From the NCBI GenBank assembly GCA_020444175.1, contig JAHLLM010000001.1:186001-250000 (forward strand): a stretch of DNA of 64,000 nucleotides. The letters run 5' to 3'. Below the pieces are notes generated by a model. That model saw only the letters and a program-made list of their open reading frames with translations, was not told the DNA's origin and ran no database searches. This DNA is from Desulfobulbaceae bacterium. GTDB lineage: Bacteria; Desulfobacterota; Desulfobulbia; Desulfobulbales; SURF-16. This document shows positions 1 through 64,000 of the stretch, piece by piece (position 1 is the first letter of the stretch; the number at the start of each line of letters is the position of its first letter). The translations under genes were made by a program, and so were the position numbers.

Positions 1-41
1 AAGAGGGAGGCCTCCGTAGGTGTAATACAAAGGAAAACAAC

Positions 42-221
42 ATGAAATCAAGCACAAAGGACAAAATCGAAGGCAAGATGCATCAAGTGAAAGGCAAGAT
101 AACAGAGATTGTCGGGAAAATAGCCAAGAAGCCTGATCTGGAAGCCAAAGGCAAAGTTGAAAATGTAGAGGGAAAAATCCAGGAAAAGATCGGCCGGATT
201 GAAGAAGTTGTGGAACAATAG
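42..221 (+). CDS. CsbD-family stress protein
   Basis: Small (59 aa) hydrophilic Lys/Glu-rich protein beginning MKSSTKDKIEGK, with the repeated pattern KxxxGKxxE/VKGK typical of the CsbD family, general-stress proteins of unknown biochemical role that are predicted to be cytoplasmic and helical. The AAAGGA sequence about 9 bases upstream of ATG 42 supports this start. It is complete and ends in TAG at 219-221. A rho-independent terminator follows at about 341, so it probably ends a transcript that begins left of the window. CsbD genes often sit with BON/OsmY and small membrane protein genes, as they do here. Confidence 0.85.
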   Translation: MKSSTKDKIEGKMHQVKGKITEIVGKIAKKPDLEAKGKVENVEGKIQEKIGRIEEVVEQ

Positions 222-308
222 TCTGCCGGCTTAATGAAAATAGGATTTTTGGGTCGTTTGTGATGAATCATCATGAACGACCTCAGAACCAATTTCAATC
301 TTCTTTTT

Positions 309-342
309 CCTCAACATTTTGAGGAACCACCATATATGGAGG
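309..342 (+). promoter_or_regulatory. Tandem inverted repeats, module A (putative sigma-54 activator site)
   Basis: Two 16-bp inverted repeats in tandem. The first (309-324) is CCTCAA-N4-TTGAGG; the second (327-342) is CCACCA-N4-TGGAGG; 2 bp separate them. The same arrangement occurs at 7664, 14396 and 15244, each upstream of a -24/-12 promoter. The midpoint lies about 129 bp upstream of the GC of the promoter at 442-455. Paired dyads at such a distance are typical of enhancer sites for NtrC-type activators; the identity of the activator is unknown. Confidence 0.7.
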
Positions 343-373
343 CCTGGCAGCTCCTGCCAGCCTTCTTTTTTTA
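341..373 (+). terminator. Rho-independent terminator after the CsbD gene
   Basis: Stem CTGGCAG (344-350) pairs with CTGCCAG (354-360) around a 3-nt loop and is followed by a T-rich run. It overlaps the end of the second inverted repeat of module A. A nearly identical terminator stands at 7698-7730 in module B. Confidence 0.75.
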
Positions 374-441
374 TTCCTTCCTCTCAGTTAATCCACTGTT
401 ATGAAAGACTAATTTTATCTCTGCGCATATTATCGACTACA

Positions 442-455
442 GGCATGTTTCTTGC
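442..455 (+). promoter_or_regulatory. Sigma-54 promoter, module A
   Basis: GGCATGTTTCTTGC matches the sigma-54 pattern: GG at 442-443 and GC at 454-455, separated by exactly 10 bases. The predicted transcription start is near 467. This excludes the TTG codon at 452 as a start for the following gene and favours ATG 470. Confidence 0.75.
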
Positions 456-469
456 CATTACTCTTTGTT

Positions 470-766
470 ATGATCCTGGTCATTAAGCAAATGAAGGTGT
501 CCTTTGAAAAACGCAAGGAGCTGGTTCAGACGATAACCTCGCTGCTCAGTCACATCAGGACTGCAGAGGGATGCCTGCGATGCGATTTTTTTCACAGCAT
601 GGAGGATGAACAGGTCCTCTGCTTGATTACAGAGTGGGATAGCCGTAAGAACCTTGAAAAAAATCGCAACTCCGAGTGGTTCAGGGTGCTGCGTGGGGCT
701 ATGCATCTTCTTGAAGAGCCATGTGAAATAATTTCCAGGCGTCTTCGCCTGGGTGACACTTGTTAG
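470..766 (+). CDS. ABM-domain protein (antibiotic biosynthesis monooxygenase fold)
   Basis: 98-aa protein of the dimeric alpha/beta-barrel ABM/YgiN type: an N-terminal strand (MILVIKQMKV), a helix, then CDFF, LITEWDS and the closing segment EPCEIISRR. Members degrade haem, oxidise quinols or have unknown roles, so no substrate can be assigned. The frame is open from TTG 452, but that codon lies inside the -12 element of the sigma-54 promoter; ATG 470 keeps the first strand and is chosen, with almost no leader. A paralogue lies at 15415 and a deleted copy at 7826. It probably forms a transcript with the BON gene 81 bp downstream. Confidence 0.65.
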   Translation: MILVIKQMKVSFEKRKELVQTITSLLSHIRTAEGCLRCDFFHSMEDEQVLCLITEWDSRKNLEKNRNSEWFRVLRGAMHLLEEPCEIISRRLRLGDTC

Positions 767-847
767 GTAAATTAGCCGTCACCTCCAGGTGATTTTAAGA
801 TAAAGGCTTGGAAAAACAACAACAAAATAAGAAAGGAGAAAGCACTC

Positions 848-1642
848 ATGAAACCAATGTGTCGTGTAGCTTTGCTGGTAGTTGCCGTTGCTCTGCTGGT
901 GTCCGTCGGCCCTGTGCTCGCGTCCGCGACCGGGACGGATGAGCGTATCGAATCAGCGGCCAAGCAGTCGTATGTTTTTAAGACATACCTCAAGGACGAT
1001 GACGTTACAATCGAATCCAAGGATGGTGTCGCCACCTTGACAGGGACAGTCGTAGAAGAGAGCCACAAATCTCTGGCCCAGGATACCGTGGCAAACCTGC
1101 CCGGGGTCAAAAGCGTGGAAAACAAACTGGAAGTCAAAGGTGAACCACTTGCCGAGGATTCGGATGTGTGGGTCAGCATGAAAGTGAAGTCCGCGCTTCT
1201 GTTCCATCGACACGTGAGCGCCATGACTCAGGTTAACACCAAGGCCGGCATCGTAACCCTGCAAGGCGAAGCAGATAGCCAGGCCCAGAAGGATCTGACG
1301 ACTGAATACGTCAAGGATATCGAAGGCGTGAAAGGCGTAGAAAATGAGATGACCCTGCCAAATACAGCCGGAAATCCGGAACAAAAAACGATGGGTCAAA
1401 AAATTGATGCCGTGGGCGAATCAATTGATGACGCATCCATCACGGCCCTGGTCAAGATGACATTACTCTATCATCGCTCTACCAGCGCACTCGACACCAG
1501 GGTCAAAACGGAAAATGGCATGGTAACGTTGGAGGGCAAGGCAAAAAATGCGGCTGAAAAGGATCTGGCCACAAAATATGTGCAGGATGTTTACGGAGTC
1601 AAAAACGCGGTCAACAACATAACCATCGAGGAGGCCAAGTAA
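848..1642 (+). CDS. Periplasmic three-BON-domain protein (OsmY-like), copy 1
   Basis: 264-aa exported protein. A Sec signal peptide (about residues 1-26, ending VLASA) is followed by three BON domains at about 30-97, 103-172 and 195-262; each has the pattern V.....V.L.G.....K....V..V.GVK.V.N. BON domains bind phospholipid or peptidoglycan-linked surfaces, and OsmY is an osmotically induced periplasmic relative. AAAGGAGA lies 9 bases before ATG. The DNA is essentially identical to 8051-8791 and diverges only in the last 55 bp of the gene, which indicates recent duplication or gene conversion. It is the second gene behind sigma-54 module A. Confidence 0.85.
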   Translation: MKPMCRVALLVVAVALLVSVGPVLASATGTDERIESAAKQSYVFKTYLKDDDVTIESKDGVATLTGTVVEESHKSLAQDTVANLPGVKSVENKLEVKGEPLAEDSDVWVSMKVKSALLFHRHVSAMTQVNTKAGIVTLQGEADSQAQKDLTTEYVKDIEGVKGVENEMTLPNTAGNPEQKTMGQKIDAVGESIDDASITALVKMTLLYHRSTSALDTRVKTENGMVTLEGKAKNAAEKDLATKYVQDVYGVKNAVNNITIEEAK

Positions 1643-1725
1643 ATCTGAGGCGGCAAACTCGTCAATGCGAGTGGGTCGCGTTGACAGGGTCAAGGCCATA
1701 AAAAAACAATGCAAAGGAGAACAAA

Positions 1726-2649
1726 ATGAAACATAAGTATTCGATAGGCATTGCAGCAGCACTATTCTCCGCGCATCTTTTCACTCCCGCCACAACATTA
1801 GCCACGCCAATTCTGGGAGATGATTTGGCAAGCTTTACGGTACTGGGTGCCTCGACAGTGACCAATGTGCCGACGAGCACCATTGTCGGTAATGTCGGTG
1901 TCTGGTCCAGCGGTGGCGCGAATTCGATAACGGGCTTTCTCTCCTCGCCAGGTGTTGGGGTATCGGACCCGCAGGTGACAGGAGGAAGCGTATACGCCGG
2001 CGGTGCGCTCCCGCAGGCTGCACAGGGAGGGCTTACCACCGCGATAAATCATCTTGGGTCTTTGGGGGCTGGGACCCTTTTAGCCGCTGACCTGACGCTC
2101 GCGGGGACTCTTTCACCAGGCGTTTATACCGTTCCGGCGGGAACTACCAATTTGTCGGGATTGCTGACGCTCGACGGCGGGGGCAACGCCAACGCGGCAT
2201 GGGTATTCCAGATGCCGAGTACGCTGATCACCTCCCCCGACTCTAAAGTTGATGTGATCAATACCGGTTCCGGTGCCGGCGTGTATTGGAATGTCGGCAG
2301 CTCCGCGACCATAGATGTAAACACTACCTTCCTGGGGAACATTCTCGCGCTCACGAGCATAAGCATTAACACCAGCGCTACAGACCTTTGCGGCAGAGCC
2401 TTGGCCAATAAAGGTGCCGTGACATTGAATCAGAACAGTCTCTCGGGTGTCTGCATAGACATTCTGGCAGGCAATGGTGGTTTGAGCGGGGGCATTGACG
2501 TTACAACTACAGGCGAGGTTAATATTCTTCCCTACGCCCCTGTGGACCATGGAGCACCTGTGCCTGAACCGGCCACCATGCTCCTCTTCGCCACCGGCAT
2601 AGCCGGCTTGGCAGGCAGCAGAATGAAAAGAAAAAATAACCAACACTAG
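1726..2649 (+). CDS. DUF3494 ice-binding-like protein with PEP-CTERM sorting signal
   Basis: 307-aa secreted protein. The signal peptide covers about 1-26. Residues about 30-265 form a Ser/Thr/Gly/Ala-rich beta-solenoid with DUF3494 hallmarks (GNVGVW, TLSPGVYTV, AWVFQMPSTL, GNILALTSI, LCGRALANKGAVTL), the fold of many microbial ice-binding proteins. The C-terminus has the motif VPEPATMLL, a hydrophobic helix and a basic tail (MKRK): a PEP-CTERM signal read by an exosortase, which is not encoded here. AAAGGAGAA precedes ATG. Some DUF3494 proteins act as adhesins rather than antifreeze, so ice binding is inferred, not shown. It follows the BON gene by 83 bp. Confidence 0.85.
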   Translation: MKHKYSIGIAAALFSAHLFTPATTLATPILGDDLASFTVLGASTVTNVPTSTIVGNVGVWSSGGANSITGFLSSPGVGVSDPQVTGGSVYAGGALPQAAQGGLTTAINHLGSLGAGTLLAADLTLAGTLSPGVYTVPAGTTNLSGLLTLDGGGNANAAWVFQMPSTLITSPDSKVDVINTGSGAGVYWNVGSSATIDVNTTFLGNILALTSISINTSATDLCGRALANKGAVTLNQNSLSGVCIDILAGNGGLSGGIDVTTTGEVNILPYAPVDHGAPVPEPATMLLFATGIAGLAGSRMKRKNNQH

Positions 2650-2696
2650 CCTAAGGCAAAGGAGAGACTGCGCACGGTTCCTTACTGAACCCGTGC

Positions 2697-2762
2697 AAGG
2701 ATCTGGCCACCAAATACGCAGAGGACCTATACGGCGTCAAAAGCGTGGTCAAGACCAACTAA
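2697..2762 (+). pseudogene. 3' remnant of a BON-domain gene
   Basis: Reads KDLATKYAEDLYGVKSVVKTN then stop, matching the last part of the third BON domain of the genes at 848 and 8051. No start or upstream body is present. It is preceded at about 2653 by AAGGCAAAGGAGAGAC, which recurs at 3407 as the ribosome-binding region of another gene, so two gene fragments appear to be fused here. Confidence 0.7.
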
Positions 2763-2824
2763 CCAGAAGGCTCGCTATGCGCACAATGCAGTTGTTGTAC
2801 AAATCAAACACCAAGGAGTGAATT

Positions 2825-3325
2825 ATGAGAAAATTATTTCTTTTATTGTTGTTGACGATTGTCTTTGCGAGTCCCGCTTATTCTCAGATGACGGATATGC
2901 CAATGATGGGGCACAGGGACAGACATGAACGGATGATGGGTGGGGCCGACATGGACCATATGGGTAACATGATGGGCATGTGCATCGAACATGCAGAGGA
3001 GCTGGGATTAAGTGATGACCAACTCACGAAAATGAATACTGTCCATAGAGATATGCAAAAAAAGCAGGCTCGTTTCAAGGCTGACCTGAAGATTGCCCAA
3101 ATCGATCTTATGGAAATCATGGAAGTAAAGGACTTTGACTTGAAAAAGGCCGGCGCTGCGGTCAATAAGATTGAAGGAATACGAACAGCCCACCACATGG
3201 AAATGCTAAAAGGCATGAAAGAAATGCGCAATATTTTGACGGATGAACAGTTCAAAAAAATGCAAACGATGTCCATGAAAAATGATAACGAAAAATCGGG
3301 AAGAAAGATGATGCGGAAACAGTAA
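2825..3325 (+). CDS. Spy/CpxP-like periplasmic protein
   Basis: 166-aa protein with a signal peptide (about 1-20, cleaved after AYS) and then a Met/His-rich stretch (MTDMPMMGHRDRHERMMGG), followed by an all-helical part with the LTDEQ motif near residue 139. This is the layout of the Spy/CpxP/ZraP group: periplasmic chaperones and metal-linked stress sensors. The Met/His-rich segment could bind Cu or Zn. CAAGGAG precedes ATG 2825. No two-component partner is adjacent. The family call is by motif; the ligand is unknown. Confidence 0.7.
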   Translation: MRKLFLLLLLTIVFASPAYSQMTDMPMMGHRDRHERMMGGADMDHMGNMMGMCIEHAEELGLSDDQLTKMNTVHRDMQKKQARFKADLKIAQIDLMEIMEVKDFDLKKAGAAVNKIEGIRTAHHMEMLKGMKEMRNILTDEQFKKMQTMSMKNDNEKSGRKMMRKQ

Positions 3326-3424
3326 CAATAGAGCTGGGCATTAAAACAGAAGGGCTAAGCCCGGTTTTTCAATATCAATCGGCACAATTGCTTTAAAACC
3401 TTATTAAGGCAAAGGAGAGACGTT

Positions 3425-3580
3425 ATGCTCGGAACTATTTTGATCGTCGTCGTGGTTCTGATGCTGATGGGTGCGATACCCACTTGGCCTCATAGCCGGC
3501 AGTGGGGTTACTACCCGAGCGGCGGGCTGGGCCTGGTCCTGCTGATCCTGATCATCCTTCTACTGCTAGGCCGAATATAA
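3425..3580 (+). CDS. DUF3309 small membrane protein
   Basis: 51-aa protein, two hydrophobic helices (about 3-18 and 34-49) joined by the conserved loop PTWPHSRQWGYYPSGGLG, which is diagnostic of DUF3309. AAAGGAGAGACGTT precedes ATG 3425. Function is unknown; the family is common in stress-related gene clusters that also carry lmo0937- and BON-type genes. Confidence 0.85.
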   Translation: MLGTILIVVVVLMLMGAIPTWPHSRQWGYYPSGGLGLVLLILIILLLLGRI

Positions 3581-3679
3581 GAAGGAAGATGCGCTCGGGT
3601 CATCAAACCAGGCGCGGAAGATGGCAACCAACGTATTGGGAAACACAAAATAAAAACCATCACACCCAAGGAGAATCTC

Positions 3680-4252
3680 ATGAAACTGTTCACTCTGTTC
3701 GCTCCCTTTTTATTGTTCATTCTGCTGGCTTCTTTTCTGGGGTGCGCCATTATGCCACAAACATGGCCTGACAACGAAAGGAATGCAGAGAATCAGATGG
3801 TTGTGATCCAGGAGAAGATTGGAGAAGGGTTGCAAACCAGCACGCTTTCTCTCGATGAGGCCCAAGTGTTTCTGACGACACTGAAGGGTATTCGAACAGA
3901 CTATGCGAACCTGAGAGACAGAAAGGTTTACCGGGACGAATGGGACAGTCTTTTTGTACGTCTCGATGGGCTTGAAGAGGATATCGACAGGGCCATTACA
4001 CGGACTCCCGCACGTGTGGAAGAACTCAGGAATGGAGACAGGATTATTGCACTACAGAGAAGAATTGACGATGGAAGACTTAGCAGACGCCTACCTTCAA
4101 GGGAGGAGCGGGAATTTCAATCCAGACTGGACTCCATCCGACGAGAATATCTACGGATGACGGAAGATGGAAGATACCCGTCAAATGAGGAGAGTGCTGA
4201 TATTTCCCAACGGCTTGATTTACTGGAAAGAGATCTGGATCGGTTCCGGTAA
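3680..4252 (+). CDS. Coiled-coil lipoprotein, unknown function
   Basis: 190-aa protein with a lipoprotein signal (MKLFTLFAPFLLFILLASFLGC; lipobox Cys 22). The mature part is almost entirely helical and charged, with Leu spacing suggesting coiled coil and repeated RLDxLE/ERDLDRF segments. AAGGAGAATCTC precedes the ATG. No known domain was recognised. A decayed sibling with the same leader begins at 14609. It probably sits in the inner leaflet of the outer membrane; the role is not known. Confidence 0.75.
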   Translation: MKLFTLFAPFLLFILLASFLGCAIMPQTWPDNERNAENQMVVIQEKIGEGLQTSTLSLDEAQVFLTTLKGIRTDYANLRDRKVYRDEWDSLFVRLDGLEEDIDRAITRTPARVEELRNGDRIIALQRRIDDGRLSRRLPSREEREFQSRLDSIRREYLRMTEDGRYPSNEESADISQRLDLLERDLDRFR

Positions 4253-4399
4253 CATTGCTCGGGAAATCGACAATCTTGAAGATTGATGTTTCTACAACCG
4301 GGGAAATTGCTCCTGGGCCGGCCTGAGAGATAATAAAAAAGCTAATGCGCGGAGGGCGGAGAAAAAAAGACAACATAACAGAGTTAAAGGAGAAAAAGT

Positions 4400-4588
4400 A
4401 TGCCGCTTATTAATTTAATAATTATTCTGGTTGTTGTTGGGGTAATCCTCTGGGCTATTAACAGCTACATTCCGATGCAGCCCACCATAAAGAAAATTCT
4501 CAACGTAGTGGTGATAATTGTCGTGGTTATGTGGCTGTTGAGTGTCTTTGGGGTGATCGGCAATATCGCAAATATTCGTGTTGGGTAG
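4400..4588 (+). CDS. Thivi_2564-type small membrane protein
   Basis: 62-aa protein with two transmembrane helices (about 4-22 and 33-55) around the conserved segment INSYIPMQPTIKKILN, characteristic of the Thivi_2564 family. AAAGGAGAAAAAGT precedes ATG. Function is unknown. It lies between the coiled-coil lipoprotein and the lmo0937 gene, in the same orientation. The 170 bp that follow show no gene. Confidence 0.8.
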   Translation: MPLINLIIILVVVGVILWAINSYIPMQPTIKKILNVVVIIVVVMWLLSVFGVIGNIANIRVG

Positions 4589-4761
4589 AGACAACCGGAC
4601 AGGATCAGGTTGTCATATTACATATACCGGGCTATGTGGGGAGCAACCGTCCATCGGGTTCCTTGTGACCGCGAAGAGGATTCGTGACAATGATGCTGCC
4701 GGGAATGGGCGAACACCCACGGGAGACCGTTTAACTGACAGATGAACAGGAGATGGCTCTT

Positions 4762-4911
4762 ATGCTGTGGACGATTGCCGTAATACTGATAATTCTTTGG
4801 GCGCTGGGGCTGGTGAGCAGTTACACCATGGGAGGGTTTATCCATATCCTGCTGGTACTTGCTGTTATTGTAGTGCTGCTCAACATTATTCAAGGACGCA
4901 GAGTTCTATAA
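4762..4911 (+). CDS. lmo0937-family small membrane protein, copy 1
   Basis: 49-aa protein MLWTIAVILIILWALGLVSS... with the conserved YTMGGFIH turn between two helices and a basic tail QGRRVL. This is the lmo0937 (DUF5670-like) family. A near-identical paralogue lies at 9339. The upstream AACAGGAGATGGCTCTT contains the ribosome-binding site. Function unknown. It is followed by a decayed Sll1863-like gene, matching the order at 9339-10096. Confidence 0.85.
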   Translation: MLWTIAVILIILWALGLVSSYTMGGFIHILLVLAVIVVLLNIIQGRRVL

Positions 4912-4913
4912 AA

Positions 4914-5016
4914 GGCTGCAGGCCGCTGGGCATGGCAAGATCTTAAAACAGGCGCAGAAAAAGCCTGGGCTTAAGTCAAGACAGGCTTTCACGATGCGTT
5001 CTCAAAGTTGAAATAA
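4914..5016 (+). pseudogene. Decayed 3' end of an Sll1863-like coiled-coil gene
   Basis: The DNA aligns with the last third of the intact gene at 9806-10096 (segments GCATGGCAAGAT, GCAGAAAAAGCCTGG and CTCAAAGTT) but has an in-frame stop (GCCTGGGCTTAAG) and no start. It directly follows the lmo0937 gene, as the intact copy does in the second block, so it marks an older duplicate of the same gene pair. Confidence 0.7.
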
Positions 5017-5138
5017 GTCATGCCCCCATGGCATTAGGGCTGAAGGAGGTATAGCGTGTCTATCTGAGCAAGCCTGATCGGCCACAGATGAGGTGCTGCT
5101 GGAGTGCTGCTGGATAGTTTCAAATTTTGGAGGCAAAA

Positions 5139-6953
5139 ATGGCAAAGAAAACTCAAACAATACCAAAAAATCCGGGCATGGGGGCCATACCCAATGCAAA
5201 GGTTGTTACCTTTCGGGTATGGGCGCCCCATGCCGAAAAGGTTTACGTGACCGGAACCTTCAATGACTGGAACAAGACCTCAACACCTCTGGCCACAGAG
5301 GAGAACGGCTTCTGGTCGGCTGACGTGCCGGAGGCAAAAACGGGAGATGAGTACCTGTACTTGATTCACGGTGTCAATGGCCCTGTTACTCGTATTGACC
5401 CGTATGCCAGAAAGGTGACAAACTCAGTTGGCAATGGGATTATCTACGACCGTAAAGCTTTTAATTGGGGCAGCGATAACTTTAAAATGGCCACATGGAA
5501 TGAGCTTGTCATTTATGAGATGCATATCGGCACCTTTAACGTCAAAGAAGAGGGGCACCCGGGCACATTTGCCAGTGCCATGGAAAAACTTTCTTACCTT
5601 AAGGAACTGGGTATTAATGCCATCGAAGTGATGCCCATCATGGAGTTTCCAGGCGACTTTTCGTGGGGTTACAATCCGTGTCATCCCTTTGCTGTCAAGA
5701 GTATTTACGGTGGGCCGGATGCCTTTAAAGAATTTGTCAAACTGGCCCACGAACATGGTATCGCTGTCATCGTAGACGTTGTTTACAACCATTTCGGTCC
5801 CTCCGATCTTGATTTGTGGCAGTTTGACGGTTGGAGCGAAAATGAGAAAGGGGGAATTTATTTTTACAATGATCACCGCGCGCAAACACCCTGGGGCGCG
5901 ACCCGCCCCGATTATGGCCGCGGCGAAGTGCGGCAGTATCTGCGCGATAACGCTCTGATGTGGTTAGACGAATACCACGCTGACGGTCTGCGCTGGGACA
6001 TGATAATCTATATCAAAAACATTGACGGCAATGCTGACAATCCGGTCAATGACATTCCCGAAGGCTGGAGTCTGATGCAGTGGGTCAATGTGGAAATCCA
6101 ACAGCGGTTTCCCGGCAAAATCAGCATCGGCGAAAGTATGAGGAATACCCCCTGGGTCATTAAAGATGTGGGAGCGGGCGGTGCCGGGTTCAATGCGCAA
6201 TGGGATGCCGAATTTGTTCACCACGTCCGCCAGGCCGTTATTGCACGTGATGATGCCTCCCGGGATCTCGCGGCGGTCAGCAAAGCGATTGAGTCTCGCT
6301 ACGATTTAGATGCCTTTCAGCGGATCATTTTTACCGAGTCACACGACGAGGTCGCTAATGGTCGAGCCCGCGTGCCGGAGGAGATCTGGCCGGGGAACGT
6401 GGACAGTTGGTTTTCCAAGAAGCGCTCCACCCTGGGGGCTGCCATTGTTCTTACTTCGCCCGGCATCCCAATGCTTTTTCAAGGACAGGAGTTGCTGGAA
6501 GATCGGTGGTTCCAGGATAAAGATCCGATCGACTGGTCCCGGGTTGAAGACGAACACGGCATTCTCGGAATGTATCGGGATCTGATTGCCCTGCGGCGCA
6601 ATCTGTCGGGTGCGACGCGTGGGTTGTGCGGTCAAAATATCCATATCTATCATTTTAACAATGATGCCAAGCTCATCGCTTTCCATCGCTGGGACAAACA
6701 AGACCAAAAAGATAGCGTCGTTGTGGTGGTGAATATGACGAATCAAAATCGCGATGGTTATGTCATCGGTTTTCCGAGGGCCGGATTGTGGAAAACTCGT
6801 TTTAACAGTGACTCCTACAACTACGGCCAAAAATTTTACAATCATCCTGCACCTGATGTCGAAACCCGTGCGGAAGGAACCGATGGGCTGCCCTGCTCCG
6901 GCGAAATCAATATCGGGCCATACACGGTGGTGATTTTTTCTCAGGATGAATAG
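5139..6953 (+). CDS. GH13 alpha-glucan branching-type enzyme with CBM48
   Basis: 604-aa cytoplasmic glucan enzyme. The N-terminal CBM48 (about 20-100, FRVWAPHAEKVYVTGTFNDW) is followed by a GH13 barrel with region I DVVYNH (Asp 213), nucleophile Asp 287 in GLRWDMI, acid/base Glu 332 in SIGESMRN and Asp 403 in the SHDE motif, then a C-terminal beta domain. SHDE is the form seen in branching enzymes. It is shorter than typical GlgB (about 730 aa), so a related alpha-1,6-transferase or hydrolase remains possible. ATG 5139 is chosen over 5127 because TTGGAGGCAAAA sits just before it. A vestige of a second copy lies at 7611. It pairs functionally with the phosphorylase at 37762. Confidence 0.75.
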   Translation: MAKKTQTIPKNPGMGAIPNAKVVTFRVWAPHAEKVYVTGTFNDWNKTSTPLATEENGFWSADVPEAKTGDEYLYLIHGVNGPVTRIDPYARKVTNSVGNGIIYDRKAFNWGSDNFKMATWNELVIYEMHIGTFNVKEEGHPGTFASAMEKLSYLKELGINAIEVMPIMEFPGDFSWGYNPCHPFAVKSIYGGPDAFKEFVKLAHEHGIAVIVDVVYNHFGPSDLDLWQFDGWSENEKGGIYFYNDHRAQTPWGATRPDYGRGEVRQYLRDNALMWLDEYHADGLRWDMIIYIKNIDGNADNPVNDIPEGWSLMQWVNVEIQQRFPGKISIGESMRNTPWVIKDVGAGGAGFNAQWDAEFVHHVRQAVIARDDASRDLAAVSKAIESRYDLDAFQRIIFTESHDEVANGRARVPEEIWPGNVDSWFSKKRSTLGAAIVLTSPGIPMLFQGQELLEDRWFQDKDPIDWSRVEDEHGILGMYRDLIALRRNLSGATRGLCGQNIHIYHFNNDAKLIAFHRWDKQDQKDSVVVVVNMTNQNRDGYVIGFPRAGLWKTRFNSDSYNYGQKFYNHPAPDVETRAEGTDGLPCSGEINIGPYTVVIFSQDE

Positions 6954-7112
6954 GTGCAGCGGCAAAGTCAGGAGCTCGTATATACCTGTAATGGAGCCGG
7001 CAACGGATTGAGGGACTTCCGCTGTCCTTGATTCAGCATACTCCGTAGAGGACAACTGCTGAATGCCCGGAGTCCTTCCAGACAACTTTTATGAAAGTGG
7101 GGTGTTAAGAGC

Positions 7113-7589
7113 ATGATGCGCAAACGGATTATCAATCAAAGTTCAAAGGTGCCCCCATCCACCGATCCGGACTGGCTCGATCTGGGACGTCTCGCGCAGG
7201 TAGAAATTACGTCCGAGGAATCAGGTCATCCCGTCGAGTCGGCGCTTACAGCCGGCGCAGGACCGGGCTGGCTGGCCGGCGAAACCGGGGAGCAGACTAT
7301 CCGCCTTCTGTTTGACGAACCACAGGCACTCAGGCAGATTCAACTCGTATTTGAGGAACAGAGCCGGGAGCGTACCCATGAGTTTGTGCTGCGATGGTCC
7401 GGGGACGGGGGGCGGTCTTACCGGGAGATTCTGCGCCAACAGTTTACGTTCAGCCCGCCCGGCACGACCCGAGAGGTCGAAGACTACACCCTCAACCTCC
7501 AGAGTGTAACGGTGTTGGAATTGCGGATCGTGCCTGACATAAGCAGGGGCGATGCCCGGGCGTCGTTGATCCTGCTGCGACTTGCATAA
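7113..7589 (+). CDS. Discoidin-like beta-sandwich protein, unknown
   Basis: 158-aa soluble protein without a signal peptide. The pattern ...SALTAGAGPGWLAGETGEQTIRLLFDEP...IQLVFEE...FVLRWSGDGGRSYREI... resembles F5/8-type or XRCC1-like jelly-roll modules, which bind sugars or proteins. Fold assignment is by pattern only. The start may be either of the two adjacent ATGs at 7113 and 7116, preceded by GTGGGGTGTTAAGAG. It lies 160 bp after the GH13 gene, so a role in glucan metabolism is possible but unproven. Confidence 0.5.
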   Translation: MMRKRIINQSSKVPPSTDPDWLDLGRLAQVEITSEESGHPVESALTAGAGPGWLAGETGEQTIRLLFDEPQALRQIQLVFEEQSRERTHEFVLRWSGDGGRSYREILRQQFTFSPPGTTREVEDYTLNLQSVTVLELRIVPDISRGDARASLILLRLA

Positions 7590-7610
7590 CCTCGATCCTT
7601 ATCTGCAAAA

Positions 7611-7658
7611 TCCGGGTATCAATGCCGTGTAAGTGATGCCATCATGGAGTCCCAAGGC
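7611..7658 (+). pseudogene. Vestige of a GH13 (branching enzyme) gene
   Basis: About 45 bp (GGTATCAATGCCGTGTAAGT, then GATGCCATCATGGAGT) aligns with 5612-5656 inside the intact GH13 gene, the codons for GINAIEVMPIMEFPG, but with a stop and a one-base deletion. It directly precedes regulatory module B, so a larger lost copy of the glucan gene once stood here. Confidence 0.55.
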
Positions 7659-7663
7659 CCAGG

Positions 7664-7698
7664 CCTCCATATATTGAGTGCGCCACCATATATGGAGG
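7664..7698 (+). promoter_or_regulatory. Tandem inverted repeats, module B
   Basis: Two 16-bp dyads, CCTCCATATATTGAGT (7664-7679) and CCACCATATATGGAGG (7683-7698), separated by 3 bp. Their midpoint lies about 127 bp upstream of the GC of the sigma-54 promoter at 7796-7809. The second dyad is identical to that of module A. Confidence 0.7.
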
Positions 7699-7730
7699 CC
7701 TGGCAGATCCTGCCAGCTTTTTCTTTATTC
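7698..7730 (+). terminator. Rho-independent terminator in module B
   Basis: Stem CTGGCAG (7700-7706) and CTGCCAG (7710-7716) with a 3-nt loop, followed by CTTTTTCTTT. It copies the terminator at 341-373 and was duplicated together with module A/B. It may end the GH13 and discoidin-like transcript. Confidence 0.75.
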
Positions 7731-7795
7731 CTTCACATAAGCTAACGACCTGTTATTAAAGACTAATTTCACCTCAGCTCATATTATAGTCTGCA

Positions 7796-7809
7796 GGCAT
7801 GTTTCTTGC
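7796..7809 (+). promoter_or_regulatory. Sigma-54 promoter, module B
   Basis: GGCATGTTTCTTGC, identical to the module A promoter, with GG at 7796-7797 and GC at 7808-7809. It reads into the deleted ABM gene and the second BON gene. Confidence 0.75.
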
Positions 7810-7825
7810 CATTAGCATTTTCATA

Positions 7826-7975
7826 ATGATCACTGGTCATTATGAAAGTGAAGGTGCCCTCTGCTGAAACACAAGGAGCTGGTTCATGGTGCTGCGTGGG
7901 ACTATGCATCTGCTTGAAGAGCCATGTGAAATTATTTCCTGCAGGCGTTTTCACCTGGTTGACGTACATAAGGTG
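7826..7975 (+). pseudogene. ABM-domain gene with internal deletion
   Basis: Matches the start (ATGATC..CTGGTCATTA) and end (GGTGCTGCGTGGG..GAAGAGCCATGTGAAAT) of the intact gene at 470-766 but lacks about 155 bp between them. In the intact copy the lost part is bounded by two TGGTTCAG octamers (522-529 and 677-684); here they merge into one. The deletion also shifts the frame, and an early TGA ends the reading frame. Only the promoter and leader function may persist. Confidence 0.75.
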
Positions 7976-8050
7976 AGTCAGCCTTCACCCCAGGTGATTT
8001 TAAGATAGACGTTTGGAAAAACAACAAAAAAAAGAAAGGAGAAAGCACTC

Positions 8051-8869
8051 ATGAAACCAATGTGTCGTGTAGCTTTGCTGGTAGTTGCCGTTGCTCTGCT
8101 GGTGTCCGTCGGCCCTGTGCTCGCGTCCGCGACCGGGACGGATGAGCGTATCGAATCAGCGGCCAAGCAGTCGTATGTTTTTAAGACATACCTCAAGGAC
8201 GATGACGTTACAATCGAATCCAAGGATGGTGTCGCCACCTTGACAGGGACAGTCGTAGAAGAGAGCCACAAATCTCTGGCCCAGGATACCGTGGCAAACC
8301 TGCCCGGGGTCAAAAGCGTGGAAAACAAACTGGAAGTCAAAGGTGAACCACTTGCCGAGGATTCGGATGTGTGGGTCAGCATGAAAGTGAAGTCCGCGCT
8401 TCTGTTCCATCGACACGTGAGCGCCATGACTCAGGTTAACACCAAGGCCGGCATCGTAACCCTGCAAGGCGAAGCAGATAGCCAGGCCCAGAAGGATCTG
8501 ACGACTGAATACGTCAAGGATATCGAAGGCGTGAAAGGCGTAGAAAATGAGATGACCCTGCCAAATACAGCCGGAAATCCGGAACAAAAAACGATGGGTC
8601 AAAAAATTGATGCCGTGGGCGAATCAATTGATGACGCATCCATCACGGCCCTGGTCAAGATGACATTACTCTATCATCGCTCTACCAGCGCACTCGACAC
8701 CAGGGTCAAAACGGAAAATGGCATGGTAACGTTGGAGGGCAAGGCAAAAAATGCGGCTGAAAAGGATCTGGCCACAAAATATGTGCAGGATATTAACGGC
8801 GTGAAAAATGTGACAAACAACATGACCATCGAGAAGTCCAAGGAAAAGAAAAAGATGGAGGGCTGTTAA
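8051..8869 (+). CDS. Periplasmic three-BON-domain protein (OsmY-like), copy 2
   Basis: 272-aa exported protein, with the same signal peptide and three BON domains as the protein at 848. The two are identical over about the first 247 residues, down to the DNA; the tail differs (VQDINGVKNVTNNMTIEKSKEKKKMEGC) and is Lys-rich. AAAGGAGAAAGCACTC precedes ATG, also duplicated. It sits behind sigma-54 module B with only the broken ABM gene between. Likely an envelope-stress protein that binds the membrane or cell-wall surface. Confidence 0.85.
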   Translation: MKPMCRVALLVVAVALLVSVGPVLASATGTDERIESAAKQSYVFKTYLKDDDVTIESKDGVATLTGTVVEESHKSLAQDTVANLPGVKSVENKLEVKGEPLAEDSDVWVSMKVKSALLFHRHVSAMTQVNTKAGIVTLQGEADSQAQKDLTTEYVKDIEGVKGVENEMTLPNTAGNPEQKTMGQKIDAVGESIDDASITALVKMTLLYHRSTSALDTRVKTENGMVTLEGKAKNAAEKDLATKYVQDINGVKNVTNNMTIEKSKEKKKMEGC

Positions 8870-9000
8870 TCGTCTCTTATCAACTGCATAACAACCCGGG
8901 GGTCCAAGACCAATGAGGTGCCATTGCGAACCTCGGCTCTGGTACGGGATTTAAACGGGTCGGTAGCGTAGCTGTGTAATACAAACAAAGGAGGATCATT

Positions 9001-9312
9001 ATGAAGCGATTCAATCGATTCACTCATTTTTTTCTCGTTATTCTGCTGGTTTCTCTGCTGGGCTGCGCATCAACGTCCACACACGAAGGCACCGGAGAGT
9101 ATTTTGACGACTCCGTCATTACAACCAAGGTTAAGGCGGAAATTTTCAGGGACGCTTCACTCAAATCAAGCGAGATCAATGTCGAAACGTTCAAGGGTGT
9201 GGTGCAGTTAAGCGGCTTCGTTAATTCCCCTGAAGATATTAACAGAGCTGCTGAACTTGCACGCGGCGTCAAAGGGGTGACCTCGGTCAAGAATGACATG
9301 CGGGTTAAATAG
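9001..9312 (+). CDS. Single-BON-domain lipoprotein
   Basis: 103-aa lipoprotein: the signal MKRFNRFTHFFLVILLVSLLGC (acylated Cys 22), a short linker and one BON domain (about 35-103) with DDSVITTKVKAEIF, VETFKGVVQLSGFV and GVKGVTSVKNDM. AAAGGAGGATCATT is a strong ribosome-binding site. Lipoprotein BON proteins of this size resemble DolP/OsmY-type envelope factors. It lies 131 bp after the BON gene and 26 bp before the lmo0937 gene, probably one operon. Confidence 0.85.
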   Translation: MKRFNRFTHFFLVILLVSLLGCASTSTHEGTGEYFDDSVITTKVKAEIFRDASLKSSEINVETFKGVVQLSGFVNSPEDINRAAELARGVKGVTSVKNDMRVK

Positions 9313-9338
9313 AAACGGCAAAAAATAAGGAGGATCCT

Positions 9339-9488
9339 ATGTTGTGGACGATAGCAGTAATACTGATAGTACTCTGGGCACTGGGGCTGGTGAGCAGTTA
9401 CACGATGGGAGGGTTCATCCATATCCTGTTGGTGATAGCTGTTATTGTGGTGCTGCTCAATATCATTCAGGGGAGGCGAGTCTTGTAG
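9339..9488 (+). CDS. lmo0937-family small membrane protein, copy 2
   Basis: 49-aa two-helix protein differing from the copy at 4762 only by conservative Val/Ile/Leu changes; it shares the YTMGGFIH turn and QGRRVL tail. AAGGAGGATCCT precedes ATG 9339. Function unknown. The following order (small membrane protein, then Sll1863-like gene) repeats the arrangement at 4762-5016. Confidence 0.85.
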   Translation: MLWTIAVILIVLWALGLVSSYTMGGFIHILLVIAVIVVLLNIIQGRRVL

Positions 9489-9547
9489 CCTTCGGGTGTT
9501 TTGGAATAATGAACTTAAAAGCAACGTGACGTTAAAAAAGGTACAAA

Positions 9548-9769
9548 ATGAAAACAAACAAGTTGATAGCCGTCATCCTCATCGCTATAGGAATCGTGGC
9601 CTTTGCTTATCAGGGCATCTCCTACACGACCAGGGAGAAGGTTATCGATATCGGTCCCATCCAGATGACAGCCGAGAAAACGAGAACATTGCCGCTGCCG
9701 CCGATCGTTGGAGCAATTGCGCTCGTGGGCGGCATCGCTTTGCTTGTGCTGGGAAAGAAAAGCGGTTGA
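9548..9769 (+). CDS. Two-helix small membrane protein (tentatively DUF3185-like)
   Basis: 73-aa protein with helix 1 (about 5-22), an outside loop YTTREKVIDIGPIQMTAEKTRT and helix 2 (about 49-68), ending in GKKSG. Proteins with this REKVIDIGP loop recur next to BON and TrkH genes in other Proteobacteria. I am not certain of the DUF number. AAAAAGGTACAAA precedes ATG. Role unknown. Confidence 0.65.
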   Translation: MKTNKLIAVILIAIGIVAFAYQGISYTTREKVIDIGPIQMTAEKTRTLPLPPIVGAIALVGGIALLVLGKKSG

Positions 9770-9805
9770 GCAAAGCCAAAACATTTCGATCAAAAGGAGG
9801 ATACG

Positions 9806-10096
9806 GTGACGGACAAACGAAAGGCGCACGAGGAAAAACTCGATGCACAATTAAAGGAATGGAATGCACAGATCGATCTGTTCAAGGCCAAGGCGGACAC
9901 AGCCAAGGCCGAAGCGAAGGTCGGCTACTATACAAAGATCGAAGCCTTGCAGCACAAACGGGATTCGGCCAAAGCCAAGCTGCGGGAGTTGCAAGCTGCC
10001 GGCGACGAGGCATGGGAAGATATCAAATCAGGCACAGAGAAAGCCTGGGAAGAGGTCAAGACGGCCTTTCATGATGCAGCCTCAAAGTTTAAATGA
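9806..10096 (+). CDS. Sll1863-family stress-response coiled-coil protein
   Basis: 96-aa highly charged helical protein starting at GTG 9806, with AAAAGGAGGATACG immediately upstream. The pattern KLDAQLKEWNAQIDLFKAKA, then a long coiled coil and a C-terminal amphipathic segment EDIKSGTEKAWEEVKTAF, fits the Sll1863 family, known from cyanobacterial salt/stress induction. No enzymatic motif. A decayed copy lies at 4914. It is followed by trkH, which suits an osmotic or ionic stress role. Confidence 0.75.
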   Translation: MTDKRKAHEEKLDAQLKEWNAQIDLFKAKADTAKAEAKVGYYTKIEALQHKRDSAKAKLRELQAAGDEAWEDIKSGTEKAWEEVKTAFHDAASKFK

Positions 10097-10132
10097 GCAA
10101 AGCTTTAGGCATACATGAGACAGGATTCGTAA

Positions 10133-11596
10133 GTGGTTAAACAGGCAACCGAACTCAGGTACGCTGTCCGCTTTCGTGTGATTTTCAAGTATTTCGGGCA
10201 GCTGTGTCTCGTTGTCGCTGTTTTGTCGCTGGCGCCTTTGTTGATGTCCCTCTTCTTTGGCGACACGGCAATCAGCCTGCGGTACGTCCTGGTGATCGTC
10301 GGGCTCACAGTCTTGGGAGGAGTCTTCACCCGGCTGCAGGCTCCTTCAAGGGTACAGATCAATGAAGGCATGGTGTTGATCACGCTGATGTTTATCTTCA
10401 CGCCGCTCGTCATGTCCTACCCGATGATGGGCTCGGGGCTTGATTTTATAGATGCCTTTTTCGAAGCCGTTTCCGGCGTGACCACCACAGGATTGAGCAC
10501 AAAGGCGACGCTCGTCGACGCGCCGCCGACCTTTCTTTTTGCCCGCGCCTGGATGCAGTGGTATGGAGGGCTGGGCATCGTGGTCCTCTCTCTGGCGCTC
10601 GTTATGCAGCAGGGCCTGGTGGCGAAGGGGTTGGCGGTTACCGAGGCCGAAGCCGACGATCTGGTCGGTGGCACACGGGCCCACGCACGGCGGGTCCTGA
10701 AAGTCTATGGCGCTTTGACCGGACTGGGTATCATCGGTTCCTGGGCCTTTGGCGTCGGGTTTATCGACGCGGTGCAATATACGTTCGCAGCGGTGTCGAC
10801 CGGAGGGTTTGCCCCGAATGACTCAGGCCTCGCATCGTTAGACTGGCCAGCCCAGGTGTGGATTACCCTGATCTGTCTCGCCGGTGCGATCCCGCTGACC
10901 TTCTATCACCGAATGGTAATGGAGAAACGCTGCGGCGCCGTGGAATATCTGCAACTCCGGGCCGTGATCATCGCTGCCCTGATCGTCTCACTGGTAATGG
11001 GCGCTGCCATGCGGCTAAGTGGAGGTCTGGCCTGGTCGCAAGTATTCCATCACGCGCCCTTGCTTGCCTTTTCCGCACAGACCACGGCGGGTTTTTCCTC
11101 AATGTCGTGTGCGCAACTCGATGCGGGCTCCAAGCTGGTCCTGATCTTCTCGATGCTGGTGGGCGGCGGCGCCGGATCAACCGCCGGCGGAATCAAGTTG
11201 TTGCGGCTGTTGATCGCGGCGAGCGTATTACGGTTGATCATTCTGCGAACCTGCCTGCCGAAACACGGCGTCAGCGAGCCCCGGCTTGCAGGTCGCCGAC
11301 TGCAGGAGGGAGAAATACACACGGCGCTCTTGCTCATCGTGTTATTTGTCGCCGTTGTCGCGTTATCCTGGCTGCCCTTTGTGGCAATGGGATACAGTCC
11401 GATTGACTCCTTGTTTGAAGTGGTTTCGGCAACGGGCACGGTGGGACTTTCCGTGGGACTGACAAGCGCAACTTTGCCCACAATACTCAAGGGGGTGCTG
11501 TGCATTGATATGATGATGGGAAGGCTTGAAATAATCGCCTGGTTAGTACTCCTGTATCGAGGCACGTGGATTGGCAGGAGAATGGAGGAGACATGA
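10133..11596 (+). CDS. trkH: TrkH-type potassium uptake channel subunit
   Basis: 487-aa integral membrane protein with four pore-loop motifs of the SKT superfamily; VTTTGLST (near residue 117) and GSTAGGIK (near 350) are clear filter-like segments, and SATGTVGLS marks the last pore. TrkH forms the K+ pore and is gated by the cytosolic NAD/ATP-binding TrkA, encoded immediately downstream with a 4-base overlap (ATGA). Start GTG 10133, with ACAGGA 8 bases upstream. Fits the osmotic-stress theme of the island. Confidence 0.9.
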   Translation: MVKQATELRYAVRFRVIFKYFGQLCLVVAVLSLAPLLMSLFFGDTAISLRYVLVIVGLTVLGGVFTRLQAPSRVQINEGMVLITLMFIFTPLVMSYPMMGSGLDFIDAFFEAVSGVTTTGLSTKATLVDAPPTFLFARAWMQWYGGLGIVVLSLALVMQQGLVAKGLAVTEAEADDLVGGTRAHARRVLKVYGALTGLGIIGSWAFGVGFIDAVQYTFAAVSTGGFAPNDSGLASLDWPAQVWITLICLAGAIPLTFYHRMVMEKRCGAVEYLQLRAVIIAALIVSLVMGAAMRLSGGLAWSQVFHHAPLLAFSAQTTAGFSSMSCAQLDAGSKLVLIFSMLVGGGAGSTAGGIKLLRLLIAASVLRLIILRTCLPKHGVSEPRLAGRRLQEGEIHTALLLIVLFVAVVALSWLPFVAMGYSPIDSLFEVVSATGTVGLSVGLTSATLPTILKGVLCIDMMMGRLEIIAWLVLLYRGTWIGRRMEET

Positions 11597-12291
11597 GAAC
11601 TGTTTTTATTGGAGCCGGAAAAATCAGCATTGAAACAGCAACAGCGCTTATTAAGAAAGGCCATGAAGTCATCATCATTGAGACAGATAAGACCAGAATT
11701 GATGAATTGTCGGAAGAGATGGATTGCAGCTTCCTGCAGGGCGATGGCAGCCACCCCAACCTCCTTCGTGAAGTTAATCCAGAACAGACCGACTTCCTGT
11801 TTTGTCTTACTGACAATGACCAGGCTAACGTCATCGCCAGTCTCGTCGGTCGTTCTCTCGGTTTCAAACGGGTCGTGACGAGCATTGGCGACCAGCAGTA
11901 CGAAGTCATCTGCGGCGAGTTGGGTCTGAAGGACACGATCATCCCCTCCCAGACAATCAGCCGTTACCTGGAAGACATGGTGGGCGGTGCCGAAAACGTC
12001 GAACTTTCCTCGGTTATCAAGGACGAGGCACGGTTTTTCACCTTGACGGCAACCGAGGAAGATACGGTCGCAGCCAAGGATCTGAAATTGCCCCCTGAGG
12101 CTAAGGTCATCTGCTATTACCGTGACGGCAAATTTTCCCATGCCGATGAAGAAACAACCTTCCGCCCTGGAGACGAGATTGTCATTCTGACGCACAGCAA
12201 AAACATTCCCGCCCTGCGAGAGCGCTGGCAGCCGAAGCAAGATCAAGAGAAACCAGCAGGTGTATCCCCAAAAAGAAGAACTAAGGATTGA
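11593..12291 (+). CDS. trkA: TrkA-type RCK protein gating K+ uptake
   Basis: 232-aa cytosolic protein: an N-terminal Rossmann RCK domain (GAGKISIETA, FIGAGK glycine loop; acidic IIETD binding the nucleotide ribose) followed by a TrkA-C domain (about 145-215). ATG 11593 is preceded by AATGGAGGAGAC and overlaps the trkH stop, so translational coupling is likely. It is a single RCK unit, about half of E. coli TrkA, typical of KtrA-like subunits. Its stop codon falls at the first bases of the dispersed repeat at 12290. Confidence 0.88.
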   Translation: MRTVFIGAGKISIETATALIKKGHEVIIIETDKTRIDELSEEMDCSFLQGDGSHPNLLREVNPEQTDFLFCLTDNDQANVIASLVGRSLGFKRVVTSIGDQQYEVICGELGLKDTIIPSQTISRYLEDMVGGAENVELSSVIKDEARFFTLTATEEDTVAAKDLKLPPEAKVICYYRDGKFSHADEETTFRPGDEIVILTHSKNIPALRERWQPKQDQEKPAGVSPKRRTKD

Positions 12292-12392
12292 CGGTTTCGT
12301 AAAAACCCCCTCAACCGCCGCCGACAAGTATGTAACTTGTTGATATTTCTTTGGCGGATGGCCAGCTTGAGAGCTTTTTGCGAGACCATCAA
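12290..12392 (+). repeat. Dispersed ~100-bp repeat with inverted ends, copy R1
   Basis: Begins GACGGTTTCGTAAAAA and ends TTTTTGCGAGACCATC, which are near-perfect inverted repeats, with a core TATGTAACTTGTTGATAT and TTGGCGGATGG. Copies occur at 18312 (reverse), 43394, 43809 and 45561, with partial ones at 49373 and 50458. It contains no gene. It starts at the trkA stop codon. Confidence 0.8.
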
Positions 12393-12471
12393 GGATTAGG
12401 ATCTGAGATTTAATGAGTTGCCACCTTAAATGGTTAGCTGGTGGCCACGCAGCGAAATGGAGATAAATCAT

Positions 12472-12588
12472 ATGGACAGCTGGTTGAATGGTTTAATAAG
12501 TCAAGGGATGTCGATTCTTGCGGGTTTCGGAGTCCTAGTGCTGGTCCTGTTGGTCGTCGTGATCAGCAAAATGTTAAAAAAAAAGTAA
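12472..12588 (+). CDS. 38-aa single-helix membrane peptide
   Basis: MDSWLNGLISQG followed by a 20-residue hydrophobic helix and a KKK tail (positive-inside). AAATGGAGATAAATC gives a plausible ribosome-binding site. It may be a small stress membrane protein like others in the island; it could also be a truncated remnant. No family recognised. Confidence 0.5.
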   Translation: MDSWLNGLISQGMSILAGFGVLVLVLLVVVISKMLKKK

Positions 12589-12621
12589 CCCTGCAAGCAC
12601 AGCATCTTGATCAAACTGACA

Positions 12622-12759
12622 ATGGGGAGACGATTCGATGACCGACCCACCAGAGTTGTGTTCCTGTTTGATGTGGACAACACACTGCTGGACAATGACC
12701 AGGTTGTCGATGATTTAAGGAATCATCAATCACAGTACACAAACCGGGACTTTTGCTGA
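12622..12759 (+). pseudogene. HAD-hydrolase 5' fragment
   Basis: Starts MGRRFDDRPTRVVFLFDVDN and continues TLLDNDQVVDDLRNH, the HAD motif I (DxDNT) and start of the cap region, then runs into a stop after 45 codons. Full HAD enzymes need more than 200 residues. GGGGAGACG near the start may be the remains of its ribosome-binding site. The break joins directly to a lactate dehydrogenase relic. Confidence 0.75.
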
Positions 12760-12880
12760 TTGTATCCAACCCCGTCGATATCTTGATCTATGTTGCCTTT
12801 TTGCCATTGCCCTTGCCGTTGTGAGAATTGTTACCAGTAAACTGCGAGATGAAAACACTGTTCTTACAGTTTCCTCATAT
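12735..12880 (+). pseudogene. Lactate dehydrogenase relic with internal deletion
   Basis: One frame (12735-12797) reads KPGLLLIVSNPVDILIYVA, the NAD-dependent L-lactate dehydrogenase signature; another frame (from 12803) reads AIALAVVRIVTSKLRDENTV then LTVSSY, the segment about 100 residues later in the same family. The middle of the gene, both ends and the frame are lost. It ends near the 3' end of the cardiolipin synthase gene. Confidence 0.75.
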
Positions 12881-12931
12881 GACGAACGAGCAAAAAGTCA
12901 AAAGATGAAGATGGTGGCGCGACCTTCATTG

Positions 12932-14098
12932 CTAATAATTCTTGCCGCCAATTCCTGCCAGACCAAGGAGTAAACGGGCACCCCCATAGGCGCTCCAGTT
13001 GACGATGCGCCGCCACAACGGCTGGCTGTGCAGGGAGTCCGGGTCCACTTTCATGGCGCCACCCTTAATATGCTTGAGAAGACTGGCGCGCAATTCTTCG
13101 GCAAAGCGCGAATCATCGACGATGACGTTGGCTTCACGGGCCAGCAGGAGGCTGAACGGATCGATATTGGAGGAACCGACCGTGGACCAGCGTCCGTCGA
13201 CCACCGCCACCTTGGCGTGTAGGAAGCTTTTATGGTAGCTGTATATTTCGACGCCGGCATCAAGCAAGTCCTCGTACAGGGCACGGGAAGCGTAATACAA
13301 CAGGCTATATTCCATGCGTCCCTGTAAAAGCAGAATGACACGAACGCCACGCCCGGCCGCCAATCGAAGCGCCATCCGAAAACTCTTGCCGGGAAAAAAA
13401 TAGGCGTTGACAATGATGATCTCTTTCCGTGCCCGGTCAATGGCTTCAAGATAGGCGTCTTCGATATCGGAACGATGGAGCAGATTGTCGCGCACTACCA
13501 GAGCGGCGCGCTGTTTCCCGGAAGCGATTGTTTCTGAAATGAGTGGCTGGCGGGTCCGCCAGTTCAATTGGAAATTGAGCAGTGCTATCCGGTCCCACAA
13601 TTTTTCGTTCTCTTCCACGACCATCGCCAACAAGGGGCCCTCGATGCGCACTGCATAATCGTAGCGTATCGGCAGATGACCCGCCGGTGAGTTCATGTCG
13701 TCAATGATATTGATGCCTCCGACAAAGGCCAGACGACCGTCGATCGTCACCAGCTTACGGTGCAGTCGCCGCAGACGGTTTCGCCGTAGCGTGAAGGGAG
13801 ATATCTTCGGATGATAAATCAGCACCTGCACATTGTCGGTCAAGAGCTGCCGACGTATCGTGTCGAATATGTTTTTTGAGCCGAAGCCGTCTACCATAAC
13901 GCGCACGGTCACGCCGCGCTTTGCCGCCCGCGACAGCGCAGCCGCCATGCGCCTCCCGGTTTCGTCGTCGGCAAAGATATAGGTCTCGAGGGAAACGCCA
14001 GTTCGAGCGGCATCGATGGCCTGCTCAAGGGCCAGGAAGTAGGCAGCGTTGTTTGGCAGCAACTGGAGACTGTTGCCGTTAATAAATTGAGGCTTCAT
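12932..14098 (-). CDS. clsB: Cardiolipin synthase B-like phospholipase D protein
   Basis: 388-aa protein with two HKD motifs: His113-x-Lys115-x4-Asp120 (HRKLVTID) and His294-x-Lys296-x4-Asp301 (HAKVAVVD), each followed by a G-N/S-N motif. There is no N-terminal transmembrane pair, as in ClsB/YbhO-type enzymes that make cardiolipin from phosphatidylglycerol with a second lipid donor. The protein begins MKPQFINGNSLQLLPNN. It is encoded against the direction of the surrounding genes. Cardiolipin enrichment accompanies osmotic stress, matching TrkHA and the MscS-like channel. Confidence 0.85.
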   Translation of the reverse strand: MKPQFINGNSLQLLPNNAAYFLALEQAIDAARTGVSLETYIFADDETGRRMAAALSRAAKRGVTVRVMVDGFGSKNIFDTIRRQLLTDNVQVLIYHPKISPFTLRRNRLRRLHRKLVTIDGRLAFVGGINIIDDMNSPAGHLPIRYDYAVRIEGPLLAMVVEENEKLWDRIALLNFQLNWRTRQPLISETIASGKQRAALVVRDNLLHRSDIEDAYLEAIDRARKEIIIVNAYFFPGKSFRMALRLAAGRGVRVILLLQGRMEYSLLYYASRALYEDLLDAGVEIYSYHKSFLHAKVAVVDGRWSTVGSSNIDPFSLLLAREANVIVDDSRFAEELRASLLKHIKGGAMKVDPDSLHSQPLWRRIVNWSAYGGARLLLGLAGIGGKNY

Positions 14099-14395
14099 AA
14101 AAAATCAAGCTCCGCACTCAAAATGGCGTGGGCAGAGATGCGCGGCCAGGGTTCCCCTTGGTGAACCACGACCCGCGGCACCTCCCTCGGATAAAGCATG
14201 TTGTCACGAAAGGTTGAATATGTCAATTTTTGATTGCCTGGACGAGAATTAGGGCAGGACACAGGGAAAGGCGTGGCCAAAAAATTTCTGATTATCCACC
14301 CCCTCAATAAGATTTCATTCTTTTTGAGGCATTCTGCAGCTCCCCTCTTTTTTTTTGAGTGACCACCACTGCCAGAGTCACTTCGTTCTCTCTTC

Positions 14396-14429
14396 CCTCA
14401 ATATTTTGAGGGCCATCCACATGTTGAGG
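14396..14429 (+). promoter_or_regulatory. Tandem inverted repeats, module C
   Basis: CCTCAATATTTTGAGG (14396-14411) and CATCCACATGTTGAGG (14414-14429), 2 bp apart, about 119 bp upstream of the GC of the promoter at 14519-14532, one helical turn nearer than in the other modules. The 300 bp between the cardiolipin synthase start and this site show no gene. Confidence 0.7.
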
Positions 14430-14518
14430 CAGGACAGGTTCAATTTGTCTCCCCACCGCCACTGTTGCTCCCTTTCATGCCATGCAGATAGAGCTTTTTC
14501 CGTTTGCTTTCATTCCCC

Positions 14519-14532
14519 GGCACACCTCTTGC
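14519..14532 (+). promoter_or_regulatory. Sigma-54 promoter, module C
   Basis: GGCACACCTCTTGC, with GG at 14519-14520 and GC at 14531-14532, spacing 10; its GGCAC half is closer to consensus than in the other modules. It reads into the lipoprotein relic and the LapA-domain gene. Confidence 0.7.
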
Positions 14533-14608
14533 TCATAACTCTAAACAGATCCCCGATGGGTTACTGTGGAGAAATTGCTCTCAAAAAAAGCAGACAAGGA
14601 GAATCATC

Positions 14609-14793
14609 ATGAAACCATTCTAGCTGCTCGCTTCCTTTTTATCGGTCATTAATTTGGTTCTGGCGAGGCAAAGGGCGAGCTGAAAAAATGTCTTGAAAAG
14701 GACGAACTCGGTGCCCGCATCGAGGCGGTCGACACGGAAGACGCGATGACAGATCGCTGGATTGCGGTGAAAGTCCGAGAGTATTTTCAATAA
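14609..14793 (+). pseudogene. Lipoprotein gene relic
   Basis: The leader AAGGAGAATCATCATGAAAC and the next bases match the lipoprotein gene at 3680, but TAG is the fifth codon and the signal-peptide frame is broken. After 14655 another frame (GELKKCLEKDELGARIEAVD..., ending VKVREYF then TAA at 14791) stays open without a start. No family recognised for that tail. Confidence 0.6.
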
Positions 14794-14812
14794 AGAAAGG
14801 AAAGCTGAAAAA

Positions 14813-15037
14813 ATGAATTTTAAACTTGTATTGATCTTAATTCTTGCTGGGCTAGCCGTGCTCTTCATTATCCAGAATGTCGCTGTTGCAGAAATAAGAT
14901 TTCTGTTCTGGACGCTCGCCATGTCCCGCTCTCTGTTGATGTTTTTCATTCTTGCAATTGGCATTGTCCTCGGCTGGCTGCTGCACAGTTTCATGATGCA
15001 TCGGCAGGTGCAAGAAAAGAAAAATCTGGAATCATAA
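14813..15037 (+). CDS. LapA-domain (DUF1049) membrane protein
   Basis: 74-aa protein with two helices (about 4-21 and 37-58) and the motif IIQNVAVAEIRFLFW, diagnostic of the LapA/DUF1049 family; a short basic helical tail follows. In E. coli LapA partners LapB to control LpxC degradation by FtsH, which is interesting given two FtsH genes here, but no LapB is visible. AAAGGAAAGCTGAAAAA precedes ATG. The nearest promoter is sigma-54 module C. Confidence 0.8.
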   Translation: MNFKLVLILILAGLAVLFIIQNVAVAEIRFLFWTLAMSRSLLMFFILAIGIVLGWLLHSFMMHRQVQEKKNLES

Positions 15038-15056
15038 TCCTGGCAACGGGAGATGC

Positions 15057-15191
15057 ATGGCAACAGCCCTGAAAGACACGATTCGCCAATCGAAACCCGG
15101 CATAGTTGTATCGGTTCAGGTCAGCGTTGCGGACGTTCGGCAAGCTCACGGCGTCAAATGGATTGAAAAAATGTCAAGTCACCTGGCATAA
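15057..15191 (+). CDS. Small ORF, 44 aa, doubtful
   Basis: Begins MATALKDTIRQSKPGIVVSV with ACGGGAGATGC before the ATG. The sequence is soluble and resembles no family I recognise. It could be a real small gene or a fragment. Nothing else is seen between the LapA gene and module D. Confidence 0.3.
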   Translation: MATALKDTIRQSKPGIVVSVQVSVADVRQAHGVKWIEKMSSHLA

Positions 15192-15243
15192 AAGGGTTTG
15201 TCTGTAAACCGATCATAGTTGATCATATATTTCCGCACAGTGC

Positions 15244-15277
15244 CCTCAATTTATTGAGGGTCCACCGTATATTGAGG
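15244..15277 (+). promoter_or_regulatory. Tandem inverted repeats, module D
   Basis: CCTCAATTTATTGAGG (15244-15259) and CCACCGTATATTGAGG (15262-15277), 2 bp apart. The midpoint is about 129 bp from the GC of the promoter at 15377-15390. The first dyad is a perfect CCTCAA-N4-TTGAGG palindrome. Confidence 0.7.
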
Positions 15278-15376
15278 CTAAACCGACTCTGCGGCTCCTC
15301 TCTTCTCGTTGCCTTACTGATCCCGATTCCGTATCAACAAAGATTCTAACATATTAATTGCCCATTCACGTCTCTC

Positions 15377-15390
15377 GGCATGCCCCTTGC
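15377..15390 (+). promoter_or_regulatory. Sigma-54 promoter, module D
   Basis: GGCATGCCCCTTGC, with GG at 15377-15378 and GC at 15389-15390, spacing 10. The predicted transcription start is near 15402, 13 bases before the ATG of the second ABM gene. Confidence 0.75.
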
Positions 15391-15414
15391 TCTTGTATAT
15401 ATTAAGAGATCATT

Positions 15415-15795
15415 ATGGCTTTATTAAACCGGTCAAAAAGAAAGGAACAAGGAGTTTGTTTTGATTGGAAAGAGCGGCACATGATACTGGTCATCGTCCA
15501 CATGAAAGTGTCGGACAAGAAACGCAAGGAGCTGACCCAGACGGTTGCTTCGCTTCTGGACGTCATCAGAGCTGAAAAGGGCTGTGGTCGTTGTGATGTC
15601 TTCTTCGGTTTGGATGATGAAAGCACACTCTGCCTGCTGGAAGAATGGGATAGCCGCAAAAATCTTGAAACGCATCGCAAATCCGGATGTTGCAAGGTGC
15701 TGCGGGGGGCCATGAATCTGCTTGATGAACCCTGTGAAATTCTTTCCTTCAGAACCCTCTATAAGGCGGAAAAAAAGGAGGCAGGCTTTAGCTAA
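15415..15795 (+). CDS. ABM-domain protein, copy 2
   Basis: 126-aa (or 104-aa) protein. From ATG 15481 it reads MILVIVHMKVSDKKRKELTQ and aligns throughout with the protein at 470, including GCGRCDVFF, LLEEWDSRKNLE and EPCEILSF. ATG 15415 adds 22 polar residues and has only a weak AAGAGA site; ATG 15481 matches the paralogue, so both starts are possible. Function is unassigned for this subfamily. It sits directly behind sigma-54 promoter D and ahead of the SHOCT and UspA genes in the same direction. Confidence 0.65.
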   Translation: MALLNRSKRKEQGVCFDWKERHMILVIVHMKVSDKKRKELTQTVASLLDVIRAEKGCGRCDVFFGLDDESTLCLLEEWDSRKNLETHRKSGCCKVLRGAMNLLDEPCEILSFRTLYKAEKKEAGFS

Positions 15796-15858
15796 AAGGC
15801 AAAATAAACTCGGATAATTCACAACTACCTGAAAATTCCGGCAAGGGAGTAGGCAACT

Positions 15859-16110
15859 ATGATGGGACTCAATGAATATTGGCTACGATGGACTTCCGGC
15901 ATGGGCAGCGGTGGGATGAGCATGATGCACATCTTTTGGCTCCTGATTCTCATTGCTTTTTTCGTGTTTCTCCTCTGGCTCGGCAGAAGGGAAAAATCTT
16001 GTTTTACCGATCACCAGGATCCCCCACTGGATATACTCAAAAGACGTTATGCCCAGGGCGAAATCAGCAAAGATGAATTTGACCGGATAAAAACGGATCT
16101 GAAGTCGTAA
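15859..16110 (+). CDS. SHOCT-domain small membrane protein
   Basis: 83-aa protein: a Met/Gly-rich N-terminus, one transmembrane helix (about 25-42) and a C-terminal SHOCT motif (DILKRRYAQGEISKDEFDRIKTDL). SHOCT tails are short oligomerisation or membrane-recruitment modules; function is otherwise unknown. GGCAAGGGAGTAGGCAACT precedes two adjacent ATGs (15859, 15862). It lies 36 bp before uspA, probably one operon. Confidence 0.8.
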   Translation: MMGLNEYWLRWTSGMGSGGMSMMHIFWLLILIAFFVFLLWLGRREKSCFTDHQDPPLDILKRRYAQGEISKDEFDRIKTDLKS

Positions 16111-16145
16111 CGTGGATAAATTCAGATCAACAGGAGGTTGACATA

Positions 16146-16625
16146 ATGAACGAATATAAACGTATTCTAGTCGTTGCAAGAATGATCCAGTCATGCAAAA
16201 AAGCCATTCAAAACGGGGTTGCACTTGCCCGGAAATATGAGGCTGATCTCTATGTTATTCATTCCATATACAACCCCTTCGGTCTGAAAGGTTGGGGCCT
16301 GGGAACAAGAGCACTCGCACTGGAGTATGAAAAGAGTATTGCTGACGCCAGGCGAAAGCTGGCCAACCTGGTCGAGGAAGAAAGAACGCAAGGCATGTCC
16401 ATAAAGGAAATGGTCAGGGAGGGGGAGCCCACCGAAGAGATATTGAAAGCCATCAAAGACGAAAAAATTGATCTGCTGGTTATGCTTGCCCACGAAGAGG
16501 GCCATTTCGAGCATTTTCTTTTCGGTCGCAGCAATGATGAGCTGGTCAGGAAAATGCCCTGTTCTATCATGCTTGTAAAAAAAGAGCCTGGCCAAGCTTC
16601 TGATGGCGACCATGATGAAGAGTGA
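16146..16625 (+). CDS. uspA: Universal stress protein, copy 1
   Basis: 159-aa UspA-fold protein (RILVVARMIQSCKKAIQNGV; nucleotide-loop-like segment GRSNDELVRKMPCSIMLV near the end). Usp proteins bind ATP/AMP or act as dimers in stress survival. The usual G-2x-G-9x-G-S/T ATP motif is altered (FGRSNDELV), so nucleotide binding is uncertain. ACAGGAGGTTGACATA precedes ATG. A close paralogue on the opposite strand at 42691 shares most residues. It is 24 bp before the radical SAM gene. Confidence 0.88.
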   Translation: MNEYKRILVVARMIQSCKKAIQNGVALARKYEADLYVIHSIYNPFGLKGWGLGTRALALEYEKSIADARRKLANLVEEERTQGMSIKEMVREGEPTEEILKAIKDEKIDLLVMLAHEEGHFEHFLFGRSNDELVRKMPCSIMLVKKEPGQASDGDHDEE

Positions 16626-16648
16626 TTGAACAGTAGATAGGATATGCC

Positions 16649-18148
16649 ATGAATATTTTGCTTGTTTATCCCGAATATCCGGACACATTCTGGAGTTTTA
16701 AGCATTCTCTCAGGTTCATTGCCAAAAAAGCGGCATTTCCGCCCCTTGGTCTGCTGACCGTGGCCGCTATGCTGCCTGATGACTGGAGTAAGAAAGTAGT
16801 GGATCTCAATGTTGAACCGTTAACGGATAGTCACCTTGGCTGGGCGGATATGGTTTTCCTGAGTGCCATGATCGTCCAGAAAGAGAGCGCCTTGCAGGTC
16901 ATAGCACGGTGCAAGAGAAAGGGGAAAAAAATTGTTGCCGGCGGCCCTGTTTTTACGACCCAGCATGAGCAATTCGAGGATATCGATCATTTTATCCTGA
17001 ACGAGGCGGAAATCACCTTGCCGCTCTTTCTCAGAGACCTTGCTGCAGGGAGTCCAAAGCCTCTCTATGCGACAGAAAAACGACCCGATATTTCCCAAAC
17101 GCCGGTGCCGCTCTGGTCGCTGATTGATTTGAAAAACTATGCGACCATGTCCATCCAGTATTCACGAGGCTGTCCCTTTAACTGTGAATTCTGCGACATC
17201 ATCATAATGAACGGCAGAACCCCGCGAACAAAAACACCGGCACAGATGAAAAAAGAATTTCAGGCCCTGTTTGATGCCGGCTGGCGCAAATCGGTTTTTA
17301 TCGTTGACGACAATTTTATCGGCAACACCAGGAAAGTAAAACAATTGCTGTCCGCCTTGATTGAATGGCAGCAGCAGCATAAATTCCCCTTTGCCCTGCT
17401 CACCGAAGTCAGCGCTAATCTCGCTCGTGATGAGGAATTGATGCAGCTGATGAGCGCTGCCAATTTTTTCAAGGTTTTTCTTGGCTTGGAGACACCGAAC
17501 CAGGACAGTTTGTTGGAATGCGATAAAAAACAGAACACCATCGGCAGTATGGCTGAGGTCGTGAACACTATTCACCGGCACGGTATGCAGGTCATGGGAG
17601 GCTTCATTGTCGGTTTTGATCATGATCCTGAGAATATATTCGAGATGCAGGTGCGCTTTATACAGCAGATCGGTGTGGTAACGGCCATGGTGGGTATTTT
17701 GACAGCGCTGCCGCAGACCCGTCTCTGGCATCGTTTGAAAGCCGAGGGACGACTCATCAGTGATGCCACGGGTGAGAATACGGACGGCCGTCTGAATTTC
17801 ATACCCAGAATGGAAAAAGAGAAACTCATTGAAGGATATCAAAAGCTGCTCACCACTCTGTACTCCCCGAAGAACTACTACAAGAGAATCAACACATTTC
17901 TCAAGAACTACAGGCCCACCGCCAGAACCAGGTTGAACAAGGAAGACCTGCTTGCCTTCATAAGGGCCGGGTGGCGACTCGGCATAGTATCGAGAGACCG
18001 TTTTCGTTATTGGAAATTGATTGTGAAAACCTTTTTCGTAAAACCAAGGGCTCTGCCTATTGCCGTGGAATTGGCCATTCATGGTTTTCATTTTGAAAAG
18101 ATCCTTGAACGGGTTTGCCGTACTCCTGATTACCAAGGAAGGTCCTGA
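16649..18148 (+). CDS. B12-binding-type radical SAM protein with DUF4070-like tail
   Basis: 499-aa enzyme. Residues about 1-140 form a Rossmann-like B12-binding-type domain (MNILLVYPEYPDTFW...), then a radical SAM barrel with Cys175-x3-Cys179-x2-Cys182 (CPFNCEFC) holding the 4Fe-4S cluster, and a C-terminal helical region (about 400-499) of the DUF4070 kind. Such class B enzymes methylate unactivated carbons or rearrange lipids and cofactors; the substrate is unknown. The classic cobalamin DxHxxG motif is not apparent. AGATAGGATATGCC precedes ATG 16649. Confidence 0.8.
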   Translation: MNILLVYPEYPDTFWSFKHSLRFIAKKAAFPPLGLLTVAAMLPDDWSKKVVDLNVEPLTDSHLGWADMVFLSAMIVQKESALQVIARCKRKGKKIVAGGPVFTTQHEQFEDIDHFILNEAEITLPLFLRDLAAGSPKPLYATEKRPDISQTPVPLWSLIDLKNYATMSIQYSRGCPFNCEFCDIIIMNGRTPRTKTPAQMKKEFQALFDAGWRKSVFIVDDNFIGNTRKVKQLLSALIEWQQQHKFPFALLTEVSANLARDEELMQLMSAANFFKVFLGLETPNQDSLLECDKKQNTIGSMAEVVNTIHRHGMQVMGGFIVGFDHDPENIFEMQVRFIQQIGVVTAMVGILTALPQTRLWHRLKAEGRLISDATGENTDGRLNFIPRMEKEKLIEGYQKLLTTLYSPKNYYKRINTFLKNYRPTARTRLNKEDLLAFIRAGWRLGIVSRDRFRYWKLIVKTFFVKPRALPIAVELAIHGFHFEKILERVCRTPDYQGRS

Positions 18149-18186
18149 GGGATCGATAACGTCATCAATGCAAAGGAACAAAGAAC

Positions 18187-18321
18187 ATGACAAAAGAACG
18201 AAAAAACAACAGGGAAGAAAAAAAGAAATCAAACCTGACTCCGAAAGAAAAGAAGGCTGCCAAAAAATCAAAGAAAGAGTCCAAGAATTTTCTGTCCATT
18301 GATAAAAAGATGAATTCGTAA
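18187..18321 (+). CDS. 44-aa lysine-rich small protein
   Basis: MTKERKNNREEKKKSNLTPK followed by more Lys/Glu; strongly basic, with no hydrophobic segment. CAAAGGAACAAAGAAC gives a ribosome-binding site. The final codons and TAA lie inside dispersed repeat R2, so the natural C-terminus may have been replaced. No family recognised; nucleic-acid binding is only a guess from charge. Confidence 0.45.
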   Translation: MTKERKNNREEKKKSNLTPKEKKAAKKSKKESKNFLSIDKKMNS

Positions 18322-18411
18322 AAAGCTCTGAAGCTGACCATTCGCCTACATAATATCAACAGGTTATAAGCGTGTCGGCGGCGGTTGAGAGGATTTTTGC
18401 GAAACCGTCAA
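18312..18411 (-). repeat. Dispersed ~100-bp repeat, copy R2 (inverted)
   Basis: Reverse-oriented copy: GAATTCGTAAAAAGCTCTGA at the left and TTTTTGCGAAACCGTCAA at the right, with the core ATATCAACAGGTTATAAGCG. It sits between the radical SAM gene block and the SPFH operon. The next 138 bp to the SPFH start show no gene. Confidence 0.8.
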
Positions 18412-18549
18412 AAAAAGAGCTAAGGCCGAGTTTTTTGAGGGAACCGGAAAGGACTTCAGACTGGCCATCTTGGCGGGCTCTGTGGACATCGGATCAAGGA
18501 AAATCGCCGTCGCCTTCGGTGGTGATACACCGAAAAGGAAACAACAGCC

Positions 18550-19650
18550 ATGGCAGAGAAACCAACAGAAAAGATTTTAGAATTCATTAATGAGCTGAAA
18601 GACCGATTCTATTTCCCCCGGATACATCCCAGGCTGGCAGGCCCATTGAATATCCTGGTCGGCGGGGCAGCGCTAACGGTTATCTGCTATAACCTCTTTT
18701 TCGTATACGTCCGGCCTTATGAATATGGGATCAAGGTAGTTCGGGTCGGCATCGAACGCGGTGTCCAGAAGCAGGTGTATGATGCGGGGTTGACCTTTGT
18801 TCTGCCCTTCGGACTGCAGCAGATGTATCTGCTGCCCAAGGGCATCCAGGTGTTGGAGCTGACCAATTCCCCGCAAACCGCCGCAAAAGAAGCACGAAAA
18901 GACCGGGCCGCGCACATTCAGACCTCGGATGGTTTTTTCGTGGATGTTGACGTCTCCATGCTTTACCACATCAAGGACCCATACCTGGTTTTCACCACCA
19001 TCGGTCCCGGCAACCTCTTTGAGGATAACGGCATTATTCCCAAGGCTGAACCGGCCTTGAAAGAGACCCTCGGCAAGTTGACCACCGAAGAGTTCTACAA
19101 CAGCCCGCTACGGGTCAAAAAAGCTGAAGAAGCCAAGGACAGACTTAACAGTGAATTGAACAGGAAGGGCATTGAGGTGGACCAAGTATTGGTACGTTAC
19201 TTTATTTATAGTCCGGAAATCCAGAAGAACATAGAGGAAAAGAAGCTCCAGGACCAGATGGTGTTTACCAATCAGTCGGCGGCCCGGGCGGCCAGGGAGG
19301 AAGCCGAATTAAAGAAAATTGTGCAGGAGGGGGTAGTTATTGCCGCAGTTGAGCTTGAAAAGGGCAAGGCCTATGTCACCCGCAAGATCGCCGAGAAGGA
19401 TCTGTATGTCCGCCGGAAAAAAGCCGAGGCCGATCTGTTGGTGAAACTGGCGGAGGCGGAGCGGGTGCATCTGAAAAATGAAGCCCTGAAAGGGGTCGGC
19501 TCCGAACGGATGGTGGGATTGAAAATGGCCGAGGCGTACAAGGGACTCGACGTCATCATCCTGCCCAGCGACGGTCCGGATGGGGTCAACCCGCTCAACC
19601 TGAACAATACCCTGCAACTGTTCGACGTCCGCAAGGGAGGTGCCAAATGA
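18550..19650 (+). CDS. SPFH/Band 7 membrane protein (HflK/prohibitin-like), first of pair
   Basis: 366-aa protein with one N-terminal transmembrane helix (about 32-53) and an SPFH domain (about 58-240: RPYEYGIKVVRVGIERGVQK, DVDVSMLYHIKDP, LTTEEFY), then a long coiled coil with the Ala/Glu-rich pattern of HflK/C and prohibitins (EAELKKIVQEGV, KAEADLLVKLAEAE). SPFH proteins form ring cages that enclose FtsH. The gene overlaps the next by 4 bases (ATGA) and is two genes before ftsH. It is separate from the canonical hflKC pair at 47153-49220. Confidence 0.8.
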   Translation: MAEKPTEKILEFINELKDRFYFPRIHPRLAGPLNILVGGAALTVICYNLFFVYVRPYEYGIKVVRVGIERGVQKQVYDAGLTFVLPFGLQQMYLLPKGIQVLELTNSPQTAAKEARKDRAAHIQTSDGFFVDVDVSMLYHIKDPYLVFTTIGPGNLFEDNGIIPKAEPALKETLGKLTTEEFYNSPLRVKKAEEAKDRLNSELNRKGIEVDQVLVRYFIYSPEIQKNIEEKKLQDQMVFTNQSAARAAREEAELKKIVQEGVVIAAVELEKGKAYVTRKIAEKDLYVRRKKAEADLLVKLAEAERVHLKNEALKGVGSERMVGLKMAEAYKGLDVIILPSDGPDGVNPLNLNNTLQLFDVRKGGAK

Positions 19651-20678
19651 AGGTCTTGGTAGTTCTGATAATGACCATGTTCCTGACGAGCGGCTGTGTT
19701 TTCCGCACCACCGGGGAAACAGAGGTAGGCGTTCGAACCAGTAAAACCGGTTTCTTGGGGCCCAAAGGTGTTGAAGATCGAGTCTACACCCCGGGCGCAA
19801 CATACTTTTTTCTGCCGTTTATCAATGACTGGCATGTCTTTGACACCAAACTGCAGAATCTCGAAATGACTTTTTCGCAAATAAGGGGTGATCGAAAAAC
19901 CAGGGATGACCTGCTGTTTAAAACCATCGATGGGAACGATATCAGTCTCGATGTGATCATCGCCTATCGAATCGATGCGAATAAAGCGCCTTACATCCTC
20001 CAGTATGTGGCCCGTGATGATTCGACCTTGCGTGGGAAAATCATCCGAACCGTGGCCCGCAGCAAACCGCGGGACATCTTCGGTGAACTCACCACCGAGG
20101 CCTTTTACGTGGCCGATTCCCGGGAGCGCCAGGCCAACAAGGTCAAAGAAGCTCTGCAGACAATCCTGGGGCCCATGGGTATTGTTGTTGAGAAGGTGCT
20201 GACCAATGATTATCGCTTTAACCCCGAGTATCAGAAGGCCATAGAAGACAAAAAAGTGGCTGATCAACAGGTGGAGAAGAACAAGTCGGCCCAGCACGCG
20301 GCTTTGGAAGAGTACAAACGCAAACTGGAAGAGGCCAAAGGCGTGGTCAACCAGATGGTGGCAGACGCCGATGGTCAATACCAGAAAGATCAAATCGAGG
20401 CGGATGTTTATCTGGAACAACAAAAACTCCTGGCCGAGGCCATTATGGCCGAAGGCAAGGCGGAAGCCACGGGGGTTTTCGAGATGAACAAGGCCCTTGC
20501 CGGATCAGGGGGCGAGGTAATTGTCAAACTAAAAATCGCCGAAGCAATTCAGGGAAAACGGATCATGCTGCTACCCGTATCGGAGGGCGGCATGAATCTC
20601 AAGACCACCAACATCAACGGGCTGATCGAAACATTAGGCGTTAAGGCGCTCTCCGACAAGCAAGGGAAAGAAGAATGA
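19647..20678 (+). CDS. SPFH/Band 7 lipoprotein, second of pair
   Basis: 343-aa protein whose N-terminus is a lipoprotein signal (MKVLVVLIMTMFLTSGC, Cys 17) rather than a plain helix. The SPFH domain (about 25-200: GETEVGVRTSKTGFLGPKGV, DVIIAYRIDANKAP, ELTTEAFY) is followed by a coiled coil. The signal places it on the periplasmic face of a membrane, which is unusual beside a typical SPFH partner. It overlaps both neighbours by 4 bases and so is co-translated with the SPFH protein before it and FtsH after it; a modified FtsH-regulating complex is likely. Confidence 0.78.
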   Translation: MKVLVVLIMTMFLTSGCVFRTTGETEVGVRTSKTGFLGPKGVEDRVYTPGATYFFLPFINDWHVFDTKLQNLEMTFSQIRGDRKTRDDLLFKTIDGNDISLDVIIAYRIDANKAPYILQYVARDDSTLRGKIIRTVARSKPRDIFGELTTEAFYVADSRERQANKVKEALQTILGPMGIVVEKVLTNDYRFNPEYQKAIEDKKVADQQVEKNKSAQHAALEEYKRKLEEAKGVVNQMVADADGQYQKDQIEADVYLEQQKLLAEAIMAEGKAEATGVFEMNKALAGSGGEVIVKLKIAEAIQGKRIMLLPVSEGGMNLKTTNINGLIETLGVKALSDKQGKEE

Positions 20679-22555
20679 CAGAAAACGACAACAAGGAACC
20701 ACCCAAAAGCATACTCGAGGTAATTCGTGCCAGGCTGGGTTTCAAGAGTGATTCACCATCAAAGACCGGACCGCCCACCAAGGCAGGATTCAACATCTGG
20801 TATATCCTGCTCCCTTTCCTTATTTTTACAATGGTGCAACAATTCTTTCCTTCTGCAACGGTTGAAAAGATTCCCTACAGTCAATTTAAACAATACATAA
20901 GCCAAGGGAAATTGGGACCTTTGGTCATTGAACAAGAGAATATCCATGGAACATTGGCAGAAAAGCCGGGCCAGAGATTCATCACTGTTAGGGTAAATGA
21001 TCCTGAATTAGTGAAGGATCTGAAAGAGCACAATGTTACGTACTCAGGGAGTTATGGAAATAAACTGATCAGTTTTATTTTCTCCTGGATTATCCCGATT
21101 GGAATTTTTTTTCTGATCTGGCGGTTCACCATGAAAAAAATGAGTCCAGGGGCGGGAGTCATGTCATTTGGCAAGAGCAAGGCAAAGGTCTTTGCGGAAA
21201 GTGAGACGAAGGTCTCTTTCGCGGATGTTGCCGGAATTGATGAGGCCACCGAGGAACTCCTTGAAGTCGTTGATTTTTTAGTTAGCCCCGATAAATTTCA
21301 GAAACTGGGCGGCAGGATTCCCAAGGGGGTGCTTCTGGTCGGCCCTCCCGGCACAGGAAAAACCCTTCTGGCAAAAGCTGTGGCCGGTGAGGCGAAAGTG
21401 CCGTTCTTCAGCATCAGCGGTTCCGAATTTGTCGAGATGTTCGTCGGCGTTGGAGCTGCCCGCGTTCGAGATCTCTTTTCTCAGGCCGCCAAGCAGGCCC
21501 CCTGCATCATTTTCATCGATGAACTGGACGCACTCGGCAAGGCTCGAGGGATGAATGTCATGGGAGGACATGATGAACGTGAACAAACATTAAACCAACT
21601 CCTGGTGGAGATGGATGGTTTTGATACTAATAAAGGGGTTATCATCATGTCCGCCACCAACCGCCCGGAGATCCTTGATCCCGCTTTGCTGCGGCCGGGG
21701 CGCTTTGACCGACAGGTGCTGGTGGACCGCCCGGATATCAATGGCCGGGAAGCCATCCTGAAAATTCATTCTAAAAATGTCCTCCTGGGCGACGAGGTTG
21801 ATCTTCGCAAAATCGCCGGCAGAACTCCGGGCTTTGTTGGCGCAGATCTTGCCAACCTGGTCAACGAGGCCGCCCTGCTGGCAGCCCGCAACAATAAAGA
21901 AACCGTGGAGGCTGCTGATTTTGATGAGGCTATCGACCGCGTCGTTGGTGGATTGGAGAAAAAGAACCGGGTGATGAATGATCAGGAGAAGAAAATTGTG
22001 GCGTTTCATGAGTCCGGTCATGCAATTGTGGCCGAGTCAGTCGAACATGCCGACCCGGTGCACAAAATTTCCATTATTCCCAGAGGAATTGCGGCGCTTG
22101 GCTATACCCAGCAGCAACCAACCGAAGACCGTTATTTAATGACCCGCCAGGAGTTGCTGGACAGGCTCGCCGTTCTTCTGGGAGGCAGGGTGGCAGAGGA
22201 ACTGGTTTTTGAGGAAATTTCCACCGGGGCTCAAAACGACCTGCAGCGGGCAACCGACATTGCCCGATCCATGGTTACGGAATACGGCATGAGTGAAAGT
22301 CTCGGACTGGTGACCTACGAGCGCCCCCGTCAGTCCATGTTTGCCCCGGAAGGTTTTGGTTCCGGTAAAACTTACAGCGAAGGAAAAGCCGCTGAAATCG
22401 ACGAAGAGATCAGTCGGTTTGTTGAGGAAGCCCACCAACGGGTGCGGAATATCCTCTCGGAGCGGCGTACCGTCCTGGATAAACTGGCGCAACTCCTTTC
22501 GGAAAAGGAAAGTGTGCAGGGCGAGGAGCTGAGAGAAATGTTGGCAGCTTCCTGA
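20675..22555 (+). CDS. ftsH: FtsH-type AAA membrane metalloprotease, copy 1
   Basis: 626-aa inner-membrane protease. Two helices (about 36-55 and 127-150) bracket a periplasmic domain; then Walker A GPPGTGKT (223-230), Walker [11 protein letters not shown], the second region of homology with RPGRFDRQ, and the zinc motif HESGH (445-449). FtsH degrades misfolded or unassembled membrane proteins and short-lived regulators. It overlaps the SPFH gene by 4 bases. A second FtsH at 40681 is almost identical in the AAA core but divergent in the N-terminal 120 residues. The gene order SPFH-SPFH-FtsH suggests dedicated modulators. Confidence 0.93.
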
Positions 22556-22611
22556 AGTAATTTTTAATAGCAATTTTCTTCTAAACTCAAAAGCATCATA
22601 AGGAGAGAACA

Positions 22612-23802
22612 ATGGAAAACATCAGACAATTTTTAAACCCTCTGTTGGAAACTCTAGGCAAATATTTCCCAAGTGTTTTTGGTGCACTTCTTATCTTCAT
22701 TGTAGGAATAGGGGTCGCACGGTTACTCCGTAAAGGGCTCGCCGGTCTGCTCAGCAAATTGAAAATTGACCAGAAGCTGTATGAAAAGACGGGAAACACC
22801 CTTAACTTTGAAACATTTATTACCAATCTGATTTATTACATACTACTTCTTTGGGTATTGCTGCTGACACTTGATGTCCTGGGGGTGAAAGGCGTTCTTG
22901 ATCCGGTAATGAATATGTTTGCCGAATTAGTGGCCATATTGCCAAATATTGTAGCAGCGGTGTTAATCGGGTTTGTCGGTTATGTGATCGCGAAAATAGT
23001 CTCAAGCGCGGTCGGGGTCCTCTCAAAGGGTTTAGATACATTGTCTCCGAAAATAGGACTGAGCAAGGAATTCAAGTTTTCAAACCTGCTCGAACAGATA
23101 GTTTTCCTGGTGATTTTTGTGCCGATCCTGATTTCAGCGCTGGATGCTCTGAAAATAGAAGTAATTTCTGTTCCCTCCACCGAGATGCTGGCAGCATTAT
23201 TGGCTTCTATTCCGAAAATTCTGGCAGCCGCTCTTATTGTTGGGATCGCCTTTATTGTCGGTCGGTTTGCAACCAATGTTCTGACTGAACTCTTAGAAAA
23301 TCTCGGGGCTGATGCAATTCCGGAGAGAATAGGGGTTGCTGGGACTTTTGGAGACAAGACCTCCTTTTCCAAACTGGCCGGTGGCCTGGTTTTCTTTTTT
23401 ATCATGTTGGCAGCCACCATATCCGCGGTGGAGAAACTTCAAATGCCGCAGCTTTCCAATCTCTTAAGTGACTTCATGGTATTTGCCGGTCAGATCGCCC
23501 TTGGTTTGATAATTCTTGCGATTGGGAATTTTATCGCCAACCTGGCATATAAGGCCCTGCTTCAATCGGCTGAAGAAAAAATACTAGCCTCGATTGTCAG
23601 GATTGCGATTCTTGGCCTGGTAATTGCCATGGGCTTGGGAGCAATGGGTATAGCCCAGGATGTAGTCAACCTGGCATTCGGCCTTACATTGGGCGCCATT
23701 GCCATTAGCGTTGCGCTTTCCTTCGGCCTAGGCGGACGTGAGGCGGCAGGACGGCAGATGGAATACTGGCTGAGCAAATTTCGCAAAGAAGATAAAAAAT
23801 AG
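22612..23802 (+). CDS. MscS-superfamily-like channel with repeated TM helices
   Basis: 396-aa membrane protein with many hydrophobic segments and repeated units of the conserved TM-helix type (VFGALLIFIVGIGVARLLRK, AVLIGFVGYVIAKIVSSAVG, ALIVGIAFIVGRFATNVLTE, ALGLIILAIGNFIANLAYKA) and a final LSFGLGGREAAGRQMEYW, the segment that opens the beta domain in MscS proteins but is truncated here. Such proteins relieve turgor or act as small-conductance channels. AAGGAGAGAACA precedes ATG. It is 56 bp after ftsH in the same orientation, probably in the operon. Confidence 0.8.
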   Translation: MENIRQFLNPLLETLGKYFPSVFGALLIFIVGIGVARLLRKGLAGLLSKLKIDQKLYEKTGNTLNFETFITNLIYYILLLWVLLLTLDVLGVKGVLDPVMNMFAELVAILPNIVAAVLIGFVGYVIAKIVSSAVGVLSKGLDTLSPKIGLSKEFKFSNLLEQIVFLVIFVPILISALDALKIEVISVPSTEMLAALLASIPKILAAALIVGIAFIVGRFATNVLTELLENLGADAIPERIGVAGTFGDKTSFSKLAGGLVFFFIMLAATISAVEKLQMPQLSNLLSDFMVFAGQIALGLIILAIGNFIANLAYKALLQSAEEKILASIVRIAILGLVIAMGLGAMGIAQDVVNLAFGLTLGAIAISVALSFGLGGREAAGRQMEYWLSKFRKEDKK

Positions 23803-23868
23803 TTCCGGCAAAGGAGGGAATATGGGTTTCGCGATTAACGAAAGCACGACCTGAACCGGTAAATTGGG

Positions 23869-24102
23869 GTGATCGTTACCACTGGCGATGGCGACTGCTA
23901 TGGTGAAGGCGGCAACCATCTCATGGCGGCTATGCTCTGTAAGTATTTTGCGAACGGCGATACCCCTGTAACCGTTAGTATCGGGGCGGCATCTGCCAGT
24001 GTGCCAGACTATAAAACAGCAGCCGAATTGGTTTGGCAGGCAGACAAGGCGCTATATTTTGCGAAACGAACCGGTAAGAATAAGACTGCAAGGAGTGATT
24101 GA
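23869..24102 (+). pseudogene. GGDEF (diguanylate cyclase) 3' fragment
   Basis: Only the C-terminal part of a GGDEF domain is left: VTVSIGAASASVPDYKTAAE and ADKALYFAKRTGKNKT. The catalytic GGDEF loop, and everything before it, is missing; the 5' portion reads GDGDCYGEGGNHLMAAMLCK. An ATG-led stub at 23822 with a TGA after 10 codons precedes it. It cannot make cyclic-di-GMP. Confidence 0.7.
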
Positions 24103-24126
24103 AAAAAAATCTGTGTCCTTTAACCA

Positions 24127-26523
24127 ATGGAAAAAGAAATGAGCGAGCCTCTAACAAGAAATGAAATGGAAATGATGAATGGTTACTGGCGGGCGGCAAA
24201 TTATCTCTCCGTGGGCCAGATATATCTATACGACAACCCTCTGCTGACAGAGCCCCTGAAGCTTGAGCATATCAAGCCGCGACTTCTCGGGCACTGGGGA
24301 ACGACTCCGGGACTGAACTTTATATATGCCCACCTCAATCGCCTCATCAAACAGCATGATTTGAACATGATCTACCTTGCCGGTCCGGGGCATGGCGGCC
24401 CAGGGGTGGTCGCCAATGTCTATCTTGAGGGAACATACAGCGAAGTCTATCCCGACATCTCCCAGGATGCCGGCGGGATGAAAAAGCTGTTCAAACAGTT
24501 TTCATTCCCCGGCGGCATTCCCAGCCACGTTGCACCGGAGACTCCTGGTTCCATTCATGAGGGTGGCGAACTCGGCTATGCCGTATCACATGCCTATGGC
24601 GCTGTCTTTGACAACCCGGACCTCATCGCGGCCTGCGTCGTGGGCGACGGCGAGGCAGAGACAGGTCCCCTGGCGACCTCCTGGCATTCGAATAAATTTC
24701 TCAATCCGGTACATGACGGTGCGGTCCTGCCTATCCTGCACCTGAACGGGTATAAGATCGCCAACCCCACAATTCTGGCCCGGATCAGCCGTGATGAACT
24801 GGAGAAGCTCTTTGTCGGTTACGGCTATACGCCATATTTTGTGGAGGGATCAGATCCCGAGACCATGCACCAACTCATGGCGGCCACCCTGGACACGATT
24901 ATTGCCGAGATCAAGGCGATCCAGCATGAAGCCCGCAGCAGCGGGATCGCAAAGCGTCCCCGCTGGCCGATGATTATCTTGCAAACACCCAAGGGCTGGA
25001 CAGGACCGAAGGAGGTTGACGGCAAGAAAACCGAAGGTTCCTGGCGTTCCCACCAGGTGCCGCTGGCTGAATTGGCAACCAAGCCTGACCACATAAAACT
25101 CCTTGAAGAATGGATGAAAAGCTATAAGCCTGAAGAACTTTTTGACGACGAAGGCAAGTTGATCCAGGAGCTTCAGGAATTAACCCCCAATGGGCAGCAT
25201 CGGATGGGTGCCAATCTTCATGCCAACGGCGGCCTTCTGCTGAAAAGCCTCAATATGCCGGACTTCCGTGAGTATGCAGTCGAAGTCCCCAAACCTGGAA
25301 AGGTCATTGCTGAAGCTACTCGTATTCTGGGCCGTTTCCTGCGGGATGTGATGAAGCGGAATAAGGAAGCGCGCAATTTCAGGGTATTCGGCCCGGATGA
25401 AACGGCATCAAACCGGCTGGATGCCCTTTTTGAGGTGACCGATCGAACCTGGATGGGAGAGATCAGCTCCGGGGATACAGACACCCATCTTGCAGCCGAT
25501 GGACGGGTCATGGAAATTCTCAGCGAGCATCTCTGCCAGGGCTGGCTTGAAGGGTATCTGCTCACTGGCCGGCACGGATTCTTTTCATGTTATGAAGCGT
25601 TTATCCATATCATCACCTCCATGTTCAACCAGCACGCCAAATGGCTCAAGGTAACGAACAGTGAAATCCCTTGGCGCCGCCCTATTGCATCATTAAATTA
25701 CCTCCTGACTTCGCACGTCTGGAGGCAGGACCACAATGGCTTCAGCCACCAGGATCCCGGCTTCATCGATCATGTGGTGAACAAGAAAGCGGATGTTATC
25801 CGGGTGTACCTGCCGCCCGATGCCAATACGCTTCTCTACGTGGCGGACAAGTGTTTGCGCAGCCGCAATTTTATCAATGTCATTGTCGCCGGCAAGCAGC
25901 CCCAGCAGCAGTGGCTTGACATGGACGCCGCGATAAAGCACTGTACGGCAGGGATCGGTATCTGGGAATGGGCAAGCAATGACAGGGGAAGGGAGCCGGA
26001 TGTGGTGATGGCCTGCGCCGGGGATGTCCCTACCCTGGAAATCCTGGCCGCCGTGCAGCTGCTCAGGCAGCATGAACCGGATCTGAAAATCAGGGTGATC
26101 AACGTGGTTGACCTGATGACGCTGCAACCGTCGGAAGAGCATCCGCACGGCATATCCAACCGGGAGTTCGATGTGCTCTTCACCACCGATAAGCCGATCA
26201 TATTTGCCTATCATGGCTACCCGTGGCTGATTCACCGGCTGACCTATCGCCGCACCAATCACAAGAACCTGCACGTGCGTGGTTATAAGGAAGAAGGGAC
26301 GACTACCACGCCATTCGATATGGCTGTCCGCAACGATCTTGATCGTTTTCACCTGGTGGCGGATGTTATCGACCGGGTGCCTAAACTCGGGGCCATAGCC
26401 GCCTATGCCAAACAAGCCGTGCGCGACAAGCTGATCGAACATAAACAGTACATCAACCGATACGGTCAGGATATGCCGGAGATTCGCGACTGGACCTGGG
26501 ACGCTAATGGTACCGAAGAGTAG
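24127..26523 (+). CDS. xfp: Phosphoketolase (xylulose-5-P/fructose-6-P)
   Basis: 798-aa thiamine-diphosphate enzyme that cleaves xylulose-5-phosphate or fructose-6-phosphate with phosphate into acetyl phosphate plus a sugar phosphate. Family landmarks are present: GPGHGGPG (near residue 87), [19 protein letters not shown] (about 173), HLNGYKI, PKGWTGP, the ending RNDLDRFHL and length about 800. The starts 24127 and 24139 are both possible. No acetate kinase or phosphotransacetylase is adjacent. With the phosphorylase at 37762 and branching enzyme it could turn stored glucan into acetyl phosphate. Confidence 0.93.
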
Positions 26524-26561
26524 GAATGTGATACAGGAGATAACCTCTCAAGAAGTCAGCC

Positions 26562-26663
26562 ATGAATAAACATCTGCAGGAAATATGGCTTATTCGCCAC
26601 GGAGAAACGGCATGGTCGGCAGCGTGGCGTCACACAGGCAGGACTGATATTCCCCAACGATAA
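26562..26663 (+). pseudogene. Phosphoglycerate-mutase (histidine phosphatase) 5' fragment
   Basis: Starts MNKHLQEIWLIRHGETAWSA and ends TGRTDIPQR then TAA after 33 codons. IRHGET is the catalytic histidine motif, and TGRTDIPL normally continues to a 200-residue domain, so the gene is truncated. ATACAGGAGATAACC lies upstream. It lies 38 bp after xfp and may once have been in its operon. Confidence 0.75.
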
Positions 26664-26810
26664 ATAACGTATGTAATACCTGCTCAAAATTCTAAACAGC
26701 ATCATAAATAAGGTGAGGACAATCTCATAATTATTAAAAAAAGTGGATATAGAGAACGCACACAAAACGGGCTGCTGAACGACCGGGATACCGAGTTACT
26801 GCGCTCGGAG

Positions 26811-29800
26811 TTGTTCAGTCTCGAACAACTGAAACGCCACGCGCTCACGCTGACAGACCGGCATAGAATCGATGAGCATCCGGGACCGGACAAATTGCTG
26901 CCACGACTGGCTGACAATGAACGCGTCCTGCTGGCGGCCTATGACGTTGTTACAGCCGCAGCCACGCCGGGACAACGAATCGTGCCTGCCGAGGCCTGGC
27001 TGCTCGACAATTTCTACCTCATAGAACAGCAGATCGCCCTGGCGCGTCGGCATCTGCCGCGCGGTTACAGCCGACAGTTGCCGCGACTGCTTGACGGACA
27101 TTCAGCCGGATTTCCCCGCATTTACGACCTGGCGCTTGAGTTAATCTCGCACATGGACGGTCGTGTCGACAGCGACAACGCCACCCAGTTTCTGACCTCT
27201 TACCAGACTGTTGCGCCTTTACAACTGGGAGAATTGTGGGCATTTCCGATCATGCTGCAATTGGCCCTGCTTGAAAACCTGCGACGCGTCGGGTTACGTA
27301 TCGCTCATCGACGCGAGGAACTGGATGCGGCCATCACCTGGGCAGACCGTATGCTCACCTCAGCCGAAAGGGATCCAAAACAGCTTATTCAGTTGCTCGC
27401 CGAGTTTGCCAATGCCGATGTGCCTCTGACTGCCCCGTTTGTGGAGGAATTTTACGCAAGACTTCAGGCTCAGGGACCCGCTATGGCCTTCGTTCAAACC
27501 TGGGTCGAACAAAAGCTCCTCGAACAAGGGGTGTCCGCAACGCAGTTGTTGGCGGCGGCTGCCCGAACATCCGCCACTAACCAGATCTCCATCGCCAACA
27601 GTATCGGCAGTCTGCGTTTCATAGGCGCAATGGACTGGAGAAATTTCGTTGAGTCGCTCAGTCTCGTCGAACAGACATTACGCAAAGACCCGACAGGAAT
27701 GTATGCCGGCCAGGATTTCGCTACCCGCGACCGCTGCCGGCATGTTATCGAAGACGTGGCAAGGAACAGTCCGTGCACTGAATTGACGGTGTCGAGCGAA
27801 GCTATTGCCCTGGCTCAGATAGGTGCCGAGCAATCAGGTGCTGATAATCGCAGAGCCCATGTTGGATACTACCTTATTGATCAAGGGAGGCTGTTACTGG
27901 AACAAAAGGTCAGCTGCCGTTTGCCGTGGAAATTGAAAGTCTGCCGTCTGAGCAGACGTTTTCGCCTGTCCCTGTACCTCGGCCCCATTCTGCTCTTCAC
28001 CCTCCTTTCGACATTGTTCGTGCTTTTTTCTTTCAACGGTTTCAGACTGGGTGACTGGCGGTCCTGGTTTTTCACGATCACCTGCATTATCAGCCTGTCG
28101 GCACTGACCGTACCGCTGGTGAACCTTTTCGTCACGCTCTTCTTATCGCCTCGCGCCTTACCACGCCTTGATTTTTCGCAAGGAATTCCATCCGCTCACC
28201 GCACCATGGTGATTGTTCCCACCCTGCTCAGCAAGCCCCAGGAGATTGATGCTCTTCTCGAAGCCCTGGAAATCCGCTATCTCGGTAATCGCGATCCTCA
28301 TTTGTTTTTTGCCTTGCTGACGGATTTTCCTGACGCGACCGAACAAACCCTGCCGGACGATGAGGCGTTGCTTGCCTATGCGCGGGCTGCAGTCCAGGTC
28401 CTCAACGAGACCTACCGCGAAGACCGCCCGTGCATCTTCTACCTGTTTCACCGACCTCGCGTCTGGAATGCATACGAACAGCTTTGGATGGGATATGAAC
28501 GAAAACGCGGCAAACTGGAACAGTTCAATTCCCTGCTCAGGGGGGGTGATCAAACTGCTTTCTCGGAGATTGTCGGCGATGTATCCATCCTTCCTTCAAT
28601 CAAGTACGTCATCACTCTGGATACCGACACGCAACTTCCCCGCGACACGGCACGCACACTTATAGGCAACATCGCCCACCCTCTCAATCGACCGGTGTAC
28701 GATGCCGACAAAGGACGCATTGTCCAAGGCTACGCGATTCTGCAGCCACGCACCTCAATCAGTCTGACCAGTGCCGGGCAGTCACGGTTTACGAAACTGT
28801 TTGCCGGTGAGGCGGGCATTGATCCCTACACCCGCGAGGTATCGGATGTTTACCAGGATATTTTCGGAGAGGGGTCGTTCATCGGCAAGGGCATCTACGA
28901 TGTGGACGCTTTTCGTCAGGCAGTGAATGGACGCTTCCCGGAAAATCTCATCCTGAGTCATGATCTGCTGGAAAGCGGCTATGCCCGTTCCGCATTGGTG
29001 ACGGATGTCGATCTTATCGAAGAACATCCGGCCAGTTACGCCATAGAGGCCAGCCGGCGACATCGATGGATACGGGGCGACTGGCAGCTTGCCGGCTGGC
29101 TGTTGCCGACTGTCCCCGGGCCATCCGGCTCAAATGGATCTAAGTCGAAAAGACAGCCTAACCCCCTGTCAGCCTTGGCGGTGTGGAAAATTTTTGACAA
29201 CCTTCGCCGCAGCCTTGTACCCCCAGCGCTGTTTGCCTTGCTGGCAGGTGGATGGCTCTTTGGTTCTCAATCAGCATGGTTCTGGACCATGTTGGTCGCG
29301 GCGGTGATGCTCTTGCCCACCTTGCTGGGAACCATGATCGAGCTCATCCGTAAACCTGAAGACCGTGCGTGGCTGGTGCACTTGACCCTGACAGGTAAAT
29401 TCGTGGACCGCCCCATAATGCTCGCACTGTTGACCTTGGTCCTTTTGCCTTACGACACCTTGATTTGCCTGGATGCGATTCTGCGCTCGGGTGTGCGGAT
29501 GCTGTTCACCCGCCGCGGATTGTTGCTCTGGCATATGCGCTCCTACGCTCACCGCAACGCGCGCCGTACGTTGGTCGATTTTTTTAAGGAGATGTGGATC
29601 GCGCCTTTTCTGGCGCTGATGCTGGCCTTGGTATTAACGGGTAGCCGGTCGGGAGAAATATCCTTCTGGGCACCCGTCTTATTACTCTGGCTGGTGTCGC
29701 CGGTGGTCGGCTGGAGAATCAGCATGCCTCTTTTATCTCCAGCACCGGACTTGACCATTGAGCAAAGGATATTCCTACGGACATCGGCCCGGCGAACGTG

Positions 29801-32800
29801 GCGCTATTTTGCCGATTTCGTAGGGCCACAGGACAACTGGTTGCCGCCCGATAACATCCAGGAATATCCAGCGCCGACCATCGCTTCGCGCACCTCGCCT
29901 ACGAACATGGGCATGTCCCTGCTGGCCAACATGGCTGCCTATGATTTTGGCTACATTCCCGCCGGAGAAGTCCTCCGGCTTGTCGGGAACACACTGGCCT
30001 CCATGGAAAAACTGGAACGCTATCGCGGCCATTTTTACAACTGGTATGATACCCGTACGCAGAAACCGCTTTCCCCGCAATACATCTCTTCGGTGGACAG
30101 CGGCAATCTGGCTGGCAGCCTGCTCACCCTGCAGGCGGGACTGATCGAGTTGAAAGATCAACCAGTGCTGTCAGCAAAGGCATTTCAAGGGTTACAGGAC
30201 ACATTGCAGGTTCTTACTGACCACCTGCCCTCGCCGCACCCCACTGATCTTGCCAAGAAAATCGAGTTCCTGCAGAACACACTGCACTTACAAAGCCTGA
30301 ACGGGCATCCACAGACACTGGCTGCTGCTGAAATCCTACTTGATGAGATCCATCGCAGTATTGACGGGACTTTGGTTACCTTGTTGCCGACAGATATCGA
30401 TATCGATGGCGAACTCCACTACTGGGCGCAGGCATTCGATCAACAATTCCGCATACTTCGGGATGACCTGAAATCCCTGGTTCCGGAACCCCACCTAGTC
30501 AACACCATTCCAACCCTTAGGGAATTGGCTAAAGGAAGCGCCGTTGGCACTAAAAAGCCCCCTTCCGCCGGCCATGGGGAAGCAGAATCACGTTACAACG
30601 CCGCGATGAAGCGACTCAGAATCATCGACTATCTGGTGCGCCGTTGCCACGAACTTGCGGTGATGGATTTTGAATTTCTCTACGATACATCCCGTGGCTT
30701 GCTGACCATAGGCTACGACGTGGGCGAACGACGCCGCGATCCGTCCTGTTACGACCTGCTGGCGTCAGAAGCGCGCCTGGCCAGCTTTCTTCTCATCGCC
30801 AAGGGCCAGGTACCGCAGAAGCATTGGTTTTTACTCGGTCGCCTGTTGACAAGTCATGGCGGCGACGTGAGTTTGATTTCCTGGAGTGGCTCGATGTTTG
30901 AATACCTCATGCCGCGTTTGATAATACCGAGTTTCGAGAATACCTTGCTGGATCAAACCTGCAAGGCCGCAGTATCACGGCAAATAGAATACGGCCGCCA
31001 ACGTGCTGTACCCTGGGGTATTTCAGAATCGTGCTATAACGCCACCGATATGCATCAGGTCTATCAATATCGTGCCTTCGGCGTGCCCGGACTTGGACTC
31101 AAACGTGGACTGGCAGATGATCTGGTCATCGCTCCCTACGCCAGTGCCCTGTCCCTGACAGTGATGCCGAGGGAAGCGTGTCGTAACTTACAGCGGCTTG
31201 CAGCCCATGGTTTCCAAGGCGCCTATGGCTTCTACGAGGCAATCGATTACACGCCTTCACGCGTACAGCGGGGTAAAAATCACGCCATCGTCCACGCATT
31301 CATGGCCCATCATCAAGGCATGAGCCTTTTAGCCTTTGCCCATGTATTGCTTAACCGGCCGATGCAACGTCGTTTCATGTCCGACCCTCTAGTACAAGCG
31401 ACTCAGTTGCTGCTGCAGGAGCGCATTCCGAAGATGGGAGCTACATTGCACCCCCATGCTGCTGAAGTGAGCGCCGCGGCACGTCCACCATCCTCGGAAG
31501 CAGCCGCGACCATGCGCGTATTTCCCAACCCCAACATACCGATACCCGAAGTCCATCTGCTCTCGAACGGCAGGTACCACGTCATGGCGACCAATGGCGG
31601 AGGAGGATACAGTCGCTGCCGCAACCTGGCCATCACACGCTGGCGTGAGGATGCCACTTCCGATTGCTGGGGCACTTTTATTTACCTGCGTGACCGCAAT
31701 ACAGGGCAATATTGGTCAACCGCCTATCAACCGACACTACGCAAGGCCGATCACTACGAGGCAATCTTTGTGCAGGCCCGCGCTGAATACCGCCGCCGCG
31801 ATGAGGGCATCGAAACGCATACCGAGATCAGCGTTTCACAGGAAGACGACGTCGAAATTCGCAGGGTCACGCTCACCAACCTGTCTTCCCGTCAACGTCA
31901 TATCGAGATCACGAGTTACGCAGAGGTCGTTTTAGCGCCGCTCAATGCCGACCTGGCCCATCGCTCCTTCAGCAATCTGTTTGTGCAAACTGAAATTCTT
32001 GCCGATCGACAGGCGATTTTGTGTACCCGACGACGCCGCACACCAGGAGAGCCGGTGGTGTGGATGTTTCACCTGCTGGCTACACCAGGTCTCCCTGCAG
32101 GAGACCTGTCGTACGAGACTGACCGCGGCAAATTCATCGGTCGAGGCCGAACAGCGGCAAACCCTGTTGTCCTGGATAGCGCCGGCCCGTCGACGTTGTC
32201 GAACACTGATGGCTCAGTGCTTGATCCCATCGTGTCGATCCAGCGCACCATCAGTCTGCTCCCTGACCAATCGGCAACCGTGCAGATCATTTCCGGTATT
32301 GCAGACACCCGTGAAGCAGCCTTGACTGTACTTGAAAAGTATTGTGACCGTCACTTCGTGGAGCGTGCCTTTGAAATGGCATGGTTCCAAAGCCAGGAGG
32401 TGTTGCACCATCTGAACGCAACCGAAGCCGATGCGCAACTCTATGGCCGTCTGGCTAACTCAGTTATTTACAGTAATCCCCTGCGTCGTTCTGCGCCCAG
32501 TGTCATTGCCCGCAACGAGTTGGGGCAGTCCGGGCTTTGGCGTTTTGCCGTCTCGGGAGATCTACCGATCATCCTAATACGAATAGGCGACCTGAACCGC
32601 ATCGACCTGGTAAAACAGGTGCTGCAAGCCCATGCCTATTGGCGGATGAAAGGCCTGATTGCTGATCTGATCATCGTCAACGAGGATTTTTCGGGTTACC
32701 GAGCAGTCCTGCACGACCAGATCATGGGGCTTATCAACGCCGGACCGGAAGCACATATCATCGACAAACCGGGTGGGGTCTTCGTTCGTCGCGCTGAAGA

Positions 32801-35474
32801 GCTTTCCGAGGAGGACCGGGTCTTGTTCCAGACTGTCGCCCGCCTCATTTTCACCGATAATGCAGAGACATTGATTGAGCAGGTAGACCGTCGGGTATCG
32901 TCAGCTCGTGTGTCGGACCGTTTCAAGCCACTACGGAAGCCGACAATTGAGCCGGTACATCCACTGTCACCTCGCGAACGCATTTTCTGCAACGGCCTGG
33001 GTGGCTTCACCCCGGACGGACGCGAATACGTCGTCACCCTTGAGCCTGGCCAGAACACACCTGCGCCATGGGTTAATGTCATCGCCAGTCCGCATATAGG
33101 CACTGTCATCAGCGAGAGCGGCAGCGCCTATACCTGGGTGGAAAACGCCCATGAGTTCCGGCTGACCACCTGGCACAATGACCCTCTGAGCGACAGCAGC
33201 GGCGAAGCGCTCTACATCCGCGACGAGGAAACAGGCGAATTCTGGTCGCCGACGCCTTTGCCCGCCCGCGGCAGGTCAGGGTATGTGTGCCGGCACGGGT
33301 TTGGCTACAGTGTGTTCGAGCATTATGAAGCCGGCATCTCCTCGGAACTGCATACCTACGTCGCAATGGACGCACCAGTAAAGTTCGCGGTAGTGAAAGT
33401 ACGTAACCATTCAGGACGACCGCGCAAATTGTCCTTAACCGGATATTGGGAGCTGGTGCTCGGTGAATGGCGCCATGACAATCTGATGCACATTGTTACT
33501 GAAACAGATCTGCACAGTGGGGCGCTGTTTGCCCGCAATGCTTACGGTCGGGAATGCGCCGATCGAGTTGTCTTTGCCCAAGTCAGTGAACAGGAGCGGA
33601 CGGTAAGCGGAAACCGTACGGGGTTCATTGGCCGCAACGGTTCACTGGCAAGCCCGGCAGCTATGCGCCGCAAGCAGTTATCGGGCAGGACAGGTGCCGG
33701 CTTTGATCCATGCGCTGCCCTACAGACCCAGTTCACACTAACTGACGGCCAGGAGCGCGAGATCGTCTTTATATTCGGAGCGGCCCGCAACACTGACGAA
33801 GCGCAGAATTTCATCCTTCGATTCGGCGGATCGGGTGGCGCACGGCAGGCATTGGAAACAGTGTGGGAACACTGGAATCGTACTCTAGGTGCCGTTCATG
33901 TGGAGACTCCCGATTCAGCCTTGAACGTATTAGCCAACGGCTGGTTGATTTACCAGACATTATCCTGCAGGTTCTGGGGCCGCAGTGGATATTATCAGTC
34001 AGGAGGGGCGTACGGTTTCCGCGATCAGTTGCAGGACACCATGGCACTGATCCATGCGACACCTTGGCTCGCCCGCGAACAGTTGATCCGCTCTGCCGGG
34101 CGTCAATTCCTCCAGGGTGACGTGCAACACTGGTGGCATCCCCCCAACGGACAAGGGGTGCGCACCCATTTTTCCGATGATTATCTGTGGCTGCCATATG
34201 CCACCTGTCGTTATGTGCTGGCGACCGGTGACACCGGTGTCCTCGACGAGTCAATACATTTCCTGGAAGGCCGCGAGTTGAATCCGGAAGAAGAGGCGTT
34301 CTACGACCATCCGCAACGTTCATCTGAATCGGCAAGCCTTTATGAGCACTGCGTGCGTTCAATCAAACATGGTTTACGCTTTGGCGAACATCAATTACCG
34401 CTGATGGGTTGTGGGGACTGGAACGATGGCATGAATCTCGTCGGCAGTGACGGCAAGGGCGAGAGTGTTTGGCTGGCATGGTTCCTGTACGAGAACCTTC
34501 GACTGTTTGCAGACCTGGCTCGAGGTAAAGATGACCAGGCTTTTTCTGAATTTTGTACCGAACAGGCTGAGCTGCTGCGCAGTAATATTGAAGCCAATGC
34601 CTGGGACGGTAATTGGTATCGGCGTGCCTGGTTCGATGATGGCACTCCCTTGGGTTCGTCCGCCAATGACGAATGCCAAATCGATTCCATCAGCCAGAGT
34701 TGGGCTGTTATTTCAGGCGGCGGAGATTCCGTGCGAGCCCGTCAGGCGATGACCGCAGTGGACAAACGCCTTGTGCGCTCCGATGATCAGTTAATTAAAC
34801 TGCTTGACCCACCCTTCGACAAATCAGACCTTGAACCAGGCTACATCAAGGGGTATGTTCCAGGCGTCCGCGAGAACGGCGGCCAGTATACCCATGCCGC
34901 AATTTGGGCCGCGACAGCGTTTGCCATGATTGGAGACAAAGAACGGGCGTGGGAATTATTCGCCATGCTCAATCCCGTCAATCACGGCAGTCAATCTGAG
35001 GATATCGAACGCTATAAAGTCGAACCCTACGTCATGTGCGCGGATATTTACGCTGCCCCGCCTCACACCGGCAGGGGCGGTTGGACCTGGTACACAGGAG
35101 CGGCAGGCTGGATGTATCGGCTGACGGTGGAAACTCTGCTTGGCCTGCAACTGGAAGTGGACCACCTGCGCATTACACCATGTATACCGGCCCATTGGGA
35201 GTCATACAAAATTCACTACCGTTATCGTGAAACCGTTTATCATATTACGGTCAAAGTAGACGGAGAAAAATCGGCTTATGATGTTCACGTGACAGTGGAC
35301 GGTGTGATGATAAATGAAACCAGCAAAGATGAGACAGGTCGACTACAAGGCATGATTCCACTGGTTGACGACCGCCGGGAGCACCACGTCGAAATGACTA
35401 TGGTCGGACAGAGAATCAATAGCGAGTATATCGTTCACAATCCATCTCAAACTCCGCGACGAGTTCCGGGGTAA
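26811..35474 (+). CDS. ndvB: Cyclic beta-1,2-glucan synthase (NdvB/Cgs-like)
   Basis: At least 2887 aa, the length of NdvB/Cgs. In order: an N-terminal region, two or more membrane helices (about 380-440), a GT84 domain with DxD at 604-606 and the RRHRWIRGDW motif near 750, more helices (about 800-980), a glycoamylase-like region, a GH94-like beta-sandwich, and a phosphorylase-type barrel with the DWNDGMN motif (Asp 2539). The enzyme starts, elongates and cyclises periplasmic glucan. TTG 26811 is used here, but the frame is open from 26712, where AGGTGAGG could serve a rare ATA/ATT or CTG start. It overlaps the AAA gene tail-to-tail by 59 bp. Confidence 0.9.
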   Translation: MFSLEQLKRHALTLTDRHRIDEHPGPDKLLPRLADNERVLLAAYDVVTAAATPGQRIVPAEAWLLDNFYLIEQQIALARRHLPRGYSRQLPRLLDGHSAGFPRIYDLALELISHMDGRVDSDNATQFLTSYQTVAPLQLGELWAFPIMLQLALLENLRRVGLRIAHRREELDAAITWADRMLTSAERDPKQLIQLLAEFANADVPLTAPFVEEFYARLQAQGPAMAFVQTWVEQKLLEQGVSATQLLAAAARTSATNQISIANSIGSLRFIGAMDWRNFVESLSLVEQTLRKDPTGMYAGQDFATRDRCRHVIEDVARNSPCTELTVSSEAIALAQIGAEQSGADNRRAHVGYYLIDQGRLLLEQKVSCRLPWKLKVCRLSRRFRLSLYLGPILLFTLLSTLFVLFSFNGFRLGDWRSWFFTITCIISLSALTVPLVNLFVTLFLSPRALPRLDFSQGIPSAHRTMVIVPTLLSKPQEIDALLEALEIRYLGNRDPHLFFALLTDFPDATEQTLPDDEALLAYARAAVQVLNETYREDRPCIFYLFHRPRVWNAYEQLWMGYERKRGKLEQFNSLLRGGDQTAFSEIVGDVSILPSIKYVITLDTDTQLPRDTARTLIGNIAHPLNRPVYDADKGRIVQGYAILQPRTSISLTSAGQSRFTKLFAGEAGIDPYTREVSDVYQDIFGEGSFIGKGIYDVDAFRQAVNGRFPENLILSHDLLESGYARSALVTDVDLIEEHPASYAIEASRRHRWIRGDWQLAGWLLPTVPGPSGSNGSKSKRQPNPLSALAVWKIFDNLRRSLVPPALFALLAGGWLFGSQSAWFWTMLVAAVMLLPTLLGTMIELIRKPEDRAWLVHLTLTGKFVDRPIMLALLTLVLLPYDTLICLDAILRSGVRMLFTRRGLLLWHMRSYAHRNARRTLVDFFKEMWIAPFLALMLALVLTGSRSGEISFWAPVLLLWLVSPVVGWRISMPLLSPAPDLTIEQRIFLRTSARRTWRYFADFVGPQDNWLPPDNIQEYPAPTIASRTSPTNMGMSLLANMAAYDFGYIPAGEVLRLVGNTLASMEKLERYRGHFYNWYDTRTQKPLSPQYISSVDSGNLAGSLLTLQAGLIELKDQPVLSAKAFQGLQDTLQVLTDHLPSPHPTDLAKKIEFLQNTLHLQSLNGHPQTLAAAEILLDEIHRSIDGTLVTLLPTDIDIDGELHYWAQAFDQQFRILRDDLKSLVPEPHLVNTIPTLRELAKGSAVGTKKPPSAGHGEAESRYNAAMKRLRIIDYLVRRCHELAVMDFEFLYDTSRGLLTIGYDVGERRRDPSCYDLLASEARLASFLLIAKGQVPQKHWFLLGRLLTSHGGDVSLISWSGSMFEYLMPRLIIPSFENTLLDQTCKAAVSRQIEYGRQRAVPWGISESCYNATDMHQVYQYRAFGVPGLGLKRGLADDLVIAPYASALSLTVMPREACRNLQRLAAHGFQGAYGFYEAIDYTPSRVQRGKNHAIVHAFMAHHQGMSLLAFAHVLLNRPMQRRFMSDPLVQATQLLLQERIPKMGATLHPHAAEVSAAARPPSSEAAATMRVFPNPNIPIPEVHLLSNGRYHVMATNGGGGYSRCRNLAITRWREDATSDCWGTFIYLRDRNTGQYWSTAYQPTLRKADHYEAIFVQARAEYRRRDEGIETHTEISVSQEDDVEIRRVTLTNLSSRQRHIEITSYAEVVLAPLNADLAHRSFSNLFVQTEILADRQAILCTRRRRTPGEPVVWMFHLLATPGLPAGDLSYETDRGKFIGRGRTAANPVVLDSAGPSTLSNTDGSVLDPIVSIQRTISLLPDQSATVQIISGIADTREAALTVLEKYCDRHFVERAFEMAWFQSQEVLHHLNATEADAQLYGRLANSVIYSNPLRRSAPSVIARNELGQSGLWRFAVSGDLPIILIRIGDLNRIDLVKQVLQAHAYWRMKGLIADLIIVNEDFSGYRAVLHDQIMGLINAGPEAHIIDKPGGVFVRRAEELSEEDRVLFQTVARLIFTDNAETLIEQVDRRVSSARVSDRFKPLRKPTIEPVHPLSPRERIFCNGLGGFTPDGREYVVTLEPGQNTPAPWVNVIASPHIGTVISESGSAYTWVENAHEFRLTTWHNDPLSDSSGEALYIRDEETGEFWSPTPLPARGRSGYVCRHGFGYSVFEHYEAGISSELHTYVAMDAPVKFAVVKVRNHSGRPRKLSLTGYWELVLGEWRHDNLMHIVTETDLHSGALFARNAYGRECADRVVFAQVSEQERTVSGNRTGFIGRNGSLASPAAMRRKQLSGRTGAGFDPCAALQTQFTLTDGQEREIVFIFGAARNTDEAQNFILRFGGSGGARQALETVWEHWNRTLGAVHVETPDSALNVLANGWLIYQTLSCRFWGRSGYYQSGGAYGFRDQLQDTMALIHATPWLAREQLIRSAGRQFLQGDVQHWWHPPNGQGVRTHFSDDYLWLPYATCRYVLATGDTGVLDESIHFLEGRELNPEEEAFYDHPQRSSESASLYEHCVRSIKHGLRFGEHQLPLMGCGDWNDGMNLVGSDGKGESVWLAWFLYENLRLFADLARGKDDQAFSEFCTEQAELLRSNIEANAWDGNWYRRAWFDDGTPLGSSANDECQIDSISQSWAVISGGGDSVRARQAMTAVDKRLVRSDDQLIKLLDPPFDKSDLEPGYIKGYVPGVRENGGQYTHAAIWAATAFAMIGDKERAWELFAMLNPVNHGSQSEDIERYKVEPYVMCADIYAAPPHTGRGGWTWYTGAAGWMYRLTVETLLGLQLEVDHLRITPCIPAHWESYKIHYRYRETVYHITVKVDGEKSAYDVHVTVDGVMINETSKDETGRLQGMIPLVDDRREHHVEMTMVGQRINSEYIVHNPSQTPRRVPG

Positions 35475-36495
35475 GCGTCGGCGAGATTTGGGGGATCATC
35501 TCAATGAAAGTCTCTGTTGTGACAAGGCAATTCCCTTTTCTTTCAAACTCCCTTTCAAAAGTAACTTGTCTGACTTTTTGGAAAAGATATTCAACATCCG
35601 CTGGAGTAAAAAGTGAGATCATGGAGACAATTTTATCCACATCAACCTCTCCTTTATTGGTATTCGAAAGATAATGCTCGAAGATAGTTTTCCGACCCTG
35701 AGCGTCCAATCCTCCTACCGGGATGATGCAGTCAAATCGGCCTGGTCGCAACAGGGCGGCATCCAGTTGTTCAATATAATTGGTTGCACACACCAAGAGA
35801 TTTCTTTTGTTCTGTTTCTTCAAAAGGGGCACCTGCTTGAGGAATTCGTTGGTGATTGATTTGTCGATACGGGAAGCATCGTCCCGGCTTCCCGCAATCT
35901 CCTCGAACTCATCGATAAAGAGAATAACGTTATCCATCTCGCCGACTTTTTCCATTACTTTTTTCAAGTTTGTACCAATGCGGTCTTGGCCATCTGCCAT
36001 CAAATCGCTGGGGCTGACCTCGACGTACCACCATTGGAGCACTCCTGCAATGGCACGGACAAAATGGGTCTTGCCGGTTCCGGGAGGGCCGAAGAAAATG
36101 AGCGCTCGAGGCGGCATAACTCCATGCTTTTGAGCAAGTTTGGCCTCCGTGAATGGCAGTATTATTCTCTTGTTAACGATTTTTTTCGGCGGTTGAGTTT
36201 CGGAGATGGTTTTCCAGATATCCTGGTCAACCCTCACAGCACCAAGTTTTTTGAGAAACTGAATTTTTTCCAAATCCTGTGACGCATGATCCTTGAGCTC
36301 AATATTCTCAATAAAATCCAGGCACGAAACATTGGTGCCCACATCCCGGCCAAGTTTTTCGGACAGGACCCATTTATGCTGCAAAATTTTATGCCACATA
36401 TCTTGAGCCCCTTGGGGTTCCACTTTTCGACCGCTGTATTCTAATATCTGGGAAACGCATTTTTCCGGCGTCGGTATATCAGTTAATATTTCCAT
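35416..36495 (-). CDS. AAA ATPase with unusual N-terminal domain
   Basis: 359-aa single-AAA-module protein. Residues 1-100 are helical and contain a KLGRDVGTN motif that is reminiscent of DUF4032-type domains (tentative). Walker A GPPGTGKT (136-143), Walker B LFIDEFEE (193-200), sensor 1 ATN and the arginine-finger region LRPGRFD follow, the last resembling the FtsH/proteasome branch. No protease motif. It may be a remodelling ATPase. It overlaps ndvB by 59 bp convergently and precedes no gene in its own strand; the kinase gene is 78 bp upstream. Confidence 0.7.
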   Translation of the reverse strand: MEILTDIPTPEKCVSQILEYSGRKVEPQGAQDMWHKILQHKWVLSEKLGRDVGTNVSCLDFIENIELKDHASQDLEKIQFLKKLGAVRVDQDIWKTISETQPPKKIVNKRIILPFTEAKLAQKHGVMPPRALIFFGPPGTGKTHFVRAIAGVLQWWYVEVSPSDLMADGQDRIGTNLKKVMEKVGEMDNVILFIDEFEEIAGSRDDASRIDKSITNEFLKQVPLLKKQNKRNLLVCATNYIEQLDAALLRPGRFDCIIPVGGLDAQGRKTIFEHYLSNTNKGEVDVDKIVSMISLFTPADVEYLFQKVRQVTFEREFERKGNCLVTTETFIEMIPQISPTLTPELVAEFEMDCERYTRY

Positions 36496-36573
36496 ATTGT
36501 TGTTATCCTTTTTTGTAGAAAATTTCGTCTCTTTTGATTTCTATTGAATCTCTGAACTTGTCCCATTCTCGTT

Positions 36574-37743
36574 TCATTGTTTCAGCAGGCTGAAACTGAA
36601 AGTACTCCCTTCAGAAGGGGTGCTTTCGGCCCATATCTTTCCCCCGTGCAATTCTACAATTGTTCTGGCAATGGCTAACCCCAGCCCGGAACCTTTTGAG
36701 CCCCCGCCTACACGATAAAATGCATCAAATACATAGGGCAAATGATCTTCCGGAATACCTGTTCCTGTATCCTTGACAGAAACGAGCAGTTCGCTGCCTC
36801 CATCAGTGATTCCGACTGTTACGAAACCTCCGCAGTCAGTGTGTTTTATTGCATTATCCAGGAGGTTTCTGATCACACGGTTTATCATGGCTGCGTCAAC
36901 TTTAATTAGAGAAAACGCTGTATCCGGCGACTCAAGGGATAGAGTGATTTGTTTCTTTTCTGCTTCCATCTTTTCTGCTTCAATGTTTTTCTTGATTTCC
37001 GACAGGATATCGACAGAAGCGAAAACAGGCTTATACTCCCTTGTCTCAAATCTTGAGAATTCAAGGAAAGCAGATACCAGATGCGATACCTTATTCAGCT
37101 CTGAAAGGATGATGCTAAGGTATTTCTGTTGTTTTTCCGTCAGTGCACCCGCCTTCCCGGAAATGATTCGGGCCAGAAACCCTTCAGAGGATACCAGCGG
37201 ATTTTTCATATCATGGGCGAACATGGAAAAAATATTCCTCTTCTCCCGCTCCAGCTTTCTCAATTCTGTAATATCTTCAATGGCAAGGAGAATCATTCGC
37301 CGACCGATCTCTTCCTGATAGATCTGGCGGGCATTAAGCATCATGATCTTATGCCCTATGGCCGGGAAATAATGCTCAACCTCGAAGTCGTCGAAGTGTG
37401 CCTTTTCTGGGAGAATGCTCTCAAGCAGTAGGCGCAGGCGAGGAATATCCCACTGACGGTTCCCAAGGTCATAGACATACTTCCCTACAGTTTCCTCAGG
37501 CGTCACTTTAAAGGTAGTATAGAAGGAGCGGTTGGTGGAGAGTATTTTCAGGTCTGCATCCAACACCAAAAGCGGTTCACGCATTGTTGCGATAATATTA
37601 TCGGCATAGGCATGAGCACCCTGCGCTTCAATTTTAGCGAACTTAAGCGCGGTTTCCGATGCTTCAGCATCCTTGAGCAGACCTTGTAATTCTTTGAGCT
37701 CGCCGATCAATTCCTCCCTGGATTTGTCCTGATCCGTCTTCAT
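36574..37743 (-). CDS. Orphan PAS-domain sensor histidine kinase
   Basis: 389-aa cytoplasmic kinase without transmembrane segments. A short coiled coil (1-40), a PAS domain (about 45-165, ATMREPLLVLDADLKILST), a HisKA domain with His 177 (FAHDMKNPL) and a HATPase domain (N-box NLLDNAIKH, G1 DTGTGIP, G2 GSGLGLAIA). It contains no receiver domain and no response regulator is within view, so its partner is elsewhere. It lies between the phosphorylase and the AAA gene, all on the minus strand with short gaps, so co-transcription is likely. Confidence 0.85.
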   Translation of the reverse strand: MKTDQDKSREELIGELKELQGLLKDAEASETALKFAKIEAQGAHAYADNIIATMREPLLVLDADLKILSTNRSFYTTFKVTPEETVGKYVYDLGNRQWDIPRLRLLLESILPEKAHFDDFEVEHYFPAIGHKIMMLNARQIYQEEIGRRMILLAIEDITELRKLEREKRNIFSMFAHDMKNPLVSSEGFLARIISGKAGALTEKQQKYLSIILSELNKVSHLVSAFLEFSRFETREYKPVFASVDILSEIKKNIEAEKMEAEKKQITLSLESPDTAFSLIKVDAAMINRVIRNLLDNAIKHTDCGGFVTVGITDGGSELLVSVKDTGTGIPEDHLPYVFDAFYRVGGGSKGSGLGLAIARTIVELHGGKIWAESTPSEGSTFSFSLLKQ

Positions 37744-37761
37744 AATAATCCTTCCCTTTGA

Positions 37762-40287
37762 TCAGCTTCGCCAAAGGATGAAATGAGCCTCCAAGGGCAC
37801 GGAGGCCTCCGCATGATAGGGGATCACCCTCGGAGTATAGTCCCGAGCCGGCCTCCCTGCGGGTACGGCTGCATGATAGAGATAGCCGACGCCCGGTCCA
37901 GCGAGCATATCTCCGCGATCCATGGTGACGCGGACTGGATTTGCATCCTGCGGCAGCGCCTCGGCGTATAATTCAACTCGTACCGCTGCCGGCGAAAGTT
38001 CCTCCAGGTAAACTTCCACTTGAAACAGGTTTCGAAGCAAAGATTCCTGCACTGTAAATTGCCCGAAACGCACCTGTTGCCAATGGTCAGAGAGCGACAT
38101 GTGCCATTTTTCAATGGCAGCCGCAAGGCTCCCATTGTCTGCCGCACGACGTCGATATGCCGCAGCCGCCGGTATGTAGTACTCATCGGTATATTCCCGC
38201 GCCATCCGATTACAGGAAAACATGGGCGTCAACCGCGCCAGACTCTGCCGCATCCTGGTCACCCACGCCGTTGGTATTCCTTGCTCGTCACGGGTGTAGA
38301 AAGCCGGTACCACCTCCTGCTCCAGCAGCATATACAGCTCTTCGGCTTCCACCGCATCCCAGCCGGGATCATTGTCGTGCTCATGTCCGTCGCCAAGGGA
38401 CCAGCCCACTTCCGAGTCATAGGCCTCGGCCCACCAGCCGTCAAGTTCGGACAGATTGAGTCCGCCGTTGACAAGCACCTTCATGCCGCTTGTTCCGCTT
38501 GCTTCCCAGGGACGGCGCGGCGTGTTCAACCAGAGGTCCACGCCCTGAACCAGTTCAGCGGCAAGTCCCATATCGTAATCTTCGAGAAACACACCGCGCT
38601 CACGCACCTCCGGTTGACGCAGATAATCATTCCACTCCCGCACCAAGCGCCTTCCTTCTTCGTCCTGGGGATGTGCCTTGCCGGCAATGATGAGCTGCAC
38701 AGGGCGCTTGGAGTCGGTAAGCAAACGAGTCAGTCTATCCGGATCGGCAAGGAGTAGTGTGGGCCGCTTATATTCGGCAAAGCGCCGTGCAAAGCCGATA
38801 GTCAGAACATTTGGATCAAGCACCTGGAGACATTGCATAAGACCATCTTCCGTCACGCCGCAGGTAGCCTGCTGACGGGTCAGACGTCGCCGAACAGCTT
38901 TAACAAGGGGTTGCCGTGCCTGGTTCCGCATGGACCACAGTTTCTCATCGCCCACGTTGCGCCAGACCTGCTCAATGTCTTCCAGGGTACTGAGCCAGCT
39001 CCCCTTACCGCAATGTTCGGTCCACAATGCATCAGCCGCCGCTGAATCCCATGAAGGCATGTGTACGCCATTGGTTACATGGCCGATAGGGATTTCATGC
39101 TGTGGCCAACGGGAAAACAGGGGGAGAAAAATACGACGGCTGACCTCTCCATGCAGGCGGCTGACTCCATTCACCCTGCCGCAACCGCGCAAGGCGAGAT
39201 AAGCCATGTTAAAGGAGTCGCTGTCATCTAAATCATGAGAACGCCCCAGGTCAAACAGCGTATCCATGGATACGCCAAGATGATTCGCATAATCAGAGAA
39301 GTACTGCGTCATGATCGCCCGCGGAAAACGATCGAAACCTGCGGCAACAGGAGTGTGCGTCGTAAAGACATTTCCGGCCCTGGTGCTGAGCAGAGAGATG
39401 GAAAATGATCGGTCCGCTTGTTCCATGAAGCGACGAGCACGTTCCAGCACGACAAAGGCGGCATGTCCTTCATTAAGATGACATACCGAAGGAGAGATTT
39501 TCAAGGCCTCCAGCAGACGCCAGCCGCCCATGCCCAGCACAATCTCCTGTCGCAGACGCATTTCGGTTCCACCGCCGTAAAGCTCACCGGTAATGCCTCG
39601 ATCCCCCGGAGAATTGAGGAGATCGTTACTGTCCAGCAAATACAACGGCACTCTGCCAACCTGCGCCTGCCAGCCGCGCAGCCACAGTGTGCGACCCGGC
39701 AGTTCCACGCTGACGCGCAGCCATTCCCCATCAGGACCCTGCAATGGCAGCACGGGTAACATGGTGGGATTGTTGTATGGGAAAAAAGCCAGCTGGTCGC
39801 CATTGGTGTCCAGCCCCTGACGAAAATACCCCTGCTGATAGAGCAGCCCGATACCGACCACGGGGATGCCCAGATCACTTGCAGTCTTCAGGAAATCACC
39901 GGCGAGCACCCCCAGACCGCCTGAATAGATGGGCAGTGCATCACTTAGCCCGAATTCCATGCTGAAATAGGCGACGGTTCCCAGCGTATCGTCGCCATGG
40001 GTCTCTTCGAACCATGGCGACTGCTTGAGATAAGTCTTACGGTGGGCGAGCTGGCTCTGCAACTCATTCACAAAGCTCGCATCAACAGCCAGGGTCTCCA
40101 GTTGCTTTCTGGAAACACTCTCAAGTATCAGCCAGGGATCTTCCGTTGCTTCCCAGAGCTCAGGGTCAACTGTCCTCCAAAGGGCGTCAGCGCTATGGTT
40201 CCAGTTCCAGCGCATGTCGAGCGCCAGATCCGTCAGCCCTTTCAGTTTCGGCGGCAGAGATCGGGGAAGGTATCGTTCAGGATTCAT
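37762..40287 (-). CDS. glgP: Alpha-glucan phosphorylase (GT35, DUF3417 type)
   Basis: 841-aa enzyme that releases glucose-1-phosphate from glycogen-like glucans. The DUF3417 N-terminus (LPPKLKGLTDLALDMRWNWN) marks the shorter bacterial/archaeal class. Pyridoxal phosphate attaches to Lys 603 in GTSGMKVLVNGG; EGHAAF and NGVHMPSW are other conserved segments. The start is supported by length and by the intergenic AGGATAATC upstream of ATG. It is followed 18 bp later by the kinase gene. It complements the branching-type enzyme at 5139 and phosphoketolase at 24127. Confidence 0.92.
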   Translation of the reverse strand: MNPERYLPRSLPPKLKGLTDLALDMRWNWNHSADALWRTVDPELWEATEDPWLILESVSRKQLETLAVDASFVNELQSQLAHRKTYLKQSPWFEETHGDDTLGTVAYFSMEFGLSDALPIYSGGLGVLAGDFLKTASDLGIPVVGIGLLYQQGYFRQGLDTNGDQLAFFPYNNPTMLPVLPLQGPDGEWLRVSVELPGRTLWLRGWQAQVGRVPLYLLDSNDLLNSPGDRGITGELYGGGTEMRLRQEIVLGMGGWRLLEALKISPSVCHLNEGHAAFVVLERARRFMEQADRSFSISLLSTRAGNVFTTHTPVAAGFDRFPRAIMTQYFSDYANHLGVSMDTLFDLGRSHDLDDSDSFNMAYLALRGCGRVNGVSRLHGEVSRRIFLPLFSRWPQHEIPIGHVTNGVHMPSWDSAAADALWTEHCGKGSWLSTLEDIEQVWRNVGDEKLWSMRNQARQPLVKAVRRRLTRQQATCGVTEDGLMQCLQVLDPNVLTIGFARRFAEYKRPTLLLADPDRLTRLLTDSKRPVQLIIAGKAHPQDEEGRRLVREWNDYLRQPEVRERGVFLEDYDMGLAAELVQGVDLWLNTPRRPWEASGTSGMKVLVNGGLNLSELDGWWAEAYDSEVGWSLGDGHEHDNDPGWDAVEAEELYMLLEQEVVPAFYTRDEQGIPTAWVTRMRQSLARLTPMFSCNRMAREYTDEYYIPAAAAYRRRAADNGSLAAAIEKWHMSLSDHWQQVRFGQFTVQESLLRNLFQVEVYLEELSPAAVRVELYAEALPQDANPVRVTMDRGDMLAGPGVGYLYHAAVPAGRPARDYTPRVIPYHAEASVPLEAHFILWRS

Positions 40288-40319
40288 GATTATCCTCGCA
40301 GTCTGTTCAACTTGCTATT

Positions 40320-40595
40320 TCAGAGAATAGGGGATTTTACCTCCTCCATGCCGATGGAAGTCTTTTTGACAATTTGCGCCACCCGCATGCTGAGACAAAG
40401 ACATTTCTCCCCTACCAGGTATTTCTCGGCATCATGTATTTCCAGAAGAGTCTGCAGGTGACTCTCTTCTTTTCTGAGATCAACGAGCCAGGAATCTTTC
40501 TTCTTGTCAAATACAACGGCGACATTAATGCCACAGGCGCCGATTTCCGGATACGTGGAGGTAATTTTTTCACACAGTACTTTCTGATCAATCAT
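40320..40595 (-). CDS. Small conserved-looking protein, unknown
   Basis: 91-aa soluble protein with an alpha/beta pattern: ...YPEIGACGINVAVVFDKKKD, SWLVDLRKE, then a helix and Cys-containing CLCLSMRVAQIV. A longer start (40694) would overlap the ftsH gene end, but ATG 40595 is preceded by AAAAAAGGAAGCAAGCC and is chosen. No family recognised. It lies between the second ftsH and glgP on the same strand, 85 bp after ftsH. Cys residues could bind metal, but this is speculation. Confidence 0.6.
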   Translation of the reverse strand: MIDQKVLCEKITSTYPEIGACGINVAVVFDKKKDSWLVDLRKEESHLQTLLEIHDAEKYLVGEKCLCLSMRVAQIVKKTSIGMEEVKSPIL

Positions 40596-40680
40596 GGCTT
40601 GCTTCCTTTTTTGGTTACACACACCTGCGGCAAATACATCCCGCATACTATCGACAAGAATTTTTGTCACATCATTCAAT

Positions 40681-42579
40681 CTACGCTGCTTCATGGGGAG
40701 AATCAGACAACATGGTTCTCAGTTCCTCACCCTGCACACTTTCTTTTTCAGCAAGAAGTTCAGCCAGTTTATCAAGGACACCCCGCCGTTCCGTGAGGAT
40801 TTTTCGCACACGCTGGTGGGCTTCGTCAACAAAACGAGCGATCTCTTCGTCGATTTGAGCGGCTTTTTCTTCACTGTAGGTTTGATTACTTGAAGCAAAA
40901 CCTTGCGGCCCGAACATCGACTGACGAGGGCGTTCGTATGTCACCAGTCCCAGCCGTTCACTCATGCCGTATTCCGTCACCATGGACCGGGCAATATCAG
41001 TTGCCCGCTGCAGGTCGTTTTGGGCTCCAGTGGAGATTTCTTCAAAAACCAGCTCCTCCGCCACCCTGCCTCCCAGAAGAACGGCCAACCTGTCAAGCAG
41101 TTCAGGCCGGGTCATTAAATACCGATCTTCCGTTGGTTGCTGCTGGGTATAGCCAAGCGCCGCAATCCCCCGGGGAATGATGGAGATTTTATGCACCGGG
41201 TCGGCATGCTCGACCGACTCGGCTACAATTGCATGGCCGGATTCATGAAAGGTGACAATTTCCTTCTCCCGGGCATTCATCACCCTGTTCTTTTTCTCCA
41301 GGCCGCCAACCACACGATCAATGGCCTCATCAAATTCAGTCGCCTCCACTGTTTCTTTGCTTTTCCGGGCGGCCAGCAGGGCGGCCTCGTTGACAAGGTT
41401 GGCAAGATCGGCCCCAACAAAACCCGGCGTTCGACCGGCAATCTTACGAAGATCGACCTCCGGTCCCAGGAGTACATTCTTGGAATGAATCTTCAGGATG
41501 GCCTCCCGGCCATTGATATCCGGACGGTCCACCAGTACCTGCCGGTCAAAACGACCCGGTCGCAGCAGGGCGGGATCGAGGATCTCCGGCCGGTTGGTGG
41601 CGGACATGATTATCACCCCTTTATTGGTTTCAAAGCCGTCCATCTCGATCAGAAGCTGGTTGAGGGTCTGTTCCCTTTCGTCATGCCCTCCCATGACATT
41701 CATACCCCGCGCCTTGCCAAGCGCGTCCAACTCATCGATGAAAATGATGCAGGGAGCCTGCTTGGCAGCCTGGGAAAAGAGATCTCGAACCCGGGCTGCG
41801 CCAACGCCTACGAACATCTCCACGAATTCAGAGCCGCTGATGCTGAAAAACGGCACTTTTGCCTCCCCGGCCACCGCCTTGGCCAGGAGTGTTTTGCCGG
41901 TTCCGGGCGGGCCGACCAGAAGGACACCCTTGGGAATTCTTCCGCCCAGTTTTTGGAATTTCCCGGGATTACTCAAAAATTCAACGACTTCCTGGAGTTC
42001 TTCCTTGGCATCATCGATTCCGGCTGCATCCTCGAAGGAGACTTTTGTTTCGCTTTCAGCAAAAATCTTTGCTTTGCTCTTACTGAAAGACATGACACCC
42101 ATGCCAGTCCCCATTTTTTTCATGGAGAACCGTACGATCAGAAAGAAAATTCCGAACGGAATGACCCAGGCTAGCAGAAAACCCAGGAATTTATTCTCAT
42201 GTCGCCCGAAATAACTCACACCATGTTCGTCCAGTTGCTTCACTAAGTTCGGATCATCTACCCGAACAGTGGTAAACTTCTGCCCCTGTTTTTCCGTCAG
42301 CGTACCGCTAATTTTTTCAGGACCAATGGTCAGTGTGCCTACTTTGCCTTCGATTACGTACTGCTTAAACTGGCTGTAGGGGATTGGGCCCACTTTAGGA
42401 GAAAAAAAGAATTGTTGGATCAATGAAATGAAGAAAAAAAGGATCATGAGATACCAGATATTAAAGCCGGACTTTGGTGGCAAGGTATCTTTTTTCAACG
42501 GCATGTTTTCGAAACCCATCCAGGAACGGATTGTTTCGATTATATTTTTTGGCGGTCCTTTATTACTGTTGTCCGTCAT
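40681..42579 (-). CDS. ftsH: FtsH-type AAA membrane metalloprotease, copy 2
   Basis: 632-aa membrane protease with the same plan as copy 1: two N-terminal helices, Walker [19 protein letters not shown], zinc motif HESGH and C-terminal helices. The AAA and protease core is almost the same in protein but with many synonymous differences in DNA, so the paralogues are not a recent copy. N-termini differ ([20 protein letters not shown] against [20 protein letters not shown]) and keep the same pattern. No SPFH gene is adjacent here. It lies 111 bp after uspA copy 2 on the same strand. Confidence 0.93.
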
Positions 42580-42690
42580 TTCAGGTTCCCTTTACGTCTT
42601 GAATGAGATCAGGCCGCTATACAGAGGAATATCCCATCTTTACCAGACCTGCGGCCAGTTCGTTGAGGAAAAGAGGCCTGTTACAAGCAG

Positions 42691-43170
42691 TTACTGATCA
42701 TCTTCATTATCTTCAGCTGATTCCCCAGGTTCTTTTTTCACCAGCATGATCGAACAGGGCATTTTTCTAACCAGTTCATCATTGCTGCGTCCAAAAAGAA
42801 AGTGTTCCACATGCCCCTCTTCGTGGGCAAGCATTACCAGAAGATCAATTTTTTCTTCCTTGATGGTTTTCAGGACCTCTGTCGTGGGCTCTCCCTCTCT
42901 GACCAGTTCTTTTATAGACAGGCCATGTGTTCTTTCTGTCTCGACAAGGTTAGCCAATTTCCGTCTGGCGTCCTGAATACTTTTTTCATACTCCAGGGCA
43001 AGCGCTCTGGTTCCAAGCCCCCAGCCCTTAATACCGAAGGGATTGTGTATGGAATGAACCACATACAACTCGGCCTCATATTTCCGGGCAAGTGATACCC
43101 CGTATTGAATAGCTTTCCTGCATGATTGGATCATTCTTGCGACAACAAGAATACGTTTATATTCCCTCAT
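42691..43170 (-). CDS. uspA: Universal stress protein, copy 2
   Basis: 159-aa UspA-fold protein, a paralogue of that at 16146 with the same length and the identical segments KGWGLGTRALALEYEKSI and FGRSNDELVRKMPCSIMLV. AAAAGGGGGTATC precedes ATG. It and ftsH copy 2 lie inverted relative to uspA copy 1 and ftsH copy 1, forming paired arms around the central island. To the right, 43171-43393 shows no gene. Confidence 0.9.
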   Translation of the reverse strand: MREYKRILVVARMIQSCRKAIQYGVSLARKYEAELYVVHSIHNPFGIKGWGLGTRALALEYEKSIQDARRKLANLVETERTHGLSIKELVREGEPTTEVLKTIKEEKIDLLVMLAHEEGHVEHFLFGRSNDELVRKMPCSIMLVKKEPGESAEDNEDDQ

Positions 43171-43393
43171 GATACCCCCTTTTCATTTTCATATTCCAAA
43201 CTGTTCTGCCTCATGATGTCATTTTTCTTCCATTCTCACCTGGCGGGAACTACAGCACGACACCATTTCCAAAGGCTTTTCAAAACGCATTACGGATATC
43301 ACTTTTCCGTCAAAGAGAAAAAAGACCGCCAGTGCCTGGCAGCAGAAGTCAACATGTTGAATGGCGTGAAATTCCTTGCTCTAAAATGAAGTT

Positions 43394-43498
43394 TGATGGA
43401 CGAGTAAAAAAGCGCTCGACCTCCGCCAGAAAGCATATAACTTGTTGAAATCGCATTGTCGGATGGTCAGCTTCAGGACTTTTTTGCGAGACCTTCAA
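43394..43498 (+). repeat. Dispersed ~100-bp repeat, copy R3
   Basis: Diverged copy: left end TGATGGACGAGTAAAAA, core AGCATATAACTTGTTGAAAT and TCGGATGGTCAGCTTCAGGA, right end TTTTTTGCGAGACCTTCAA. It lies in the long gene-free stretch 43171-43992 with R4. The DNA between them (43499-43808) is AT-rich and shows no gene. Confidence 0.75.
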
Positions 43499-43808
43499 AT
43501 TTCAACATTAAGCTATTTGAAAATCATGGATAAACTTCAGGGAATCATAGGGTTGATGTTCGGCTTATCCATAACGAAATTATTCAGTAACATTTTAGCC
43601 CGTTCAGGGGGCTGGTGAGGTGGTCGTGCTTTGCGGGAATTGCCTTTCATGATTTACTTCCAATTTATATAAACTATGCATCTTCCCATGAAAAATCCAG
43701 CTTTTTCTTTTAATCATCTCGTGCAGTGATGGTTTTCCCAATTTCAATCGTATTACAACTTGGAATACAACTGATAGTTAGATCAGTTGTCTGATATTTT
43801 TTAAATTT

Positions 43809-43910
43809 GACGGTTTCGTAAAAACCCTCTCAACCGCCGCCGGAACGTGTGTAACTTGTTGATATTGCGTTGGCGGATGGTCAGCTACAGGACTTTTTGC
43901 GAGATTGTCA
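43809..43910 (+). repeat. Dispersed ~100-bp repeat, copy R4
   Basis: GACGGTTTCGTAAAAACCCT at the left and TTTTTGCGAGATTGTC at the right, with AAATTT flanking both ends in mirror orientation (AAATTTGAC...GTCAAATTT). Core GTGTAACTTGTTGATATTGC. Near-identical in layout to R1 and R5. Confidence 0.8.
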
Positions 43911-43992
43911 AATTTGGAAATTCAAAACAAGAAAAGGAAAAACTAAAGTAACAAAATGATAATGAAGTGGCACTTAGTCTCTCTGCTGGAGT

Positions 43993-44027
43993 AAAAAAAA
44001 CCCCGGGACCAGAAAGGAACCGGGGAA
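43993..44027 (-). terminator. Rho-independent terminator of the citrate synthase gene
   Basis: On the minus strand a stem CCCCGG / CCGGGG (44020-44025 and 44001-44006) with an inner loop is followed by a run of eight T (the A run at 43993-44000). It lies 20 bp past the gltA stop. Confidence 0.85.
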
Positions 44028-44046
44028 AATCAGGTCGGAACATAAA

Positions 44047-45354
44047 TCACTCACGTTCATCAATCGGCACAAAAGGACGCCGGGTGGGACCTGTGTATAT
44101 TTGGCGGGGACGACCAATACGCCAGTTAGGGTCATCCCACATTTCTTTCCAGTGAGCAATCCAGCCCGGCAATCTGCCCAAGGCAAACATCACGGTAAAC
44201 ATATTATTGGGAATACCCAGCGCTCGGTAGATGATCCCACTGTAGAAATCCACATTGGGGTAGAGGTTGCGCTCCACAAAATAAGAGTCACTCAACACAA
44301 CCTCTTCAATTTCCCTGGCAATATCAAGGAGAGGATCTGAAGATATCCCCAAGGCCGCTAAAACCTGGTCACAGGCAGCTTTTATTATACGCGACCTGGG
44401 ATCATGACTTTTATAGACACGATGGCCGAAACCGACAAGGCGGAACGGGTCATTGCGGTCCTTGGCCTTGTCCAGGTACTTCATATAATCACCGCCACTC
44501 TGATAAATCTCTTCAAGCATCTCTATGACCGCCTCATTTGCGCCGCCGTGCAATGGGCCCCAGAGGGCATTTATGCCGGCAGAAATCGAGGCATAGAGAT
44601 TCACCCTGGCGCTTCCGACCAGACGGACGGTTGAGGTGGAGCAATTCTGTTCATGATCCGCGTGGAGAATAAGCAGCTTATTCAAGGCGGCAACCACATT
44701 CTGGTTGACCTCATAGGGCCGGACCGGTGAATCAAACATCATATTGAGGAAGTTTGCGCAATATGACAAATCATGGCGGGGATACACCAGGGGCTGCCCT
44801 AAAGACTTTCTGTAAGAAAAAGCAGCAATAGTCCGAATCTTTGACAGCAGTCGAGCCGACATGAGATCAATATCTTCCACAGGGTTTTCCGTCATCTCCG
44901 GATAAAAATTACAGAGCGAATTGACCATGGATGACAGAATGGACATGGGAGGCGAATAGGGAGGAAAATGATCAAAAAAATGAATCATATCCTCATGCAG
45001 CAGGGCAAATCGTCCTAACAGCCGGCTAAAGTTGGACAACTCGCTTTGGGTGGGGAGGCTGCCATGCACGAGCAGAAAGGCAACTTCAACAAAAGAACAG
45101 TTGTTGGCCAGCTCTTCTATACCATATCCCCGGTAATTAAGGATGCCCTGCTCCCCATCCAGATAGGTTATATTACTGCCGCAGGAGCCTGTATTCATAT
45201 AGCCGGAATCAATTGTCACATACCCTGTCTCAGCACGCAACGTCCTTATGTCGATAGCTTTCTCCCCTTCAGAACCGATAATTACCGGCAAAGTATATGT
45301 TTTCCCATCCAGTATTACCTGAGCTTTTTGATCGGAGACAAAATTATTTAGCAT
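44047..45354 (-). CDS. gltA: Citrate synthase
   Basis: 435-aa enzyme that joins acetyl-CoA and oxaloacetate, first step of the citric-acid cycle. Type II (hexameric, NADH-sensitive in many Gram-negatives) length and motifs: catalytic HADHEQNCSTSTVRLVG, PLHGGANEAVIEML, GFGHRVYKSHDPR and VDFYSGIIYRALGIP. ATG 45354 is chosen over an earlier ATG at 45405 because AAAAAGGATGAAGCA precedes it and the length fits. An own terminator follows. It stands alone between repeats R4 and R5, in the switch from island to core genes. Confidence 0.95.
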   Translation of the reverse strand: MLNNFVSDQKAQVILDGKTYTLPVIIGSEGEKAIDIRTLRAETGYVTIDSGYMNTGSCGSNITYLDGEQGILNYRGYGIEELANNCSFVEVAFLLVHGSLPTQSELSNFSRLLGRFALLHEDMIHFFDHFPPYSPPMSILSSMVNSLCNFYPEMTENPVEDIDLMSARLLSKIRTIAAFSYRKSLGQPLVYPRHDLSYCANFLNMMFDSPVRPYEVNQNVVAALNKLLILHADHEQNCSTSTVRLVGSARVNLYASISAGINALWGPLHGGANEAVIEMLEEIYQSGGDYMKYLDKAKDRNDPFRLVGFGHRVYKSHDPRSRIIKAACDQVLAALGISSDPLLDIAREIEEVVLSDSYFVERNLYPNVDFYSGIIYRALGIPNNMFTVMFALGRLPGWIAHWKEMWDDPNWRIGRPRQIYTGPTRRPFVPIDERE

Positions 45355-45560
45355 TGCTTCATCCTTTTTGTTAACTTTCCACTCAGACATGCAACCCTGC
45401 AGCACTTGATTATAATAAGCAGAATGCAGAGGAAGTCAAATCAGCTTTATTGCTTAACGCGAGTTATTTTTGCCGTTCCAAACCGGCACGCGAAGAACAG
45501 AGTGGAGAAAAAATACCCATGTTGTTGAGGGGCTGGGTACTTTGTGGGTCATCAATTATT

Positions 45561-45681
45561 GACGGTTTCGCATTTATGCCCTTTGGGGTGAAAAACCGCT
45601 CAACCGCCACCGACACGTATGTAACTTGTTGATATTACTTTGGCGGATGGTCAGCTTCAGAGCTTTTTGCGATATTGTTAA
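45561..45681 (+). repeat. Dispersed ~100-bp repeat, copy R5
   Basis: GACGGTTTCG at the left, core CACGTATGTAACTTGTTGAT and TTTGGCGGATGGTCAGCTTC, right end CTTTTTGCGATATTGTT. An insertion of about 17 bp (CATTTATGCCCTTTGGGG) lengthens the left arm. ATTATTGAC flanks the left and AATTATTGAC the right. The rest of the 45406-45817 stretch shows no gene and no obvious thiamine riboswitch. Confidence 0.75.
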
Positions 45682-45817
45682 TTATTGACGAGTGCTTCTT
45701 AACTCATTATATAAGGTAGCAAATATAGGCATATTTCGTTTTTTTTTCAAGCACTAACACATTTTTAGATGTCATTTCAATAAGTTAAAAAAAACAGGGA
45801 CCTCATTTCTTTATAAC

Positions 45818-46489
45818 ATGGTTTTTCAGACCCCTATCTACCAGCAAAGACTGGCAAAATTTATTAATCAGGTTACAGTATACCCTGTGTCATGCGAGAA
45901 ACTGGCATGTGGCCGGACAGATATCGAATGGCTGGATGCTGTCCTGGCCGGAGGAGCCCGTATTGTGCAACTCAGGGATAAAGTGTCTGACGACCGGACA
46001 CTCCTCGAAAAAGCCCGGATTTTCCGACGAAAAACCTCAGAGGCAGGAGCCCTTTTTATCGTTAATAACAGATTTGACATCGCCCTGCTTACTGGGGCGG
46101 ACGGTATTCATGTCGGCAACAGTGATATTCCTGCCGAAGAAATTCGTCAAGTTGCACCTGATATCATTATCGGTGTATCGGCAAACACAAAAGAACAGGC
46201 AGCAACGGCTAAAGAGCGTGGCGCAAGTTATTACAATATCGGTCCCCTGTTCCAGACTTCAACCAAATCCGGGCTGGCCGATTTCATAGGCGAAGAGGCC
46301 ATTGCCGGCTATTCGGCACAGTCGGACCTGCCGTTTACCGTCATGGGCGGAATCAAATTAAACCATGTGCCCCGCCTGATCCAGTGCGGGGCAAGACGAA
46401 TTGCCGTAGTAACGGCCTTGACCCAGGCCAAAAACATTGAACAAGAAACACGCACCTGGATTAAAGCAATCAGTGGAGAAACTACATGA
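45818..46489 (+). CDS. thiE: Thiamine-phosphate synthase
   Basis: 223-aa TIM-barrel protein coupling hydroxymethylpyrimidine diphosphate with thiazole phosphate. Diagnostic segments: GGARIVQLRDK, FIVNNRFDIALLTGADGIHVG, SANTKEQAATAKERGASYYN and the diphosphate loop FTVMGGIK. Length is typical. The ATG lies after a weak region (CCTCATTTCTTTATAAC), so translation may start elsewhere nearby. The next gene overlaps by 4 bases. No other thi gene is near; some residues differ from E. coli ThiE, so a related TenI-type role is possible. Confidence 0.82.
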   Translation: MVFQTPIYQQRLAKFINQVTVYPVSCEKLACGRTDIEWLDAVLAGGARIVQLRDKVSDDRTLLEKARIFRRKTSEAGALFIVNNRFDIALLTGADGIHVGNSDIPAEEIRQVAPDIIIGVSANTKEQAATAKERGASYYNIGPLFQTSTKSGLADFIGEEAIAGYSAQSDLPFTVMGGIKLNHVPRLIQCGARRIAVVTALTQAKNIEQETRTWIKAISGETT

Positions 46490-47151
46490 TGATGAGCAAA
46501 ACCATAGAAGAAATCAGACTCCTTATGAAATATGCGGTTCCGGAAAAGGAACTCCCCCAGGCCGAAACACTCCTGACGGAATACGACAGTGACCGGATAG
46601 CACTCAACCTTTTTCGTCATTTTTACAGTTTTTTACCTGAAGGGCTCGACGATACCATCAGCAAAATCCTCCTCATAGACAGAAAGGAAGGGGTCTTCCT
46701 GCTCTGCGCCATCACCGGAATTGACAACTACCTGTATCTGGTAAGCCAGGACAAAACAGAATTTCTGGGACGAAGAGATGAAGGAATCTGGGACGAGGAA
46801 GTCCTCCATTTTTTTGGTTTCAAGGACAGGGAAGCGAGTGTAAAGAAACTGGAGAGCCTGAGTCCGTTTCCCACATACAGACCCTCACATGCAGACGAGA
46901 ACCTCTGCCCGATATGTTCAGCCGCCGGAGGTGAATTTCACACCCTGGGCTGCCCGGTGGAGATATGCCCCTGGTGCAGCGGTCAGTTGACCAACTGCAC
47001 CTGCCGCTTCACAATCACCGGCAAAAAAAACCTGCACAACGAATCTGACCTGCTGGTCTTTCAGGCCCAACTTGAAGAAAAAGGCCGTGTCCCCTTTGAT
47101 CCTAAAACCCAGCGCCCCACCTATCCAGTTCAGGAAGAAGGGGAGCAGTAG
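46486..47151 (+). CDS. Zinc-ribbon protein, unknown function
   Basis: 221-aa soluble protein. Residues 1-130 form an acidic alpha/beta region with no family recognised. A C-terminal Cys cluster CPICSAAGGEFHTLGCPVE, CPWCSGQLTNCTC probably binds Zn. ATG 46486 overlaps the thiE stop (ATGATGATGAG), suggesting translational coupling to ThiE. The stop is 2 bp from the end of the convergent hflC gene. The Cys pattern suggests a regulatory or scaffold role, not known. Confidence 0.65.
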   Translation: MMMSKTIEEIRLLMKYAVPEKELPQAETLLTEYDSDRIALNLFRHFYSFLPEGLDDTISKILLIDRKEGVFLLCAITGIDNYLYLVSQDKTEFLGRRDEGIWDEEVLHFFGFKDREASVKKLESLSPFPTYRPSHADENLCPICSAAGGEFHTLGCPVEICPWCSGQLTNCTCRFTITGKKNLHNESDLLVFQAQLEEKGRVPFDPKTQRPTYPVQEEGEQ

Positions 47152-47152
47152 C

Positions 47153-48088
47153 CTATTTCTTTAAAGGATCCAGGTATTTATAAAATTCAGAGTCAGAAGA
47201 CAAAATCAGGCGAGTATTCTTGCCAACCGTTTTTTTGTAGGACTCCAGACTCTTTGTAAAGGCATAAAATTCAGGATCCTGATTATAGGCATCCGCATAA
47301 ATCCGGGCAGCTAACGCATCAGCCTTTCCCTTGATTTCTTCGGCCTCACGAGTTGCCTTTGAGGTAATTTCCTTTAACTCACGCTCCACTTTACCAAGAA
47401 TTTCATCTTTCTGGCCTTCACCAAGCGATCGTTTTTCCGCTGCGATCCTTTTGCGTTCCGAGATCATCCGCTCATAGACCTTCTGCCGCACACTGTCAAT
47501 GTAATTGACGCGCTTAAACATGACATCGACAAGTTCAATGCCATAGTCAGTGGTCAGCTTGGAGGCAGCATCAAAAATCATGGCGGTAATCTTATCACGG
47601 CCAAACTGAATCGGCTCGGCCACCACCTTTTCGGCAACACCCCTTTGCATTGCTCCCTGAACCCAGTCCGAACTCCGAATAATCTCAACCAGATCATTCT
47701 TATTGACCAGATCACGGATCGTACTGTCGATGATGTCGTCAAGAAGAGTCTGAGCTCGATTCACATTGCCGGCAGCCTGTAAAAAACGCAGGGCATCAGA
47801 GATTCTCCAGCGCGCGGTTGCATCAATGTAAACAAAGGTCTTATCATTGGTGGGAATCTGGTTTGGATCCCCGTCCCAGATCATGATGCGTTTCTCAAAA
47901 TATTGTATATTCTGAATAAAAGGAGTTTTGAAGTGGAGTCCAGCCTCGGTGACCGGCTGCCCCACAGGAGCTCCGAATTGAGTGATTACCGCCTGTCTTC
48001 CTTCCGGCAGAATAAAAAAACCATCCCAGACGGTAACGCCACCGACAAGCACCAAGCCAATTAACAGATATCGCACAAATATATTCAC
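47153..48088 (-). CDS. hflC: HflC, FtsH modulator (SPFH)
   Basis: 311-aa SPFH protein with one N-terminal helix (about 5-25), periplasmic-facing SPFH domain (QAVITQFGAPVG, YIDATARWRI, ERKRIAAEKRSLGEGQ) and a coiled coil ending KYLDPLKK. It partners HflK in a cage around FtsH. The gene lies 10 bp downstream of hflK. This is the canonical pair, distinct from the SPFH genes at 18550-20678. Confidence 0.92.
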   Translation of the reverse strand: MNIFVRYLLIGLVLVGGVTVWDGFFILPEGRQAVITQFGAPVGQPVTEAGLHFKTPFIQNIQYFEKRIMIWDGDPNQIPTNDKTFVYIDATARWRISDALRFLQAAGNVNRAQTLLDDIIDSTIRDLVNKNDLVEIIRSSDWVQGAMQRGVAEKVVAEPIQFGRDKITAMIFDAASKLTTDYGIELVDVMFKRVNYIDSVRQKVYERMISERKRIAAEKRSLGEGQKDEILGKVERELKEITSKATREAEEIKGKADALAARIYADAYNQDPEFYAFTKSLESYKKTVGKNTRLILSSDSEFYKYLDPLKK

Positions 48089-48098
48089 GGTATTCCCC

Positions 48099-49220
48099 TT
48101 ATTTCAACTTTGTGGCGCCGGACTGACGGCTGCCGGACAGGTCCAGAAAAGGCAGGATGGATTGCTGCTCTTTGTCAATAACGTAAATCTCATCAACAGT
48201 GGGCAGCACTTTTTGCATGGTTTCCAGATACATCCTTTGACGAGTTACATCCTCTGCTTTTTTATATTCCTCAAGCACAGAGAGAAAACGAGAGGTTTCA
48301 CCCTCGGCCAGATTGGTCCGCTCAACTGCATATCCATGGGCCTCTTCAAGTAGTTTTTTCGCACCGCCCCTGGCCTTTGGAATGACACGGTTATAGGTCT
48401 GCTCTGCTTCATTCACCAGACGCTTCATGTCCTGATCCGCCTCATTGACCTCATTAAAGGCAGGCTTGACTGGATCCGGAGGGTTAACATCCTGCAGTTT
48501 AACGGCAAGGATCTTTACACCGCTCTCGTATTTATTCAGGCTGTCCTGGAGTTCCCGGGCAGTAGCAGCTTCAAGTATCTCGCGATTACTGAGGACATAG
48601 TCAAAATCCTGGTTGCCGACAACACGGCGTATTGCCACTTCAGAGACGTCACGCACAGCCTGATCAACGTTTCTCACCCGAAAGATAAAACTGAAAGGAT
48701 CCTGGATCTTGTACTGAACAATCCATTCCACATCGATTACATTTTTGTCACCGGTGAGCATGAGGGACTCCACACCGTATCCCTGTTTGGCAAAAACAGA
48801 TTGTTGCCCCGGGATTCGTGTTCGAAAGCCGAATTCCTGCTTGCGCACTGTTTCCACATCAACCTTAACGACTTCATCAATGAGAGGCACTTTAAAATTC
48901 AAACCAGATGAGGTGAGTTTGCTGAATTGCCCAAACCGTAAAACCACACCCTTTTCCCCCGGTTCAATGGTATAAAAAGAGGAGTAGATGATTTGAATAA
49001 GAAAAATCACGGCAACAATTGCGGCGATTTTCATGATACTGGCGCCGATGTTTGGGGGTGTTCCGCCGGAAGGGCCATCGCCATCCCGACCACCGCCACC
49101 GCCTTTGCCGCCGCCTTCAAAACTTTCTTTAATTTTTTTCAGAAGAGCTGCAATCAGGTCTTCCGGAGATGAGGAACCTTTTTTCTTTCCCCACGGAGGT
49201 TGTTGGTCATCAAAGCTCAT
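48099..49220 (-). CDS. hflK: HflK, FtsH modulator (SPFH)
   Basis: 373-aa protein starting MSFDDQQPPWGKKKGSSSPE, a typical HflK N-terminus with the Gly-rich stretch GGGKGGGGGRDGDGPSGG, one helix (about 65-87), an SPFH domain (EPGEKGVVLRFGQF, DVEWIVQYKI) and a long coiled coil (EAHGYAVERTNLAEGETSRF). With HflC it forms the periplasmic cage that limits FtsH access. GGATAAAAAA lies upstream of ATG 49220; the ribosome-binding site is weak. Confidence 0.93.
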   Translation of the reverse strand: MSFDDQQPPWGKKKGSSSPEDLIAALLKKIKESFEGGGKGGGGGRDGDGPSGGTPPNIGASIMKIAAIVAVIFLIQIIYSSFYTIEPGEKGVVLRFGQFSKLTSSGLNFKVPLIDEVVKVDVETVRKQEFGFRTRIPGQQSVFAKQGYGVESLMLTGDKNVIDVEWIVQYKIQDPFSFIFRVRNVDQAVRDVSEVAIRRVVGNQDFDYVLSNREILEAATARELQDSLNKYESGVKILAVKLQDVNPPDPVKPAFNEVNEADQDMKRLVNEAEQTYNRVIPKARGGAKKLLEEAHGYAVERTNLAEGETSRFLSVLEEYKKAEDVTRQRMYLETMQKVLPTVDEIYVIDKEQQSILPFLDLSGSRQSGATKLK

Positions 49221-49372
49221 TTTTTTATCCTATGTCCGATTGATAATGTTGCTTAAAAACACAACGAGATTTCAAACTTGAAAGATTATGAATACCCCAA
49301 GAACTTGAAGGTTCCCATATTTACCTTTGTATTTCAACAATTTTCTCAAAATTGCTGAAGTTGCTACGAGTC

Positions 49373-49432
49373 AGGAAGCTGCTCATTCGCCATGCAACAT
49401 CAACAGGTTACATGGGCGTGAGTGGTAGACGG
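49373..49432 (-). repeat. Partial dispersed repeat, copy R6 (inverted)
   Basis: GAAGCTGCTCATTCGCCATG and CAACATCAACAGGTTACATG match the left and middle of reverse copy R2, but the right end is lost. With R7 at 50458 it flanks the rhomboid gene, both in reverse orientation. Confidence 0.6.
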
Positions 49433-49466
49433 ATATTTCCCCCCAAGGAGCAAAACGACGAAACAT

Positions 49467-50375
49467 TCAAAAATTAGCTGCAGCCTTGGAGAAAGCAAGC
49501 TGCCAACTGCCCCATATTATACCAAGCGACAGGGCAAAAAAGAATAACTGGCGCTGCCAGGCATTCGACCATTTGAGAAACAAGGGAAAGGCAGCCGCCA
49601 TGGCACCTATTGCCGCTCCGGCAACCAGCCCCCAGAAATGAGCGCCAAGATCGGTCCGCTCACCGCTGCTGCCGAGCATGGCAAGCAGACTTGCCCCAGC
49701 TCCCAAAGGCAACAGAATCCCTCTCAGTTTCCTTTGCCTTTTGAGCTCCAGGCCGGTCAGAATCCCCACCGCCCCGAAGACGGCTGTTGAAAAACCGACA
49801 GAAAGATGCTGCCCGCTACGCAAAAAAATGTTCATCCAGTTTCCCAAGACCCCGGCCAAAAGCACCAGGAAGAAACCAAGACCGCTGCCGAGAATTTTGC
49901 AAAGAAAATGAATGATTATGCCACCGATCACAACATTTCCCAAAACATGTACCGGGTCGGCGTGAAGAGTGAGTCCGGTAACCAGCCGCCACCACTGTCC
50001 ATGGTCTACTATTTGCTGCTGGTTGACAGCTCCTGCCCCAAACCACCAGCTGCCGCCTTTCCATGACCCCGTCAGCCAGTAAAAAATAAGCAGAGAGCCC
50101 ATGAGAATCAGAGTTGGCGGCTGCCTGTTTCGGAAAGAAAACAAGCCGACCGGCTCTTCTTTGGGGGGAGGCCAATTACGGTTTTCCTGTTCAAAGGAGG
50201 CTATGTGGTTGACAGCCGGGGCCTGATACTCTTCCTCAACAGTAATAATCCAGTCTCTTCCCTGTTGAAAAAGAACATGGGGAACATGGACGGATTGCAG
50301 AACCAGGGACCAGAGATAGGCGCGTTGATAGTTTTTTACCCGGGCAACCGCAACCCATTTTTCATTGTCATTCAC
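49467..50375 (-). CDS. Rhomboid-family intramembrane serine protease
   Basis: 302-aa protein with a soluble N-terminus (about 1-95; NYQRAYLWSLVLQSVHVPHV) and six to seven helices. Rhomboid marks: WWRLVTGLTLHADPVHVLGN, the serine region HLSVGFSTAVFGAVG, and a His in LGAHFWGLVAG. The nucleophile motif is GFSTAVFG instead of GxSG; serine is kept. The lack of a second Gly may weaken activity. It stands alone between hflK and the aspartic-protease-like gene, flanked by partial repeats R6 and R7. Confidence 0.8.
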   Translation of the reverse strand: MNDNEKWVAVARVKNYQRAYLWSLVLQSVHVPHVLFQQGRDWIITVEEEYQAPAVNHIASFEQENRNWPPPKEEPVGLFSFRNRQPPTLILMGSLLIFYWLTGSWKGGSWWFGAGAVNQQQIVDHGQWWRLVTGLTLHADPVHVLGNVVIGGIIIHFLCKILGSGLGFFLVLLAGVLGNWMNIFLRSGQHLSVGFSTAVFGAVGILTGLELKRQRKLRGILLPLGAGASLLAMLGSSGERTDLGAHFWGLVAGAAIGAMAAAFPLFLKWSNAWQRQLFFFALSLGIIWGSWQLAFSKAAANF

Positions 50376-50405
50376 AAAAGATGATCTCCCCGGACCTCAA
50401 ACAGT

Positions 50406-50445
50406 GACGAATGGTACATTCGTGCATCATTGTGTACCATTCGTC
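50406..50445. promoter_or_regulatory. 13-bp perfect inverted repeat upstream of rhomboid gene
   Basis: GACGAATGGTACA (50406-50418) pairs perfectly with TGTACCATTCGTC (50433-50445) across 14 bases. It lies 31 bp upstream of the rhomboid start and after the end of the retropepsin-like gene. There is no T tract on either strand, so it is more likely an operator or RNA hairpin than a terminator. Confidence 0.5.
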
Positions 50446-50457
50446 CAAGCAATATCG

Positions 50458-50507
50458 CACAAATTACACATATACCGGAGGCGGCTGAGCTTTTTTTGCC
50501 AAACGCC
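50458..50507 (-). repeat. Partial dispersed repeat, copy R7 (inverted)
   Basis: ACAAATTACACATATACCGG followed by AGGCGGCTGAGCTTTTTTTG and CCAAACG aligns with the middle and right end of copy R2; the left half is missing. Confidence 0.5.
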
Positions 50508-50534
50508 AAACCTTATGAACATTGAACACAAAGT

Positions 50535-52457
50535 TCATCGAGGTTTTAAGATAAGCACTCCTCCATCGGAATCAAGCTCCATTTGAAATCTGCTGAGAAA
50601 ATTAAGACCGAGCAACCCATAATCATGGCTCTCAAGTGCCTCTATCACCAAGGCCTCAACATTTTGCACAACCCAGCCCTGCATCTCAACGGAATCCAAC
50701 GTAACCAGCAATGCCTCCTTCACTCCACCGGCTGTGGCAACCATACGCCTGGGTGTATTTCCGTCAATGGCAATACCCAGTGCAGAAAGCATGGATGGCG
50801 GAATTGACACAAGAGAAGCCCCTGTGTCGACGAGGAATTGAAACCCGCTGACCCCATTGACCATTGCCGTGACAGGTATATAATTTGACCCGGGAGAAAA
50901 ATGGATAACAATTTTCCCTTCGAGCTCCTTGAAACCTGCGATCTGTTCAAACAGACCCTCCACCCGGTCCCGCATTTCAGAAGGATACTCCCTGGCCATC
51001 AATAAATCTTCTGCCACCCTCCAGTTTCCCTCTGTCAGATAAAGCGCAACTCCATCAAGATACAACTGAGGGTCATCTGGAAAATAAGCCCTGCTTCTTT
51101 CCAGCACCGACCACCCGGGTTCCGCGTTGCCTCCCTCAAGAAGCTGCGCCATCCACAACTGATAAAGCCGGAGATGAAGAGCTGAAAAATCCTGCGCCAC
51201 ACCACTCTCCAGAAAAACACCCCCAAGCTCTTCCACAAGATCAGTTGCATCCTCATAACCACCATCAGTGGCGATAAAGGCCCCTGTGACTATTTTAAGA
51301 AGCTCGAAATCTCTTGTCAGCCGGAGAATATCGGCATCAATAAGCTTGGTGACCGTTTGGGGCATCTCCTGCTGCCGCAGTTCCCTGGCCAGGGCACGCA
51401 CCTCCCTGAGAACATTTTCAGGATGCAGACTGTCAGGCACATCAAGGGGATCCAGCTTTGGCTGGCGTCGAAAGCCGTCAAGAAATGCCAGAAGACGCTC
51501 CGAGATCACCGTGTCGTCCCCCAGCGCCAGAGCGCGGACAAAATATTCTTCCCTCCCACCGGCAAACGTAATGTTGTAAAATCCCTCAACGCTTATGTTA
51601 ATGCCATTGATACCGATCTCATCACTGTTCCAGAAATAACCTCCCTCCAGCCAGCCTCCGAACGTCCACCCGTTTACCTTGCCGTTTTGCAGAAAAACTC
51701 CTGGCTCATTAATAAAATAAGGCAGAGGAGAATGGAGGAAATATCCATACTGCCAGTCAAATGCCGGCAAAAAAGCCGCTGACGTTTTAACTGAAACCAG
51801 GGAACGCCAGAAAGATTCCTCCCCAATCTGCCAAGGGATGACCAGGACAGGATCTCCGGGAAACGGTTTTTCAAGATGCCAGAGCACAATTTCATCCCCA
51901 TCATTCCAGTAACCGCCATCTATTCCTGCTGAAAAATCAGAGCCGCTTGCGTGGAAAAATATTTTTACCCCTCCAAGGCAGGATCGAGCAGGCAAGGCAA
52001 GCCATGACGAATCCAGAATTGCGGCCGGCAAAGTGGAAATCTCAATACCCCAGGGATCATAAATCGACACCTCTCCCACCGGAAGGATAATCAAATTGCC
52101 TGCTGTCTTTCCTTTCTTTTCTTCCACCTTTTCGATCAGAGCATCATCCTGAGCGACAGTCAATACCGACTCTGCCGCCTTTTTTTCTATTTTTTCCTCT
52201 CCAATTTTTACTGGTTCTTCTTTAGTCGGGACAATTTCTTTAAAATGGGTAACATCATCTTCAGAAGGTGAATGATACGGAAAAAGAATTCCGTAGAAAA
52301 AATAGAACGTCCCACTCACAAAAAGGAGAGAAACCAGTGTTAACAGCACAAGACTGAGACCTCTCGACTTATTCTCATTCAGCTCGAGGTTGGCCCCGCA
52401 CTTATGACAAAACTTTGCCTTGCTTATCCTCGGGCTTTTACATTTCGGACACTTCAT
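50535..52457 (-). CDS. Retropepsin-like aspartic protease with zinc ribbon and TM
   Basis: 640-aa protein. The N-terminal zinc ribbon (CPKC-x11-CHKC, residues 3-22) is followed by one transmembrane helix (about 35-58). A beta-rich segment (about 120-310) and a helical repeat-like part (about 380-500) precede a C-terminal retropepsin domain with the active DTGAS motif and a hydrophobic flap (GFQFLVDTGAS, LLGLNFLSRF). The catalytic domain would lie outside the cytoplasm. ATG 52457 is preferred over 52472 because AGAGAAGCATTC precedes it. The substrate is unknown. Confidence 0.7.
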   Translation of the reverse strand: MKCPKCKSPRISKAKFCHKCGANLELNENKSRGLSLVLLTLVSLLFVSGTFYFFYGILFPYHSPSEDDVTHFKEIVPTKEEPVKIGEEKIEKKAAESVLTVAQDDALIEKVEEKKGKTAGNLIILPVGEVSIYDPWGIEISTLPAAILDSSWLALPARSCLGGVKIFFHASGSDFSAGIDGGYWNDGDEIVLWHLEKPFPGDPVLVIPWQIGEESFWRSLVSVKTSAAFLPAFDWQYGYFLHSPLPYFINEPGVFLQNGKVNGWTFGGWLEGGYFWNSDEIGINGINISVEGFYNITFAGGREEYFVRALALGDDTVISERLLAFLDGFRRQPKLDPLDVPDSLHPENVLREVRALARELRQQEMPQTVTKLIDADILRLTRDFELLKIVTGAFIATDGGYEDATDLVEELGGVFLESGVAQDFSALHLRLYQLWMAQLLEGGNAEPGWSVLERSRAYFPDDPQLYLDGVALYLTEGNWRVAEDLLMAREYPSEMRDRVEGLFEQIAGFKELEGKIVIHFSPGSNYIPVTAMVNGVSGFQFLVDTGASLVSIPPSMLSALGIAIDGNTPRRMVATAGGVKEALLVTLDSVEMQGWVVQNVEALVIEALESHDYGLLGLNFLSRFQMELDSDGGVLILKPR

Positions 52458-52729
52458 GAATGCTTCTCTCATTTAAAATGAACGATAAGAGGTCTGCGTA
52501 AAAAATATCGCACAGGAAATATTTCTTCCTCAGCCTGTTAGCATCATCATTACAAAGGAAAGATACCCTTGTCAAAACACAAACGACAGACTCCTCCATC
52601 CTGGATAGCCACAGGCGCCTTCCACGGAACACCTCAGCAGTTGAAACATTTTACATTTATGTTAATTTAATGAGTCTAAGCTACCGCCTGAAGATGTATA
52701 TTATTTGCTTTTGACAAAGGAAAAAAATA

Positions 52730-54538
52730 TTGACAGAAAAAAACATTATCTCGCCAATGGATGAATCTCAATACACTCCTGCAGCTCTCAAGAAGCTTTA
52801 TCCCCGTTTTTTTAATACGGCAAAAAAAAATAAAGATCTTGATCAAATGCGTAAGGATCTGGCTTCGTTGTTATTTCAAATTGAACTTGAAGCCTATGAG
52901 TCTTTTGATCGTGATGCAGCCACCCTTGCCCGTGTTCGTGACACAGCACAGGTTATCCGCAATATGCTGAAAAAAAGGTCTGATGAACGTTCAGGTTTTT
53001 CAATGGCCCAGGCCCTTTTTGACATAGCATGGGATAATCCTCGACCGGATCTGTCTCCAGCATTTTATGCCGACCTGTATCATCTCATACTGGGTATTCA
53101 GGGACTTGGCTCCCGCAAGGCGCTTGATGACGCTCCCCTCTCGGCAATAAATGAGCATGGACGCGCAGCAGCAATACGCCGCTCCCAGCAGCTTGATGAA
53201 TTACGCTCAACAGTTGACAGTAAAATTTCTCAAATTTCCTCAGGTCTTGAAAAACGAGCAATCTCAAGACGAAAAAAACGCAGGGACAAAATTCTTGCAG
53301 CTTTTGATGCAACACTTGATGAATGGCAGGATTGGCGATGGCAGATAAAACACATTGTTAAAGAACCAGAAGTTCTTGAAAAACTCATCAAGCTCAGAAA
53401 ACAGGAAAAAAAGGCATTAAAGAAGGCCCAAAAAAACAACCTCCCTTTCGGAATTACCCCCTATTACCTGTCTTTGATGGACGATGAACAAAGTCAACGT
53501 GACAGGTCAATCAGAGCCCAGGTCCTGCCGCCGGAAGACTATGTGGACCAAGTCGCCTGCACTCGTGGGGCTTCGGACCTTGACTTTATGGGAGAGGAGG
53601 ACACCTCTCCCTTTGACCTGATTACCAGGCGCTATCCGGCAATTTGCATTTTAAAACCTTTCAACAGCTGCCCGCAGATCTGCGTATACTGCCAGCGCAA
53701 CTGGGAAATCGATGATGCCATGGCCAGCAACGCCTTTGCCGGTATGCGTCAGATTGATGCGGCCATCAACTGGATCAAGGAACATCCCACGATACATGAA
53801 GTTTTAATCACCGGCGGAGATCCGCTGGCCATGGGAGATGCCACCATCAATGACATCCTCGGCAAGGTGGCAGCCATTCCGACGGTGGACAGGATAAGAA
53901 TAGGCACAAGAATTCCAGTGACCATGCCCATGCGCGTCACTGCAGATTTAGCTGAAATCATCGCACAATTCCGGGAGGTGGGCAGAAGGGAGGTGGCCGT
54001 GACCACCCATGTGCAGCACTCTTACGAAATTACCCCGGATCTGGTCAACGCAGTTAACCGTTTTCGCTCCCGCGGCATTCCGGTTTACAACCAGCTGGTT
54101 TATACCTACTTCGTCTCCAGACGCTTCGAGGCCTCTGCCCTGCGTCGTCATCTCAGGCTCATCGGCATTGACCCCTATTATACTTTTAATACAAAGGGCA
54201 AGGACGAAACAAAAGCCTATCGCGTGCCCATCTCAAGACTGGTGCAGGAGCAACAGGAGGAAGCAAGGCTGCTTCCGGGATTGGAAAGAACGGATGAGGC
54301 GGTTTTCAATGTACCGCGGCTTGGGAAAAACTATCTTAAATCAAGGGAGCACAGGGACTTGCTTTCCATCCTGCCCGATGGAGCAAGAGTCTATGAATTT
54401 TACTCCTGGGAAAAAAATATCTCCGACAAATCACACACCTACTCCGCAGTAGACGTACCGATACTTGATTACCTGAAGCGTCTTAATGCTGATGGAGAAA
54501 GCATCACTGATTATGATACCATCTGGTATTATTTTTAG
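52730..54538 (+). CDS. KamA-family radical SAM protein, long form
   Basis: 602-aa protein. About 280 N-terminal residues (helical, with ERSGFSMAQALFDIAWDN) precede a radical SAM domain with CPQICVYC (Cys 314, 318, 321) and conserved ITGGDPLAM and HVQHSYEITPD segments of lysine 2,3-aminomutase. The family moves an amino group from C2 to C3 with PLP and SAM; classical KamA is about 420 aa. Whether free lysine or a protein lysine (as EpmB) is the substrate is not known. TTG 52730 has AAAGGA upstream; ATG 52757 is an alternative. Confidence 0.78.
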   Translation: MTEKNIISPMDESQYTPAALKKLYPRFFNTAKKNKDLDQMRKDLASLLFQIELEAYESFDRDAATLARVRDTAQVIRNMLKKRSDERSGFSMAQALFDIAWDNPRPDLSPAFYADLYHLILGIQGLGSRKALDDAPLSAINEHGRAAAIRRSQQLDELRSTVDSKISQISSGLEKRAISRRKKRRDKILAAFDATLDEWQDWRWQIKHIVKEPEVLEKLIKLRKQEKKALKKAQKNNLPFGITPYYLSLMDDEQSQRDRSIRAQVLPPEDYVDQVACTRGASDLDFMGEEDTSPFDLITRRYPAICILKPFNSCPQICVYCQRNWEIDDAMASNAFAGMRQIDAAINWIKEHPTIHEVLITGGDPLAMGDATINDILGKVAAIPTVDRIRIGTRIPVTMPMRVTADLAEIIAQFREVGRREVAVTTHVQHSYEITPDLVNAVNRFRSRGIPVYNQLVYTYFVSRRFEASALRRHLRLIGIDPYYTFNTKGKDETKAYRVPISRLVQEQQEEARLLPGLERTDEAVFNVPRLGKNYLKSREHRDLLSILPDGARVYEFYSWEKNISDKSHTYSAVDVPILDYLKRLNADGESITDYDTIWYYF

Positions 54539-54783
54539 GTATCCTGTAGCCTTCCCTGAGAATTCGCTCTCTGTCGCCCAGACCAGGGTGAATAAATTCG
54601 GATAGGATTTTAAATGAAAATACCATCGACCAGATTCATCCAGGTTGCATTTACAGACATCGTTGGAATTCGGATTTGGAAATAATAAAACGATGAGGGG
54701 TGATTTTTAGAGAGCAAGTGGGGCATGGTCCGCCCTTCCTTCACTAAGAATGAGAATGTGTTAGAGATGCACTAACCAGCTTA

Positions 54784-54823
54784 TAAAAAAAGCCTGTCAT
54801 TACAGAGAGTAACAACAGGCTGA
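54784..54823 (-). terminator. Rho-independent terminator of tRNA-Leu
   Basis: On the minus strand AGCCTGT (54815-54821) pairs with ACAGGCT (54791-54797) and is followed by a T run (A run at 54785-54790). It lies just past the tRNA 3' end. The 54539-54783 stretch before it shows no gene. Confidence 0.85.
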
Positions 54824-54831
54824 ATTATCAA

Positions 54832-54918
54832 TGGTGCCGAAGAGAAGACTCGAACTTCCACAGGAATACTCCTACTAGACCCTGAACCTAGCGCGTCTAC
54901 CAATTCCGCCACTTCGGC
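54832..54918 (-). tRNA. tRNA-Leu (anticodon CAG)
   Basis: 87 bases. Acceptor GCCGAAG / CTTCGGC, discriminator A and encoded CCA; D arm with GGCGGAATTGGTAGACGCGC, anticodon loop TTCAGGG, long variable arm (TAGTAGGAGTATTCCTG) of class II and the T loop TTCGAGT. The class II arm and loop resemble bacterial leucine tRNAs. A terminator follows. Confidence 0.95.
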
Positions 54919-55035
54919 ACGATGTGAAGAGTCTATTTACTGACTTTGACAGCACTTTGTCAAGTTTTTTTGTTTCATCAAAAAAATTCATTTTTCCAAC
55001 TTGTGACATTCGGGCGATATGATTATGATTGGCCT

Positions 55036-56010
55036 ATGAGAATTTATACCGATCTTTCAGAAATTACAGAACCCATTGATAAACCATTTGTCACCATCGG
55101 CAATTTCGACGGAGTGCATCTCGGTCACCAGATGCTCTTCAGTGAAGTGCAGAGTAAGGCCTTTCAGCACAGTGGAACCAGTGTGGCAATTACTTTCAAT
55201 CCCCATCCCCTCAAGGTTGTCAGACCGGATATCGGTATCAAGCTTATTTCAAACTGCGAACAAAAAAGGGAACTCATCGAACTGGCAGGCATTGACGTTC
55301 TGATTATCATCCCCTTTACAAAAGACTTTGCGGGCACAACAGCTGCCAATTTTGTTGACCAGGTCCTTATTCAAAAAATCGGCTTACAAGAACTCGTTGT
55401 GGGCTATGATTATGCTTTTGGCAAAGGACGGGAAGGAGATATTGCTTTTTTGAAAAAGCAGGGAGAGGAGAAAAATTTTCCAGTTTCCGTTGTGGAGCCT
55501 TACTATGTTGACGGTGTCCTTGCCAGCAGCACCAAGGTACGCGAGCTCGTCTCGGAGGGCAGAATGCGTGATGTAAAAAAACTGCTGGGACGCAACTACC
55601 AGATCAGGGGTGAGGTAAAAAAAGGCAAACAGCGGGGTGGAGCGCAACTCGGATTCCCCACTGCCAACCTCCATATCTCCGAAGAAGATCTCTGTCCTCG
55701 TCACGGCGTGTATATCACCCAGGTCAGTTATGACGGCAAATGTTACGGAGGAGTGCTGAACATTGGCTACAATCCGACCTTTGGAGAAGAAAAGCTATCG
55801 GCTGAAACGCATATTTTCGACTTTAATCAGGACATCTATGGCAAACCGATTAAAATAAATCTGCTTCAATTTTTACGGGCCGAAAAAAAATTTAGCGGAC
55901 CCGATGAGCTGGTCCGCCAGATAAGAGAGGATGTAAAACAGGCCAAAGACGTTCTTGCCGATGCCCAAAAAGAAATCCTTCTCTCCTGTGAAGAAAAATA
56001 CAACAGATAA
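55036..56010 (+). CDS. ribF: Riboflavin kinase / FAD synthetase
   Basis: 324-aa bifunctional enzyme: the N-terminal adenylyltransferase half has GNFDGVHLGH and the SSTKVRE segment, and the C-terminal flavokinase half (about 190-310) has GAQLGFPTANL and GVLNIGYNPTF. It makes FMN and then FAD. The frame opens at 54946, but ATG 55036 gives the usual start MRIYTDLSEI and family length; there is no clear ribosome-binding site before it. It lies after the tRNA gene and convergent with the chemoreceptor gene. Confidence 0.9.
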   Translation: MRIYTDLSEITEPIDKPFVTIGNFDGVHLGHQMLFSEVQSKAFQHSGTSVAITFNPHPLKVVRPDIGIKLISNCEQKRELIELAGIDVLIIIPFTKDFAGTTAANFVDQVLIQKIGLQELVVGYDYAFGKGREGDIAFLKKQGEEKNFPVSVVEPYYVDGVLASSTKVRELVSEGRMRDVKKLLGRNYQIRGEVKKGKQRGGAQLGFPTANLHISEEDLCPRHGVYITQVSYDGKCYGGVLNIGYNPTFGEEKLSAETHIFDFNQDIYGKPIKINLLQFLRAEKKFSGPDELVRQIREDVKQAKDVLADAQKEILLSCEEKYNR

Positions 56011-56035
56011 AGAGAAAACAGAACCTCATTCAATT

Positions 56036-57607
56036 TCAAAAATCATCAAAATCGTCAGCTTCGGAACTCTTCTCAGCAATCGCCTTTGGTTTACGTCTTG
56101 CCTGGCCCTCCCCAAATTCCTCGTCGTTTATGGTATCGTCTTCGAATTCACTTCTTCGGGCAGTTTTGCCCCCAGCAAGAGCGGAGCTGTCTTTACCAAT
56201 GAGAGCAAGTAATTCCCCAACAAAATTTTCAAGACTTTCTGCCTGGGCATGCAACTGGATAGCGGCGCTTGCAGATTGCTCCGCATTTGACGAATTCTGC
56301 TGGGTCACCTGATCAATGCCACCCATGGCATCATTTATCTGACCAAACCCCTCCACCTGTTCATTGGAAGCTCGTGCAATTTCAGCAACAAGGGTTCCCA
56401 GCTTAATGATCTTTTCCGACATATTGGAGAAATCTTTATTTGTCTGGTCAACTATATGCGCCCCCTCCCCGACCTGGTGAACAATATCCGCAAGAAGTCT
56501 TTCTGTATCTTTGGCCGCTGTGGCCGCCCGCATGGCCAGGTTGCGAACCTCGTCCGCCACTACGGCAAAACCTGCTCCGGCTTCTCCTGCCCGGGCTGCC
56601 TCCACAGCGGCATTCAAGGCCAGCAGATTTGTCTGAAAAGCTATTTCATCGATAGTTTTAATTATTTTTGATGTCTCTTCGCTGGAGTGTGAAATAGCGG
56701 ACATGGCCTCTGTCTGCTGCGCCATTGACGCGTTGGCCTGTTCCAGAACCTGCTGGGTCTCTTGCATGAGCAAATCTCCCTGCTGGGAATTTTCAGAGTT
56801 GCTTCTGGTCATGGCCAGCAACTCCTCCAAAGCGGCAGAGGTCTCTTCCAGCGAGGCAGCCTGCTCGGTGGCGCCGGCTGCAAGCTGCTGGCTAGCGCCT
56901 TCAAGCTGACTGGAGGCTCCCGTTACCTCTTGTGCTCCCCGGACAAGTCCTCCGGCAACACCCTCAACGGGCTTGACAACATATTTTCTCAAAGCAAAAA
57001 AGATAGCCAGGCAAAGAGCGAGTACACTCACGACGGCACTTGCCAAGACCATGAGAAGCAAACTGCGTTTTGCCTCCTGGAGGGCAGACTGAGTCTGGGC
57101 CGTAATTTGCTTATTACGCTTCAGTGCTTCCGTCTCTTTTTGGCGGATCAGCGCAAGGCTGAGATCGAGCTCAAGATAACCGATCACGTCGCCTTCAAAA
57201 ACAACATCCTGTTTTATCTTTTTGATATTTTTTTGTTTTTCCTCCGGGACTGCAGTTAACGAATTCCCATCAGGACTGAAAAAAACCGCTGAAACGATAT
57301 CAGCATCCTTTTGGGCATTTTGAGCTAGTTCCTGCAAAGCAACAAAATCATAACCAAGGACAAGGGGGGCTGCGGTTAAAGCCATTAACTCAGCAAAAGA
57401 CTTGCCTTTTTCATCAAGCTTCAGAATCAAAGTCTGGCGTTCATGGTCAATCTGTTCCTGAAGGGCCGTCCTAAAGTCCTCGGCTTGTTTCATCTGGGCC
57501 AGGGAAGAGGTTTGAATGACAATAAGAGCAAGCAAGGTCAGCAAAAGAGCAGTTACAGCACTGACAATTGCCATAAATTTTAATGTTATTCCTTGCTGTA
57601 TTGCCAT
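56036..57607 (-). CDS. Methyl-accepting chemotaxis protein
   Basis: 523-aa receptor. Helix about 8-30, periplasmic sensor (about 31-185) with a PAS/Cache-like pattern (VSAVFFSPDGNSLTAVPEEK), helix about 186-208, then signalling domain with the conserved tip EIAFQTNLLALNAAVEAARAG. No C-terminal CheR pentapeptide. It is encoded 97 bp downstream of a PhnD-type binding protein on the same strand, so it may read that protein's ligand, but this is inferred. No che genes are near. Confidence 0.88.
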   Translation of the reverse strand: MAIQQGITLKFMAIVSAVTALLLTLLALIVIQTSSLAQMKQAEDFRTALQEQIDHERQTLILKLDEKGKSFAELMALTAAPLVLGYDFVALQELAQNAQKDADIVSAVFFSPDGNSLTAVPEEKQKNIKKIKQDVVFEGDVIGYLELDLSLALIRQKETEALKRNKQITAQTQSALQEAKRSLLLMVLASAVVSVLALCLAIFFALRKYVVKPVEGVAGGLVRGAQEVTGASSQLEGASQQLAAGATEQAASLEETSAALEELLAMTRSNSENSQQGDLLMQETQQVLEQANASMAQQTEAMSAISHSSEETSKIIKTIDEIAFQTNLLALNAAVEAARAGEAGAGFAVVADEVRNLAMRAATAAKDTERLLADIVHQVGEGAHIVDQTNKDFSNMSEKIIKLGTLVAEIARASNEQVEGFGQINDAMGGIDQVTQQNSSNAEQSASAAIQLHAQAESLENFVGELLALIGKDSSALAGGKTARRSEFEDDTINDEEFGEGQARRKPKAIAEKSSEADDFDDF

Positions 57608-57704
57608 ATTATTCTTTCCTTTGAGAGTTTATCCCAGAAAGAGGAGGTTATTCCCACCCGGACTCGGCAATAAACTCCCCTTAAAGTCTTTACATAAGGC
57701 AATG

Positions 57705-58595
57705 CTACTCCCCGAAAACCCCATATTTAATGACAGTCAGGCAATCGCGAACACTGCTGTAATCAGCAGCATCTTTCCAGCCGATAATTTTCCCGGCTTT
57801 GGCAGCAGGAGAATCCGCCCCCATCTCCTTGAGAGCCCCTGCCACTTTGGAAGCCAAATCAGCCGGAGTATTGGCGAGTGCGGCCATGGGCCACTCCGGG
57901 TAGAGGCGTGTGCTGTGAACAAAAGGGAAGTCATCTTTGATTTCATTGATAATTCGGAAATCACTCATTTTAATTTGCCCTTCATCCTGCATGCGCTCCA
58001 GCGTATCACTGCGAACAGTACCAACCTCAACCACGTTATTGAGTACCGCCAGCACGACATTGTCATGCTTTTTGCCTTCCAGAAAGGCAGCGGTGTCCTT
58101 CTGGGGATCAATGCCGTTATCCATCAGCAGACGCCAGGCCATATGGCCGCCACCAAAGGAGGAGAACTTGACCACCATGAATTTTTTCCCTTTTATATCG
58201 GCCAGGGTCTGAACAGGACTATCTTTTTTGACAAGAATAACACCGCCGAAGCTATCCAGGGCTTTGCCGCCACGGGAATTAATCAGGGTTGCCACAGCCT
58301 TTGCCTGGTATTTTTTCTCCATTTCCACAAAAAAAGCTGAGTTGGCCAGCAGAAAATCAATACGTCCGTCTTTTACCATGGGCTCAATGGCCGTAAACTT
58401 CAAAGGGATAATGACAACTTTTTCACCGATTTTACTGCTCAGATATTCCCCGGTCGGTCCCCATTGCGACATGGCCTTTGCCGCTCCACGTTTGGCAAGA
58501 ACACCTATTTTGACTTCAGCTGAAGACTGGCCGGCAAACAGAAACGTAAGAGCTGCAATAAAGCAAAATAGTCGTAGAGCCCGAAATGATTTCAT
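57705..58595 (-). CDS. PhnD-type periplasmic binding protein
   Basis: 296-aa protein with a signal peptide (about 1-26) and a phosphate/phosphonate/phosphite-binding fold: VKIGVLAKRGAAKAMSQWGP, FLLANSAFFVEMEKK, GGVILVKKDSPVQTLADIKG. No permease or ATPase follows; the next gene is a chemoreceptor, so it is probably a sensing partner rather than a transporter subunit. The exact ligand cannot be read from sequence. Confidence 0.85.
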   Translation of the reverse strand: MKSFRALRLFCFIAALTFLFAGQSSAEVKIGVLAKRGAAKAMSQWGPTGEYLSSKIGEKVVIIPLKFTAIEPMVKDGRIDFLLANSAFFVEMEKKYQAKAVATLINSRGGKALDSFGGVILVKKDSPVQTLADIKGKKFMVVKFSSFGGGHMAWRLLMDNGIDPQKDTAAFLEGKKHDNVVLAVLNNVVEVGTVRSDTLERMQDEGQIKMSDFRIINEIKDDFPFVHSTRLYPEWPMAALANTPADLASKVAGALKEMGADSPAAKAGKIIGWKDAADYSSVRDCLTVIKYGVFGE

Positions 58596-58645
58596 CCTCT
58601 CTCCTCCTGGTAATATTTATCCCACTTACTTATTAGTTAGGCAGC

Positions 58646-58680
58646 AAAAAAACATACTACATAGTAATAAGGTATGTTTT
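58646..58680 (-). terminator. Rho-independent terminator of argJ
   Basis: AAAACATAC (58649-58657) pairs with GTATGTTTT (58672-58680), nine bases, with a loop of 14; on the minus strand a run of T continues. It lies 162 bp past the argJ stop and ends the secA-argJ strand block. Confidence 0.7.
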
Positions 58681-58841
58681 GCCAAAATGAAAGTCAACTA
58701 TATTTTACGTAGAAGTACCCAAAAGAAATCAACTAGTTAAGGAGAAAGTTAGGGCTAGAACAAAAACAACAGAAAAGAAATATCAGGCAAATAAAAGAGA
58801 AAAAATTACTGATTGACCACTAGGATTTCAGCAGTAAAAAC

Positions 58842-60041
58842 TCAAGTTCTGTAATCAGCATTTATTTTGATGTAATCCATGGACAGATCGCAGGTATAAA
58901 TCTTCCAGGCGGCGCTTCCTTTCTTTAAATCAATGATCACGGAGAAAGAATTTTTTTTCAGCACGTCTGTGGCCTTTTCTTCCTGCTCAGGTCCCTGCCC
59001 GAGACCATCCTTTACCATGATCACGTCATCAAAAAAGATATCAACCTTCTCTGCATCAAAGCTGATGCCAGAGCGGCCAAGCGCGGCAATAATCCGTCCC
59101 CAATTGGCGTCTTCGCCAAAAAAAGCTGTTTTGACCAGACTCGAATTGGCCACGGTCCGGGCGGCCTGGGCAGCTTCAGTTCCGCTTTCCGCTCCTTTCA
59201 CATGAACAGTAATAAACTTGGTTGCCCCTTCTCCATCCCTGACAATCTGCAGGGCAAGATCCAGACAGAGATCATTCAAACATTCCTGGAACACCCTGCC
59301 GTCTTCCGAGGCTTCATCAGCAATCCGGGTATTGCCGGCCATCCCGTTGGCAAGGACGATCACAGAGTCATTGGTACTGGTATCACCGTCAACAGTAATG
59401 GCGTTAAAGGAAAGATCCGCGCTTTTTTGCAGCATTGACTTGAGCACATCAGGGCTGATCGAGGCATCGGTCAGGATAAAACTGAGCATGGTGGCCATAT
59501 TGGGCATGATCATACCAGCACCTTTTGCCATGCCCGCAAGGGTGATTTTTTCCCCACCAATAGAGATGGTGCGCACTGCGGTCTTCGATACAGTGTCGGT
59601 GGTCATCATGGCCCGGGCAACATCCATAAAAGCTGTTTCATTCAGGCCTGTCACAAGCTTATCCATACAATTTGTAAAAATTGACAGCTCAAGCTGGTTG
59701 CCGATCACCCCTGTTGAAGCGACCTGAACAAGATCTGCAGCAATGCCAAGATGTTCTCCCACGAGGCGCGCTGTTCCCCTGGCCAGCTCCATGCCCTGTG
59801 CCCCGGTACATGCATTGGCGATACCACTGTTAACGATAATGGCCTGCGCTTTTCCGTTCCGCAGGTGCTCCATATCAAGAAGTACCGGTGCAGCCTTGAC
59901 CTGACTGGTGGTGAAAACTCCGGCAGCGGCAGCCGGAACCTCAGAATAGATAAGCCCAACATCAAGCCTATCCTTGCCCCGGATACCCGCCCTGACAGCA
60001 CCTGCCTTAAAACCTGTAACTTCCATTATCGTATCGCCCAT
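58842..60041 (-). CDS. argJ: ArgJ, glutamate N-acetyltransferase / N-acetylglutamate synthase
   Basis: 399-aa Ntn-type enzyme that self-cleaves. The cleavage/nucleophile Thr lies in MATMLSF (near residue 190), with [11 protein letters not shown] before it and [10 protein letters not shown] after. It transfers acetyl from N-acetylornithine to glutamate in arginine synthesis, recycling acetate. ATG 60041 is the first start; ATG 60026 (MEVTGF) is possible. GAGG of the preceding heptamer repeat sits 8 bases before 60041. The gene follows secA by 72 bp. Confidence 0.93.
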
Positions 60042-60045
60042 CCTT

Positions 60046-60103
60046 CACGCCTCACGCCTCACGCCTCACGCCTCACGCCTCACGCCTCACGCCTCACGCC
60101 TCA
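60046..60103. repeat. Heptanucleotide tandem repeat (CACGCCT)8
   Basis: Eight exact CACGCCT units (60046-60101) plus two bases (minus strand AGGCGTG) fill most of the gap between secA and argJ. Each unit offers a GAGG (ribosome-binding-like) on the minus strand. Translation from the GTG inside the units meets TGA, so the argJ frame is not extended upstream. Copy number could vary. Confidence 0.9.
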
Positions 60104-60113
60104 AGTGTAATAA

Positions 60114-62654
60114 CTACTTTGTTTTACCGCAGCATTTCTTATATTTTTCTCCACTGCCGCAGGGGCATGGAGAATTACGGCCAACTTTGGCTCCCTGCCT
60201 TCGGGATGGAACTTTTTTGTCAGGAGTTTCGTCACTGCGCATCATCTCCATTTCGCGCTGCCTTGCCCGCCGCTCTTCCTCAAGCTGCGATAATTCTTCT
60301 TCCCGGGCAAGTTGAACACGGAGAATGGTTGAGACAGTTTTTTCCTTCACCCGCTCTATCATTTCCGTAAACATCTTGAAGCCTTCTTTTTTATACTCAT
60401 CAAGAGGGTTCTTCTGTCCATAACCGCGAAGCCCGATTCCTTCCTTCAGGTGATCCATGCTGAGGAGATGGTCCTTCCAGTGGGTATCGACGATCTGCAG
60501 AAGAACGATCCTCTCAAGCTGCCGCATATTTTCCTCACCAAGCTCCACTTCCTTGGCCGCATAACCCCGCTGCAGAATATCGAGCAGCTTGGCTTCGAAT
60601 TTCTCCTGGTTAAGGTCCTTTCGATCTTCTTCACCCCAGTTCAAGCGTAAACCCATGCTTGCCAGTACCCGTTCATGGATCAGATCCCATTCCCACTCCT
60701 CGGAGGGAATTTTTTCCTGGGAAAACTCCATGGCCACAGCGCCGGCAAGATCGCCAAGCATGTCCACAATAATGTCTTTTACACTCTCCTCCCCCAACAC
60801 CTGGCGCCGTTGCTTGTAGATGACTTCACGCTGCTGATTCATAACATCATCATACTCAAGCAGATGCTTCCTGATATCGAAGTTATGCCCCTCCACCTTA
60901 CGCTGAGCGTTCTCAATAGCCTTGGAGATCATGGAATGCTCAATGGGTTCATCCTCTTCCATGCCCAGCTTGTCCATAATGCCGGCAATACGATCTGAAC
61001 CGAAGATGCGCAGGAGATCATCCTCCAGGGAGAGATAAAAACGGGATGACCCAGGGTCTCCCTGTCGGCCTGAACGTCCCCTGAGCTGATTATCAATTCG
61101 CCTGGACTCATGACGGCCGGTTCCCAGAATATGAAGCCCGCCGAGCTCGGTCACGCCTTCGCCAAGCTTGATATCCGTACCGCGGCCTGCCATGTTGGTG
61201 GCAATGGTCACCTTGCCTTTCTGGCCTGCATCTGCTACGATTTCGGCCTCCTGGGCATGATGTTTCGCATTCAGCACGGCATGCTTAACACCCGCTTTTT
61301 TGAGCATGGAGGAAAGCAGTTCGGAAATTTCAATATTCACCGTACCCACCAGAATCGGCTGCCCCTTTTCATGGAGCTCTTTAATCTCCTGCACGACAGC
61401 CCGGTATTTGGCCTTGGCGTTCTTATAGATCACATCCGCAAAGTCGATCCTGATCATATCCTGGTGGGTTGGGATAACCGTTACTTCCAGGTTATAAATC
61501 TTTTTAAACTCGGTGGCTTCGGTGTCTGCCGTACCGGTCATGCCGGAAAGCTTGTCGTACATGCGGAAGTAGTTCTGGAAAGTAATGGAGGCAAGGGTCT
61601 GATTTTCCTGTTCGATCTTCACCCCCTCCTTGGCTTCCAGTGCCTGATGGAGACCGTCGCTGAAGCGCCTGCCCGGCATGCTGCGACCGGTAAACTCATC
61701 AACGATTACAACTTCCCCGTTCTGTACGAGATAATCAACATCCCTGGCAAAAAGGTGGGTTGCTTTCAAGGCCTGATTCAGATGATGCAACCACTCAATA
61801 TTTTTCGGATCATAAAGGTTATCAACCCCCAGCAGTTCCTCCCCGAGCGCAATTCCGTCCTCGGTCATGGCCAGGGATTTAGCCTTCTCATCCACCTCGT
61901 AATGGACATCCTTTTCAAAGGCCGGGATTTTCTTGTTGACCTGCTTGTAGAGATCTGTCGACATTTCCGAGGGACCGGAAATAATGAGGGGAGTTCGCGC
62001 CTCATCAATAAGAATACTGTCCACCTCATCGACAATGGCAAAGGAAAAATCGCGCTGACAGTAATCTTCGAGGCGGAATTTCATATTGTCCCGCAGGTAA
62101 TCAAAACCAAACTCATTGTTTGTTCCGTAAGTCACGTCCGCATCATAGGCAGCCTTGCGCTCCTCATCATCCATAGCATGAACAATGGTACCGGTTGAGA
62201 GCCCGAGGAAGCTGTAGACTCCGGACATCCACTCACTGTCGCGCTTGGCCAGATAGTCATTAACCGTGACCACATGCACGCCCCTGCCGGAGAGGGCATT
62301 CAGATAAACAGGGAGAGTTGCCACCAGGGTCTTACCCTCACCGGTTTTCATCTCGGCAATTTTTCCTTCATGCAGGATAATCCCGCCGATAAGCTGTTCA
62401 TCATAGGCCCGCATATTGAGAACTCTGCGTCCGGCCTCACGGGCCACGGCAAAAGCCTCGACAAGAAGGGCATCAAGGGATTCACCCTGGGCAAAACGCT
62501 CCTTGAACTCGATAGTCTTGGCAGCCAGAGCGGCATCATCGAGCTTCTCTATTTCGGGTTCGAGCTTGTTTATCTGCTTCACAATGGGCTGTATCTTCTT
62601 TAAAACACGCTCATTCTTGCTGCCAAAAACCTTGGTCAAAACCTGTCCAATCAT
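60114..62654 (-). CDS. secA: SecA preprotein translocase ATPase
   Basis: 846-aa motor of the Sec export system: nucleotide-binding domain 1 with TGEGKTL, peptide cross-linking region, second ATPase domain ([23 protein letters not shown]), C-terminal scaffold and the zinc-binding tail [13 protein letters not shown]. It pushes unfolded preproteins through SecYEG. Length and domains are complete. CCCTAAGCC-like leader and AGGAGT before ATG (62655 region) support the start. Confidence 0.96.
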
Positions 62655-62759
62655 GAAAACTCCTAAGCCGGTATTACCGGAAATTGATAATTGGCATGTA
62701 TGCCTGCCAATTTATGCACATCTTAAAATAAAATCCGTGGTTTCAGCTCATTCTCGACA

Positions 62760-63245
62760 TCAGGCTGAAGGGTTCCCCACATCTTCTTTCTTCCAGCTCA
62801 TCGCCTCTTCGTTACAATCCGGAAATTTAGGGCAATTGATGCAGTCACTCCAGACTTTGTGGGGCAACTCTTTTTTGTCAATACTCGAAAAACCCATACG
62901 GCGAAAAAACAGCGGCTGATAGGTGAGGGTAAAAACATGACTGATACCCAGCGAATTCGCTTCTTCCAGGCAAGACGCCACGAGCTTTGAGCCGATGCCC
63001 TGGCCATGATAAACTTCTTCAACCGCCAGAGAACGAATTTCCGCCAGATTCTCCCAACTGATATGGAGAGAACAGACACCCACCACACGATCGCTCCCCT
63101 TTTCCGACACCACAAAGACCTTAAAGTCCCGGAGCTGATCATATAAAGCACTGAGAGATCTTCCCAGCAGCAATCCTTTATTGGAAAAATGATTCAGGAG
63201 ATTATAAATCGCCTTTACATCTTCCATACGGGCGTCACGAAGCAT
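62760..63245 (-). CDS. GNAT acetyltransferase (short ArgA-like)
   Basis: 161-aa GNAT protein: VCSLHISWENLAEIRSLAVE, YHGQGIGSKLV (acetyl-CoA loop Q-x-x-G-x-G/A) and FFRRMGFSSIDKKELPHKVW, with a C-terminal Cys cluster CINCPKFPDC. Such short proteins serve as N-acetylglutamate synthases in several deltaproteobacteria and actinobacteria, which suits the nearby ArgJ, but other acetylated substrates remain possible. ATG 63245 lacks a strong ribosome-binding site. Confidence 0.8.
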   Translation of the reverse strand: MLRDARMEDVKAIYNLLNHFSNKGLLLGRSLSALYDQLRDFKVFVVSEKGSDRVVGVCSLHISWENLAEIRSLAVEEVYHGQGIGSKLVASCLEEANSLGISHVFTLTYQPLFFRRMGFSSIDKKELPHKVWSDCINCPKFPDCNEEAMSWKKEDVGNPSA

Positions 63246-63354
63246 ATTTTTGTGAACTATTAAAAAATGAGTTTAAGAATCAAGTATTAAGTTTAAATTA
63301 AAAAGTGATTACCAACGTATTTCAGCCAGCACAAAGAGAGTTCTTAGTTTTTCC

Positions 63355-63449
63355 TGTCATCTCGGTGTCTCACAAGCTCGCTTACCGGAACGGATGTGAG
63401 AAATCTTAATATCTGTGGTGACAGATTTCTCCCGTTGGTCGAAATGACA
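63355..63449. repeat. Intergenic repeat with inverted ends
   Basis: Starts TGTCATCTCGG and ends CGAAATGACA (imperfect inverted ends); inside, GAGAAATCT and AGATTTCTC form a 9-bp inner inverted pair. Sequences of the kind TTTCTCCCGTTGGTCGAAAT recur as intergenic repeats in many deltaproteobacteria; here only one copy is seen. The remaining 63246-63571 stretch shows no gene. Confidence 0.55.
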
Positions 63450-63571
63450 CCATTTGCATTTTATGTCTACAAATCAAACTGTTAATGAGCCAATAATATA
63501 TCATTGGCTGAAATTCTTTGGTAATCATAATTTATTTTGATTTTTTGCAGGCTCATCTTACTTCTGAATTC

Positions 63572-64000
63572 TCACTTCTTGTGCAGCTGTTCTTCAGATA
63601 ACAGAGTTATATAGGCCCGGACGTTCTCATCACTTTCAAGACCGGCCGCTATTTCATTGGCCTTTGCCAGCTTTTCAAATTTGCCGACAAAGACCCTGTA
63701 GGCATTGGAGTCCCCCTCCGGAGGGAGAAAAAAGGCATCCTGCCCCCTTGCCTGCCAGCCGAGTACTGCACGATGGGCTTCTTTTTTATCGCGAAAAGAG
63801 CCGACCTGCAATGAAAAGTACGAAGCCCCGGATTCATCGGCTGCCCCTGCATCCTCAGCAGCCTGATCGTTTTTACCGAGCTTGAGCTCTTCCACGGCCT
63901 CGCGACCCGATTCAAGACCTTCCTTCAGACTGCTCTTACCCTGCTGCCATAAATTTGAAGCCATGCGACTCAACATCTCAGGCCCTTTTCCTGGCGATGA
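63572..64000 (-). CDS. SPOR-domain protein, probably cut by the window edge
   Basis: The visible C-terminal part (134 aa from ATG 63976) has a linker and a SPOR domain (about 50-130: YFSLQVGSFRDKKEAHRAVL, RVFVGKFEKLAKANEIAAGL), which binds denuded peptidoglycan at the division septum or pole. The reading frame stays open to base 64000, so the true start probably lies beyond the window; the protein may be longer with a TM helix. Confidence 0.7.
   Translation of the reverse strand, partial: SSPGKGPEMLSRMASNLWQQGKSSLKEGLESGREAVEELKLGKNDQAAEDAGAADESGASYFSLQVGSFRDKKEAHRAVLGWQARGQDAFFLPPEGDSNAYRVFVGKFEKLAKANEIAAGLESDENVRAYITLLSEEQLHKK

Follow-up and report, generated by a model that had tools for sequence, protein, structure and literature searches.

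Remnants of two enzyme genes at 12622-12931

The window (the whole 64-kb stretch of DNA that was analyzed) contains, at 12622-12931, the remnants of two enzyme genes, a HAD-type hydrolase and an L-lactate dehydrogenase (L-LDH), within ~300 bp (Table 1); neither remnant is able to encode a working enzyme. When 12400-13050 was read in six frames, each of the three plus-strand frames was found to contain one segment: FLFDVDNTLLDNDQVVDDLRNH, KPGLLLIVSNPVDILIYVAF, and ALAVVRIVTSKLRDENTVLTVSS. A sequence-only reading had described a head-on junction of HAD and LDH motifs at 12622-12880. Profile matches bore out the proximity of fragments of the two proteins, and the site itself was correctly placed, although its end was not: the feature reaches ~12931. 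On the other hand, the HAD piece and both LDH pieces lie on the plus strand, in three frames (those of 12589, 12714, and 12719), and the arrangement is therefore tandem rather than head-on; the neighbor on the opposite strand is the phospholipase D-like ORF.

Table 1. Coordinates of the HAD/LDH site, its flanking features, and the control scar
Feature	Position	Strand	Remarks
Control scar, copy of region 324-828 (with the ABM-domain ORF) minus 155 bp	7680..8033	+	8-bp direct repeats
Dispersed ~101-bp palindromic MITE-like repeat	12288..12392	+	7-bp flanking duplication (AAGGATT); upstream of HAD relic
38-aa hydrophobic ORF	12472..12588	+	directly upstream of HAD relic; one likely membrane span, by eye
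HAD-hydrolase relic, ~residues 6-37, FLFDVDNTLLDN motif	12640..12735	+	profile 38.0 bits, E 1e-10
L-LDH relic piece A, SNPVDIL region	12738..12803	+	20.3 bits, E 2.8e-5; profile positions 107-128 of 310
L-LDH relic piece B, LRDENTVLTVSS region	12797..12931	+	20.3 bits, E 2.7e-5; profile positions 228-272 of 310
Phospholipase D-like ORF, open	12932..14098	-	PF13091, E 1.8e-42; convergent with LDH piece B

The profiles were made from other loci, with the relic sequences kept out of both: seven HADs out of 14 named loci, and 12 of 20 LDH candidates (LDH/MDH rows, 11 of them distinct, since L050 repeats L002), chosen by text pattern with the rest dropped; the N-terminal extension of one LDH row (L054) is possibly not real. 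Among six-frame segments of at least 20 residues from the 64-kb window, only the three relic pieces matched these profiles at E≤1, and the best of 1000 dinucleotide shuffles of 12400-12960 reached 8.1 bits (HAD profile) and 9.4 bits (LDH profile). A translated search, proposed earlier as the check on the two identities, found both HAD and LDH, with scores for the locus-built profiles far above the 1000 shuffles, rather than the absence of hits that was to count against them. Scores of the pieces in Pfam and NCBIfam scans were weak (HAD, E 0.046-0.11; LDH, E 1e-4 to 0.19) and all under the curated cut-offs, because the pieces are short. The site shows colinear pieces with gaps or frame changes, as in a deletion-derived pseudogene.

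The HAD relic corresponds to profile positions 6-37 of 234 (32 positions left), and the rest of the gene is missing: at E≤1, nothing in the window matched positions beyond 37. Motif I of HAD proteins is DxDxT, and their later motifs include a C-terminal acidic pair; the former is present in the relic as DVDNT. With PF00702, the relic scored 13.8 bits, below the curated cut-off of 26.4; for an intact relative of this type the score was 26.8. All but one of the 14 named HAD loci gave alignments of 21-31 residues with 56-81% identity. The relic shares the N-terminal motif and flanking residues with a HAD hydrolase of Acidobacteria/Terriglobia and Verrucomicrobia-type MAGs and of Paraburkholderia, Variovorax, and Polaromonas plasmids, but differs from it in lacking the later motifs.

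LDH pieces A and B are colinear, in different frames. The best NCBIfam model for both was the NAD-type L-LDH, TIGR01771 (A, E 0.0029; B, E 1e-4), and Pfam gave the N-domain at E 0.051 and the C-domain at E 0.096. Since the two pieces scored only 17.0 and 21.7 bits against a curated score of 303.55 bits, and retain 67 of 310 profile positions, they are a relic of the TIGR01771 kind and not a family member, nor an enzyme. The loss of the middle of LDH had been recognized correctly in the earlier reading, and the first 106 and last 38 profile positions are unmatched too: at E≤1, the window held no counterpart of positions 1-106 and 129-227, where the N-terminal region that binds NAD and the GEHGDS segment would lie. 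GEHGDS, which we take to be the catalytic segment of L-LDH, is visible in a related LDH fragment from another genome (G042; see below). Derivation of the relic from the LDH/MDH genes of the same genome was considered and is not favored: the genome's own L002 was 47% identical to piece A over 15 residues and 49% identical to the G042 fragment, and the latter was 74% identical to piece A over 23 residues.

Counterparts in other genomes

G025, which belongs to the same order but to a different family, shares 12440-12726 at 85% DNA identity, including the 38-aa membrane ORF. The HAD gene of G025 is likewise disrupted, although the deletion is not the same one: the HAD start is joined directly to the HAD C-terminus, so that the middle of the protein is absent. 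Compared with this copy, the HAD piece in the window is one base shorter near its start. Similarity at the DNA level stops at 12726, the same base at which the HAD deletion of G025 begins, and a notable coincidence, a hotspot, or an earlier common break are all possible. If HAD had been truncated once before its spread, the two genomes would have inherited or exchanged the broken copy and later deletions would have differed; the common block that ends at 12726 in both genomes agrees with this, but in G025 that base is followed at once by the HAD C-terminus. A second deletion in the genome studied here would therefore have to start at the same base, and a deletion hotspot would explain the endpoint equally well. 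We regard this history as unlikely, albeit as the best of the alternatives. Quite improbable, in our estimation, is that 12726 is a recurrent deletion endpoint, from which two lineages of different families would each have lost a different stretch of a transferred HAD gene behind the conserved 38-aa membrane gene; if true, it would indicate site-specific or structure-driven trimming of acquired genes in stress clusters. In the same region of G025, near the broken HAD (L004:216-608), a partial acetate kinase frame was observed in two stretches, the best of which covers positions 95-175 of 392; this is possibly another relic.

The 38-aa ORF was 92% identical over 37 residues in G025, with 11 synonymous and 3 nonsynonymous differences, and a 53% match was found in G217; its family matches were weak and below the cut-off (best, NF041738, E 0.017). 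Over 25 codons of the HAD fragment, 3 synonymous and 5 nonsynonymous differences from G025 were counted, both small numbers. The ORF is probably a live small gene, as judged from its conservation, and the substitution counts, small as they are, would fit a live small gene beside a dead HAD. These counts also bear on the possibility that the fragments have been put to new use, e.g. as a 45-aa HAD-derived microprotein starting at an in-frame ATG at 12622 and co-transcribed with the 38-aa ORF. Although the 45-aa frame is open and the flanking ORF appears to be constrained, the HAD piece has only the first HAD motif and the excess of nonsynonymous differences just described (small numbers), and the same fusion was found in no other genome when 257 from the order, the own one among them, were searched with two candidates scored in each. 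Such a microprotein is very improbable.

Another fragment of a similar LDH was found in G042, with 87% identity to LDH piece A over 60 bp; it sits in a 223-aa frame, and the adjoining ORF is transporter-like, as judged by eye. In DNA searches with 12400-12960, only G025 and G042 were matched outside the own genome among 58 genomes of the order; extending the set to 257 genomes added G126, through 44 bp at the query's phospholipase end, and a 395-genome sample of the phylum gave 37 bp in G577 at the LDH motif but did not list G025. The own genome was part of all three sets. Because 2 to 10 candidates were scored in each genome, diverged or short copies may be missed. The intact ldh and HAD genes that had been expected at the syntenic position of relatives were not found as a pair in the 58-, 257-, or 395-genome searches, nor were the two side by side in any of the loci fetched. 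The G025 stretch with the common block (L004, L007) contained the broken HAD and no LDH match.

When the HAD C-terminus of G025 was used as a query, it was found in one of 249 genomes of the order, G025 itself, the source of the query, and not in the own genome. It was present in 14 named loci, including ten from Acidobacteria/Terriglobia or Verrucomicrobia-type MAGs and one from a Methylobacter MAG, and in 11 plasmid records, eight from Paraburkholderia, two from Variovorax, and one from Polaromonas. The G042 LDH fragment matched seven of 242 genomes of the order at E≤1e-40, the own genome and that of the query included, and the best intact LDH listed among these 242 genomes was 55% identical to it. 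A plasmid search with the same fragment gave 118 records, of which the ten listed were 59-63% identical; a tblastn search of plasmids with the 84-residue frame holding LDH piece B gave nothing at E≤1. Because close intact relatives are lacking in the sampled order, HAD and LDH were both probably acquired horizontally. There was no sign of their having traveled as a pair: an LDH/MDH-family match was detected in 11 of the 14 HAD-bearing genomes, at best 61%, but the LDH query had no match inside the fetched HAD loci.

The surrounding gene neighborhood

The view that this region once carried more genes, put forward earlier from HAD, LDH, GGDEF, and mutase fragments, was sustained, since all four are partial: the GGDEF piece near 23.9 kb is C-terminal (PF00990 positions 113-161 of 161), and the phosphoglycerate-mutase-type (histidine-phosphatase) piece near 26.56 kb is N-terminal (PF00300 positions 1-24 of 194). 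Two further relics, which had not been named, are the ABM copy described below and, at 14653-14790, the C-terminus of a 134-aa 'WIDHRK' protein, 67% (G025) and 72% (G042) identical over 46 residues to open full-length frames; Pfam gave no convincing family for the G025 protein. The GGDEF, histidine-phosphatase, and 'WIDHRK' relics support repeated gene loss in the neighborhood. The live neighbors encode BON, CsbD, DUF5670, Usp, and SPFH proteins, an FtsH-type protease, a mechanosensitive channel, and a phosphoketolase, and are what we would call stress-type genes; an ice-binding-like protein with a PEP-CTERM sorting signal is encoded among them (1726-2649). No integrase or transposase families were found in a Pfam scan of 24 ORFs, a subset of those at 0.4-26.5 kb.

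Repeated sequences were also observed. The starts of two BON-domain genes are identical over 300 bp (824-1123 and 8027-8326), which would reflect a very recent duplication or gene conversion. A leader-like sequence, CCACCATATATGGAGGCC..., occurs at 327-370, 7683-7726, and 15262-15305, each time upstream of an ABM gene or relic; the second and third copies are 91% and 61% identical to the first.

The MITE-like repeat upstream of the HAD relic has a diverged inverted copy at 18309-18411. With up to three mismatches allowed, its 33-base core occurs 68 times in the own genome (42 times exactly) and the reversed pattern, used as a control, not once. The repeat folds into a hairpin spanning nearly its whole length (z -3.89). 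An identical 6-7 bp duplication (A...TT) flanked all 20 copies examined (the best copy at each of 20 loci, weaker neighboring copies excluded), compared with 13 of 380 pairings in which the two flanks were taken from different copies. In 57 relatives, including a member of the same genus, nothing matched at E≤1e-6 when up to 15 candidates were scored in each genome. There is no evidence for a role of this repeat in the deletions; the two copies in the window are mutually inverted, and recombination between them would invert, not delete.

Gene decay and the ABM control scar

A second scar in the window can be compared with an unbroken copy. An open ABM-domain ORF (452-763; PF03992, E 2.8e-12) lies in region 324-828, and in the copy at 7680-8033, 155 bp (522-676) are absent, in addition to small gaps. 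TGGTTCAG occurs at 522 and 677 in the unbroken copy, and the scar retains one of the two, with one base changed. When 15,000 positions were compared with the base 155 further on, an 8-base match was found at one, the scar itself, and a longer one at none; therefore, this repeat is unlikely to have arisen by chance. The ABM scar is a deletion between short direct repeats. Such deletions arise by slipped-strand or illegitimate recombination, and gene decay by deletion is the general background of bacterial pseudogene remnants.

The HAD/LDH relics are ordinary gene decay. With the identity, order, strand, and frames of the pieces and the difference of the site between genomes observed directly, 12622-12931 is very likely a composite scar in a high-turnover, stress-type neighborhood, where two separate genes, both probably of horizontal origin, have decayed. 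At least two deletions are required, one running from HAD position 37 to LDH position 107 and another from LDH position 128 to 228, and the 3' end of LDH has been lost as well. From the ABM copy, we infer that these deletions probably occurred between short direct repeats; the mechanism is not readable at the site itself because no close intact copy is known, and inspection by eye for microhomology, both at 12726 and near 12797, where the sequence is rich in TTGCC, gave no clear answer. Short direct repeats are listed among the causes of pseudogene frameshifts in H. pylori, in a passage of PMC3046158.

That the HAD/LDH junction is an assembly artefact appears scarcely plausible: the genome is a draft of 90 contigs, but the block around the HAD piece also occurs in another genome, the LDH pieces are colinear, and diverged, frame-shifted fragments are not expected from a single misjoin. 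Likeness to HAD and LDH by chance alone, for which the weak scores in general family libraries might speak, can be dismissed, since the three pieces scored 38, 20, and 20 bits, well beyond the shuffle maxima, and match at the DNA level too.

The composite scar resembles bacterial pseudogene remnants produced by deletion in consisting of short, frame-shifted, colinear pieces with the rest missing, and short direct repeat edges, a recognized route to such remnants, were seen here at the other scar in the window. It differs from the usual remnants in that two unrelated genes are fused in one 300-bp scar and that one of these genes occurs in another genome as a copy shortened in a different way. 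The HAD/LDH scar leaves existing knowledge of gene decay unchanged; the ABM copy displays short-repeat deletion at base resolution, and the site documents both gain and loss within a stress-type gene cluster.
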